From positions 4,585,161 through 4,649,160 of the forward strand of contig CP099851.1 of NCBI GenBank assembly GCA_030062745.1: a stretch of DNA of 64,000 bases, in the 5' to 3' direction. Numbering within the stretch: the stretch's first letter is position 1; each line of letters begins with the position of its first letter. The notes beneath the pieces are model-generated. The model was not told where the DNA came from, did no database searches, and saw only the letters and a list, made by a program, of their open reading frames with translations. The position numbers and the translations under genes were made by a program. This DNA comes from Capitulum mitella. Lineage: Eukaryota > Arthropoda > Thecostraca > Pollicipedomorpha > Pollicipedidae. Shown piece after piece: positions 1-64,000 of the stretch.

Positions 1-158
1 GCTCCCTCCAGAAGACAAGACAATAAGAGCAGCGTCCAGCAGTTCACCCCGAGGCACCACTACCTCATGCCATGCTGACATCCCTCCGGCACCTGCAGCG
101 GCCAGCCATGCTTGAGGGCCGAACCCTCCACCCCCACGAGCGCCGGAGGCCGTCTTAC

Positions 159-246
159 CGGGCGACTTGGTCTCGTTAGGGATGATGCAACGGATAAAGT
201 GGGGGGCCGTGGCCCGCAGGGTGTCCATCAGGTTATTCAGCTGCTC
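159..246 (-). CDS. Mhc: Mhc alternative exon 17b
   Basis: 88 bp: [20 protein letters not shown] then IIPNETKSP, acceptor ACTGCAG, donor GTAAGA, phase 0 to 1. Only three residues differ from 17a, while 11 of about 17 base differences are silent, so both versions look selected to stay functional. Confidence 0.9.
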
Positions 247-3200
247 CTGCAGTCACACCAGTGGCAGGTCAGTCCGGCAGCGTCACGTGCCATCAGGCCG
301 AAGGACGCAGGGGCAAGCGGGGGCAGCAGGCGGCAGTACTGCCCAGGGCAGCGGTGCGGTGCACGCAGCGGGGCAAGCAGGGGCACTCAGTCGCCACTCC
401 TGCATTCACAGGAGCTGTGAGGGGATGCATGGTGGAAAACAGGGGCACACAGTCGGGAATCGTGCATCCACAGGACCTGTGTGGAGGGTACGTGTTTGGG
501 GAGGGGGCAGGGGCACTCAGTTGGCACTCCTGTATCCACAGGAGCTGTGTGGGGATGCGTGGGGAAAACAGGGGCACTCAATGGACACTCCGCTCATGGG
601 AGTTATGAGGGGCACGCAAACGGCAATCACGGAGTTTCATAAGCACCCATTCTTGCAGGGGCTGGACAAACCGCATTGGCAGGCGATGTGGGGCACTCTG
701 TTGGTACTCATGCTCACATGGGCTTAGAGGGGCATGTCTAGGGGAAAACAGTCGTTCCTGATCACAGGAGCTGTACAGACTAAACAGGGTCACTCAGCGT
801 CTTCCTCTCGTGGTTCAACGGAGCACGCATCATCACAAAATGGGGCTTTCAGCAGGCATTCGGGCCACAGGGAGAATACAGGGAACTCAATCGGCACTCC
901 GAGTTGCAGGGCTGTACATCGGGGTAAAGGCATTCCACAGGTACTCCTGATTGCGGGGGCTGTTCCCAAACAGGGCACTCATCAGGCACTCCCGTCCACT
1001 GGAGGCCAGAAGAGTGTCCCGAACCCCCGTCAGGACGGCCGCCTGATGTCAGGGAGTTCCCGTCACTCGTCAGTGAGGTGACGGCGGTGACGGGGTCGCA
1101 CGGCTCACTCCAACAGGGCGTGACGTCTGCCGGGGGACATCACGACAGCACGTGACGTCCCCCCAAACAAGCTCAGGGTGCCGGTCCGCTGTCACGCACA
1201 GGCCGCCTGCCATCGCAGACTGCCAGGTCGTGGCCGGGGGAGGGATGGGGGTTGGGAAGCCAAACCATGCTTCTCTCAGACGGCGGGGGAGGGCCGGGGT
1301 GGGGCTTACCGGGCGACTTTGTCTCGTTGGGAATGATACAGCGGATGAAGTGCGGGGCGGTGGCGTGGAGGGTGGTCATCAGGCCGTTGAGCTGCTCCTA
1401 TAAACACCGCCACCGTCGCTACAGCATGCTTCTCGGCTTCGATACGACAGAGACCAAGCATTCGGGGGGGGGGTCCGCAGCCTGGCGGCGTTCCAGGGAG
1501 CTTCGCTGCGGGGAGGGTCATTCAGGGGCAACTCGGGGGAGCATTCCAGGGTGGTGCTTCTCTGTCGGGGGGGGGGGTTGCGGGGGGTACGCCGCAGGAC
1601 GGGACTCACTCTCGGGTAGGGGTGTGCGGTGTCACTCTCTGAAGACCACGCTGGGGCATACGGGGTTCAGGCACCCCCTCGGGAAGAACCAAACGATGGA
1701 ATGGGTCGAGAGTTTGCACCACAGCACACCAGACATTCCAGGCTGGGTCGTATTCTCAGTCAGGGAGTCTGCTGCAGGGCCGATCTATGCTGACACTCGT
1801 TGCGGAGCGAAACCCAGTGGGACACTTCACCACAGAACTCGCACTCCGAGAAGAAAGGGTGCATCACGCGCATCAGAAACATTCTACAAAAGGTTCGTAC
1901 TGGGCACGGGGGAGGGGGGTTGAGCTCAGATTGGCGCCAGTTGTATGGCGCCAATGTCGTGGGAGCATTCCAGGGCAGCCGCATCTCCGCTTCACCTAGG
2001 CATGCTCTTCGAGGGGAGGGGACCAGATTACCATCATTCACCAGAAGACCAGAGGGCATTCAAGGATGACAGCGTAACACGGATGGTCAGCTTCTCCCAG
2101 CCGATCGAACAAAGCTTCGCCACGAACGACGATCTTTACGAGGCATTTTTCTATTTTTTGCAGACTTGTCTTTCGAACTTATTGCTACATAGGCCCTCAG
2201 CAAACGTTGTGAAATGAGCCGTGACACTGACACAACAGAGAAATCCCGCGCAAAAGCAGCTGTGTTCAAAGCAAAATGCCCGTGTTCAAAGCATCCGTTC
2301 GATCCAGGTTTGGAGAGCAGCCGCCTTCCCGGGAGCAATAGGGTGATACGGCTGTCGGCAGCAACGCTACAGGGAGACAAACCGGTCCACCTGGCCGGCC
2401 CGACGGCCGCGGCGGATCGCCAGTAACACCAGCGGGCCGCTGTCGGGACAATCTCGGGGCACAAGCAAACTCTGTCCAGGTGTACAGGGTACAGGCGAGC
2501 AGACCGGGCGGGGGGAGTACCTACGTTTGTCTTCACCGTATCGGGGCTAAAGTGACGCGCAAAGTGGGGATGTGGCGCAGTTCCGTCGGGTTCGTCTCCT
2601 CCTAGTGGTGGGCAAAGACGCGCTGTCAGGCGGCGGGAGAAACCGCTCCATCACGTGGCCTACGGCAACGCGCACTTTAAGTAAAGTCTCGCGCTGTTTT
2701 CTGATGGTGACGAAAGCTTTTGTTTGGGTGATGAGGTAGTTAACACGAATCCTTCAGAATGTGGCATAGTCACATTTTAGGACAAACGTTATTTCTAACC
2801 CCAGGATATTTATCAGCGACTAAGCGTTATCAGAGGTTTACTCAGTAGCAAAGATACCGGCAGCCGCATGGTCAGTTCAGCTGCAACAGCGGACAGCATG
2901 TCTACATTTCGACAAACATCCAACGCACGAGCGACTACAAAACCGTGACGGCTTGCTGAACGGGACCACCCTCCAACTGTGTGAACCCCCGCCAGTCGCA
3001 CGGTGGAGACTGCAGCACCAGAGTCGGGAACCCGGCACCACCGGCGACTGCGCCGGTGAACAAGAGGCCAGACTTGTCTTCGAACGGCCGGCCGCCCCCT
3101 GTCAGCACGCTTACCCGGTACATGGCAGAGACAGTCTGGAAGGCCGATCCCTTGGTACGCTTGCCTCCTGCAGAGGGAGCGACTCGTTACCGAGTGGAGG

Positions 3201-6200
3201 CCTCTCGAAAGACGAACTGCTTTACACCAGACTTTTTTGGCGTCTTGCCAGATTCACTAAAACTGTCTAGGCTCTAGTCAGGGTATTTCACCACACAGTC
3301 AGTGCTCAGCTGTGGAATTGCTCCTCTACGTAATCTCCTTGCTATTGTTTTCAAATAAGGACTGTTGACATCGAAACTAAAAAGCCGGCGGTTTTGCACC
3401 GAAATTTCCTGAACAAGCCGCAAGCTGTTAATATAGCTCACCCTTTCCGCCTCCACCACCTTCCTCCTTGGCGCCCGACTGGCCCGGGTGGTCAGCGAAA
3501 ATATCCACCAGCAAGGTGTTCTTGCCCTTCTTGAACTGGTCCACCACTGTGTCGTTGAGCGGGTCCTTGTTTCTTCTCCAGCCAGCCGGTCAGGTTGTAG
3601 TTGACCTGGAAAGGGGGAGATCACGTGGTCTCGAGGGAGGGGCTGAACACTCGCTCCCTCTAGCCAATGTTGAGATGTTTTCGAGACGGTCAGTCAGTCC
3701 GGCCTGAACGTTCGATCGACGAATTCATGTAGTTAGGTTTCAGAAATAGCTTGATCTCTAAAGGTTCAAACGAATTAACATAGCATGACTAATGTATGCG
3801 TTTCGTTGGCCGCAGACACTGTATCGTCGCAATGTTTGCGACAGCGTTCGCATGCACATATCACAGCACTCGCATCGAGATAAGAGCATCATGTTAATAC
3901 CGCAGTATGACAGCATTCGCACTAAAGACGTCGTCAGCGATAAGATCTGATCAACGGAAATACGGCCAACCTCAGATGAGTCTTCGCTTTACCACACGTT
4001 CTTTGCGAACCGGCCTGTTTGGCAGCGTCAGTTGCCAACAGGCGTGCCCTGAGGCAGCGGAGTGTGGGCGCTTCCGCGCCACTGCCTCCGCAGCATCAAT
4101 GTCTCACAGTGCCGGCGTAGTGGACGATGGCGAAGTGGGACTCGCTCTGACCCGGCTTGGCCGGCCTCGGCTTGACGAACAGCGGGCACTTGCCCAGGTG
4201 GTTGGTCTTGAGCTTCTCCTCGAACGTCTTGTCCGTGGCCTTGGGGAACATGCTCTCCTCCTCCAGGATCGAGAGCACGCCCATCGGCTGTCGGAGTCCG
4301 CCGGGAGTCAGCGCAGGTCACGTAATGAGATCGCAACATAAAACGCCTACTCTGTAATTCCCAGCCATACCTGTCCACAGCTATCGCACGCATTCAGAAA
4401 TGTCATACAGTCATACGCAAGTTAGAAAAATGGGGCACACATACGATCTTCGCTTTGCTTTCCCTCCCAATAAATCGAAATCAGACAGTTTATAAGAAAC
4501 CAGAAACTCGATTATCTGTTGACGCATATGACAAAAATATCAAACGCAGTCATCAGTAAACAAGACGGATCAACAGATGACTCTGTAGACATCCACTACA
4601 TTTACTCTCGCTTTTACGCACCTTTTCCATGAGGTCGATACAAGCCTGCAGATCCATGCCGAAGTCCATGAACACCCAGTCGATCTCCTCACGCTTGTAT
4701 TCTTCTTGCTCTAGTACGAACATGTGGTGGTTGAAGAACTGCTGCAGCTTCTCGTTGGTGAAGTTGATGCACATCTGCTCGAAACTGTTGAACTGCGTGG
4801 GAGAACATGAAAGATTAGATCACATTTATGAGGGCATGACTCCGAAAACAAGGAACGAAATCCAACCCTTTTGCCAAACTAATCACTTTCAGGCGAATAT
4901 ATTGGAAAGGCCAGCCAAGATACGACTGCAAGTACTAAAGGCATCTTAACAGTGCTCAGGAATCCCAATTTGGTGGTCCTTGTCAGGCATCGTGTGGCAA
5001 AAAACCAGCTGCAGTGGCAGCACTTAAGACAAGAAACATCTCAGGACTTCTCGAAGGGAGTCCAGCGGAATGAGGCTCAGCCCACGCACGTCGAAGATCT
5101 CGAAGCCGAAGATGTCGAGCACGCCGATGAAGGAGGCGCGCTTCTGCTTGGTGTCCAGGGTCACGTTGACCTTCTTCACCAGCCACTTGAAGAGACGGTC
5201 GTACATATTCTTGGCCAGAGCACCAACGGAATAGTACACCTGTAGAGGAAACAAAAACCCGTCGATAATGTAGATGGACAGAGAAAAGGCACTTTCATTT
5301 TAAATCTTTCCGTTTTATGTCTCACTGACTCCTATGCATACTGTTTTCAGGGTAGGCAACGTATTATAAAGACATATTGCCCTATTTTTATGAGGCCAAG
5401 CTATTGCCAAAACAATAAAGTACAACAAAACGCATAATGTCAGGCTGAGTTCATCGCTGTCTCCGGCGACATTGTGAAGGTACAGATTTAACTCAATATT
5501 GGCGTCCTGTCGTGGCAACACTACTGTAATCTATTGTCGCAGAAAACCGTGACCGATAGTTCTGCTGTTCGAGCCCCGGTTTGCGGGTCCTGACAAAGCG
5601 GGTTCGAGTCGCCTCAGCGCCTGGTATTTAGCGCACGGATTACATGGTAACTAACCAATATAGGGTTACATCGACTACCACACGGCTTTAACGGTACCCT
5701 GGTTAGTGCGCTAAAATTTCGACGTAAAGTCGGCCGTAACCGGGAATTGCACAGTGGGATGAAAAAGGCTGACGCCCTTGTAACAAGGTCTGCTTAGCAC
5801 GGGCGCCGATCTCTAACATCACACTAGCGAGCCACTCCGACCGACTTGGCAGAGGAGTTTCGTATTCCAAACATTGAAAACCGCCTTTTGTAGCGAAATA
5901 AGACATGTTTGATGATACTTTATGCTTTCTTTCTTTCTTATTTTTGCCTAAACTAATTATCCAACAAAAAATCATTCTTCACCATTTTCGCACACTGATG
6001 GTTCACTCCTTTCCACCCTTTTTCTCGCTGAGCTTATCAGCGTAGCCAAGCGGTGCCGTCTAAACACCGTTCTCGCTAAACCGGACCACGTGTGCGTAGT
6101 GTGTCCAGCGTAACCAGTCAGATGTATTTCGACAGTGCTGAACCTCACCTGGTCCTTGTTGCGGCCCTGGTGGACGAACTCGTTGCCGACCTTGATCCTC

Positions 6201-9200
6201 GGTTTCAGCAGGTTCTTGTACAATTCCGGTCCGTCGATGCAGAGGAGCTTGCTGACCCTCTCGCCCTCCTGTGATTTAGGTCAGGTCAGGTCAGGTCAGG
6301 TCGGGTCAAGCCAGGAACGTTCAGTTTAAACAAGGTCATAAGCAGGGTAGCGGGTACATCTCGTTTTTACATAGGTCAAATGAATTCATATTTGGTCAGC
6401 TCATCCTTCTGAAAATCAGGTCAAACAGAGGTTAACAAAGTACTCTCACGTAACTGGAAACAGGGGAAATAAAATGTACGAAAATTATATGATCAATCCG
6501 GGATCCTAAAAATTTCAACCATTTCAGTGAAACAAAAAACAACAGTAGTCCAGGAAGCAAACGATAAACCGGTGTACCTGCGCCTCGTTATATGATTCAT
6601 CAAGTGGAGTGCATGGGTCTGGTCATACACACAGACATCGGGCGTCCTGTTCAGTCCCACCATGGTGACGTAGTTTTCTCACTTCGGTTTTCCTCGTGAG
6701 CAAAACACATCCTTACCTTTTCTGGAAACATCTTAACTCTGATTTACCTTACAAGTCACTCCCACATCGACAAACTTCTCTATGTTTCGCCATTGTGGAT
6801 TTTATGTTTCGCCCTTGGTAGATGCGCTACCACAGTCTGCGACTGGAACTCCAGTTGCTGGTCGCTGTCGTACCAATCCTTGTTATGGCTGTCCTTCGTT
6901 ATGGTGCAGTATTTATAATTACACACTACCTGCGATAAAACATAGGCATCTGCATGTCTAATCCGCGATCATCTTATCTGCATACCGTGGTGGTTTCGCT
7001 TGTACCGTTCGGGAAGCTCATATGTTGCCGATGTGAACCATATTAAATCTCAGTGAGTTCTTGTGTAATAATGCGACTGAATATTTATCTGTTCAAAGAA
7101 TGTTCCGCCGTTTGTTTGAATGTTCAAGGTTGAATGTTTGAAGTGGAGCTGGGTACCAAACTATGGTCATGCAGGGCAACACCCTTTCCATTCGTCGCCT
7201 GGGTAGGCCACTGTGGGGTGACAGAGTGGGTTGGGGGAGGGTATCCGCAGGGGTGGGGCAGTTTAGACGTGCGATGAACTCGGCGCCTCTACCGTCCGGC
7301 AGAGTTATCCAGCACACCTCCTGCTGGGTGGGGTGACGGGGTGCAGACGCATGAGGTGAGGCCCATTATCAAGCCGCCCTCTGGGAGGCTTGATAGTGTG
7401 CCACGGGCACGTGCACACTTCATGGGGCACGTGCTTCTTCATGATGATGCAACACTCAGCCAGAATCACTGTTTGGGGGAGGGGGAGGGCACGAGGGGAA
7501 TCGTGCTGTCAAACAGGGAAGACGGAGACGTTTGCCACCGTCCGGGCGAGGGGGGGGGGCTGGCGTGCACTGTTCCGGGTACAATCCACCACCTTATGTG
7601 GACTTCGAGCCGGGTGTTCAAACAGTAATGAACTGGTGGGGAAAGTCGGAACAAAACGTGAAAAAACCAAACCCGTCGGAGCTCACTGAGCCGGTTTGTA
7701 AGCTTTCATGCGTTCGATAAGAAAAGCGCGGTCCATGCGCGAGACGAAAAACCGGGTTTACTCGCCAAACACCACATGCGGTTAGAGTGCACTCATCGAC
7801 AGTTAACGCGCGGCCAGCGCTGGTGAAGTGTGTTATCTCGCTTGCTCCAGCTAGCTCGTAAGATAAGGCGATGTCTCTATCGGAAGCAGGCGCTTGAACA
7901 GAAAATTTCCGCTGGCTCACAAGCTCAAAAGCCGACTCTCGCTCGGCTAGCGCGGCGCCTCGCGCAGACCACCGCGCGTCAAAAAGACGCCCGCCACGGA
8001 CGACGGCGAGGCCGGAGGCCTGCGTTCGCCTTACGATTTCGCCTTCCGCTTCGGCCTGCTCCTCCCTGCCGCGCTGTTTGAACTTAAGCGTGCCCATGTG
8101 CATCACGGCCGCCACCACTTCGTAAATGTGCAGCTTCTCGTCGGGCTCGAAGCCCAGAATGTCGAACGCTTGCTGGGGGCCGCGGAGGAAGAGCGTCAGC
8201 AGGGGAACATACCGCGGTGCCGTCCGCCTCGGCCTGCTCCTCGCGGCCCTTCTGCTTGAACTTCATCTCGCCCAGGTGCATGACCGCCGCCACGATGCTG
8301 TAAATGTTGTCCTTCTCCTCCTGGCTGAAGTTGAGCACGTCGAAGGCGGTCTGGAAAATCGGCCCGCGTCCGCCGCGTGAAAGGTCGAAACCCGGGGTCC
8401 CGCGGAGGCGCGGTAAGCAGCCCACGGCGACAAAACAGTGCCAAGTAAGAAGCGGCCTGCTGGCTGCAATAACAGTCAGCACGAATGACATCCAGTTGCA
8501 GACGAAAAACGCTTCGTTCAGGTGAAGAACAGGAAGCATAAGCCGCAGCGAATCAGCGGAGCCAGCTGGATTGCCTAGACGATGCTTCATTACACATTGC
8601 TGTTGATTACCAGGTGCCTTTGGTCCTGACGGCACAAGAAGGTACATCCGCATATGTACGCACGTGGACCTCAGCCTGGTGGTTTGTCTGAGTGTAAAAT
8701 GCTCGATCCTTTGTTGCGTGTGCAGTTTGAGAACAACGAACGCAAAATAGCGCAAAGGCCGACAGAGCGGAGATAACACACGACTAAGACGCCTACGAGT
8801 GTATATAGCAGAGTATACGAAAAACTAAACTACAAAAATCGTAAAAAATCGCACTCTCCCTTTCTTGCCATGCTGATTCGAGGCGTCACGCAGTCACCCG
8901 TGGCTACATACCCGCGTCCTGAAACTGGAACTGCATGAAATAAGCTCCGAATATCCATCCTCGCTACGATTCTGCCACAGCTACCAAGATCAGTCCGTCT
9001 CCAACGGTTGCAGCGTTTCCACACACGAGCATTTCAAATGCGACCTTGAACGATCAAACGCGGGTTCAGCGACCGTCGCGAATTGCTCATTTCGGGCCAA
9101 ACTGCGCGGATCCAACCAAACGGGACTCCTGTCGTCCTCGTCGACACATTACTTACGTCGGTCATCTTCATCTCCTCGTTGTCGTCGATGCTCTCGACGG

Positions 9201-12200
9201 TGGTCTTGCCGTTGGAGACGTAGTGGTAGTCGTAGATGTCATTCGTCAGAAGCAGTTTACCTGTGCGTGATAACAATCGCAATGCTTTAGAGTGAGCTCT
9301 TTCAGTTTTAAGCCGCATCAAAATTCATCGCAAATCCTATGGGGAAGGGAAACACATGGCAATTAGGTAGCCACATTATAATGGTTTCATATACGGCCTA
9401 TATACGACCTTGGTTTTAAATCCGACCTTATACAGGCATTGGTTTCATTCATCAACGGTGTCAATTAAAAATAACTTTCGTGCCATTTTCGGGCCTGGCA
9501 GTATCGAACCGTTTTTCGTGCACTAGCAATGCTAGCTTGTATAACCTCCACACTCCAGAGCGGTGCCCTTCACCTCATAACCTCAACACAGTCATCCACG
9601 GATCCAGCAGTGTAAATGTGTTTGGAAGACAGAGGCCTGTATCCGCTTTTTCCAGTTCCCAATTCGACCTGGCCAGCCGAGAGGCTGCTTGATATTACCG
9701 CACCCCTCCCCCTTCCAAAGTCCTGGACCCCCGTCTGGCAGCATTCTCTACCGCGGCTCTGGACACCCACCGAGGAGCCCGTCGATGGCGTTGGACATGA
9801 TCTGGTAGAAGATGTGGTAGGAGCGCTCCAGCGGGCCCTGCGAGATGACGCGGCGCCTTCTCCAGCAGGTAGGTCTCGATGTCGGCGCCGGCCAGCTTGC
9901 CCAGGGGGCCGAAGTGGATCCGGATAAACTTGCCCTGCCCAGCGGCGAGGAAACCCAGTCAGACGACCCCCCGTTTGGGAATCGCAAGGAGTGAGGTGGC
10001 AGTACCGGTGCCGTGTACTACAGTCTTACAGCGTGCCCCGTTAAAGCCGCACGCCGCAGTTTCCAGGGAAAACTTTCATCGCGTGCATTAAAGTGTGCGC
10101 AGACAGTACGCGGTGGGGCATTCGCGCGACCCGTGGAAGCCTGCGCTCCCGACAGAAATGCATCATGACGCGGGGAAGACGGGAGTGCCATCAGGCGGAC
10201 GTCACGGCGAGCAGGAGCGCGCCGCTCCACTTACGAAGCGGGAGGAGTTGTCGTTACGCGTGGTCTTGGCGTTGCCGAAAGCCTCCAGCACGGGGTTCGT
10301 CTGGACGACCTGGTCCTCCAGGTTGCCCTGCGGCGAGAGAGGGAAATGCAGCGTCATTTCTGGACGTCGCTTTCCGTTCAGATAGTCAAAGAACAGACAT
10401 TTGCACTCATTTGTAGAAGCATGTCTTTGCTTGACGAGAATGACAGCGTCTTGAAAACCGGACGTTAAGGAGGTTTGGACAGCAGAGTCAGAGCGGCAGC
10501 GTGGCGGGCTTTAGGTTCGAGTCCCAGAACGGGCACCTGTAGTTGGCCCGAGATCGAAAGGGTCAGCCAGGTCTGGGGCGGCCATGTCGTGGAGTTGCAC
10601 GGCACAATAGAGATCCTCCAGCGCCATCTGGTTCAGCCACTTGAGGCAACATTACTCCATTTCTTGGGGAATACCTGGGTGGTGGAGTCAGGGTCCACCA
10701 ACAAGCTTGGATTGGGATTGGTGCTAACCCATTCAACACATTCGTGCTAAATAAGAAAATACAAACTCATGGTGAAAACTTCTCGCTAGAAATAAAACGA
10801 TCGGCTAGGGTCGAAGCCTTTGCTCCTCAAAGAAATGATTACGTCATTTCCTCCTGTAATTCAACACGAGCTAAACGTTTTGGGGTAGCGGCAGGACGGA
10901 GCCCACTGAAACACTGGTACTGTCGAGTCACCGACTCACCTTGGAGGGCTGTTGGGTCTTCTTCTTGCCCGTGGCGCCGACGTTGGCGAAGTAGGTGATG
11001 ACCTTCTTGGTGTTCTCTGTCTTTCCAGCGCCCGACTCACCGCTGGGGGCCGCACATTATCATCTCAGGTCACGGTTTGCCGGAGCTATCGGCCTATATG
11101 TTTGGTAGGATTTGTTCAGCGCTGCTGCTGAAAGTGTGTCACTGAAGTCCAGAACGTGACGATCCCTTCCGAACGGGTTGCTGGCTTCGCCTTTCACACC
11201 TAAAGACTCCTGGCCCATTTACGTGACTCCTTAACACATGTCGTGAAAAGTAATGCATTTTTCGGTCGATCGTAATGGTAAGACCTTTATTTGTCCCCTT
11301 TCTCAGCCATGATGTCAGGAGAAACAAGACGCGAAGAGCAGAGTCAGGTATTTGTCGAGAAGATTGCACTTACGTGATAAGGATGGACTGGTTCACGCCA
11401 TCTGCAAACAGGAGCCGAACGTTACACACTGTCTGAAATTATGTCACTGGGTGACAGGAAGACTTTGAAGATCAGAGGTGATCGCTGAAATTCAGAGAAA
11501 TCCAGATGAGCGTTGGGACTATTTTTTTATCTGAAGTCTCATCATTATGATGATGTATATAGCTGGAGGTGTTAGAATCACAGCGACAATGTGCAGGGGA
11601 TGGCAGATGATGAATGTGGTATACGGTCATCTCAGCGAGAGTTACCGCTACGCATGGGCATGTCTGAATCCTTTGAAAGACGAACTTTTTTGGGACTGGG
11701 TGAAATCCACCGTTCACAAGTTTCATCCTATATGCGCCCAAGTTTGAGACTAATGAGACGCCTTATGGGACACATGACGAGTGAAGACCTATTTCCTTCC
11801 TGTTTGCATCATTTCTTTCCCTTTGCGCATTTCTCAACACACATGAATAGTTATCGATCGATTTCAGTATTCTGTATCCGTAGAACTGCAAGTTTGAACG
11901 GTACCGGCGTCCTTGATATTGTTTGCTGCAGTTGTTGGGCAGGCCAGAAAACATGCATGGGAAAATAGGTCTAAGCATTACTCCAGGAACAGTCATGAGG
12001 AATAAAGAGTTTGCAGGCCAATGCACTGCAAATGCAGCTACATAAAATTCAAAGTATTGAGCTACCTTCCGATGAAAATTTTATGACTTAGTGCCTAGTG
12101 ATTGCGAAGTTATTGGTCTCGAGAAACCGTCATGGCCAGTCCGGGCTGGGCCAGTCCGCTCAATTAGATCTGTATTTTGCTAGCTGAGATGAGACTCACT

Positions 12201-15031
12201 CGGCCACTGGCCTCGTTCGTAATTAAACGCTCAGACACCCCAGACTGATTGTCCAAAACGCTCGAGATACCCAGATATCTTTTAGATGCCCGGGATATCG
12301 AAATCGGCAATATCTTTCGAATATCTAGGACAATGAAATCGAGCCTTTCCAAAAACGACACCCCTACTCATGAATGATTGTGTGATCTATGTCTTTGTGA
12401 GTGGGCTTCACGCCGCCTCAAACACATTAACACAGCTGTGCAGTCTGCATACGTTGCCCTCCCCCCGACAGCGGAAGTCTCCAGGACGATGCTCTGCCGC
12501 GCCGCCATCGCCGCCGCCGGCCGCAGCGCCAAATATGGCGGCTGTCTGGCGGCCGGCCGGCGGCGGCCTCCGGTCGGCTATATCGGTCCTGCTGGTCGCT
12601 GGAAGGCTGCCTGGAGCGGCGCCGGCCCGGCTGGCACCGTCCGGCGAGAGCAGACCGACGGCTCAGGAGGAGGGGGGGGGGGGGATTTCTGGTTGGCGGA
12701 TCGTGCGACGAGAAATCGAAATGTCTTTTTACTTCGAATGCGACGTTCTCATTGAAGGACGGCGTATGCAGTAGAGGGGGGGGGAGGGGTCACTTAACAC
12801 GTGATATATGGAAAAAATCTGACTTAGAAACGAGAGACTGACTAACCGATTTTTCTGCGGGGCTGGCGGGTGCATATACAGATACTCTAGGCAGCAAACG
12901 TTTTCAACAGCGCGCATCAAACTGCGGCATCCTGGCTTGAATTATCTGGGCACTTGAGGTGCAGTGAAAACCCTTTTACATGTTTGTTTTATTTGTTGAT
13001 AATAGTTGGACCTGAAACGCTACTAAAAGGCAGAGGTAGAATCAATGAAGTCTCTATAGGATAAAAGTATCATCATTAACTGATTTCCTATCAGGCATCT
13101 CAAAATATCTGGACAATGTGCGGGCCATTTCTTTTTATTTCTCCACCCCTTTTATTGATCCCAAGGTTCGAGATTCGACTATGACGTGGTTCATGGACTC
13201 TTCTTCCCTTTCCAAGCCCCGGCGTTAGCGCTTCATTGTACCAAGACCAGAGACGTAAAACCATTGTTCCAGATGCACGTTCTCAGCCTCAGTCTCAGCG
13301 GTGCAGGCCTTCGGTGGAACGAGATGAGAAGCCGGCGTCTCATACTGTCACCATAGGACGAACATGCCGAAATTGTGCACCAATATAACAAAAAAGAACA
13401 AATTCAAACATCGTGACCAGTAGGTAACTGGCATATCGCCGGTCTCCCCGTCCTGGTAATACGGGCTCGAGTCGCCACGGTACTCGATATTTGGCCCACG
13501 GGTCAGCTGGCAACCGGCCAACAAAGGGTCACGCTGACCACCACACGGCCGCGTCGCACCCTTAACGACACGCCAAACTTTCGCCACAAAATCGGCCATC
13601 ATCTGGAGCCGCTCGATCGGGTGTAGTGGCCGGGGTCTACACAACACGCCATGTTCAGCAAGGGCTCCCATCCCTAATACCACCCCAGCAATCACTCGCA
13701 TAACAATGCACATCGGCCGCGGCGGCGGGCAACTCACTGGCCATCATGTCGTTGTAGGCGCCGTCGGCCAGGGCGAAGATGTGCGGGGGCACCTCGTTCC
13801 GCCTCTTGCCCTTGTAGATGTTGATGGCGCGCAGGGTGTAGATCGGGAACCGCTTGTACGGGTTGATGGCCACGCAGAACAAGCCCGAGTAGGTCTGCAG
13901 AGTCACGTGTTACAGGTCAGGTCAAAGGTGAGGTTGCAGGACAGGCCCGAGTAGGTCTGCGCGCATCACAGAGCAGCTATTCATGAGGTACGAAGCCTCG
14001 TGGCCGGTTCACTGGCGCAGTCGCTCTCGCGCGCAGGGAAAGTTAACAGCTCTCGTCTCTTCCGACTACAGCAAAGAGCGATTTTCAGTGTTGGAATGCT
14101 TACGTAGATGAGCTTGTTGTAGTAGCGCTGCTTGAGGTTGTGCAGGACCGAGGCATCGTTGAGGTAGGTCAAGTTGGACATGTCCTCACATTTCTCAAAC
14201 TTCGGGGGATTGACCTGCTGCAGCTGGTCTTTCTTAAATTCTTTCTCCTGGAAATTGGAAAAAGGTCGTCTTGGGATGCGATCAGCATGATGTATCTCGG
14301 TGATATCCTTCTAACATATAGGTTATAGTCGTCCCATAGCAAAAAATCCGAATGCTTTGTTTTTGTACATTTCGTTATTGTAATGTATTCCACCCAACAG
14401 CTTATGAACAAAAAAAAAAAAACGCCGACATTCTACAGAACGATTGGTGTCTTTGGAAAAGCGAGGCATGTTAAGACGGCAACAAACAATGCAGTACAAA
14501 CATGAGGCATCCCGCGAGCTCCGATTACACAAACAGCCCGGCCGCACTCACCTCGAAGTTGGGCAGCTGGCACTTGACCTTGTCGCCTGCGGTGGAGACG
14601 ATTTTGCCGAGCACGAAGCCCTCCTTCTCGTCGGGAATCCAGCACGCCGTCTTGGCATCGTAGGACTTGGTGCCGTCAATTCTCTTCTGCTCCAGAGAGA
14701 CGAACCTGCGACGCGTGGGGACGTCACCTTCAGCCCAGGGCGAAACACGCCATAGGGGCAAACGAAGGATTCGCATTCACAGAGACATCTCACGGTAAGG
14801 CTCTCGTAGACTGGCCTTGCAATTAGAGCGATTACGTATCGTCTTCACAATCAGAACACTCATAGAAAGACCCCAGGAGTGGCGCACTACCGGCAGCGTC
14901 TCTTATTCGAAACACGCACGGGCGAGCTGGCATCACAGTCCTCAAGGCCTCTGGCCTCCTCGCAGAACCACTCACAGGTACGGCTCTGGATCGGGCTCCT
15001 CCTCGGGCTTGTAGGTCTTCTCGATCACCAT
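159..15031 (-). CDS. Mhc: Muscle myosin heavy chain (class II), 5' part of gene, motor domain
   Basis: Encodes the ATP-driven actin motor of muscle thick filaments. I can follow 17 exon positions (19 exons counting alternatives) from the ATG at 15031 to the left edge, giving about 688 residues. Landmarks in order: N-terminal SH3-like region (exon 2), P-loop GESGAGKT (exon 6, ~res 181-188), switch I NDNSSRF (exon 7 end), switch II DIFGFE (exon 12), relay helix (exon 13), Gly/Lys-rich loop 2 (exons 15-16), actin-binding segment and IIPNE helix (exon 17). All introns are GT-AG and phases fit throughout after removing one extra base in each of exons 8 and 15. Exons 10 and 17 exist in two versions. 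The gene is truncated by the window; converter, IQ and rod exons must lie to the left. The family assignment is secure. The number of isoforms is inferred. Confidence 0.97.
355..1000. repeat. Degenerate tandem repeat between Mhc exons 17a and 17b
   Basis: An imperfect motif recurs roughly every 90-130 bp: ACAGGGGCACTCAGT, then GGCACTCC, then CACAGGAGCTGTG. Clear copies start near 375, 445, 505, 570 and 850. It fills most of the intron separating the two alternative exons. No coding sequence is seen in it. Confidence 0.6.
1310..1397 (-). CDS. Mhc: Mhc alternative exon 17a
   Basis: 88 bp: [20 protein letters not shown] then IIPNETKSP, acceptor TTTATAG, donor GTAAGC, phase 0 to 1. Identical in length and phase to 17b about 1.06 kb downstream. 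It covers the helix leading to the reactive-cysteine region. Confidence 0.9.
3115..3167 (-). CDS. Mhc: Mhc exon 16 (loop 2 end)
   Basis: A 53-bp exon encoding [18 protein letters not shown]: the basic end of loop 2 and the start of the strut/actin-binding helix. It supplies exactly the phase step (1 to 0) needed between exons 15 and 17. Confidence 0.93.
3442..3605 (-). CDS. Mhc: Mhc exon 15, with one extra base
   Basis: Starts [12 protein letters not shown] run of three A on the coding strand (two expected, near 3572) shifts the frame, after which the expected [20 protein letters not shown] and [20 protein letters not shown] appear. Length is 163 bp without the extra base, phase 0 to 1. It ends inside loop 2. 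Confidence 0.92.
4108..4287 (-). CDS. Mhc: Mhc exon 14
   Basis: 60 codons from [20 protein letters not shown] to [11 protein letters not shown], in the lower 50-kDa actin-binding region. Phase 0 to 0, donor GTGAGA. Confidence 0.96.
4622..4792 (-). CDS. Mhc: Mhc exon 13 (relay helix and loop)
   Basis: 57 codons (res 471-527): [57 protein letters not shown]. It matches Drosophila exon 9, which has three versions there. A single copy is seen here. Phase 0. Confidence 0.96.
5090..5239 (-). CDS. Mhc: Mhc exon 12 (switch II)
   Basis: 50 codons from [20 protein letters not shown] to [12 protein letters not shown]. Switch II reads DIFGFE, whereas most muscle myosins have DIAGFE. Phase 0 to 0. Confidence 0.96.
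5555..5740 (+). repeat. SINE-like element, family S2, copy 1
   Basis: Contains a tRNA B-box-like GGGTTCGAGTCGCC followed by a stretch (TATTTAGCGCACGG, then GACTACCACACGGC) shared with the elements at 13.4 and 46.4 kb. It lies in the Mhc intron between exons 11 and 12. Confidence 0.5.
6149..6268 (-). CDS. Mhc: Mhc exon 11
   Basis: 40 codons: [20 protein letters not shown] then [20 protein letters not shown]. Phase 0. Part of the upper 50-kDa subdomain. The 1.8-kb intron before it has no further copy of exon 10 that I can see. Confidence 0.96.
6278..6306 (+). repeat. Short (AGGTC)n tandem run
   Basis: Five to six copies of AGGTC in a row, directly beside the exon 11 acceptor of Mhc. AGGTCA is the nuclear-receptor half-site, but here it is probably a simple repeat. 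Confidence 0.75.
8035..8172 (-). CDS. Mhc: Mhc alternative exon 10B
   Basis: 46 codons: [46 protein letters not shown]. Phase 0, donor GTAAGG. Its beginning (QAFDILGF) is closer to insect muscle myosin than 10A. Only 40 nt separate it from the 10A donor, too little for both to be spliced together. Confidence 0.93.
8213..8350 (-). CDS. Mhc: Mhc alternative exon 10A
   Basis: 46 codons: [46 protein letters not shown]. Phase 0 at both ends, with acceptor TTTTCCAG and donor GTATGT. It is the same length and phase as 10B immediately downstream, with 29 of 46 residues identical. Only one of the two can be used per transcript if the protein is to stay normal. Confidence 0.93.
9157..9260 (-). CDS. 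Mhc: Mhc exon 9 (nucleotide-pocket lip)
   Basis: Residues 300-334, [20 protein letters not shown] to NEEMKMTD. It matches the position of Drosophila exon 7, which has four alternatives there. A single copy is seen here. It ends in phase 0 before the duplicated exon 10. Confidence 0.95.
9771..9934 (-). CDS. Mhc: Mhc exon 8, with one extra base
   Basis: [20 protein letters not shown] then ETYLLEKA in one frame, and [20 protein letters not shown] in the next frame. One base too many lies near 9852-9858. Without it the exon is 163 bp and all phases fit. The protein is otherwise intact, so a consensus error is more likely than a real mutation. Confidence 0.92.
10235..10327 (-). CDS. Mhc: Mhc exon 7 (switch I)
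   Basis: 31 codons, [20 protein letters not shown] to switch I NDNSSRF, whose Asn/Ser residues contact the nucleotide phosphates. Phase 0 to 0. The sequence continues in frame with GKFIRIHF of exon 8. Confidence 0.96.
10476..10742 (+). repeat. SINE-like element, family S1, copy 1
   Basis: tRNA-like head with B box GGTTCGAGTC near 10515. The body includes GATCGAAAGGGTCAGCC, GCACGGCACAATAGAGATCC and GCGCCATCTGGTTC. It is alignable by eye with copies at 51.0 kb (+) and 48.4-48.8 kb (-). It sits in the Mhc intron between exons 6 and 7. Confidence 0.65.
10940..11042 (-). CDS. Mhc: Mhc exon 6 (P-loop)
   Basis: Carries the Walker A nucleotide-binding loop [15 protein letters not shown], then YFANVG and the Lys-rich loop 1 ([13 protein letters not shown]), which tunes ADP release in class II myosins. 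Phase 2 to 0. Confidence 0.96.
11374..11401 (-). CDS. Mhc: Mhc exon 5 (28-nt micro-exon)
   Basis: A 28-bp exon between TTTGCAG and GTAAGT. With its neighbours it reads [10 protein letters not shown], matching the conserved segment just before the P-loop. Both phases (1 in, 2 out) fit, which is strong support for so short an exon. Confidence 0.92.
12480..12690. promoter_or_regulatory. CpG-rich block in Mhc intron 4 with CArG and YY1-type motifs
   Basis: A short GC- and CpG-dense block in otherwise mixed sequence. At 12529-12538 it reads CCAAATATGG, a perfect SRF CArG consensus, which runs on into GCGGC so that AATATGGCGGC also fits the YY1 consensus. It is flanked by a G12 run. An enhancer or internal promoter role is inference only. 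Confidence 0.3.
13435..13690 (+). repeat. SINE-like element, family S2, copy 2
   Basis: Shares GATATTTGGCC, GTCAGCTGGCAAC, GGTCACGCTGAC, CGCCACAAAATC and GCTCGATCGGGTGTAG with the copy at 46.4 kb, and a B-box-like CTCGAGTCGCC with the copy at 5.6 kb. It lies immediately beside the Mhc exon 4 donor. Confidence 0.6.
13738..13894 (-). CDS. Mhc: Mhc exon 4
   Basis: Residues 119-170, [15 protein letters not shown] to DGAYNDMMA, preceding the P-loop. It ends in phase 1 at GTGAGT and is followed by a 2.3-kb intron containing a CpG-rich block. Confidence 0.95.
14104..14247 (-). CDS. Mhc: Mhc exon 3
   Basis: Residues 71-118, including [19 protein letters not shown] and RYYNKLIY. It corresponds to the Drosophila exon 3 position, which exists there in two versions. 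Only one copy is seen here. Phase 0 at both ends, 144 bp. Confidence 0.95.
14552..14705 (-). CDS. Mhc: Mhc exon 2
   Basis: Residues ~19-70. Begins [13 protein letters not shown] and includes [15 protein letters not shown], the SH3-like N-terminal domain typical of class II myosins. Ends in phase 0 at GTGAGT. Confidence 0.95.
14976..15031 (-). CDS. Mhc: Mhc exon 1 (coding start)
   Basis: ATG at 15031 opens an acidic start, [19 protein letters not shown], ending at a GTGAGT donor with a split Leu codon. Just upstream (acceptor at about 15047) a pyrimidine-rich tract ends in CACAG, so the ATG lies a few bases into an exon whose 5' non-coding partner is further right. Confidence 0.93.
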
Positions 15032-15888
15032 GGCTGCTGTTCGGAGCTGTGCGGAGCGGACAGAAAGAACGGACGCGTCCTACGACTCGACCGGTGGCCG
15101 GCGGTGACGTCTGGATCCCTCTGAGGACACCGAGCACTGGACGTCAGTGGGCAGTCACTGGTAGCAAGGGGCGGCTCGGAAACTGATGTTGCTGTCATGT
15201 CTCGGCTTCAGTAGATCTGCTTCATGAAAATGAGTAATGAAACGAATAAATGATTTTTTTATCTTTGTTTCCAAATATGGGTAAAAGAGAAACTAAAACA
15301 CGCTCAGGGTGGTCGGTGAAAGCTGATGCGTCTTATTCATCAACCATTCTCGGCATGGTATCAGATACATTTATCTTTCTGCACATACTACGCTTTACCA
15401 ACTTCCATTACCATGTTCAAAGGTAAAATTACATGGATCGTAATGCCGCCTCTTCTAAATGGAATGCTGCCTTCGCTCAGTTTTTTTTTTACATGGGATT
15501 GAGATAACTTTATTCTTGCATCAGACTGTCGGTAGCTGAATTTTATTTATAACTGTTGGTTTTTAATCTGGAGGGATTCGGTGTCCCGGGGGAGATGTAA
15601 CCATGCGCGCTAAATTTTCCTTTTGTCAGGCAGAACATGATGCTGATTTTACGTAAATGTGATGATCCACGCAACTACTGTTTTCACCCAACCCATACCA
15701 ATCGTCAGATCAACCTTCCCCGTACCAAGGGGGGTGCTTGAACACCCCTCCCTGGCAAGGGACGGGTTAAGCGAAAGAACCCTCACAGACAGATCATACT
15801 TTAAAATACTAATGGCATGTGTTCTGTTCCCGCGGCTGCTGCATGTTTTCTGCACCAAGCTCTTCACACCGTGACGAAGTAATGTGCA

Positions 15889-16146
15889 GGGGCATAGCCA
15901 AGTTGATAGTATGGGAGCCACCACCCCCCCCCCAAGCCAAACGGTCTACTCTAGATATATGGTGATTTCGCACGAACACGGAATGGTGGTCATATGTATG
16001 CTGCAAAAGCAAACATTTTATGTATTCCTGTGGGTTAAATATGACGCCAGTTACATGAAACTGCTGCATCATATGCCAGTGGCACATGAAAAAAATTAGC
16101 ATTTGATTTGGCTCCGCCTCCCGAGGAAAATCCTGGTTACGTGCCT
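15889..16146 (+). mobile_element. TIR element, family A, copy 1
   Basis: Begins GGGGCATAGCCAAG with a C run and ends GAAAATCCTGGTTACGTGCC. The interior has GGTGATTTCGCA and TGCAAAAGCAAACATT, shared with copies at 21.7 and 42.4 kb. The ends are inverted versions of CAGGCACGTAGCCA. Short and non-coding, so MITE-like. Confidence 0.6.
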
Positions 16147-16149
16147 GGC

Positions 16150-19100
16150 AATCTGTACGTTATGGTCATCACTGTCCCCGTTTTCGCTCGTAGGAAAAAA
16201 TACTCTAGCGGTCCGCACAGCTTTTGGAACATGCGAAAAGGGAAAATTTTATTTGATACAGGATATTGTTGGCCTACATCCGACGACGCGTACCCCCGCG
16301 AGAAAATAAACTGCCCAGCCCGATTTCATGCTACACAAGCTTTCCGTCGCGTTTTTACATGACGAAAACAACATTCCATCGACAGTCATCCATCTGGCTG
16401 CTTGCTTAAGATCACGCGAGTTAACTCGGAAAGCAAACATGGCGAGCACCGGCAGGCGGGGCGTGGGGTGGTCGACGTGCATGACGTGGAGCGGCCGCAT
16501 TGGTCAGCCTGCGTCTGCATGATAAGTGAGAGGGGTGCCTCCAGTTCGGGGCAGAGGCTGGAGTGGGGTGGGTGCTTGTTCGCGCGGCTGCGTGGTGGTT
16601 GTGCGAGGAGTGCCTCTAGTACCCGGTCTGGGCTGGGTAGGGGAAAAGACCTGTTCTGAATTGCCCCACGCCTGCGCTGTCGGCGGAAGACAGGCAGTGC
16701 ATTGCTCGGTTGTTGAGTGGAATGCTTGGGCTTGGTTTGGCGGCGGTCAGTGGTCAGTGACCAGGAGATGGTGCGCGGGACCCCCAGCTGGGTGCCCGTG
16801 AGCGCGCAGATTGGTGAAACAGCGCGCACTTTGATGAGGTGTGATGACGGCGAATGTGAGTGTGAGTTGTGAACTATGAGGCGTATGGTTAAAATTGCTG
16901 GGTTCCTGAAATCAAGGTTCCTAGCTTGTCGAGTAAAGATAGCTAGGGTTCCAGGTGACATGCAAAAGATGCAGCGCTGGAAAACTGAATGATGCAGTGA
17001 AAGAATCTGCTGTCAAGACTGCCGTGGTTGTTTACATAAATGGAAGGTCGTTTGCCGGTGTTGGTACGAGGTCTAGTTGTACAGCGAAATAATGGAGAGT
17101 GCCACCGAGATTTAGTGGTGCTAATGGAATGGACAAGGCCAGTGCATCGATCAACACACACTGGCAAGTTCACACACACGTTTTTGTGTTTTCCCTTTTG
17201 AATGCTCGCGTTCGTATCTGAAAATTTCGTGACGCCCCGTTGTTTGTCTTCGTGAAGAGGCAAACCGCGTCAGAGCCACGTTGGCCCGTCTTTTGAGAGG
17301 TCATAGATGTCGTTTGTCTGCCTGCTTATGCACGTCTTTGTCAGGTCATGTTTGCGGAACGTGATATTAGAAGCCTGCAGTGCGTCGTGCCCATACGGAG
17401 AGGGCGACGTTGTTCTCTAGTCTAGGACGATGATCGTTAGTGCTCGCCTCGTGTCTTTCTCGCCTGCTTTTAAATACATTTGTCGGGTCACGTAACCGTT
17501 AGTGTGCCGCGCCAAAGAATCACACTGGGACGCCTGTGCCTTTATAACGTATTTGGCAAAGGGTGTCGATTCCTGTAAAAGACTGGGGGGCCGAGCCGAG
17601 GGCCCGACAACCTAATCCCCCCCCCCCCCAAATTTGGGTTTCTCGACGGATTTAACCCACTTTATTCCGACCAACGGATATTTATGTTTTTTTTGTTGCT
17701 ATTCATCAAATAAAAAGATTGTACTTATCCCCGTATATATAGAAATATATGTCTATGTATATGTTATATATTAAGAAAAAGAGGGAAAGAAAATAGAAAG
17801 ACAGATAGATTTAAGAAAGGAAGATAGACAGATATCATTTAGGCTTCATTCTTTTCTTTCTACCTATCTTTTGTCTATTACGTCCGTTCTTTTCGTTACT
17901 AATACTCATTTCTCTTTAAAACCGGCAATGTCGGGGGGGGGGCAAACCGACATTGGGCGGGCTATATACGGCTATACCTGTCCCTGACTGATTAACTAAT
18001 GAAGCCTATGGTGGCCTTTTGCTTGGCATGTTAATAACAAACAACAACTTGAGACATTTTTTGCATCGGTGCATGCACATCTTTAAACTTGCCCTGGTTC
18101 AAGATGCGTAAGGCGTTATGATTGTGATATCCGAAACGTAGCTCCGGTGCAAATTTATCATTGTCTTTCCGTTTTTTTCTTTTTTTGAGCTGATGAGGGA
18201 TCTTGAAAGAGTCTCCAAGCGGATGGATCTTAATAATTACTTTGACTGACTGAATCTACCGGCGATCAGGCGTTAAAACTCTCCCTCGGTCAAAACATTG
18301 TCCAGTGAAGTGACAGGCTATGACATGAAGTGTCAGCTTGCTCAAAGTATAATCGCTGATGACCAACATGATGACTAAATACTAGTCAAATGACCAATAA
18401 CTTGGTCGTCGAAAACGCGAACTGACCGGTGTGCCTTCGTCGTTCGTATGATAGCACGTCACCCTGCGATCATCCTGGAACTTGTTCCCTATATTTCGTG
18501 ACGGAAAATTGTGAAAAACGTCTACTTCCGTGAAATTCAGCCGAAGACATTTACGCAGAATGTTGCCAAATGCACTTACAGTTTCTGTGTATGTCATATG
18601 ATTGCAGGCAATAGTCGCATAAGGTACGTATTTAATTTCCGACACTGAATTATACGAAGATACGTTGCAGTTGCACAAAAAATGTCAAAAGGTAATGTTG
18701 CATGTTGCCTTATGAATTTGTACATCATGACTGTTACAGTTTATAAAAAGCAGGCACCAGATGTAGTTGCTTCGAGAAACAAACCATAGACGTCTACGGA
18801 TTTTGATTTCATTGGTTTCGGGATGGTCCATGTCTTCATCGAGAGCATAAATGCTGTTGATAAACCTATACAAACAATGTTTTGAACTTGTTTCTGAACA
18901 ATGTTTTACAAAGGCGTACTCGTACGTCTACGTTTCGGTGAGCCAGATGCATGCCGAGAAACCAGATTTTAATGACGTTACACTCTTACGTGGCGTCTGA
19001 CTTGGGCATCGACGACGCCGATGGAACCGTTTGGCAAAAATTTGCTCCCAATCGGCATGAACCCGACCGGGCCTTTTTTCAAAGAGTCTCGAAATCCACC

Positions 19101-20950
19101 GCGGTTGACAGGTTGACTGGGGCTGGACAGCGCTCAGCAACCCGGGGATCTCCCTCGGTTCTGACGGGACTTTCGGAACATACCCAAAGACACAAATCCA
19201 TGGAGACAAATCGCCTCATTAGATCGTTCACGGGCCGAGGCGGCTCAAACGCAGACCACCATTTCAGGTTTTGCCACGCTGTCTTCAATATCGATCACTT
19301 CCCTCTTATGCTAAATTTAATTTGCAACCGGGGATGCGCATTCAGTGTTATTTCTGATTGCATAGAGGGATCTGACGTTCAGAGATAAAACGTTGGACGC
19401 TGGTGGCAACCCGTTGACGCCACTGACTTTCCGGAAGAGCGGGCTGTGCGTTTTAAACAGGAAAATACCCCTTGCCCCCATCTGCACGTATATCGGTGCC
19501 TTCAATCGGCAGGGAGCCAACCAGGGCCACACCCACATTAACCCGGTCCATGGCCTTGAATCCCGATATCCGATCCCAAATCCAGAGCAGTAGCAGTTTC
19601 CAAGCTGTCTGAGAAACTGAACACAGCCGTCCAGACATCCGTTAGAGTGTCAGTCAAGATACGACGCCAAGTACGTGCGTCAGTATCGCCGTTCCAAGGT
19701 GACTCAATTATTTCCTCCGCTTTCGCAATCGTTACGCTTCTTGTAAATGAAAGTCTGATACGACATGCAGACGACCGTCGGTGACGACTCGCCCCTCGTG
19801 CTCGATGGGGCAGCCTTAGGTCCTGCGCAGGAGGATCTGTATCGCAGAGCATTAATCCAATTCTATAAGCGCTCCGCCTCCGCAGGACCCAGATGAGTTG
19901 CCATTCTCTAGGCAAAAGCATACATTTCATGAAACTAATCAAGACATTTGTAAAACGAACGATCAGATTCAAAATACAATTTTCAAGTGATCAAAACAGA
20001 CAAATGATACCCTACCTTTCATTTCTGGTGGACTCCATAGCCCGTTTTCGAGTCGCTGTCGACGATTCATGCATAGGACATGGACAAACAGTGTGTATGC
20101 AGGCAGGCATTTATTGGGCACATCTAAACACCGACGGTTGCCATGGAAACCGGCCGAGCCCGCGCTGGGTCGGTGTGGACGACACGCGACAGCTGCATGG
20201 CCAACAGGGACCTAGTCAGCCGGCATACAGAAAGGGGTCGACTGGCCGATGGTGCCTGTTAGTGGGGGCTGGGCTCTACTACCTCTTCAGAAAACACCCA
20301 TTGTGGTGTTAGGAGTTGCGCTCTTTGAGTCTTGGTGAGCTTTTGAATCTGATTTCATAGTTCAGTTATTACATAGCAACGTTCGGAAAAAAACAGGCAC
20401 AAAGAAAAACGATATATTTGTCTACAGTAGTGACTACTAACGCGATATGGATATGATTTCATTATTAACGACTACGGCACTGAGGAATGGGGCGTTCAAC
20501 AGTCTGACGTGCCACGCGCCAGTCAGGGTGTCACGAGATACGAAAACATGCAGCAGTCTCCGTAGGAGCCTCAGGCTAGTAACGAGGCGGGCAGGGGCAC
20601 GACACAGAATCGCCTGACGTCATCAGGGGGCGATTGGCATGTAGAGTGGTGTGCTTGTCCCTGACATCGTGCCATGATCTGTTTCCAGTCATTTGCTATC
20701 TGCGTTAGCTTTATGTTGGCAAAATTTGCGTATAGACGAGGTAGAGAAAATTTCACTGAGCAGCGAAAGTATGAATATAGCCGCCTACGATTTTTGGACA
20801 AAACACGCTCAACATCTGTTATGTCGTGAATGTCTGGCTTATTCGTCCCCAACTGATTTAGTGACTGAGTTAAAATCAGAACAGAGCCACGGGACCAACT
20901 AAAGAGTCAATGTAACAACGTTACGCTTTAATTTCGGAGGACTCGGCCAA
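16150..20950. other. Spacer right of Mhc, no gene recognised
   Basis: Mixed-composition sequence with scattered short open frames that lack motifs or splice context. It includes an AT-rich stretch (17.65-17.90 kb) with GAAA/GATA-rich and CTTT-rich arms, and poly-C/G runs near 17.62 and 17.93 kb like those at the edges of TIR elements. It may be the 5' intron of Mhc if the non-coding first exon is near 21 kb. Confidence 0.5.
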
Positions 20951-20959
20951 CGTGCTCCT

Positions 20960-21450
20960 GTGTTCGTGTGCGCAGTGTGGACAGAATTCAGGAAACGGCA
21001 CGCCACCCTACGCCTGAGCCACAGGCGCCGGAGAACAGACAACACGAGGGTCGCCGCCGTTCACCTGACTCGCGTGAGCCCACTCAGACACAGACAGCGC
21101 ACCGCCGCGCCCGTACCGGTCCAAACCTCGAGTCGCAGTGCGACCTCCGTCGCCGGCGGCCGCGTCGCCACCGCCGACACTCGAGCCGGCCCGCCCGCCG
21201 AGGGACGGCGGCGCTGATTGGTTGCCGCCGCGCCTGGACGCGGCGACCGGCCAATGGACGGCAGCGTTGCTCGGCGGCTGGATGGCGACCCGTTTTAGAG
21301 CCGGCGCTGGAATCCGCCGCGTCCGGACGAGTCATCGCCGCGGGGCAGCGCCAGCTGGGACGGGGGGGGGGGGGCAGAGGACGGCAGCCAGGCAGCAGCC
21401 AGGCTGACCGCAGACCAGGTCGATCTCTGCACAAGAGTAGAGCTCGGCCA
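20960..21450. promoter_or_regulatory. CpG-rich block with CCAAT boxes, candidate promoter
   Basis: A GC- and CpG-dense block ~500 bp long. It holds AACCAATCAG on the minus strand (21223-21214), a textbook NF-Y site, and CCAAT on the plus strand at 21251-21255. It is the only strong promoter-like block to the right of Mhc and could drive Mhc leftward from ~6 kb upstream of its ATG, or another transcript. A single open frame crosses it, but its GC bias makes that uninformative. Confidence 0.3.
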
Positions 21451-21709
21451 CGGCGTTGGCATCTTCAGTTTGCAAAATGTCTCATTTGCTTCCCAGTTTT
21501 GTTACGGTTATACAACGCGGAAAATCATGCTCAGGGGAAAACACAGCAGCAGTGCGCCTGTCCGAATTTTCAGACTGAGGCGACAACGTTGTTAACCTGC
21601 GTCTGCGCCATACAGAGACGGAAGACCATCGTTAACTTTCCACTACCGCCGTTACCGGCAGGGCATGTTAAAAGTTTAAAGGAGCGGACAGCATGCTGTT
21701 CCCCACCAG

Positions 21710-21977
21710 GGAGTAGCCAAGGGGGGGCCATGGGGGCCATGGCTTCCTCCGAGCCAAACGATCTACACTCGATATATGGCGATTTCGCAGGAATACGTAA
21801 AAGGGATTAAACAGATTTGCAAAAGCAAACATTGTACGTTTTCTTGTGCGTTAAGTATCAGGTAAATTACAAGAAACTGTTTTTTTTTCTTATGAATTTC
21901 GTCCTTTGCACTTGGAATATGACAAACTTGACACTTGCCCCCTCCCCCCGAAGGAAAATCATGGCTACGTGCCTGCT
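21710..21977 (+). mobile_element. TIR element, family A, copy 2
   Basis: GTAGCCAAGGGGGGGCC at the left, ATGGCTACGTGCCTG at the right, in inverted relation. The interior GGCGATTTCGCAGGAAT and TTGCAAAAGCAAACATT is shared with the other copies. No coding capacity. Confidence 0.65.
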
Positions 21978-22194
21978 CCCCACTGCCCAACTCTCAACCG
22001 CAGGAGGAGATAGTGACTTGTCTGAGCGGTGCTGCGCGACCGGTCAGGGGACAGACACGAACGTCCAAACCATGGACTTACTGTCCAACCAACTTCGGTT
22101 CAGGACCACATACGGAAGCTGTCCGGTGAAGCAGATCAAGGGACACACGAATGTTCCACGCCGGCGTCTCCCGATCGGCCTCGGTCTGGGTCGA

Positions 22195-22500
22195 CGGAAT
22201 GAACAGCGACCGGTCCATCACAGCAGATGGAGGAGCCAGGATCACAGACAGCAAACGGTCCGAAGCAGCAGATCAGGGGAGAGGATCACAGACAGCAAAA
22301 ATGGTCCGTTGCGGTAGATTCCGGAGACAGGATTACACATAGCAAAAACGGTCTGTTACAGCAAATCACGGGGACAGCATCACAGACAGTAAAAATCACA
22401 CACGGCATCACAAACAGACAGCTCTACGGTGGATCACGGGCAGGATTACAGACAGCAAACGGTCCGTCACAGTAGATCAGGGGACAGAATCACAGGCTTT
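22195..22500. repeat. Tandem array of AACGGTCCGTT-containing units
   Basis: About seven degenerate units of roughly 40 bp built on GGATCACAGACAGCAAA, ACGGTCCGTT and ACAGCAGATCA. The core AACGGTCCGTT is self-complementary around a central T. The same core recurs in the array at 25.0 kb. Confidence 0.7.
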
Positions 22501-22763
22501 ACAGCAAACGGTGAGCTGTAGCAGATCGATGACAGCGCCACGTATTTCACAGCAAACGGCCTTTACCACACAACTGCCTTTCCGCGCCGGTGTTCCCATA
22601 TGTAAACATCATGTTTGTGGCGAGCACGGACTGAACGTTATGTCTGAAGCCAACAGTGGCCTGATACCTGTTTTATGATTGAAATGATCGGTAGTGTTTG
22701 ACTAGATGCTTTATTACCACATTAAAATCAGCCTTACGTGACACTATTATTTTTGCCAAACAT

Positions 22764-23117
22764 TGATGAACATGGGTATAGCCACGGTTCAGAAATACGA
22801 AGGATGGTAAACTGCAACCCGCCAAGAATAAGTAAGGCATACGGCGTAAAACTCCTTTTTTCGGGTGTTGCATGACAAACTATGGTTGAAATTTCTTTTG
22901 TTAGATTGCAGATGGGAGTAAAACTCCTTTTTCGGGTGTTGCTTGACAAACTGCGGTTAAAATCTCTTTCATTAGATTTCAAAGTTCAAGAATTGTGCCA
23001 CCAATGGAAATTTCCGATTTCATGCCTTACAAATTGGGGGGGGGGCAGATCACCGCTTCTGAAAAACCGGGGGGCATGTCCCCCTTTCTCCAGTCCTCGC
23101 AGAGCTTACACCCGTGC
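22764..23117 (+). mobile_element. TIR element, family B, copy 1
   Basis: Starts CATGGGTATAGCCACGG and ends GAGCTTACACCCGTG. An internal ~70-bp segment with CTCCTTTTTCGGGTGTTG is tandemly duplicated (about 22846-22985). Paralogous to the element at 23.70-24.04 kb. Confidence 0.65.
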
Positions 23118-23700
23118 TGATGAGGAGTGAGATTAAACCGATGGGAGGAGGACCAGGGGTCAGGATTAGAGAAAAAGGAAACGACGAGGGAACGACGTGA
23201 CTCGAGCTTCTCTACGCTTGTGAGCAGGCGAAGGCTTTCCATCCATGATCACGCTGTTTGGCAATGGGCACGATAACAACGAAGGAACCAAATCCACGAC
23301 CACATTGAATTTCCGACAGAAAACAACGAATGATTGGGCGCGTCGGTTTTCCTGCGAGGAGGAACACGATACGTTATAGCACCGTGAAGATACCGTGCCA
23401 GACCGTGCGACAGATCAGACAGTGACAGCGGCACACTGAAGTCTGCGTCGCGCAGTCAGATAGGTGGGATACGCAGTGAGTGGCACCCAGTTGTAGTTTT
23501 TCATTCGGTGGGGAGACAGACCTTGGTCGTTAGTGCGAATGTCAAGAAAATCATTCTGTGTGGTTACGGCTGCTAAACCAAAACAGAGAGGGCCAGGCTG
23601 GGACAGGTGTTCAATTGCAATGTCAAAATTGGAATATGATCGGGATCCTGAAGTTGGGATACCAACATCACCTGGTAACCAGGGTGATCGGAAGAGCAGC

Positions 23701-24043
23701 AACGAGCATGGGTGTAGCCACGGTTCAGAAACTGGTTACGGGGGGGGGGGGGCGAACTCGCTGCAGTCCAAGAATAGGTAGGGCAGCGGGTTAAAATCAC
23801 CTTTTCCGGGCGCTGCATGACAACCTACGGTTGATATCCCTTTTGTTAGATTTCACAGTTCAAGAGATTATGTGGGAAATTTATGTAATTAATGAGATTA
23901 TGTAAGAGATTATGTGGGCCGTTAGTGGGAAAGACCAATTTGATGCCTTAAAAATTGAGGGGGACAAACCACCACTTCTGGAAAACTGCGGGGGACATAT
24001 CCCCCACAGCTCCCCCCCCGAAAAAATTACACCCATGGTAACC
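23701..24043 (+). mobile_element. TIR element, family B, copy 2
   Basis: Starts CATGGGTGTAGCCACGG and ends AAAATTACACCCATGG, giving a 10-bp terminal inverted repeat CATGGGTGTA. The interior matches copy 1 (CACTTCTGGAAAAC, GGGGGACATATCCCCC). No transposase frame. Confidence 0.65.
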
Positions 24044-24044
24044 A

Positions 24045-27000
24045 GGATATTGCGGACAGCATGGGCAGAGGCATTTGAATCGGCGTAATCCAAATGAAGG
24101 CCGACACTGGGTCTACGGACAGTGACACTGAATATCCTCAGGAGCCTTCATCATCGCGGCGAAAACCAAGCCAAAGGCGACGGAGGGGACAAAGTGCCAC
24201 GCAGAGCATCCTACCGCGCTTGCCCACTTTAGAGCTACTCTTGCGACAGCAGTCAAACTTGACTCTTAAGTCCCCGTCTAAAGCTATTTCGGTCTGTGAT
24301 AGCTCTGTGACAAAGCTATTTCGCAAAGAGTGGATGGAAAACGTTTGTCATGAGACAATCGTCGCTTCAATAGGCACTATTTTGAAACGCTGTCGATAAA
24401 AACTAGCATTATCATGATTCTCTCGGAATAGCGAGCTGCTCGCAGAACACCGTTTCCAATCCGGACACGGCGACCGTTGTGCCAGCATGCTCCAACGCTG
24501 TGGGTAGAAATGCGTACTGGCCGATCAAAGAATCCGTCCAGTCTGTTGGACATCAAAACTTTGGAGCGCAGGGAAATGTGGCAAATATCATTCCAGTCTA
24601 TAACTGGCTGAAGGAACAAACAAACAACAAGCAAGTGTGCAAGCAAAAACGACCACTCCAGGTGTTCAAAGGAGTCACGTTATGTTCCACCAAAACCAGG
24701 AGTACCAAAGGTACCGACATTTACCACCAGAAGCTGTATCTGATATCGGCATAACGAGAGCACACGCTCCGGGGCTACATTGGGGAATGACTCAAAGGTT
24801 AACCCCCGCTGGACGTTAGAATTCTCGCCTACGCGCATTACGAGGAGGTTGCCTTCAAGCCCATTTCGCTCTTAATTGAGCCAGAGCTACGACACAAAGG
24901 ACGAGCGTGAAGCTTGTTTTTCTGATTCTAATGGTGCGTGGTTTGACCCTTCAGGACACGAGGTGACGTATAAAGTCGCAGCGTAAGACAGACAACAGCG
25001 AACGGTCCGTTACAGCTGATCACGGGATATGACCGCGTACTGAACAGCAGACGGTCCGTTTCAATAGATCTGCGGTCAGGTCCGCAGACTTCACACCGAA
25101 CTGTCCGTTACCGCTGATCACGGGATATGATCACATACTGAACAGAAGACGGTCCGTTTCAAAAGGTCGGCGGGTAGATTTGCACACTACAGCGAACGGT
25201 CCGTTCCAGCTGATAACCGGGAAAATACAAACATCACGGGAATCATGGCAGGTCCCAGAAGAAACATGTCGAAGACCGATCGTCGGATGAATGAGGAAAC
25301 TCAGACGGAATCATTAGAATGTTTTGATTTAGCTGCAACAACGTAAATATAAAGAACTTTGTTGTGCGACCAGTGCTGACCATTAGTCAAAAACAAGAAA
25401 AAGATCGTACAACCAAGCCAGACTGACAAGTAAATGGACGTCCAAACTATCTAAATGCTACTCCACCCATTCGAGGAATACGGCCAATATGCACTGGCTG
25501 GCGGTCATTTCCAGCATGGCCCCGGGCTCTAGTCGCTGCCGACTGCCAATGCAAACACGGGACCACGAATAAACTCGAGCAATTCGAGCTGGAGCGTCCT
25601 CCGTCTGCGGAGCTCGCAGCTGGCAGCTGCCGGACAGAGCTGTGGCAGCTCCGTCCTGCACAGCCCCGACTGAAGGCGGCCGAGACAGCTCACAGACGAC
25701 ACAGAGGCTGCGTAAGATGTGATGGCCAGCGTCGCGACCGACTTTCAATGTCGATCGTGATGTTAATCTCGGCAGTGCAGCCATTGGCCGACTTTTTTTA
25801 GTTTTGCCTCGATAGATATTTTAGCTTTGCCTCGAGAAAAAACGCTCGCGGTGCCCATTGTAGCTATTCACCACTGTTTTCGCCAACAGTAATACTCCAG
25901 CTTTGGGAAACGCGAGTTTTCGGACGCCTTTTTTCCATTCATCTCGCAATGTTTGTGCAAATTTGAGTTCCAAGCAGGCCAGGTCACTGAACGAGTTTGG
26001 GTCAAAGAGGTTTACCTCCAACAAAATTACAATCCTTTTTACTTTTTTTAGAGTTGGCACGGATTTGTAGGAAGCTTGGGGAAGTAACAGAATGTCATAG
26101 GCTTAATCATTTGTATATTTTGGATTTTCCGGAAAATCGGAGTTAATCAGTATAAATATTACATTGATTAACTATGATTACATTGACCACAATACTTAAT
26201 GATATATATGTAAATGTCATGTACATGCGATATATATGAATAAATAAGTTAATAAAATAGTTAAAAAAGGAAAATCGCTGACGTTAGGTTAAGCCACTTT
26301 TGGGCACTTTTGAGATTTTCCCTACATCATGCCGAATTTTTGCGGGGTCTTCTTGCTCAGATATTGTCAAAAAACATGGACCAATGACATATGCCATCAT
26401 CAACTAACCAGGAAAAGCGTGAACTTGGCCTTCTTGATGACGCCCGAAATCGTTACCGTTGTCCGCAACACGCAAAAACCAAAACTTTCTGCTTAGAAAT
26501 AATGATGTTTTGTTTTCTAGGGTAGAAATAGACGATGAAATCAAATTTAGTGCTACCGAAGGTCGTAAAAGGTTAATGACCTCTTCTGACCTAATTTGAC
26601 CCAGATCGACCTTCAGGAACGTGAAAAAGCTCAAGTATTCTCCTACGCTACGGACATCATCTGCATACCAACTCGCCACCAAACCAACGGGTAAGTCGAG
26701 GCACGATATATCACATTTGCGCCTCAAACATACATGAAATTTGGTCGTGATTTGACCTGAATTCATTGATTAATTGGGTCGTTTATATAGTACGAATATG
26801 TTCGGCGTATTAATAATCATCTTAGTGTTCCACCAGGATGTAAATCACGTCGATTTTCCTTTATTTCTCTCTTCGACCCAGCTCAGTATGACCTACGATG
26901 ACCTCTGCTGACCTCAGTATTCACCAAAATAAAAAAACGTCTTCATTCAAATCCGCTTGACTTCTCTTTCCTGGTATTTTAGTTTTCTGCGCGACTCACG

Positions 27001-27570
27001 GAAACCTGAGGCCCTAGGTGGGCCTCAGGTTCCGCGCAGGTTCAGGTTGGGGGGGGGGGGGCGGGGATCCATCCGCCCTCCTCCAACCGACCGAAGGACA
27101 TACGGAAGCCCGGCCGGGCGCGGGTAAAGTATGGCTATACGAGCTCGTATACACTCTGCATACCATCTCTGCGTGCCACACAGGCCATGTGTGGCGGCCA
27201 GGTTCCTCAGGCCGCTCGGGTTCCGCCGTAACGTCCGGTCCTGTCGATGCAGTGCTGCTGTTGGCACGCGCCAGCACCGATCGGCATTCCAGGCCGAGAA
27301 CTCTCATACAAGCGTTCTACGTCCAGAAATCTACAGCTAGAGCTACAGGTGGTCGTCGGATTCTGCGGCATCTGAAGAACCCGGGAATGATGACGTCGAA
27401 GGAAACGATCATCGGAGGACCAGAAAGCTCACGACTAGCCCTTTGACGGCAAAGACAGGTGTGGCGCCATAAAACAATATTTGAATTACATCTCTGTTTC
27501 CCCAAATCTCTGTTTCCATTGTTACGAACCAGAGGTATTTTGTTTAGTTGCGTCACGTCGTAGGATCTTG
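24045..27570. other. Spacer left of MEIOB, no gene recognised
   Basis: Contains a 101-codon basic, Ser-rich open frame at 24094-24399 without recognisable domain, the tandem array at 25.0 kb, and an AT-rich part (26.0-26.9 kb) sprinkled with TGACCT/AGGTCA half-sites. A G13 run lies at 27.05 kb. I see no exon with both a conserved protein motif and splice sites. Confidence 0.5.
24990..25215. repeat. Second locus of the AACGGTCCGTT tandem repeat
   Basis: Four units of ~56 bp, alternating GAACGGTCCGTTACAGCTGA and GACGGTCCGTTTCAA types, two of them followed by TCACGGGATATGA. It shares the core motif with the array at 22.2-22.5 kb, 2.5 kb away. Confidence 0.7.
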
Positions 27571-27572
27571 CA

Positions 27573-27578
27573 TTTATT
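27573..27578 (-). terminator. Candidate poly(A) signal for MEIOB
   Basis: AATAAA on the minus strand about 315 nt beyond the MEIOB stop codon. Position and orientation suit a 3' end, but a hexamer alone is weak evidence. Confidence 0.3.
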
Positions 27579-27890
27579 ATTGTGTATTTTTGATATGGCG
27601 TCAGGCAACATTTTCAAACACAGCACAATCAGTCCAGCAAGACAGGAGACATAATACAGCCTACTGCAACGCTAACGATTAAATAACAATTTTCGCAAGA
27701 CCGCCATTTGTCGGCCACATAAATTAACCAGAAGTGACAATATTCGCAGACGGAAAACCATCGCTGCTATGGTCAACAAACAACAAAACTGCCCTGGAAT
27801 CAGCGGTCTCACACCCTTCCACTAAGCTCCCGGCTCAGAAGCCCTGAGCTGCAGCTCGCAGCCTCCAGCGCCGCCGCTGCCGAGGCCCAA

Positions 27891-27974
27891 TCACAGGTCG
27901 CCGCACGTACGCTCCATCTTGAGGATCTTGAGCAGCGGCCGGCCGTCGGGGCGCATCTGATACCTGATCCAGAC
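27891..27974 (-). CDS. MEIOB: MEIOB exon 11 (last)
   Basis: VWIRYQMRPDGRPLLKILKM then ERTCGDL and TGA (27893-27891). Final strands of the C-terminal OB fold. A (GCC)n tract lies on the intron side of the acceptor, at 28.04-28.09 kb. Confidence 0.92.
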   Translation of the reverse strand, partial: VWIRYQMRPDGRPLLKILKMERTCGDL

Positions 27975-30900
27975 CTGGAACGGCGCCAGAGGCCGGTCGC
28001 TGGTAGACGCGGCCGGGCGGGGACCGCCGCTGGCAGCCGCCGCCGCCGCCGCCGCCGGTTCCAGGATGGCGGCGGCGGCGGCTCGGCCCGGTTCGGACTG
28101 GGCCGTACTGCGCCACCTTACACTTGCAGGGGTGACAAGGTTCACCTCAGAGCATCTCCAGAACCAGTATATGGATTCCGGGGGCTTAGAGAAAAAGGAA
28201 GCCTGCCACCAAGGACCACTTGGCGGCCCATTTGTTGACCTCGGTGTCCACAAATGGATGTAGTGCGATGACGTCACGGATCACAGCAAAAGCCCCAAGT
28301 CTGAGGGGACTTTGACGACCGTTTCAGCCCGCTCACTTTGCGAGGAGGGTTCGTGAAAGCAAAAATGAGTATAAGGCGAACGACATGAAAATAAGCATTT
28401 CGAAAACGTGATCCGAGGACAACCTAGGCCATAAGGTCAAATAACGTCTCAACGTGGACTTTGTCTTTTACATGTTACTGATGTAAAATTTGACAAGAAG
28501 CCTCAAAAATTCGTTATGCGTTGCTGCGTCTGCGGCAATCTGGATAGGTACAGTCCTCGCGTGTCTCCGAAGGAAAGGTGATCAAAACTGAGACCCCTGT
28601 GACGATTCGTTCAAACGCCTGGGGACTGATCAATGGTTTAAGTTGTGACGCCATCCTGCAATGACTTTTGGAGACCTGGTCATATTTTCATTATGCTACC
28701 CATTTTTTATTTTTCAATCATTTTTTGTTCCAAGACAGGGCTATCTTTATCACAAAACAGGTTTGCCCTGTCCAGATTGGAGTGTCAAAAATCCCAGGCC
28801 ACTGACTTTGACAAATACCGAAAGGAGGAGCAAACAATGTCACCGGTAGCGCAAAACAGCTCCCGGAGAGGTGGTCAAAAGTAATCGGCCTGCCGTTTCT
28901 CCCACTGAGGGGCAGATGGCAGATCAACACTGGAGTGCAATCGCCCCACTGTATTGGTTGGCGGGCGGCCGTCGCGGCCTCACCTTGGCGTGCTCCATCA
29001 GCCAGCGGTACTTGATCTCGGCTCGCTCCGCGTCCGACATGGTCTCGAACCGACTCAGCTGAGGGGCATGTGTTTTCAGCTGTCGTTCAGTGGGCCTGCT
29101 CCGGACTAACCGACGCGGCGAAGAAGCGATAGGGCATGCTGGACGAGACGGTACGAGGAATACACGAGGAAGGAAGAAAACGCGGAAGGTAAACGCGGAC
29201 GTTCCAGTGCAAGAAGTCTGATTACATAAAATATCTTTTGATCAGCTAATCACTCTTGACTGCGAAAGCGACCAGCGCTCATTTTGGCCTTCAATACGAA
29301 GTGAATCGCAGACGAATTACCAAGATGAACTGCAATTATCAGTTGAGTTGCAAACTGCAGATAAGTAGTTCAGCAGGCAGTGGCCACGTGCGGTTCGCGT
29401 GGAGCGATACGCCCCACCTGAACTGCACCTGGAGGCCTTACTCACCTGGACCTGGCGGACCTGCTCACCTGGACCTCGCGGGCCTGCTCACCTGGACCTG
29501 GCAGGCCTGCTCACCTGGATCTGGAGCCCCTGCTCACCTGGATCTTGAGGCCCTGCTCACCTGGACCCGATGGGCCTGCTCACCTGGACCTGGACCTGGC
29601 GGGCCTACTCACCTGGACCTGGAGGACCTGTTCGGCGGCGCACCCCTCCAGCAGGAGCCTCTCCATGCCGGCCTGGTGGTCGGCGATGCTGACCCGTATG
29701 GAGAACACCTCCTGCAGCTGACCTCCAGCGCCTGGCCAAAACAGCCAGACAGTGACGTCACCGCGCCGACCACACTGACGGGGACCCTTAAACTTCTGAA
29801 CGACGGCGACGGATGAGGCTTCAAAGTGTTTTACGCATCACCAGCGAACGACGAGGCTATGGTATTAGGTCATCATGAGGAACAGGGACCCGTGCAAAAT
29901 GACAGAGTTTAGTGTTTGGACTCACCGGCGATGCACTCCGGATTGCGGCACTGACCCTCTGATTCGGGAACGAACCGCATACAACGGCTGCTGCAAGAAC
30001 AAACCGTTACACCGTGAGCTGCACCATCGAAACCTCTGGGTCACACGGTGAGGTGCGGCAATCGGTAAACTCACGGACGCGATACATCGCGTCCGTGAGT
30101 TTACCGTCATCCGTGAGTATACGTGACAACGCGATAGTGTGTAATGCCCGCCATGTCATGTCATGCCAACGCCAACGCAAGCAGGTTCATTTTCAAAACG
30201 TACAGCCCGTTCTAAAATCAGCTCAACGCAGTGGCTACGACACGAATGTCTCTGATACCAATGCCAGACATTCTCAGTTCCCTCCCCGTTCATCACCTAA
30301 CGACCCCGCGACTATCCCCGCGCATTAATGACGACCTCGCAGTTCTCGGTTCCTCTCCCTGCTCACCATTTGACGATTTTGCAGCGCTCCGAGTCCAGCG
30401 GCAGCCACGTGACGAAGGCGGGCACGATGACTACCCGGCCGCCGCCGCCGCCGCTGGCGGGGTCAGGTGGCGCCTGCAGGCGCTGCTCCAGCTCCAGCAC
30501 CGTGCAGCTTTCCTTCACCGACGACACTGGCCCCGGGACGGTGATAATGGCAAAATCATCACGGTCCGACACACCATCACCGTCGAAAACACGAGCGGAG
30601 AAGAGCGACGTTTTGGTGACTCGTCCAGACAACGAAAGAAAAATACTCCTTTGTTAGGTCGTGAAGACAATCATAACGCTCTATCGTCTAGGAAAAGAAT
30701 CAGTCCCGGCGGATCAAATCTGCTTCACAGTCAGCTATATGCAGCGTGATCCCTCCCCCCTCCTGAAATGGATGGAAATGGATGCTTCATCATTCAGGGC
30801 AGTGACAGCGCCGCACCAGTACCTGTCCGAACGTTGCCCCGTTCAGCGAGGAACCACGAATATGGTGCGTCGTGTGCAGTGCGTTCACATGCCAACACGT

Positions 30901-33900
30901 TTGCTCTTAAGCGCCGACTATAAATTTACCACGAGGAGAATGAACCCCTATTTTACGGCGCCAGAGCTCCTTCCTTTGTCGTAAATATAGGAAATCATTG
31001 AGCCCCTTTCCACCCATCCTTTGTCAATACACATCACTGAAACCGCTCGATGCCTACAAAAGACACTCCATCATTCCACGTAGCCCCAGCCTGCCGCGAT
31101 GCCGCCTATAGTCATCGGACGCTCTCAGCGCCATCCGTTGGCATTCAGCGCCACCACCGGCCATCCGCCCACCGTCCAGCTCATCGTCGGCGCCGAGCTG
31201 CTGGGAGCGCTCGGCTCGGGCGAGGCGGGCGAACTGGACCAGCGCCTGGGCGGCCGGCACCCTGGGGTCGGGCGTCAGCACCGTCTGCGAGCCGGCCACG
31301 CCCATCGCCGTCTGACGGTACGAGTCGTACTTCACCCGGCAGTCGGAGACAAACAGCACTGGAACGGACGGCGGACAGCGGTCAGAGGTCTTCCACGGCC
31401 TTCCAGCACACCGGTGACCCCGCAGTCGGGGACAGACAGCACTGGAACGGACGGCGGACAGCGGTCAGGTCTTCCACGGCCTTCCAGCACACCGCTGACC
31501 CCGCAGTCGGGGACAGACAGCACTGGAACGGACGGCGGACAGCGGTCAGAGGTCTTCCACGGCCTTCCAGCACACCGTTGACCCCGCAGTCGGGGACAGA
31601 CAGCACTGGAACGGACGGCGGACAGCGGTCAGAGGTCTTCCACGACCTTCCAGCACACCGTTGACCCCGCGGTCGAGGACAGACAGCACTGGAACGGACG
31701 GCGGACAGCGGTCAGAGGTCTTCCACGGCCTTCCAGCACACCGTTGACCCCGCAGTCGGGGACAGACAGCTCTGGAACGGACGGCGGACAGCGGTCAGAG
31801 GTCTTCCACGGCCTTCCAGCACACCGCTGACCCCGCAGTCGGGGACAGACAGCACTGGAACGGACAGCGCAGAGGGGCTACTGCACGCGTCTTTCATGGC
31901 TTGACACACAGTGGTCAGTACAAAACTGGAGGCCACATAGTGACCAATTCATCACAGCAAGCGTCACTACGGCCTGTTTCCCAATGAGCACCTGGGCGCT
32001 TACAAGTGTCACACAAACCTGACCAGGATAACGTACTTATCTCATGCACGACCTCTAACACAATGACCACTACAGCACGGCCCTGTTGCCTACTGGCCGA
32101 TCTAATACGGTCTGTCACACCCACAGCAGCCTGACCCACAGTCTGGCGTCTCCCAAAGGCAGCCAACTAATGACCACGTCTCTCGGAGGCAACCAACGAC
32201 TGACCGTGTCTCTCAGAGGCCGCCAACCACTGACTGGTCTCCCAGAGGCTGCCGGCTACTGACCACATCTCCCAGACTCTGCCTCTGGGACCCAGATGCA
32301 GGCAATCACTGACCGATCTGCCGAAGACCGCCAACCACTGACCGGTTTCTCACAGAGACCCAGTGACCACTCAGGTGGTCGAAGAGGCTGCCAAACACCG
32401 ACCAGTCTTCCAGAGGAAATAACCCCTGACCAGTCTCAGAAGTGGCCAACCACTAACCGGTCTCCCAGAAGCAGCCATCCACTGACCACTTCTCCCAAAG
32501 GCAGCCAACGCCTCATCGATCCCCCAGAGGTAGCCAACCACTAACCGGCTTCCCAGAGGCAAACATCCTACTGACCACATCTCCCACAGGCAGCCAATGC
32601 CTCATCGATCCCCCTCAGGCAGCCAACCACTGACCGGTCTCCCAGGGCGTCCACTGCTGGGCCAGCCGAATCCACTCGCTGTCCCACAGCTGCAGCCCGA
32701 AGCTGGGACAGCTGGGGTCCATGAGGCGCAGCTCGCAGCTCTGCAGCTGGCGGCCCTGTCGGGTGTTCACTTCCCGTATCCGGCACACCTGCCGGCGCGG
32801 CGGACCGGCACCGTTTCAGACACGGCTCCCGGCTGCTGGGCCGCAGTGGAGAGCTGGCTCGCCTGACGTGCTCGGAAGCGTCCGGCGCCCAGACGGCGTT
32901 CAACTGCACCGACGTTTTTGACGTTCATTGTTAACTCAAGAGCGACCTTGCTGTCGGACGCCGTTCTGGAGCTCGAGGTCGCCGAGTCGGACAGAAGTCA
33001 GTTCGAAAATGCGATTCTGAGATGCGTCAGAATCATCCCTGAACCAACACAACCAATGTCAACGCCTTCATTGCACGTTAACTGCATTAGATACGAGCTT
33101 AACATCATCGTTTTGAATTCATCCTCACTAGTCACCGATGGGAACTGAAGATGAGGTCTGACGAGGAGTGGGTTATCTGCTCAAGCGATATGCGATACAC
33201 GAGAAAAGGTGGTCGGAATTTTTGCTTCACGAATCTCGTGATCAACCCCATAATTAATAGATTCGATTTTGGTTTCCACTCTCGCCACTGGAGCGCACCA
33301 AAGAAAATGACGTTACATATTTGAACCTGAGCACCAGCAGCAGGCAGCAGAATGACGTCATACCCACCTGCCTGAGCACCACCAGCAGGGCGCAGGTGAC
33401 CGGCTGGTGACGTCATACCCACCTGCCTGAGCACCACCAGCAGGGAGCAGGTGACCGACTGGTGACGTCATACCCACCTGCCTGAGCACCACCAGCAGGG
33501 AGCAGGTGACTGGCTGGTGACGTCATACCCACCCGCCTGAGCACCACCAGCAGGGAGCAGGTGACCGGCTGGTGACGTCATACCCACCCGCCTGAGCACT
33601 ACCAGCAGGGAGCAGATGACCGGCTGGCGACGTCATACCCACCCGCCTGAGCACCACCAGCAGGGAGCAGGTGACCGGCTGGACGCTGGGTGACGTCACC
33701 ACCTCGGAGAGCGGCAGGTGGGTGGGCGGGCCGGCCGGCAGGTGCAGCAGCTGCCGGTACGGCCGGTCGTCGCCCTCGAACAGCGCCACCGACGAGCCGT
33801 TCTCGTTCAGCTTCAGCGAGAACGGGCTGCCGACGGCGAGACGGACGCGGCTGACGGAGACGTCAGTACGCGAGACGGGCCGGTCGACGTGCAGGCCACG

Positions 33901-36339
33901 GCTTGGCCGCCGCTGCGCACCGGCAGCCGACCACGGGCGTGGCCAACGGGGGCCGAGGGGACCTGCCCCTCATTTTGATAAAAAATCTAATTAAAAATTC
34001 CATACACATATATATTTATCGATATATAAAATTTGAAAAATAATGACAAATGGTTACATTTTTCAGGACGATAAAAACGAGATTACATTAAAATTTTAGG
34101 AATCCGAGACTGCACTGCCTTGAAATCCACGGAGTTTAAAGTTTCGAGGGGGGGAGGGTTTGTCTTGGCCTCCTTCTGCCAAGGTCCCTGGCTAAGCCCC
34201 TGCAGCCAACAGTCTCATCCGACAGCAGACGACGACACCCGGGCGACCGTAGCGTCAACACGACAGGCGCAACGCGTAAAATACAACCGGCAATAAATAC
34301 AGCGCGAAAACCGAACAGCACAATGAATCAACACCTCATCCACGATATAGAGATTTTGAGCAGGTAGATCTGTGCTGAGTGCACGGGCGCAGTCACCCGG
34401 GGGGAGGGGGCAAAGGGGCACTTGGGGTTGAAAATCAAGCATTTTTGAAGCGCACCAAAAATGAAAATGGCAACAAATTTTCGGAGCTTCAAAACAAAGC
34501 ACCCCAACTCCAACGCAGGGCCGGAAAGGGCATTGCTAGTGACACCAAAAAAATGTGTCCTCCAAGAAGCATTTTATACTCCAAAAGTCTGATGCTGTAA
34601 CTCCATTAAAAAGCTACATTATAACCATATTCGCAAATTTTTACCTCTGCAAGCAAATGGCTCTGTCTTCATTCAGTAACACGCGGGTATGACGGCTTAA
34701 CTGAATTCCACGAACGAGCGCCAACTGAAACCAACATTATTCAATGCAAAAATTTTGCACTCCAAAACAAAAATTATACTCCGGCACAGGAACAAAAACC
34801 GAAGTTCCAGCCCTGCTCCGAGGCGTTTCCAGTTTTGAATGGGAAAAGGTTCGTCCTCGCCCCCTCCTTCGTGAAAGGCTACGCCCCTAGCTGGACGGCA
34901 AAACATGTGGAAAAATGCCCGCGGTTATTCGCGCTGTACAGCGCGTCCCGAAGGCGGCGCCACCGTCGACCCTGAGCCCTCACCTGGTGGCCTGGGGCCG
35001 GTAGTTTTCGTCCGCGTCGCTGGGCTGGCGCACGGCAACGGCCGGGTTTTGGATCAGCACTGCGGCACGAGGGCAGGCCGTCAGCACGCAGAGCTTACCA
35101 GCCTCCCGAGGAGGGGAAGGTGGTCAGAGACGGCACAGAGACGGCTCGCAGCTGAAGAGACAGATGGTCCGAGACACCGACCAGCCTCCCAGGGAGGGAG
35201 ATCACGCCTCAGAGACGGCTCGTGGCTCGAGAGCCGACCAGCCTCCTCCAGGGGAGGGAGATCACGCCTCAGAGACGGCTCGCGGTTCGAGAGCTGACCA
35301 GCCTCCTCCCGAGGAGGGAGCAGGTCAGGACGCACAGGCAGCTCAAAACTGCTCACCAGGGTCTCCGAGGCACTAAGAGCTGGTGACCGTCTGGGAGAAG
35401 ACGTCCCTGCGCCAGCTACGATGAGTTAACAGGGAGGAGCACATAGCAGACAAGTTCTAACAGTGACGTAACGTTGAGAAAATTACTTCACACACTCGAC
35501 TTGTAACAAAACAGGGAAAGGCAAGCCCGGAGCACTTCTAGTTAAAGTGCACTACATAACCGCAAGCCCAACATCATAATCCCTTCGAGGTTCCGATACT
35601 GCGCCAAGCCCCTGTTTCCCTACTACACTTGTCTGCTGACCTCCACCATCTAGTAACCGCTTGCTGTGCTGACCAATTCCAGTAGCTAATCACATTCACC
35701 ATGTCAACAATGTCTAATGATCGGTTCCCTGCTCCTGAATCAGGGTTCTCCCGACGGCGAGATACCGGACCAGGAAGACCGCAGTGTTCGTGAGGTCCCT
35801 GGTGTCTTTGCTGGAACGGGCTGGGAGAGGGAGGCGCTGCCCGGCCCTTCCTGTACCCACCTGTATCGCCGACGTGGAAGAGGCCGGCCTGAATGGCCAC
35901 GTGGCGCTGGCTGCCCCAGCTGGTCACGTTGACGATGTCCTCGGCCGAGTCGCGGACGGTGAAGGACAGCACGGAGACGGAGGAGAGCGGGTCTGCAACA
36001 GGTCACCCCCGGCAGTCGTCGGCTGACCCGACATCGCCGAGCCGAGTCCAACCTCGGAAGAGCGCAGTCCCGGCGCTTACCGCCATCCTTATGAGGAATG
36101 AAGCATACGTATGTACTGACCAACGGTAATGATAACGTCGTCTAGCACGAATACGATGTCTAAGCCGGTCAACTCGCACAACTGCAAGGTTCAAGATGGA
36201 TTTCATGTTCAGAGACTTTCCGAACAACATAAAATAGTAGAGAAAAGAACGGGACGGAGAACGAACGAGCAATTCTGCCCCGTACAGAAATACGTCAAAC
36301 ACGCCCGTCCACCAGAGCAGCATCGAACTACGGTCCGAA

Positions 36340-36385
<46 letters not shown>

Positions 36386-36698
36386 GGCCGGGGCCGGGGC
36401 CGGGACCGGGACCGGGACCGGGACCGGGACCGGGACCGGGACCGGGACCGGGGCCGGGGCCGGGGCCGGGGCCGGGGCCGGGGCCGGGGCCGGGGCCGGG
36501 GCCGGGGCCGGGGCCGGGGGGGCCGGAGCCGAGGCCGGAGCCGGAGCCGGAGCCGGAGCCGGCCCCGTACTGACCTCGCCGGCTGGGCAACACCTTGGGG
36601 TCCTGCTTGGCGATGACGAGAGCCACCAGGCTGCAGCAGCCGCTCAGGCTGGGACTCAGCTCGCCGATTGTGGCAGTGCCGGAGCGCGGCGCGGCCAT
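27891..36698 (-). CDS. MEIOB: MEIOB-like meiotic OB-domain ssDNA-binding protein
   Basis: Acts in meiotic recombination: in mammals MEIOB binds single-stranded DNA through RPA1-like OB folds with partner SPATA22; the Drosophila relative is hold'em (hdm). Eleven minus-strand exons give 452 codons plus stop, every phase fitting. Conserved stretches: SFTVRDSAEDIVNVTSWGSQ (N-terminal OB), CELRLMDP and WDSEWIRLAQQWTPWET (central OB), VLFVSDCRVKYDSYRQTA, a CxxC/CxxxxC zinc ribbon (exon 8), and EVFSIRVSIADHQAGMERLL to the end (C-terminal OB). Length is close to the vertebrate protein. Introns 1, 2, 4, 5 and 9 carry tandem arrays at or beside splice sites. Frame is intact throughout, so it is probably active. 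Identification rests on remembered family sequence; no search was run. Confidence 0.93.
28984..29058 (-). CDS. MEIOB: MEIOB exon 10
   Basis: 25 codons, LSRFETMSDAERAEIKYRWL then MEHAK. It corresponds to the family segment around LAMTDEQKTALKWQFLLERS. Acceptor CCCTCAG, donor GTGAGG, phase 0. Confidence 0.94.
29441..29612. repeat. 23-bp minisatellite at the MEIOB exon 9 donor
   Basis: Eight consecutive units; period 23 bp (one unit has 6 extra bases). On the gene strand every unit contains CCAGGTGAG, a perfect 5' splice consensus identical to the real exon 9 donor at the array edge. Confidence 0.93.
29613..29731 (-). CDS. MEIOB: MEIOB exon 9
   Basis: EVFSIRVSIADHQAGMERLL then LEGCAAEQVLQVQ. 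Choosing the donor after ...VLQVQ gives the same residue count as the human protein across this and the next exon. The following 23-bp repeats each repeat this donor. Confidence 0.92.
29926..29990 (-). CDS. MEIOB: MEIOB exon 8 (zinc ribbon)
   Basis: CSRCMRFVPESEGQCRNPEC: four cysteines as CxxC, ten residues, CxxxxC, at the place of the zinc ribbon in RPA1-type DNA-binding domain C. The second knuckle has two more residues than in human MEIOB. 65 bp, phase 2 to 1. Confidence 0.9.
30063..30106. repeat. Perfect 21-bp inverted repeat with 2-base loop
   Basis: CGGTAAACTCACGGACGCGA followed by T, the loop AC, then the exact reverse complement. It lies in the MEIOB intron between exons 7 and 8. Confidence 0.95.
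30367..30526 (-). CDS. MEIOB: MEIOB exon 7
   Basis: VSSVKESCTVLELEQRLQAP, a Gly-rich insert, then VVIVPAFVTWLPLDSERCKI and VKW, matching the start of the C-terminal OB fold. Phase 1 to 2, donor GTGAGC. Confidence 0.9.
31173..31358 (-). CDS. MEIOB: MEIOB exon 6
   Basis: VLFVSDCRVKYDSYRQTAMG to QALVQFARLARAERSQQLGA and DDELD. It completes the central OB fold. The acceptor TTCCAG lies at the edge of an 83-bp array that repeats it. The donor GTGGGC at 31172 is the least certain boundary in the gene but gives the needed phase 1. Confidence 0.88.
31336..31885. repeat. 83-bp minisatellite carrying the MEIOB exon 6 acceptor
   Basis: Unit starts at 31360, 31443, 31524, 31607, 31690, 31773 and 31856 (spacings 83, 81, 83, 83, 83, 83). 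Each repeats the acceptor TTCCAG and about 22 bases of exon 6 (TGCTGTCTGTCCCCGACTGC). The copy near 31771 has a changed base after the AG. Confidence 0.95.
32110..32650. repeat. Tandem array derived from the MEIOB exon 5 donor
   Basis: Degenerate units of variable length, mostly ~30-45 bp, built from CAGCCAACCACTGACC and GGTCTCCCAGAGG. On the gene strand this is GGGAGACCGGTCAGTGG followed by TTGGCTG, i.e. the exon 5 end, its donor and the first intron bases. Confidence 0.88.
32635..32788 (-). CDS. MEIOB: MEIOB exon 5
   Basis: VCRIREVNTRQGRQLQSCEL, then RLMDPSC and GLQLWDSEWIRLAQQWTPWE. The WD-E-LAQ-W-P-ET pattern is the best MEIOB signature in the window. The donor GTCAGT opens an array containing copies of this junction. 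Confidence 0.95.
33320..33682. repeat. 55-bp minisatellite containing the MEIOB exon 4 donor
   Basis: Units begin at 33353, 33408, 33463, 33518, 33573 and 33628, with a decayed seventh on the left. Each holds 40 bp of exon 4 and 15 bp of intron, including the donor. The innermost unit is the true exon end. Confidence 0.95.
33643..33826 (-). CDS. MEIOB: MEIOB exon 4; its 3' end is tandemly repeated
   Basis: PFSLKLNENGSSVALFEGDD to EVVTSPSVQPVTCSLLVVLR, entering the central OB fold. The last 40 bp plus the donor recur downstream in five more 55-bp units. Using the first donor keeps phase 0 and the family length. Confidence 0.9.
33935..34200 (+). mobile_element. Possible TIR element of the GTAGCC superfamily in MEIOB intron 3
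   Basis: Left GGGCGTGGCCAACGGGGGCC and right CCCTGGCTAAGCCCCTGC are imperfect inverted ends like those of family A. The AT-rich interior is non-coding. Confidence 0.4.
34385..34892 (+). mobile_element. Possible TIR element in MEIOB intron 3
   Basis: Left GGGCGCAGTCACCCGGGGGG and right CCTTCGTGAAAGGCTACGCC, again inverted and G-rich inside the ends. About 500 bp, AT-rich interior, no open frame of note. Confidence 0.45.
34984..35059 (-). CDS. MEIOB: MEIOB exon 3
   Basis: VLIQNPAVAVRQPSDADENY then RPQAT. It aligns with the family segment VIIENP...FSPATPSN. Phase 1 to 2, GTGAGG donor. Confidence 0.9.
35090..35345. repeat. ~60-bp tandem repeat in MEIOB intron 2
   Basis: About four units containing GACCAGCCTCC, GAGGAGGGAG, ATCACGCCTCAGAGACGGCT and CGAGAGC. 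It begins ~30 bp from the exon 3 acceptor but does not visibly include the junction. Confidence 0.85.
35861..35992 (-). CDS. MEIOB: MEIOB exon 2
   Basis: DPLSSVSVL then SFTVRDSAEDIVNVTSWGSQ and HVAIQAGLFHVGDT, the core of the N-terminal OB fold. Acceptor TGTTGCAG, donor GTGGGT, phase 1 to 1. Confidence 0.93.
36340..36564. repeat. Hexanucleotide tract with GGGGCC repeats in MEIOB intron 1
   Basis: About 37 hexamers in blocks, plus strand: (GAGCCG)n, (GGGGCC)n, (GGGACC)n, a longer (GGGGCC)n of about 13, then (GAGCCG)n. It starts ~10 bp inside the intron after the exon 1 donor. Confidence 0.95.
36575..36698 (-). CDS. MEIOB: MEIOB exon 1
   Basis: ATG at 36698: MAAPRSGTATIGELSPSLSG then CCSLVALVIAKQDPKVLPSR, the first strand of the N-terminal OB fold. 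The donor GTCAGT at 36574 is followed within ~10 bp by the hexanucleotide tract. Start context is GC-rich; an upstream start is not excluded. Confidence 0.85.
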
Positions 36699-36849
36699 CG
36701 CGGCGCGCTGCGACCGCCTCTGCGTCAGCGGCGGCGACGCACGGACGGTGCACTCCTCTCTCTCTTTCGTGGGCAAAAGGCAAATGGGTTGGTGACGGGC
36801 CGAGAGAGGTTCCACCAGGCTCGGAGATGATGGCGTCTGTGTAGAATTG

Positions 36850-38890
36850 CACACATGCATTCGGATTTTATATCGTGTGATTTGCTGTATATTATGGGTT
36901 TGACGTACACACATAAAGGATGCGAATAGTTTGTACTGTCCGTTCGCTGTATTGCGTAATTACAACAAACGACCGGAGATCTGTTCTTTTCGTGACATAT
37001 TTCGGGAACGATTGGCAATGAGCTGCCCCAAAAAATCATTTGCTTATCTTCTACAGAAGCAAACCAAATTTTACACTACTGGGGATGTTAAAAGGTGATA
37101 TCAACATTCCTTGTTTCAGCTAGTGTTATGCTAACGTTACACCCACATTAAGCAAAGGAGACTTCAACGCCAAAAACGATGGGAAAAACCTTTCGAAAAT
37201 CTGCCCCTCCCCCTCCTTAGAACATTTGCTTTAAAGTCCTGTTGTTTAGGTATACTTGCTGTTGCCCAAGAACAATGTGGGCATCGTTTTTTCAACGTTA
37301 AAATGCGTTTCAAGTCAGGTCGCGCTTCTGCTTTTTGTGACCGGCATTGCCAAAATCGTGTATCACCGTCCCGGGATGGGTGGACGCGAGTACACCGCGC
37401 AGCTATGTTTAACGGATAATGGATAATATATATAACGGATAATGGATAATGGATACAGTCGTCGTCTGTAACGTTGAACGTGACCATCGACAGGTGCAAC
37501 AGTGCCAGTAAATTCATATTTGGCGTGGAAGGACTACGGGCCCGACCAAAGGCTGGCTATCCCGCAGACATCGGCACAGCAGATTAATTGGCGGTTGTTA
37601 GGTATCTACGCTGAAGACGTAAGAAAATGTGAAAGGTCGCTGCTTGCACTGACATATGGGGAAGTCGTGGTATTGTTTCATGCATTATGTGTTTCTTTAA
37701 AACTAGTGCTTCTTCGCTTGTTTAACGTATCAACTAGGAAATAATGATAAGTATAGCTCATGTCAGGAGGTCGATGTCGGCTGGCTTGAGTGTTAAGTGT
37801 AATACCAAACAAATTAATTAAAACGCTGGTGCAGAAGTTTAACCACACAATGACTGGCGTATTTCGTCCCCTTCCATTGACGGGGGGGGGGGGGTTAACG
37901 TCCCCCACATGTCTATATCGAGAACCAGTCGTCCGATTCGGCTCATTCAAACGGCAATCAACAGCGCCGAAGCTTGCGGTCCTGTCACATACACATGTTT
38001 TGACCTTGGGGCCACTGATGACGTCACAGATCAGGTCAAACATGAAAAGTGACCATTTTCAGTTGCCTTATCACAATGAAAAACAGAACGTGGCTGAAGT
38101 GTGCTTGGTAATATGCTTCTGGGAGTTAAATCTCATATTTTGTCACGTGACCCACGGCCAAGCAAGGTCAAGTTCACAGGTCGGGTCAAATTCGACCTCC
38201 GTTACAATGTACCATGCGATACCTGTTTCTTGGCCAATCTGACGCGGAGATTCCACAAAAAAATCAAAGAGCCTTAGGCACAGAAAAGGCCGTGAAATGG
38301 CACCAATTGTCGTGCATAGGCAACATAGCAGCATTTCGTAGTTTCAAACTCACGACTACCACCAGCACGCTAGTGACCTCCATCTGACTTCTCTGGATGA
38401 CCGTATATGTCAGTTTGTCCATGTTGCATTGTTCCAGGAAGTGCTTAACAACATTGCAAAGGGTGGCATCTCCACACCGGTCATTAACGTCAAACCGAAG
38501 CCACCAGCTTACTTCCTAAGATGGAATCTGTATAAAGCTACCAAAGGCCAAACTGCGGAAAAATATCGCAATGTTGCAAGAAGCCGCCGTGTAAGCTGTG
38601 CATGCAGTCTGTTGCAATTAAATTCGATGACCTATTTAACTGTATCCAAAAATCAGTTCATTCATGTCCTTTCCCAAAATGCATTTTCACTGGAGGAAAA
38701 TGCACATTTAGGAAAAGGAAAAATACACATTTGGCCTAGAATGACCTAACATGAGGCCAGAGGAGCTCCATACTGAACTCTCAGGCCATGATAATATGCA
38801 ATGCAAGCCAAAGTTACCATACATTGTAATTGCACCGATAATGCGGTGGTGAAGTAAAACTGAGTGTTAAATCGCAAAACATGGCAGTCA
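36850..38890. other. Spacer right of MEIOB, no gene recognised
   Basis: Mixed sequence with a G14 run near 37.88 kb and a small (ATGGATA)-type run at 37.41-37.45 kb. Open frames are short and without motif. The MEIOB promoter should lie at its left edge, but I see no clear core promoter element. Confidence 0.5.
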
Positions 38891-38894
38891 TTAA

Positions 38895-40107
38895 CCCTAT
38901 TCCCGGCAGGGGGGGGCGGAATCCGCCCCCCCTCAGGTTTTTTGCTTGCCAATTCCAGGCTTTTTAACGCAGCTTCACGAAACTTGGTGACTTTTCCTAG
39001 CTATTCCTTCTACGCGCCGTGACAAAATTTCGAAATTCTATTTTGCTCAGGGGCGGAGCCAGGCAACGTTTTTGGGAGGCACCTCAGGTGATTTTTGGCC
39101 ATGTTGAGGGTAAAAGGAAAATGTCTGCCAAAAACGGAGTTTTTAAGATAGAACTTAAAACTTTATATGAATGTATAGCTAAATAGTTGGGCAATGTGCA
39201 TATGTAATTTTGTTTATCTGAGGTCACTTTGCAAGGTCAGGTCAAGGTCAAAAGTCAAAATTTGTTTTTTCGCAATAATTTCGGCACCGTTTTCTCAAAT
39301 GCCAAACCCGGAATATATATGACGTAGAAAGATGCCCTCTACTTGTGTACTAAGTTTCAGCTTGATATCAGGTCGGGTCACGGAGCTATGACCTAAAATG
39401 TCAGTGCGCGTATCCTATATCGCAAAAGCCAAAAAATGAATTTTTTGGAAAAGAGTGAATCTAATCGATTAAAAACGTTTACAGATAATATTGAATGCAC
39501 ACGACATCATTCCAGGTGACCCCAAGGTCACTGGAGGTCATTTAAGGTCAAAGGTCACAAGTTGATCTGAAGAACGTGTGACCATGACAGTTCCCCCTTT
39601 TTTATGTCCCTGGCACCGCCTATGTTAACATTATACAAACATTGTAATGCGATTTGTACTTCTTTAGCATAACATGACTAGCAGAAGCTAAAAAAGTGTT
39701 TTGGCCTCTTTTGTTCATTCCGTTATTAGAAAACTAATCCCTCTATTTTTGAAAACCTGTGAACGCCCATGAATTTTCTCAAAATTTCAAATTTGCATAC
39801 CCATGGTAAAAGCCCTATTCATAATCTCTCGATTGATGCCAGTTTCATCGAAATCGGTTCATAAACAACGGAGTTATAAGAAGTAAAAAAGTACCCCTCA
39901 TTTTGACATTTTTGCCCCCCTGTATCCACAAATTTCAAAATTTTGAAAATTTCTTTTTATAAAAATGTAGTTCACGTCACGGCAAATCGATTGCCGTTTG
40001 TTGCGATGAAATCGGATAAGTAGTTCTCGAGATCTCAGGGGGGGGGGGCCGAATCCGCCCCCCCCTGCCGGGAATCGGCCATACCGCCTAGCCCTCCGGG
40101 AATAGGG
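38895..40107. mobile_element. piggyBac-like non-autonomous TIR element (1.2 kb)
   Basis: Both ends are flanked by TTAA (38891-38894 and 40108-40111). Terminal inverted repeat CCCTATTCCCGG is perfect over 12 bp. Sub-terminal sequences are also inverted: CCGGCAGGGGGGGGCGGA at the left and its near complement at 40.03-40.07 kb, each able to fold on itself. TTAA targets and CCC-starting ends are hallmarks of piggyBac. The interior is AT-rich with no transposase. Confidence 0.85.
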
Positions 40108-41282
40108 TTAAGACGACATTAAGACGTGGCCTCAGATGACCTTATTTTCAAATTTCTGTCAGTATGTGTACAGTTGCAAAAAAAAGTGCTGAAAGTTCGA
40201 CGACGCTGCGTTTATTCGTTTGGGAGATATCTGGGAGATGCGCCGGCGGAGGACGTTAAACGCCCCTCGCCCCAGTCAATGACGGGTTAGCCCTCGTAGG
40301 AGCCGAATCCGGTTCCACTTGCGCCCATCCAGGCGTCACGAGAAGCCCCAAAATCTCGACAACCACACGTACCACAAAGTAAAAACATCAGCAAACTGGA
40401 AAAATTTAAACGAGATTAGAAGAGAAAATTCAGAATGCTTGCAATGGGGTTAATATTAAGGTTACTACACGTCATCTCGTTAAATAATACGTGCACGTTT
40501 GTGGCTCAAAGCGCTGATAATTGCGCAATGCATGTGACTCTAAAAGAGCGAGCAATAACACGAAGGCCTGGTATAGCTATAACTATAGCAGCAAAAAGGC
40601 TATAGCTATATAAAAGCATATAATAGCTATAGCAGTAAAAAGGAACTTCTTATCCATTTTGACGTGTCATACGAAGAGGAAAATGAAGGAAAAGTGCCGC
40701 GTTTTTGTACGGACAGAAGTCTTTTTTTCATGCCTGAACTTCGTTTCGGCTCGAACTCAATGAAAACGCACTGGAACGCACATTCAGTCCATATTCATCA
40801 CATTAAAGTCTTAAAATGTCAACCTCGGCCAAAGTTTTGGCCCCTACACGACGTGCGCTTTTCTGGCGTGCATCATATCATCTCCTCTATTACTACTGTT
40901 CATACACGTAACATCCAAAAAAACTGACTCGTGTTTTATCCCCTACTTCATTACAATCATGTCCCGAAACATTTCACGTAAGTCAATGGAAAAACGGGCG
41001 GCGGGGGGGGCCGCGATATAGTCTTGATATGTGGAGCGAGTTATTTTCGTCATGGAATTGGTTTTATTTTGGAACCAAAAACAAGAGAAAAGTACACAAC
41101 GGGGCAGTAAAAACGTAACACGAACTGCTTAGAAAGTGGGTGTGGGTGTTGTTTTTGCAGACTCTAGTCACCGATTGTGTCCGCATGGACAAAGCACATT
41201 TCCAAAGCACATATTGGGGCAGATAAATATTCCAGGGCTGTAAACAAGACAGTTATTTTGATTTCCATCGGCACAGTCAAAG

Positions 41283-41428
41283 GGGGGCCCGGGGGCCCAG
41301 GCCCTCCTTTAGGCTCGAATTTTTCGTGAAAACCATTGCACATCTCGTTCCCAGCAGGCGGTTTTCGTATCATTTCAGTTCACACCGAGCTCCCCCCCTT
41401 ACGAAAATCCTGACTACGCCCCTGTCCA
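41283..41428 (-). mobile_element. Possible short TIR-type element (GTAGCC superfamily)
   Basis: G/C-rich left edge and right edge TACGAAAATCCTGACTACGC, resembling the end of family A in the same orientation as copies 1 and 2. Only one end is convincing. Confidence 0.35.
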
Positions 41429-42299
41429 GTTTATTTGCGTAACGCTACGATCTATTGTGTTATATGTTATACTAAGTCATGCATCGCGCTATTATTAATA
41501 ATTTCCTTTCCCTTCTCCTTCATACATATTTCCACTCTTTTGTATCCTGGTACGACGGGCGACCAATCAGCATTGAGATCCAGTGTAAACAAACATATGC
41601 GCGGGATTCCTCAAACTCCGCAAAAATTCCTCCGCGAAGGAGTCAGATGAAGTCCGACGAGTAAAGCAACAGTGACAAGGTGATTACTTTCCGGGGAAAA
41701 CTGTGTACTTTGCATGTTCTTTGGGGCGAAGCCGTACGAAACCTTCACATTCCACATCCAGACATTGCATTTTTAGCCACATAAAGCTAAACAACGATTT
41801 CCGGTCGTAATGTATGCCGCGTATAGCGTATGTACCAATCACGTCAATGACTTCGGTCTGAAATCATAGTCTTCCCTCCCATAATATTCAGAAATCTTCG
41901 GTCATGTTACGAGATCATACTGCATTTCAGTTGCTGCGATAACGTGTCCGTGTAAGAAACGCATTTAAAGAAATAATTTCATCGTTGTTCATGGATACTT
42001 ACACGGGAGGTGTGCTTCGGAAAAACTAGAGCAAAGCGAAATTATGCGCAACGGAATTTAAAACACCGGCCAGTCTGCCTTCGACGTCGATCTTCGCTGT
42101 CTTGATTTGCTTCTGCTTGGTTCAAGGTAAGGCCGCATCACAATAAGCAGCGCGATCCAAGGATTGATATATGCAGATGCCTTCTGGACACTATTGAATA
42201 TGACGTCATGACCACGTTGATCACTCAACTAATGTCGATCACTCACCCCGTGAAGAGCAAAAGGCCAAGGCGACCAGCGCATCCGTATGAGTAATGTTG

Positions 42300-42548
42300 C
42301 GAGGGCGCATTTCAAATTTTGTCATATGCCAATGGCATATGACGAAATTTATAGGAAAAAAGCAGCAATTTTATGTCATTCACCCCATATTTAACGCACA
42401 GGAAAACAAATAATGTTTGCTTTTGCAACATATACATGATCACTATTACTTATTCCTGCGAAATCCCTACATATCTAGTGTAGACCGCTTAGCTCAGGGG
42501 AGCCATGGCCCCCATGCCCTCCCCGTTTGGCTACGTCCCTGGCCTTGA
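42300..42548 (-). mobile_element. TIR element, family A, copy 3
   Basis: On the minus strand it starts CCAGGGACGTAGCCAAAC and contains GGGATTTCGCAGGAAT and TTGCAAAAGCAAACATT, as in copies 1 and 2. At its far end lies a 17-bp inverted repeat (42314-42350) around GTCATATGCC. Confidence 0.65.
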
Positions 42549-44334
42549 CTGGGGGCCCAGGCTCAGAACCCGAAATGTCGGGGAATGATGTTGGCCGCAA
42601 AGGCTATCAGAAAAAAACGGGTAACAACAGCGCTGCGGATACGGACCGTCACATCTGACTTCACATGATGGTGATTTTGAGGGAACAGTTCATCGGCGTA
42701 GAAACGGGGACGGGGGTCCATGACCCCCACGTTTTGGAAATGAAACGTAAGTCTCACGGGAAAATATCTTCGCATGATGCATCATTTGGGGAATTAGCAA
42801 CTAGGTTACAGCTGTTTGACTTGACTATCGATGGCACCAATGGCGGCTCGAGGTCCCGCAAACACCTGAGGCACAACGTGAGTGTGGAACCAAAGGATAC
42901 ACGTCCAAAAAAAGAAAACGAAATATCGCATGACACGTTACTTCACTGCCCGTCCGTTATCTACAGAGTAAGCTGGAGCACTCTGGGCATTCACTTGAAT
43001 CCGAGCGACAAAAAATAATCGCAATACGCTTTCGGCCAGCGCCCCAAGCGGAGTGTTCTCCCCACTTTAAAGGGCGGATAAGTGATCGTTACTGCTAGGC
43101 GCATGCAGTCATTGCTAGAATCATTTGTTTACAGCTCCCAGACATATACCAAAAATTTTAAACCATTACGAAATGTAAATATATAATATTTTATCCAACC
43201 GTTATCCTGCAAAGACGTTCCTTTCTCCGCCACTGATGCCAGTAGCGTCGTACAGTCGTGCAGACGAGCATCCCTCGTCGGTGAGTCCGACGGTGACGCC
43301 GCGGTGGCGGCGGCCGGAGGCAGCACTACGTGTCTCCTAACAGAGGCTTTTTCATCTGCGTTGACGGCGGCCGACGTGCAGTTTCACAGGCGCTCACCAG
43401 GGGCGCTGTATTACACGGGATTATAGCGTTGGCTGAGACGGGTGCGCTGGCTGCTTCTGCGGCCGCCTTGCGCCGTATGTTTCCGAGGGCAACGGGGGTG
43501 GGGATGCGGCGCGGCGTGGGATGTCTTTGAAAGCATGTTTCCTGCTGTGTGGACGAATGCAGAAACAAAATGAGCACGTAACTCCAGTTATATCATGCAT
43601 TCGATTTTATGAACGTTGTAATTTCACATAGATTATGTATGATTGTATATTTCCCGATATTTCCGGTGAGGCACTGCCCCAGCTTCCTCTAACGACCAGT
43701 CGCCGCTGGATGACACTGCGGAAAGCTCGGGCGCCTGCCGTAATCGCTTGGAACAGTTATTATTTCAGACGTAAAAAAGTTTCTAGGCTTCCAGAACATC
43801 TCTTGGTTTCCAGCAGCTGTGGGTGATGAGTTTCACTGCGGCAGCGTTGTGTTGTCGGCGCTAGTTGCAGCAGGACTGTACATAAGGTCCTGTCTTGTAG
43901 AAGTATCGTGCGAATTGAGGGGACGCATTGAACGTGACCGCGTGTTCACCGCTTCCACCGAAAATGGCCGTACAATCATGGATGACCCACTGATGTTTCT
44001 GGCTAACAAAACATAGGCAGTGTAATGTCGTAACCGTTTATGCGGGGAGCAGGCAAATGATGAAGTATTTTCATCAATGAGTGAGAACCCGATAGGTGGA
44101 AACGCACCGCCTCAGTTTTTTTTCGCAAATTTCACCCGAATGCTCTGTTAGGTGATTTCGAGTCAGAGCTCGTTCTAAGCAGGACCTATCGTTGAATCTG
44201 ATCCCTATACCCGATGGCGCAATTCCAGGTTAATGGCACGTGAAGCCAAAGCTTAACACGCCGACCTGAACGACACGGCCGCACGGTAGCCAGTGTCTCC
44301 CTCTATGGGTAAGCTGCCAAATGACCTGAGCGAA

Positions 44335-44408
44335 ACAGCGAGGCGTCTCGAGCCCACCTTGCCAATGTGGGGAACGGTGACAGACGCTCTACCAACTGAG
44401 CTACCGAA
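44335..44408 (-). other. tRNA-like remnant
   Basis: The minus strand reads GGTAGCTCAGTTGGTAGAGC, a textbook tRNA D-arm with A box, then GGGCTCGAGACGCC in place of the B box. The acceptor ends do not pair and no anticodon stem is evident. It is probably a tRNA-derived SINE head or pseudo-tRNA, not a working gene. Confidence 0.45.
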
Positions 44409-45164
44409 ACTTCAATTCACGACACTTCAAGATATTCAGGTTCAGGCAGCGAACTGCGAGGTCCACGTCCAACTTCACAAAAGGCTGCAACCTGAGCATT
44501 GTATTGCGCTGTAAACCATTTACACACATGGAACAGAATTTTGAAGAAAAACTGGAGAGGAGTTGCGCTTGCGGGTTACCCTCGTTTAATGTCAACTCTA
44601 AGCTGACCAGGGTAAAGATTATGCTACCTCGCACTACTTTATTCTGTTGATGTTGCTTTCGGCATATCGGAAACACAGTGTTTCCGAGAAGACTCAGTGA
44701 CACGCCCAAGGCAGCGAAGGGGTCCAAACAAAACGAGAATAACATGTCTTCCATCGGGGTCCGGCGGCATGCCTAGTTTACAGTGATCTCTTATTTGGGC
44801 ATAGTCACCGATCGCGAAGACACATTATACTAGCATCAGAACCTACTAGCATCAAAACTGTGAGCCTTCCCCATTCGTTTGGGGAATGGTCATTTTCAGA
44901 ACGTACAATACGGGGATGCTAGCACACAAAGAAACAGGCTGGGAGCGACCATGACTGGCTCCCAATTCCACGTATCACACCCACAACGCAACTGCCGACT
45001 GCAGAGCTGGCTACAGCCATATAAAACACCAGCTCCTAGGCGACCCTCAGTCTCACAAGGCCGCAGCCACCCTAACGGACTCTACGCGAGGAGGGCGTGG
45101 TCCCCTTCCGACTCTACGGAGCGAGGGTTCCTCCGCGCCGGGATAAACACTACTGGGCGGCAGA

Positions 45165-45375
45165 CTGACCCCAGTCAGCTAACCGCCCGGCTGTGGCGTA
45201 AGGCTAACCCCGTCCGACTGCAGTGCTAGACGGACCTCCCGCCAGCTGACCGCCCGGCTGTGGCGGCAGACTGACCCCCTGCCCGCTGACCATCCGGTTA
45301 GATGGCAGACTGACCCCGTCCGCCTGTGGCGGCAGACTGACCCCACCCGGCCGCTCTGGCAGACTGCCCCCGCCA
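45165..45375. repeat. Tandem repeat just past the FOXRED1 stop
   Basis: Degenerate ~30-35-bp units: AGCTGACCGCCCGGCTGTGG, CGGCAGACTGACCCC. Probably within the 3' UTR. No poly(A) hexamer is seen between the stop and the array; the nearest minus-strand AATAAA is near 44.64 kb. Confidence 0.75.
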
Positions 45376-45456
45376 GCTGCCCGGCCGGCCGTGGCCGCGG
45401 CGGCGCCGGCGGCGGGCCTCAGGTACTGTCGGGCCGGCCGGCCGCCGCCGGCCGCG

Positions 45457-45596
45457 TCACACAATGTTCTGCTCCAGCAGCGGCCGGTTGGCGACGACGC
45501 GCTCGAAGCCCATCCGGGTGAGGTCGATGGTGCGATACTCGCCGTCCAGGATGCGCTCGGTGATGGCTCGGCCGACGGCCGGCGCCTGTTGGATAC
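45457..45596 (-). CDS. FOXRED1: FOXRED1 exon 10 (last)
   Basis: [45 protein letters not shown] and TGA (45459-45457). The C-terminus EQNIV resembles the human EN-NII end. A tandem repeat starts ~80 bp past the stop. Confidence 0.96.
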
Positions 45597-48500
45597 CTGC
45601 CGACGGCGAGCGGCAGTCAGACAGTCGGGCCGTGTGGCAGGCGCACGGTCACAGCGTCAGACAACGCGGCAGTCAGACAGTCGGACCGTGTGGCAGGCGC
45701 AAGGTCACAGGGTCAGACAACGCGGCAGTCAGACAGTCGGACCGTGTGGCGGGCGCACGGTCACAGCGTCAGACAACGCGGCACTCAGACGGTCAGACGG
45801 TCAAACTGTATGAAAGTCAGACTGATGGTCATGCGGTCAGACTGCGGTGGGCAGACTCATGGTCATATGGTCAGACTGGGCGGTAGTCAGACGGCTAGAT
45901 AGTCAGACTGTGTGGCAGTCAGACAGCCAGTGTCAGACTGTGCGGCAGTCAGTCGGTCACACGGCCAGACTGTGTGGCAGTCAGACGACCAGTGTCACAC
46001 CGTGCGGCAGTCTGATGACTTCATGGCCACACTGTGTGATGGTCGGACGGTCAGTGTCCCAACGCAAGGCAGTCACACCGTCGCACGGTCAGGCTGTTTG
46101 ACAGTCACATGTTCACGCGGTGAAACTGAGAGACAGATACACGGTTCTAATGACAGCCAAACGGTGTGACATTTAATCGGTCTGATAGCAACACAGATAT
46201 CAGACGGCGTTCTCCGTTCTACGAGCAAAACAGCCTTGAGAGCGGCAAGAATTCACCACATTCGCCTAGTGGCCAACGCGGATGTTTGCGTTACGGCGAC
46301 TGGCTTGCGTTACGCGCGCTGCAGTTCGTGTTAAAAAAAAAACTGTCGAGATTGGTGGCTCATCTGGCACAACGCCGATATCCCAGTCCTGGCGAGACGG
46401 GTCAGAGTCGCCCAGTGCTCGATATTTGGCCGGCGGTTCAGCTGGCAACTGTCCAATTTAGGATCACGCTGACTACCATGCGGTCGTGTGCCACCCTCGG
46501 CGGCACGTGCAACTTACGCCACAAAATCAGCCGTTACCTGGAATTGCTCGATCGGGTGTAGAGGTCTGAGTCTATGCAACAAGCTCTGCCCAGCACCGGC
46601 TCCGATCCAACATCGCCCTACCAAACCACTCGGATACCACAAATCATGACAAAGACGGGTGAAATTTGTTAGAAAAACGGGCAACTTCGCGCCGCTGTCG
46701 GCTGGGGGGGGGGGGCAGCGGGGGAGACGCGCCACTCTCTCACCGTGCCCACTGAAGCCGGTGGCCAGGTACATGTTGGGGTGGTACGGATGCGGTCCGA
46801 TGATGGCGTTCTGGTCAAGGGTGTTGTAATCGTAGAAACCGGCCCACGAACTCTTAACCTGCACAAGACCACAGACAACACTGCACTGAGCATAAGGATA
46901 CCAAATGATTCATGCTTACTACCACATGTCAAGTGCAATCCCGCCTTATTATTCTACGTTTCCACGCAAGTCCAACGGCGAGATGAAAGGAAAACGGCGT
47001 GAATCGATTAGTTATTTTTTCCGAAGGTCTAAGAGACAACTGAGAACAATGAACGCCTACTACCGTTCTGTGCTCCTGCTTTCATCACAACTCTGATGAA
47101 AGAAGGAACCCCAAAAAAAACCTTCCGTGTTTAGCATCCAAGTTTTTGGCTTGACATGTCGTGCCAGAAGCAGAAAAAATGACATTTGCACGAAAACTGC
47201 CTGACTTACGATTCAACATTCCGTTCAATGGTCCCTGATGTTTGCCTAATTGCCTACAGCCCGAAGATATGACGGCCTGCATTTACAGAGCTCCTTCTAC
47301 GATCCACAACCGCTATTGAGCTATAAAAGCACGTTACACAAATTTCTACATAATCAATCTACACTAAACTGCAATGGCAAAACAAATTGCTGCGTAACCA
47401 TTCGCTCAAATGAACCAATCGAAATTGTTTGGTCTGGGAAACGGCGGCGTTATTAAAAAAAGAAAACGGCTGACCTTCAGGTTTTCGAAAGAGGGTACGC
47501 GGTTCGCCAGGTTCTGCCAGATGTGCGACTGGAAATAGTCGTGGTCCACCTCCAGATCGTCAGTGGCCGGCTCCGGGTCGTCGGCAGCACCTAAGCCGGC
47601 AGGACGGGTCAGAATGACCTCGGGTCACAGTACCACGGACATACCTGAACCCGGGTATCCACCTCACTGTCCCGCGCGCACACCTGACCCCGGGTATCCA
47701 CCCCACCGTACCGTGGACACACATAACCCCGGGTCACTGTACCACGGACACATCTGAACCCGGGTATCCACCTCACTGTCCCGCGCGCACACCTGACCCC
47801 CGGGTATCCACCTCACTGTCCCGCGCGCACACCTGACCCCCGGCTATCCACCCCACAGTACCGCGGACACACATAACCCCGTGCATACCCTCGCTGTCCC
47901 ACGCCACGCGACCAACAGCGGCGACGACGGCGTACACGCTCCCATTTGTACTGACGGCGGCAGATGACCTGGTGACGAACTACACCGGCAGTGCGCGGTC
48001 CGCTTCCTAAGTTAAGTCGACAAAGAAGCGGCCGACACGGGACACGCTGACGGGCCGGCACAAGCCCGCATCCCCAGCTCCTGCGTGCTCTCGGCTGCCA
48101 GTGACCGGTGCGGGGAAAGAGACGGCCTAACATGTGGCATGACCTCATCAGGACCTCTAGCTACCCTCTCCGTGGCAAGGTTGCATTGCATCACCGAGGT
48201 GACGCGTAAAACTGGTGCCCGAACAAAACAAGACATCATTTCCACCGCCTATCCAGAATCGAGTCCATAATTGCCATGATAATTTCCTAAGTGTAAACGG
48301 GGTGAATAAATGTATGCACCAGGGTGGAAGAAATGAGTTGGTCGTGTTTTTTCATGCATTTGGTCTGAGGTTCTTAAGTGGGCGGCGCTGGGATCACAAT
48401 CCATCCTAAGCGGAATTTGCTGCACATGTTCTGAAGAAGCCACTGGACTACAGAGCGCACCCTCTGATCCCTCCGAAGAAGTGAATCCAAATATGGAGTA

Positions 48501-51500
48501 ATTCCGCCCACGATACTACACCAGACGGCACTGAGGGATCTTTCACGTGCCGTCAAAGCCACGAGACGGCCGCCCCGTGGTCTGGGAGGCTTCATCTGTT
48601 GCGGGTCAACGTTCATGTGAGTATCGAACACAAGGCGCCTGCAGCAAAATGGGTGAGCCGGACATGTTGCCACAGAGCCAAGGGGACGATAAGGTTCATG
48701 ATCGCAGCGAGGGCGAAGGTTTTTCCGTCTTCTTGGGTGCCCGGACACCAACAATCATCAATACAGTACTCACAACAATCGCTTGATCAGTTACGCACAT
48801 TTACCGAGATTGCGCACATTAAATCAGACACCAAAGCGAATGTTCCATGACGCCGATAGATACAGAAATGCAGTCCCGATTCCGGCTGAATCGGGACTCC
48901 ACAGCAGCGCCGCCCAGTGGTCGTGTCACGAACCTGTTGGCGACTTGCCGCAGATGTAGTGGCCGCCCAGGCCCTCCCGCCGGAAATACGTGCCCGAGGG
49001 GTCCACCAGCAGCGGACAATCCAGCCCCGGCCCGTCCGGCGAGTGGTAGTAGTAGACGTAACGCTTCCTGTCGGACAGCCGCACGGCTGTTAAACAGTGG
49101 CGGTGTCCCGGCGACGGATCTGATCATCACAAACCACGGCAACACAACCTGAACATCACAACCACAGCCCCGGGCCAGCGTTTGATCATCACAACCACAG
49201 TTCGGGGCCACAATCTGATCATCACAGCCACAGCACCGGGCCAGTGTCTGATCATCACAAACACGGGAATACAACCTGAACATCAGAACCACAGCCCCAG
49301 GCCACAGCCTGATCATCACAACCATAGCCCCAGGACTGCGTCTGATCATCACAGTCGCGGCCCCAAGACAGCGTCTGATCATCACAGTCACGGCCCCAGG
49401 ACAGCGTCTGATCATCACAGCCACCGCCCAGGACCTGCAGTTCACCATAACATGGACAAAGAAACATAACGCCAGCGATCATGACAGCTCCGTTTGAGTA
49501 AAAGTCATAAATCCCTGAATAAAGCATGCAGTGTCCATGGGTGACAACGCTCCCAGTTCCTACTTGCAAGTTACTTGCCGAGCAGCAACCATCGAGAAAA
49601 AAACTGGCTGGAGTCTCACAGTAACGTGGCCTGGCATTGGTATTTGGCATTCCTTTCTGTCCAACGTCTTATTAATCCTCCCCCCTCTCCCCCCCCCCCC
49701 ACCACCATCAGTCAGCACCACTGCCCGGCGGCGGCAGCGGCAGGCCGGCCACCCACCTGGGTTCGACGGGCACGGGCGTGGCCAGCAGGCCCTCGCCCTC
49801 GCCGATACCGGCCAGCCGCGCCACCTGTGCCGTGTTGGCGCCCGCCGCCGTCACGAAGATGGCCGCCTTCACCGTCTTCACCTCGTCGTCCTTCGCCAGC
49901 CGGACCTGACGGCAGGTCGCGGGTCACAATCGCACGGCCGACCTGACCTCGCAGTAGCGCCCGGCCCAGCTAGTCTTCACCTCACACGGCCCATCTGACC
50001 CCACAGTAACGACGGTCCAGCTAGTCTTCATCTCACAAGGCCGACCTGACCTAGCAGTGACTCCCAGCCCGTCCCAGCGGCCCGCAGTTGACGCCCCGTC
50101 GGGCGATGTGACGCCATATAGTCGGCGTGGCGTCAAATTGGGCGATCGAGCGGTGTTCGGTCGGACCACCCGAAAAAGAAACACGTCACGACGGCGGATG
50201 ATGACGCCAGGCTACGGACACGGTCTTTGGCTGGACTATGACCCAGACAGAAACACAACTTAGATTCGAGAAAATTTCATCTTAGAACATCACCAGGCAT
50301 GGCTCAAGGGGTAAATACAGTCACGGCACGAGAGGTAACATCGTTTTTATCGGTTCTCGCCGTTCACTCACCACAGCCCTATCCAGCACGTAGCTGCCAC
50401 CCGCTACGCTTGGGTTCCCCATGCCCTGCACGGTCGGCACATATCTGAAAACGCACGCACAAGGTAGTGATGAAAACATTTCCGGTGTAAACGCACCGGA
50501 TGTCAACGGGCACCGGTGCGCCCGTCGACGTCACCTGCGCAGTCTCTGACACAGAACTGTTTTGCGCAAAACTCGTCCGACGCCCGGAGAAGATCCGATG
50601 ACGACGATGACGCGCGCACTGGGATGGTCGTTCCCGGAGGGTGGACGGCATGTTCTAACCTCGTCTCGAAGCCGGCCACCTCCCCTTCCACATACTCCAC
50701 CCCCAGGTGGATGGCTTTCCGACGGAAGGCGCTCAGCAGCGAGTGCGGGTCGAACCTGAGGAAAACCACCGTCACTCAGTCTGAGCTCAGTCTGATCAGC
50801 ACCGGACCAGCGTGGTGAGGGTCGAACCTGAGGAAAGCCGCGGTCAATTCTGGTCAACACCGGACCACCTTGGCGAGGCTTGAACCTAAATTTTACCCTT
50901 CTCTGTAAAAGGCCAACTTAAACCAGAACGTGGCAGATCATAACTTAAGATAAATGGAATGTGCCGCTGCCTTGACCGTGGATGGTGATCACGAAGTCGG
51001 ACAGCACAGTCCGGTGGGTGGCAGGCACTGGGTTCGAGTCACAGAACGGGCATCTGCGTTGGCTCGAGACCGAAAGGGTCAGCCGGTCACGGAGAGGCCG
51101 TGCCGCAGAGCTGCACGGCACGATAAAGATCATCCATCGCCATCTGGTTCGGCACCTGGGGCTACACTACTTCATATTTCGGAACACCTGGGTGGCGAGG
51201 TCAGGGTCCAGCAACAAGTTTGACTTAGCGTGGATAGTGATCCCATTGCCACCCACTTCACCATGTTAGGGCCAAATTTATAGAAAAACGTCTTCAAACA
51301 CCGCTGAAATGTAATTCACATTTTATCACAAACTTTAACATTCTTCACATTCAACTGCCCAGAGCCGGGGTGGCCCATGAAAAACTACCCAGGCTCCGCC
51401 CTGAGACCAGTATCACTCACCAACCTTCAGCCCCGGACGGACAGAGCCCCGAGCTCGTCGGCTCGCGTCTCTCCCGCCGCGTCCCCTCCCGCTCGACCCC

Positions 51501-53237
51501 CCCCCCCCTCCTCCCTACACACAAAACACACAGCCTGGCTCGAGGAGAGCCTGGCTCGGGCCCGCAGTCGGCCGGCGGCGATTGGACGCACCAGCCCTCG
51601 TTCTCCTGGCCGTGGCAGGCCAGCGCCACGCCGTCCGTGTTCACCCAGGGGAAGCGCTCCCGCAGCCGGGCCGGCGTCATCAGCTCCATCTTGGCGCCGT
51701 TCTCCCTGCGGCGCGGGGGAGGACGTCAGCGGAGGGACCGACCCCGTCCAGACATTACGTCCGCCTTCTGTCTAGAACCGTCTGTGTGGACAATCCGATG
51801 AGCCGTCTGTCAGGAATCGTTTGTGCGGACAATGAGAGGAACAAAGGAGGCGACAGACAGGATGACAGAGAGAGAGGGATGGGCGTCTGTTGTTTTTTTG
51901 TCTCAGCAGGTGATCGAGGCGCCCACCGATCGCCGACCAGGTGTCAAAAATGTCGGCCGATGGCAGGACACTAAGGTGGTCCATGGAACAACGGCCATAC
52001 AGAGAACACCTGAGATAAACACTGCAGAAGAGACAAAAGGACAATTCAGTCAAAAGTAGAAGAAAACGTGGCTGTGCTTTTTCAAACAGATATGCCCTAG
52101 CTCCCAACAGACGATCGACGACAGGCAGGAAATATCAGTATCGATAGTTCGATTCAATTTTCAACTTGGCATGACGTCTCCATCATTACAGCCCACACCT
52201 CCAAAGGTGAGACCGACACAGCCAGGCGGCGGTGCCCGCCGGCCGGCCGCCGCTGGCCGCCCACGTACACCTGCGTCCGGTAGTTCTGCTCCAGCTGCTC
52301 GGCCTTCTCCGGCGAGGCGCACATGAGGTAGCCGTGCGGGTGGAACCGCACGTCCGGCCGGTCCTCGCCGTCCACCGCCAGGAAGTGGCCGACGTTGCGC
52401 AGGAACTGCGCCGAGAACATCGACATCTGGATGTTCTCCGGCAGGGAGAACTGCTGCCGCAGCCCGCCCACCGACAGCGGCGTGGAGGCCATCCGGTACT
52501 GCCGGCACGACGAATAATGGCATGTAGGGCAGCTCTAATAGCAGGACCACAGGAAGAAACAAGACAAAAGGGTAACTCACCAATGCTCAGTCGAATGGGA
52601 AACAACATCAAACCTGTTGAATGGCATGACAGACCATTAATTAATTAAGCGGAGCAATAAAACGGATGAGGACAAAGTTCGCTGTGGGCTGTCGCTCAAA
52701 TATTACCCAAACAAACACAAGTTCGTTCATAATTTTAGCTGGCTTCTCGGTCTTCAGCGTTCCCCACGAAGTTACTCCAGGTCAGTGTTACCACAGAGTC
52801 ACTCCGTACCCACCACGATCCCAGGTCCTCCCTGCGGCGTTCGCCGGCACTCACCGTCGAGTCCCTCTCGACCACCACCACCTGGAGGCCGGGCCCGGAA
52901 GCGCAGCTTCAGCCAGTAGGCCACCGCCGAGCCCATGATGCCGCCGCCGATGACGCACACGTCGCAGTGCGACGGGAAGAAGGAGCGCCGCTCCGCGCCC
53001 TCCCACAGGAAGCGCATGTCCGCCTTGAAGAGGCGCGCCGCGCGCGCGAACGGGTCCTCGGGCGGCGGCGCCCTCTCGCGCTGTACGTCGCGGCCCGGCA
53101 GCTCCGCGTCCGGGCGGGTCGCCGTCGGAGGCGGGCCGGACCGGTGCCGTGTGCAGCCCGCGGGCTGCCTCGGCCGGCCCGGCCAGCTGCGACCAGCGGC
53201 CGGGCAGCAGCAGGCGGCGCGCGCCGCTCCGGAACAT
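45457..53237 (-). CDS. FOXRED1: FAD-dependent oxidoreductase domain-containing protein 1 (FOXRED1)
   Basis: A mitochondrial DAO-fold flavoprotein; in humans it is needed for assembly of respiratory complex I. Ten minus-strand exons give about 515 residues once two extra bases in exon 1 are discounted; phases then fit throughout. Signatures: Arg-rich N-terminus [18 protein letters not shown] (likely targeting sequence), Rossmann motif [24 protein letters not shown] (ribose-binding Glu), [57 protein letters not shown], and the C-terminal FAD-site motif ATGFSGHG followed by [11 protein letters not shown]. The human protein is 486 residues. Introns 3, 5, 6, 7 and 9 have tandem repeats at their 3' ends. 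Identification is by remembered family sequence and is strong. Confidence 0.96.
45605..46165. repeat. GTCAGAC-rich tandem array in FOXRED1 intron 9
   Basis: Ends right at the exon 10 acceptor. Best-preserved units (45605-45800, ~62 bp) contain CGGCAGTCAGACAGTCGG, CGTGTGGC and GCGCACGGTCACAG; further right it decays into irregular GGTCAGAC repeats. Confidence 0.88.
46375..46625 (+). repeat. SINE-like element, family S2, copy 3
   Basis: Matches the copy at 13.4 kb along its length (CTCGATATTTGGCC, CAGCTGGCAACTG, GATCACGCTGAC, CGCCACAAAATCAGCC, TGCTCGATCGGGTGTAG). It lies in FOXRED1 intron 9. Confidence 0.6.
46744..46858 (-). CDS. FOXRED1: FOXRED1 exon 9
   Basis: [39 protein letters not shown]. 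It contains the DAO-family FAD-contact motif GFSGHG. Phase 0 to 1. Confidence 0.97.
47475..47590 (-). CDS. FOXRED1: FOXRED1 exon 8
   Basis: An acidic linker, then [20 protein letters not shown] and RVPSFENLK, matching the family LEVDHDFFQ...LA-RVPAFE-LK. Phase 1 to 0. Confidence 0.95.
47615..47885. repeat. Tandem array beside the FOXRED1 exon 8 acceptor
   Basis: Units of ~45-50 bp with ACCCCGGGTATCCACC, CACTGTCCCGCGCGCACACC and GTACCACGGACACA. It begins ~25 bp from the acceptor in intron 7. Confidence 0.88.
48362..48780 (-). repeat. SINE-like element, family S1, copy 3 (reverse)
   Basis: The minus strand contains GGCACGTGAAAGATCCCTCA, GTGCCGTCTGGT, ATTACTCCATATTTGG and GGATTGTGATCCCAGCGCC, alignable with the plus-strand copies at 10.5 and 51.0 kb. 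It has a longer head than those. Located in FOXRED1 intron 7. Confidence 0.55.
48934..49067 (-). CDS. FOXRED1: FOXRED1 exon 7
   Basis: [20 protein letters not shown] then [20 protein letters not shown] and KSPT. It is the most strongly conserved FOXRED1 segment here. Phase 2 to 1. Confidence 0.96.
49125..49435. repeat. Tandem array beside the FOXRED1 exon 7 acceptor
   Basis: About eight units of ~38-40 bp containing TGATCATCACA, ACCACAGCCCC and GGGCCAGCGTC. TGATCA palindromes recur throughout. It starts ~55 bp from the acceptor, in intron 6. Confidence 0.9.
49757..49905 (-). CDS. FOXRED1: FOXRED1 exon 6
   Basis: [49 protein letters not shown]. It matches the family AAG-W/N-A-Q-A-LAG-GEG segment. 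Phase 0 to 2. Confidence 0.95.
49922..50055. repeat. ~55-bp repeat beside the FOXRED1 exon 6 acceptor
   Basis: Two and a half units: GGCCGACCTGACCTCGCAGT and CCAGCTAGTCTTCACCTCAC. On the gene strand GAGGTGAAGACTAG resembles GAGGTGAAGACGG inside exon 6, so the unit may derive from the intron-exon border. Confidence 0.7.
50372..50444 (-). CDS. FOXRED1: FOXRED1 exon 5
   Basis: 73 bp encoding [20 protein letters not shown] then LDRAV, a poorly conserved linker in the family. Phases (2 to 0) and both splice sites fit, which is the main support. Confidence 0.8.
50660..50755 (-). CDS. FOXRED1: FOXRED1 exon 4
   Basis: [20 protein letters not shown] then [12 protein letters not shown]. Acceptor TTTCCTCAG. 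This acceptor and the first exon bases are duplicated upstream at ~50823. Confidence 0.94.
50738..50890. repeat. Duplicated FOXRED1 exon 4 acceptor
   Basis: The segment GGGTCGAACCTGAGGAAA (acceptor CTCAG plus the first exon bases on the gene strand) occurs at ~50748 and again at ~50820, and in decayed form at ~50875. Period ~57-72 bp. Confidence 0.85.
50965..51265 (+). repeat. SINE-like element, family S1, copy 2
   Basis: tRNA-like head with B box GGGTTCGAGTC near 51030, then ACCGAAAGGGTCAGCC, GCACGGCACGATAAAGATCA, CGCCATCTGGTTCGGC and GTGGATAGTGATCCCATTGC. It lies in FOXRED1 intron 3. Confidence 0.65.
51592..51705 (-). CDS. FOXRED1: FOXRED1 exon 3
   Basis: [20 protein letters not shown] then [17 protein letters not shown]. 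It matches the family motif [20 protein letters not shown]. Phase 2 to 2. Confidence 0.95.
52269..52498 (-). CDS. FOXRED1: FOXRED1 exon 2
   Basis: [40 protein letters not shown], then [20 protein letters not shown]. Acceptor GCCGGCAG. The donor GTACGT after CAGGT is chosen because it joins in frame to exon 3 with the family's exact length. Confidence 0.94.
52855..53237 (-). CDS. FOXRED1: FOXRED1 exon 1, with two frame changes
   Basis: ATG at 53237 opens the presumed targeting sequence. The frame must shift near 53100-53130 to reach [48 protein letters not shown] and again near 52885-52895 (GGGCCC) to reach [13 protein letters not shown]. Each shift equals one extra base; 383 minus 2 is 127 codons, phase 0. 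Confidence 0.85.
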
Positions 53238-53304
53238 GGCGGCGGGTGGCCGGACGGCGGGCAGCTCAGCTGTCAAGGATCGGCCGGAGCAGCACTCAGT
53301 TGCG

Positions 53305-54717
53305 GCTTACACCTAACAAAATACAGCAGCTGCAGCCAGTTAATACAATCCATCTCATCACTGTCATCAAATATTGTTCAAAGGAACCACTGTCAAATAT
53401 CATTTCAAAATGAGAGATTTTACATGACTACCAAGACATCGTTAACCAGACAACATGGCACAATGCAAAATGCTATGCTTAACATGGGGCCCAGTCCCTT
53501 AACACCACTAAAGTGACTATTGGGACCAAATTCACAAAAATAAAAATATAAATTGTGCCCAAGGCACAGCAATGCACTGTGGAGCAAAGCACAGCAATGT
53601 GAAAACTACTTAAATGACTAGACAAGAGGCAGGTAAGGTAACAGTAACAAACATTTTCCCAAGACCAAAATAGAACAGAATTCAAACAGTCTGTCTCTCT
53701 ATGACCTCTGATGCCCATTTTGAGACTTCCATTAATCAAACTAGCCCATTTTGTCCTGAAAACCATCTTTAAATAGACAATGTCCCCTCAAAAGAATGCT
53801 TCATGTACACTTCTTGCTCCATTAGTATAATGCTCTATGCTAGCCTTGGGCCAGTCTCCTACAAAATTTGCAAAGGGCCCCAAATCATAAGTAAATAGAT
53901 AATTCTTATTCAAACTGCAGGCAAGTAGCTGAAAAATTTCCCTTGCTGTTTAGCGATTTCCCATGACCACATAAGACAACACAGTCAAACTGTCAACAAA
54001 AACACATGTCACTAAACCACTCTTGCCATGTAAGATTAATCATACACTTTACATCATATGTTGCAATGCAAATTTCATCTGCCTTTACACATGAAAATGA
54101 ATATAATGACTGAGAAACATCACTGCTAAAAAAGAATCACTGTTAAGAAAAAACAAAACAAAAAAAGCATCACTGCCAAGAATTTTTTCCCATTCATTGG
54201 ATATCTGCCACTGCCACAACATGCTTGTTGAAATGCATGCATTCACCAGGCCAGACAGGCATCCATGTTGTGCTAAATGCCTTATCCTAAGAGTGAAGCC
54301 TCATCACAAAATAATGCTAAATATTGTATGGTTATATTGCTTCTAACAGAAAATTCATAGCATAATACAAAATAACATTTACTACATGTACAAATGCATT
54401 GTCTCCAAAGCCAGCACCTTAGTAATGGCACATATATCCAGCAAGCACATCTAGCTGTGTTATGACATCCAATGATGTCTGATATGCTTAGCCTAAATTT
54501 AAGACCTGTACTTCATTTAATTTAACTAGATAAGACTTACTGTTTCATTTTATTAAATAGATGATATAGCTGGATTCAATAATTAATGTAAAATATATGG
54601 AATGAAGAATGCACATGACTTGTTACTTCAAAATAACACAAGTCAGCCAAAACAAAGTATGGCACACTTATCATGATGAACATGAATTAATTATGGCAAA
54701 AAGGACTCTTATTTCTT
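53305..54717. other. CpG-depleted segment upstream of FOXRED1
   Basis: Reading base by base, I find only two CG dinucleotides (53440 and 53954) in 1.4 kb, while CA and TG are abundant. The neighbouring FOXRED1 exon 1 is extremely CpG-rich. No coding exon is recognised. The composition change is direct; the cause is unknown. Confidence 0.85.
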
Positions 54718-55139
54718 CGACACGACAAACCTTTGCAAAAATCTTTTTTTAAGCCAAAAACGTTCGGATCAGCAGCTACAGGCATCAAACACGGTGAACC
54801 CATGCAGAAAAGATGGAGTGGTAGGTAAGCTGGTCGCTATTATCAGTAAGTACACAAAACATGCAACCACTAGGCAACCATCAAGTGCGTTACCTACGGA
54901 TAATTGATAGCCACAAACCAGGCGATGTGTAAAAAAAGTTTTTTTTACAGTTTTTTCCAGCGTGTTTCAGGATACAGAGGAGCTTGTATCACAAGCGCAG
55001 TGATTGGCTGTTTCAATGAAAGAAACCCGCTGTTAATTGTTTGAATTTCTTCATTTCTGTTATTATTATTATTGTTTCGTTGTTATTTTGTGTTATTTCT
55101 TTGTTAGAGATTCATGAAATTACGGAGAAAGGACTGAAA

Positions 55140-55500
55140 AAACAACTCTGATAGCTGCTGAATCCCAGCCTTTCAGGGCAATGTTCCTCACGCCATAAGT
55201 TTCCTGAGTATTTTTGGACGTTTGAGCTAGGCTGGACCATCTGAGCATCCCAGCATAGCACCCGTAAATAGCCAGAGCCAGCACTGAGGCTGTGGAGATG
55301 GAGATGGAGATGGTGCGATTGTTGTGTTGTTCACGTCACTGAGGACATGGGCGCCGCCATCGGAGACACAAGATCAAAACTGGGTCTACTTCCTTTAAAA
55401 GTATTAGGTCTGGCCTGAAGCACCATTCTCAAAACTACTACTGCGAAGATTCGAACTCACATCACATTGACCACGGGGTACCGACTGGACTGAATACCTA
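55140..55500 (-). repeat. Possible tRNA-derived SINE
   Basis: The minus strand has a B-box-like GAGTTCGAATCTT near 55450, preceded by CCCCGTGGTCAATGTGATG. The remaining ~280 bp include (GGAGAT)n. Only one copy in the window, so the call is tentative. Confidence 0.35.
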
Positions 55501-56950
55501 AAATTATTCTGGAGCCACCATTAATAATATCTTATTTGTTTACCCATGCCAAGCAGCCCCAAATATTGCAGGCTGCTTGCAGTCAGGGAGCTTTACGGAC
55601 TTATCATGCCTGGATGCTGTTTTGTATATTTTCTACAGGGCTAATGTTTTTATATTTAAACATTGAGACTATGAGTGCAGACAGGAAAGAATTAAATAAA
55701 AATCCTACCAGATCATGACCATGATTTTGAGTCAATGACGTCCAATCAGTGGCTTTTTCTTGGCCGGTAAAATGAAGTAAAGTTACCCGAAAAAGTCATG
55801 CATCCTTCTAAGTATTATTTATTGCCTTCCTTGCTCTTCTGACTCGTAGGTACAACGTATCCCTGCAGTGAAAAGATGCTTGAAAGCGTTGTTTTTCTTT
55901 TCATGCACTGGCTCTTGGTCTGCCAGTGGACAACCAAAAAAGGGGACAAAAGTATCATGTATATGGAGTATGAGGCTGCTGCGTGCCACGAGGACGTAAT
56001 GAAATTTGGATTTGGGTAAACATCAACAAATGGGCCTCGGGACATCGGATGAAGTTAGCAGCGCATTCGTAGTCGTATTCAAATTCGTGGTCCACTTTTG
56101 ATCAACCTTCCCCCGTAGATCAAACATCTCGGTTCATTCACGAGTCTATTTTGGAATACGTCAAACGTTTCTAATGTGTGTCAAGTGTGTCTAGTGGAAT
56201 GTGTCAAACGTCATCTAGAGGTCAGAGGAACTTTTAAGAAACGAGCTTGAAAAGCAGTGACCAGGAACGTCAACGAACCCCAGCCTACCCAACAAACAAA
56301 CTTACCGACAGGCGGCACCTGTTGTGGTCCTATGGAACTTTGTGATCGTTGTGTGAACGTTGTGTTCGACTACGGAACCACACCCGATCATGAGATCGGA
56401 ACCTTCCTTTTTCAGTCCGAAAAACTACATTTTCCGCCTCCAGGAGGGCTATCTTCCCTTCGGATGCGCCGTCCTCCCTGTTTTGCCGTGACCAGAGCCC
56501 TCAAATCCCTCAAACAATTCCAAAATCTTCGTAAAGCGTAAGTTCTAGTTTTAGTTTTGTGCTTGGTCGGGTACACGACAAAACAAAGAAAGTTCATATC
56601 GTGGATAATGCTGTCTGGTGCAAAAATATGTTGCATTTATGTTAAATGTAAGAAATATATTGAGGCTGTCAGCTTACCCATTGTTTTGAAGAGTTTGCTA
56701 ATACAGAAGTCCTGCACACTGGCCCACTGAACACAATTAAGTCGTTGTTTGCAAACAATACCGAAGGAAAGTCACGAATTCCCTGTTTTGTTTCCAGTGA
56801 GATCCGTTGTGATGACCGGATGGGAGGACGCGGGTCAGCTGTTGCGGCCCATTGCGGCCATTGTGACGGACCTGGGACGGCGCTAAGGCCTGGCCTGGCT
56901 TGGGTCAGGCTTCAGCTGTCACTGTCACAGCTGTCAACGAGGTCAAACGA
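55500..56950. other. Spacer, one candidate orphan exon
   Basis: No recognised gene. On the plus strand 56416-56537 is bounded by TTTTTCAG and GTAAGT and is open in one frame (SEKLHFPPPGGLSSLRMRRP onward), but the peptide is not recognised and no partner exon is seen, so I do not call it. Confidence 0.4.
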
Positions 56951-56959
56951 CTGATCCTG

Positions 56960-57265
56960 CATACAGCTGCTGGCAGTGGACTGGGCCCACCAATGCGTCC
57001 CAGTCCAGCCCTGGCTCCGGAGGAGACAGTGCCGTCCACCGCTGCACCTCAGCGACTCCAGTTCTGACTCCCGAGGAGACTGTGTTCGGCCCCTCACTGA
57101 TCGCAGAGACTCCGGTCCTGACTCCACGGGAGACTCCATTGCGTCCCATCATTGACCGCAGATACCCCAGTCGTAACTCCGGAGGAGACTGAGCGTCCCA
57201 TCACTGACCGCAAATACCCCAGACGTGACTCCAGCGAAGACTGCGTCCCATCACTGACCGCAGAG
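56960..57265. repeat. ~54-bp tandem repeat with donor-like junctions
   Basis: About five units: ACTCCGGAGGAGACTG, CGTCCCATCACTGACCGCA and GATACCCCAG. On the minus strand each has TGCGGTCAGTGATGG, a possible donor, as in the MEIOB arrays. Confidence 0.8.
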
Positions 57266-57560
57266 ACACCAGCTGGAGCGACTCCATCTCCGCCTGGAAT
57301 CCTGGCGCAGGAGGGTGTCAGCCGTCCTCTGCAGTGCGGCAGCCTGTCATCCTCGGGCCGGCGCTGCCTTCCGACGGCCGGTGCGTCTCCGAGATGTGGG
57401 CCAGCGGGGCTCGACTCCGGACAGCAGCCGGCCTCATGGCGGGGAGCCGAAACTCCTGGCTGCCGGCCGGCCGCGGTTCCGTTCAGCCCTTGGGGACGCC
57501 CGAGGCCGGCTCCGCGCACGTGGTCGCTCCGAAAACTATCAGACGTTGTCCCAGTAGTAC
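57265..57560 (-). other. GC-rich block, possible first exon of an unknown minus-strand gene
   Basis: CpG-rich block right of the 54-bp array. The minus strand reads ATG then GAGTCGCTCCAGCTGGTGTC up to TCTGCG|GTCAGT, i.e. MESLQLVSLR before a donor. No continuing exon is recognised in the next kilobases. By analogy with MEIOB, where arrays sit on real donors, an exon end here is plausible. Confidence 0.25.
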
Positions 57561-57599
57561 GCCGAACTAAAAACAGCCATTAGTGGTCTCATTGTCGTC

Positions 57600-60500
57600 G
57601 GGACTTCAGCCGGATTCCACGGGAGCCAAATGGGTTAGCCAGATTACGAATCCTGTCCTATTTAGGATGAGCGCAGCGTAAACGAAATAGAGCGTGACGA
57701 AGAGCACTCACACAGGCATGCCTAGGATGTAAGATTTAGCTGCACAGTGCAAGCCTGATTCTTGTATGTGTCAATATACGAAAAGAAAGACAGACTGTTT
57801 GTTTTTTGTGCACATCCTGCAAAATGGTCATGAAGCGTGGCATACCTCTTGGATCCCAATGGACTTTTCAAAAAGATGTTAAGTTGGTCTTGGACCTTCG
57901 AACGCATTGGACTTGGATCCTGGTTAGAGATGAATTTGTCAACAAAAATAATGCCGACATCTTGGATCAAATCTGAAATGATGACGAGACCAGCATCCCA
58001 GTTGCATCCCAGATCGTTGGTGATCGTTGCATCGTAAAAACAAAATTAAATACTACTGCAAAACGTCCTTTTTGCATCAAAATTTCCTTCCTTCAGCCTC
58101 GAAAGGGTTTTGTGAGCCTACCGTTGCTAGGTTTTGAAACACAGCATGCTTTACTCAGTCACTGCAGTGGAGAGTTTTCAATCAAAACCCAATGTTATAG
58201 TTATACATGCGTGTTGCATTGTACTGCAGACTAATTTGCATAAAATTGGCTCAATCAGCTCTCTAAGCTACTTATTTCCTTGTCCCATATTCCGCCTGGC
58301 ACATACGTCAGAACGAACGGTAAAATTTGATTCTCGAGATACTCCCAGACGATTGCAAGCCATTCCTTCAGTGCGCCTGACAGCTAATCTCGTGCTGGAA
58401 TGCGCGTCTGACAAAACGCGCCGCCGACCAGTCTGCCAGGCGTGAGCTACGCATTCCGAACAGCCGCAAGTCTATCCGCGCATACAGCTTCGAACAAATG
58501 AAACCGTTACCAGCACGCACCCCGTGCGTACGAAACCCGTTAGGCAGCGCGTGCCTGGCGCAAGAGCTGCGCCGCCTCCGGCGCACGCGAACATCGGTGT
58601 CAAACAGGATTAAACAAAGTGCCGTGTAATGCCTACCTGGCGCGGAAAACTGCAGGACGATGCGGGGTTTGTGACGACGTGGACCGATGGTTTGGTCCCG
58701 GAGAATGTTTTTGCCACCCATACTTTTACGAAACTTTCGGAAGGCATGCAGTTAATTGCAGGGCGAATGCGCCTTTTGTAGCGCACGTTACGTTTTTCGA
58801 ATTTTAAATTCCTCGTGCCCTGAATTCGTCAGTAATTGGTGGTGCAAGTGCATCCTGGAGATCTGCAAATGGGATTCGTCGTCCAGGTCGTCTTCTGGCC
58901 TAATTCAAAAGGCCCTGTGTTACGAAGAGCACTTCAGAGTTGTGCTCCAGGTTCGATTATTTCATCTTTAGGTATTGTTTAGAAATTTTGCTATACAATG
59001 GTTTAGGTATTGCTGGTTGGTAATAACCAGCCAGCTGCAACGGAGTACTTGGGAAGGCGATTTAGTGACACGAAGCTTTAACTCATTCTCGAAATTTCTA
59101 AATTCGTGAAACGATTGGCAGTCTTTGTATATGCTACAGCCGTGCGGAACAGTCGTTGCCACCCCGCGAAAAGCTTGGGCCACCCGTTATTCTACCGCGT
59201 ATTAATGGGCGAAAACGAAGGCGGATACATGGCGCACTTTTCAACATATTCCCAGCATGTTTAAATATATATATAGCACCATGAGTGAAACCGGAATTAG
59301 TCAAATATACTAACAGCATGCGCATTCGTGAGGCTGCGAAAAATTGCCCACCCGTCATGTTTTTTTTTGTGAATATCTCCCGAAAAAAAAAAAAAACATA
59401 GTGTTAAAGTAAAGTGTTTTTTTCTTCTCAATGAAACATGTGCACAGATTAGGCCAAAAAATAGCCCACTGCGCAAAATTTGTTTATATGTTTATAAACA
59501 TCTTTCGAGCTAATGATGATAAAGCAATGTGTTCTTTCCCCCATCTCCTATGATATTCCTAGTGCTTGTTGTGATATTTCAACACCTAAAATGTGCCTTA
59601 ATATTTTTGTCATACTCGATTTGTTTTCGTCTTTTGCTTTGTCAGTTCGTCGTCGTCGTTTCGTCAGACTCGATTCGTCCCAAGGAATTTGGTATCAGTA
59701 AGCGTCAGTCGGTTCCTCTGTTCTGACATCAAATTTGTTTGATGATGTGCTATGGCTGTTCATTGTTTTTATTAATGATGAACAACCCTTGAACATGACG
59801 CCACATATACTGCATACCTCAATGAAGTGAACTTAAACGTCAGTTAACTTATATGTCTTTCCTAAGCCTGGCTGTAGAAGGATGCTAAGGTGTCTTTGTC
59901 CTGGCTGTAACTTATTGTACTTTGCAACAGTGTCACTACAACCGAGTGAAAGGGTACGAAGGTTGTGTCGTTTGCCACGAAGTATCTAATGTCCGTCACA
60001 AGTACTCCGTCGTTGTCCGCATCACGGAACCACTCTTCGTGCCTGACAGCCATTACATTTAACTTTGCCAATCAAGAACAGGAAAGCGTTTTGAGCTTTC
60101 CCAGCTACACTGTCTGCGCCGTGACTTTGATGTGGGTGTACGTGGCGCCGAATGCCGAATAACATGCACGTTATCATGCCATGTGGCATGAGCCAGGTCG
60201 GCCAATCCGGTCGTAAGCATTGAAAGAGAATCTTGTTCTTCCCGATTTTCTGCTGTTTCATTGTCACAAGTTAATCTAGTGGTTTTCGATCCACACCACG
60301 ATTGCTCACTACCTCGAGTATACCTTGAGCGAAACGCGACAAAGGCAAATCAATCACAATATATACATACCTGTACTGTTGATGGTTTGATTGATAGTGA
60401 CTGGTGCGGATGCTGGACGATTAGCATCAGTTGGAAGACAAAATAAACCTTCCTGTTTTACCATGATCGAAATAGTTCCATGGATCTGCGTTGTTTTTTG

Positions 60501-63500
60501 TTCAGATCGACAGCCATTCGCCTCATTCGATGGCTATAAGCTACAACTAGACTATCTTTGTTAGAAACACTTGTTGTTTGTTGGACTCGTGGAGCATACT
60601 TCACCAAAACCAACAGTAAATAAAAGGTCTTTTGGTGTCAGCATACTGAGTTGCAGTTCATCTGTAAATTTATTGACGAACTGCACAGGTCTGCCATCGG
60701 ATACCAGCCATTTTGCCCAACCTGCTAATAGGTTACATTCGCAAAACCACTTCACTTCCGCACTGGAAAACGTAACGCCATGATAGATGTAAATGGAGGG
60801 GCTGGATTCTGCAAATGTGTTGATCTTCATTGACGGTAATCGAAGTAGGAAGCGACTTTGTTTTTGCTACATGGAGGACTGACTGCGTGGGCCATGGCGA
60901 GATGCCCGAAGAGGTATGTATAGTTTTATGGTCCCGAGACCGGATGCTTGTAATCTCCAGCAACGAAGATACGTTACCGCATGATAAGGAGAAACATCGG
61001 CATGTCTGACGTATCGCTGGTACGGGCCTTAGAGTATCCCATACAAAACTGAAATGCAGGTTGTTCCTAACTCATCAGTCAGCAGACATCCTGAACGGAA
61101 TTTTCCGAATGACTGTTATTTATTCCACTTACGAACTTAAAACAAGCCATAACGAGAGCAGAACGTTGATTCCCCGTTTAGAGCACTTCTGTTCTGCTGG
61201 TCGCTTTAATGACAGACATGTCGGCTACAGCAGGATATTTGCATAACTTCTGTGTACCACATGCCTTATGGATCAGCGTGCCGTTTTGTGCAAATTATTT
61301 GCAATATTATTCAGATCACTAACACCATCAGTCACTACTGGGCAGGGGGATTAAAATTGCCAACCCTCCATGTTTTTACGCATAAATTTACAATGTTCAG
61401 GCTAGAGCGCTAATACGTAGCCTATCTTACTCCACTCCTAGCGCATGTTTCCCAGTTCGAAATTTTGAAATGGGCCCGCATTTTTTTCACCGTGATCTGG
61501 CCAAGTCGGGAAGCATCGCAGTCGCAGGGAAGGATCGCAGGGCCGCTCCACCGTCGGCGGCGGACAGCCGCACGCGTGTCGGACCGTGGAACAGGCGCCA
61601 TGGTGCGCTAAGGAACGTGTCAAGCATCCAGCTGCTAAACTTTGCGGAGAGTTGGCCGGTCTAATAACCTTTCAACCCTGCGTCGCAGGTGGCCTTGTTT
61701 CTGACGTGGTGTTCAGCCCATGTCAGGTAATCAGCATAAAGCATTTTGCCTTACCATTCAGATCTCTGTATCCTTTCTCAATGAAACTTCGTGGAAAAGT
61801 AGCTCAAAGAATGAATTTACGTACTCCGAAGCACAAGTGGTTTGTCAGGTCGGTTAACCGAGGTCAACTGAGGTCAGATAATGGAAATGTGGTATTGCAA
61901 ATGGAGCATGAAAGTGTTCGACGGCGCCTGCGACTACATGGTGCATGCAGATGCTCCGAAGCACAGGCAAGCTCGGCCAGGTCAGCTGAGGTCATCCAAG
62001 TTCAGCCAGTGAAGACGCAACATCATAACAGTGACCGACACGTGGACACGTGCCCGGCGTCCATTGTCCACGACATCAAAGGACCGACGCTCGGATGACG
62101 CGACGGCAGGCCATCGGATGGTCGATCATCAGATCATCGGATCATCGGATCGTCAGATCATCAGATCACCAGGCGACCTTGCGGCCAGCCCTCAAAGCCT
62201 CTGATTTGTCAGTCGCCCGCTCCTCATCACCGCCGCCGAGCTTGCAGCCAATTTTCAGCCGTCCCAGGTGCCACGTGCGGCGACGCGACGGCTTTGGTCA
62301 TCTCTGCCCCCCCCCCCCCACTTGAGCCGCCGCACGCGCCAGACGCGTGGTCTGTGATGTCACCGACGGGCGCCAGTCATCGCAGGCCATTGTCCCCTGT
62401 TTCGGAGCCTGTGATCCGTTATCTGGTGATCAGGGTGATTTCGGAAAAATGGATCGGCGTTTCGGCATCCAATCAGGGCTGATGAATCCGCGATCGATCA
62501 GTTAGCCGCCTCGGTTGACAAGGCTGTGCCAGCAGCAGCAGCAAGGACTGACGGCTGAATGCTATACATATGTGTGATACGATGATAAAAGTACCTCTGC
62601 ATCTTATAACTCTCATGTACGCCCATAGTGCAGAGACATTCACATTTTCATGAAACAAATTGGATTACATCCATATTTTTGCAAGGAGAGAGGCCAATGG
62701 CGAATCCCTTTTTTGGAAAGGCTCCACCCCTGCATGATGGATACACTTGGGCAGTGTTTATCCCACGCTGGTTTCCACATTATCATCATGAAAACATCAG
62801 GTTTCTTGGTCGGTAGAGAAGTATACCCTTTCATGACGTCCCTCTGCGCTGGTGAACTTTTTCCTCGACGAAGGAAGGAAGCGTGCAGGGCGTTCACAGG
62901 TTTACCCAGACGCACATCAATTAACCGGCTAAAGACGGCATTTCTCCCCCACTCGAGTGCTTATCAAAACTGTGTAAACCAGGCTAATGCCCCTCTATTT
63001 AACGACCATCCCACCCACAGAGGACGATACCTCGGTATTTCCACTATTTATGAGGCCTCATCCTGGATGTACAAGACAAGCCTTTTACCTCCATACTGTT
63101 TCAATCAGTGTAACGGGATTGTTATGATCTATATCACATCGTTGCGATAAATGTGGTTGTTAGTTCAATTTTAGGACCCAGACTACATTCACGTCCGAAG
63201 ATTTAGAGCCTCCCACGTTGTTTGACGATATAGCTAGTCAACGCGTATGATCGGTAGTTCGAGCCAAGAGAAATGGATCCCGAGACAAAATAACATCCAT
63301 TACGCAAAGTTGAACTCACGTATGGTATCATCGCATGCATGTCATGCAAGCCTAAATGAACATATTGGGAAGGGAATGTTCTTCCTTAGTCAAGCTTTCA
63401 GAAGCAAATTTGGTTAGTTCGAAAAATCCCCTTGATCGCTTTTACGTCGCTGTTTTTTTTTTCTTCTGAGAAATGCCAAGAAGCATAAAAATGTCCGGTA

Positions 63501-64000
63501 AATCAAAGCATATTTTCGGACTGCATGATAACACAATAAGGATCTTCAGGAAACCTGTGACCGTCGTCTTGTCACGAAAAAGATGACAGTAGGATACGGG
63601 GAAATATGTTGCTCATGAATTTTGCTTGACTTTGCTAGGAGACCTTGAAAATACTATTTCCCTAAAACATACCCACGCGACCAAATCAGGTAATGGGGAT
63701 TTGTATGGAGGCGGCATGTTTGAAAACTATGGCGTGAAATGAGCTAATGCTAACCTAACTCGTATGTCAGGAATTTATTTCGAAGGCAGGTGCATGGCCT
63801 CCCAGTGCAAATTCTATACTGGGAGGCTACTGGTCCTCTTGTATCTCCGCACCGCTGCTTCTCTCACGAGAACCACCGTAGCCACTGCTACGAAAACTCA
63901 TCAACGCACCGCTACATTTATCATCGAGCGCTTCCCCTGTTTCGGCCGGACACGTTTAACCGATCCGCGCCTCACGCACCGCGCGCGGCTCCCAAAATCC
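57600..64000. other. Right-end region, no gene recognised
   Basis: Mostly AT-rich. Short minus-strand frames at 57.72-57.97, 59.86-60.07 and 60.56-60.83 kb look protein-like but match nothing I know. Plus-strand frames of 170 codons (61586-62098) and 166 codons (62650-63150) have no motif. A ~9-bp GATCATCG tandem run lies at 62.12-62.17 kb and a C12 run at 62.31 kb. Confidence 0.5.

Follow-up and report, generated by a model that had tools for sequence, protein, structure and literature searches.

The exon pair and its place in the motor domain

The window, meaning the whole stretch of 64,000 nucleotides analysed here, has a gene for muscle myosin heavy chain (Mhc) on its reverse strand. The genome comprises 477 Mb in 16 contigs, and the gene is referred to as C13 after the contig of the window, the other Mhc genes being named C14, C15 and C16. 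Exons were placed by spliced alignment to Lethocerus myosin (7kog), and the exon order was also aligned to 8u95 and 3jbh. The features around the pair are as follows.

9260-9157, reverse strand: upstream Mhc exon (exon 9), MXE cluster-5 position; single copy found; spliced alignment to Lethocerus myosin 7kog
8350-8213, reverse strand: exon 10A, 138 nt, 46 residues, phase 0; assigned to the A-type of MXE cluster-6
8212-8173, reverse strand: spacer between 10A and 10B, exactly 40 nt, GTATGT...CCCAG (GT..AG)
8195-8201, reverse strand: branch-site-like TGCTGAC, adenine at window position 8196; predicted from the sequence and motif statistics
8172-8035, reverse strand: exon 10B, 138 nt, 46 residues, phase 0; assigned to the B-type of MXE cluster-6
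6268-6149, reverse strand: downstream exon 11; single copy found; spliced alignment to 7kog

The two middle exons are identical at 93 of 138 nucleotides and 29 of 46 amino acids, and the first-pass annotation, which had given this residue identity together with two 138-nt exons of one phase and a 40-nt gap, was correct to the base. It had also placed the pair at motor residues 335-380; the segment is the right one, with the numbering corrected to residues 333-378 by a count along the alignment to Drosophila 8u95. Exons 9260-9157 and 6268-6149 join the pair in frame, at phase 0. No third copy of the exon was found in the window by tblastn at E values up to 10, all other matches to the exon peptides having E values of at least 0.8. 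In 20,000 simulations that placed 45 random substitutions on 10A, no copy kept 29 identical residues (the mean was 18 and the maximum 26), and a stop codon arose in 72%, showing that the likeness of 10A and 10B is not due to chance and that both copies have been constrained. We take the segment to belong to the upper 50-kDa region of the motor and to comprise a helix, a strand and loop 4.

Alignment to 7kog, 8u95 and 3jbh puts the pair immediately downstream of the cluster-5 exon of the motor, covering loop 4, and the variants agree in length (138 and 138 nt), in frame (phase 0) and in sequence (29/46 residues). On the strength of this position, the inclusion of loop 4, the equal length, the frame and the similarity, the pair is identified from its sequence as MXE cluster-6 of muscle Mhc, with its alternatives A and B. 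This kind of pair is already known, which the first-pass annotation had overlooked, and the present one is a new example of it. The Mhc exclusive-exon clusters are numbered by Kollmar and Hatje (2014; PMC3912159), in whose scheme, as given in the available excerpts, loop 4 falls in cluster-6 and the origin of that cluster is placed in the protostome ancestor. Cluster-6 is reported there and in the excerpts of Odronitz and Kollmar (2008; PMC2257972) from Daphnia pulex and Capitella teleta, with the Daphnia cluster described as exon 11, which follows immediately on the alternative exon close to the ATP site.

Compared by published description, the present pair resembles exon 11 a/b of Daphnia pulex Mhc1 and the Capitella teleta exons in its position, in containing loop 4 and in having two variants matched in length. 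It differs from both descriptions in that the gene belongs to a set of at least four Mhc paralogues, two of which have the pair, only the A-type being found in the other two. Furthermore, Daphnia variant b is described as closer to other Mhc proteins (excerpts of PMC2257972), whereas the picture is mixed here, the C13 A and B exons matching Lethocerus at 36/46 and 31/46 residues and Drosophila at 29/46 and 32/46. The constancy of this segment in Drosophila Mhc, pointed out in the first-pass annotation, agrees with the same excerpts but is no sign of novelty.

The spacer, the likely branch motif and intron lengths

Adenines occur in the 40-nt spacer at positions 3, 17 and 39, of which that at +17 is the sole internal one. 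It lies within TGCTGAC, 17 nt from the 10A donor and 23 nt from the AG, so the earlier description of a branch-like TGCTGAC with its A about 17 nt from the donor holds exactly (+17, window position 8196). By the standard of these Mhc genes the donors of the pair are rather weak, at the 17th and 18th percentile, with the acceptors at the 26th and 64th.

A total of 81 introns was obtained from the spliced alignments across the motor regions of the four Mhc genes, and 72 were kept. The nine dropped introns (64, 106, 148, 181, 185, 374, 412, 554 and 1032 nt) adjoin loop 1 or the frameshifted exons and were judged to be aligner artefacts with tiny exons and broken frames. Five of the nine are shorter than 209 nt and none is shorter than 64 nt. 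Among the introns kept, two of C13 (263 and 352 nt) likewise end at artefacts of this kind. The kept introns have a minimum length of 209 nt and a median of 736 nt.

The motif CTGAC is present at -15 to -45 in 26/72 of these introns, against 2.1 expected by shuffling, and in only 2-5/72 in each of four other upstream bins, making it very likely, as judged from these counts, that CTGAC is the branch motif of these Mhc genes. The distance from its adenine to the AG is 17-31 nt in 29 of 37 cases and 20-24 nt in 18 of 37; the corresponding distances are 23 nt for 10B and 26 nt for the B exon of C16. CTGAC is found at +10 to +40 in 8/72 introns as well, so that its occurrence close to a donor is in itself nothing unusual. 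The shortest distance from a donor to CTGAC in the 26 introns is 187 nt.

Transcripts including both A and B, or skipping both, keep the reading frame. Retention of the 40-nt spacer creates a stop codon in the window gene, the sole product to do so among those examined. The corresponding spacer of C16, at 72 nt, is a multiple of three and has no stop, so that its retention would be read through.

Paralogues, the age of the pair and other clusters

A genome-wide search for the 10A peptide yielded six matches, located at four places (12 candidates scored). The genome holds at least three further Mhc genes, C14, C15 and C16. C16 has a second pair of 138-nt exons, one of the A and one of the B type, with a spacer of 72 nt. 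Internal adenines in that spacer occur at +25 and +46 only, both less than 50 nt from the donor; the latter belongs to a CTGAC, 26 nt from the AG. C14 and C15 have one A-type exon each, and no B-type exon was found in the 10-kb stretches searched.

Across 452 codons from the remaining motor exons, the gene pairs nearest to each other are C13-C14 and C15-C16. The B exons of C13 and C16 group together, with support of 94/93 for protein and 91/95 for DNA, and have in common [17 protein letters not shown]; the A exons group with the outgroups at a support of only 62/76. In four-point bootstraps the exons were joined by type in 1889/2000 replicates for protein and 1775/2000 for DNA, by gene in 20/2000 and 0/2000, and crosswise in 91 and 225, respectively. 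Third positions alone gave 1247/2000 by type and 140/2000 by gene. Between the two B exons dN is 0.16 and dS 0.87 (dN/dS 0.19), indicating that B is under constraint. A and B within one gene differ with dS of 0.62 and 0.46 and dN/dS of 0.62 and 0.54.

Because the exons group by type and not by gene, the A/B pair is most likely older than these gene copies, with B since lost from C14 and C15. Few sites bear on this age, given that dS between A and B within a gene is no larger than that between the B exons and that the third positions group weakly, and a tree of 46 codons is coarse.

Adjacent copies of one exon are likewise found in clusters 2, 5, 7, 8, 9 and 10 of the same four genes. The minimum lists are clusters 2, 5, 6, 7, 9 and 10 for C16; 5, 7 and 10 for C15; 7, 8, 9 and 10 for C14; and 6, 9 and 10 for the window gene. 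In the 22 other neighbouring pairs of alternative exons that were counted, the copies lie 292-1770 nt apart. This count omits two apparent C13 pairs that are the frameshifted exons, as well as the second loop-2 and extra converter exons of C15 and C16, where the gaps measure roughly 400 nt and upwards. In contrast to the cluster-6 spacers, these gaps are long, and exclusion there would not be steric. By analogy with the published clusters, these other pairs too are presumably exclusive. The window gene itself has a second alternative pair at 157-246 and 1308-1397, in the MXE cluster-9 position, with EQLNN and EQLNG in its two copies, 1061 nt apart.

Proposed mutually exclusive use and its probable enforcement

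The first-pass annotation had proposed either/or use of the two exons, enforced by steric exclusion. We regard this as the best reading and give a probability of about 0.75 to its full form, namely that the exons are a cluster-6 A/B pair, that one of them is used per transcript, and that joining of A to B is blocked by the crowding of U1 and U2 in the 40-nt spacer. Each transcript would carry either 10A or 10B between exon 9 and exon 11, yielding two versions of the motor segment. The 17 nt would leave no room for U1 on the 10A donor together with U2 on the predicted 10B branch site; double inclusion would be blocked, and the 40-nt spacer would not be excised as an intron. The predicted 10B branch site would still serve the joining of exon 9 to 10B. 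Steric exclusion forbids double inclusion only, and neither picks A or B nor stops the skipping of both; the choice between A and B would be set by other regulators.

The predicted branch adenine, at 17 nt from the donor, falls well inside the limit of about 50 nt that can be drawn from the excerpts of PMC5740500, PMC7969005 and PMC6692369. The last of these gives the donor-to-branch minimum as about 50 nt and reports that 35 nt abolished assembly in one pre-mRNA. Sterically enforced exclusivity is described for human OGDH exons 4a/4b, with branch points 25-41 nt from the donor (excerpts of PMC7969005), and 57 of 629 human exclusive-exon clusters are listed as potential steric cases (excerpts of PMC5740500). 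The present pair is like these OGDH exons and like alpha-tropomyosin (Smith and Nadal-Ginard, as cited in the excerpts of PMC6692369) in having a branch site, here a predicted one, too near the upstream donor for both snRNPs, which would block double inclusion. It is unlike OGDH in that the whole spacer is 40 nt, the predicted distance of 17 nt is below the 25-41 nt there and the branch point is predicted.

Exon anatomy, reading frames, the paralogous pair, coding constraint and the branch-motif statistics can all be read off the DNA itself. Motif statistics, intron lengths, the paralogous pair and the logic of the frames lend indirect support to exclusive use and to steric exclusion, the latter of which on these grounds appears well supported. 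We infer that the predicted branch site is used, that the spacer is not excised and that the exons are used alternatively in muscles. The steric explanation is weaker in C16, where the spacer measures 72 nt and the candidate branch site at +46 is near the threshold of about 50 nt.

Several other routes to the same exon arrangement were weighed. The exons might be kept exclusive by regulators, such as repressors that act on one exon or RNA structures that compete with each other, the short spacer being incidental. The 22 other neighbouring pairs would, if exclusive, have to be controlled otherwise than sterically, and the 72-nt spacer of C16 points the same way, but short spacers occur solely at cluster-6 among the pairs counted, and do so in both genes that keep the pair. 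The local RNA fold of 10A, spacer and 10B is also ordinary (z 0.26, with 57/100 shuffles as good), and since it is no better than that of shuffled sequences, a local RNA structure is an unlikely enforcer. We consider control by regulators unlikely, although it is the strongest of the alternatives to steric exclusion. The spacer could also be a working ultra-short intron, in which case inclusion of both exons would give an in-frame duplication of 46 residues. The joined A and B frame is open, the GT..AG splice sites score inside the range of the other introns, and human introns of 43 nt are spliced (excerpts of PMC8363638). Indeed, the splicing of human introns of 43-65 nt in the same excerpts makes an intron of 40 nt extreme yet possible. 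Against this, 17 nt from donor to branch is far under the published minimum (excerpts of PMC6692369), none of the 72 kept introns is shorter than 209 nt, and the product would presumably double the helix, strand and loop inside the motor core. At 40 nt the spacer probably falls below the length that can be spliced out, and a working intron here seems very improbable. Exclusion through U2/U12 incompatibility, or through frameshift and NMD after double inclusion, draws on known enforcers of exclusive exons (excerpts of PMC5740500) and has next to no claim on this pair. U2/U12 incompatibility was rejected because there is no U12-type donor, the best U12 donor reaching 4/6 and the best branch 6/8 of the U12 consensus; NMD was rejected because A joined to B is in frame without a stop, and the frame being kept, NMD cannot enforce the choice.

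One exon might instead be dead, or the whole window gene decaying, with no alternative use at all. In the assembly, two of its motor-domain exons carry a 1-nt frameshift each, near 9854 (exon 9771-9934) and near 3571 (exon about 3442-3605), a caveat absent from the first-pass annotation. Both exons are intact in C14, C15 and C16, in whose scanned Mhc blocks no frameshift was seen. The scan covered tblastx blocks, with 27-35 query blocks matched per gene pair, and the fetched stretches; two further breaks, one in C13 and one in C14, were in repeat-like blocks outside the Mhc exons. The window gene also has 18 unique amino-acid changes in 452 residues, compared with 9-14 in its paralogues. However, the frames of 10A and 10B are both intact, and dN/dS is low both between C13 and C14 (0.145, over the 452 codons of the other motor exons) and between the two B exons (0.19). 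Together with this value of 0.145, eight adjacent pairs among 94 cytochrome P450 matches that look frameshifted make it plausible that the Mhc frameshifts are assembly errors, although decayed P450 genes would look alike. Many of the P450 matches are single open frames over nearly the whole domain, apparently intronless. Recent decay of the window gene may have occurred, and the frameshifts, if real, may leave it unable to make a full-length myosin; we hold a dead exon or a decaying gene to be improbable, somewhat more so than control by regulators.

As to precedent, a limited search of open papers turned up no report of steric exclusion for Mhc exons in titles or abstract openings, and in the available excerpts of PMC3912159 and PMC2257972 the word "steric" concerns loop 4 of class-I myosins. 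A literature search likewise gave no title on barnacle Mhc exons or barnacle intron length. As far as we know, the window pair would be the cleanest case of steric exclusion in an Mhc gene.

The pair offers a natural test, outside vertebrates, of the steric rule for exclusive splicing. The paralogue, whose spacer differs, serves as an internal replicate, and the remaining, long-spaced clusters serve as internal controls. A further gain is an Mhc family in which several genes and alternative exon copies occur together. The structures closest to its myosins come from insects and a tarantula, which suggests an arthropod. Copepods are described as having several Mhc genes without exclusive exons (excerpts of PMC3912159), and so, in other published excerpts, is a shrimp; if the animal is a crustacean, as the first-pass annotation takes it to be, it departs from this pattern. 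A tentative extension, to which we give slightly less than even odds, is that physical exclusion is built into cluster-6 and no other cluster, that selection on length has kept its spacer below the donor-to-branch limit through gene duplication (40 nt in one paralogue, and 72 nt without an internal adenine past +46 in another), and that two of the four genes left the arrangement by losing B. If this is true, clusters 2, 5, 7, 8, 9 and 10, with their long spacers, would need longer-range control.
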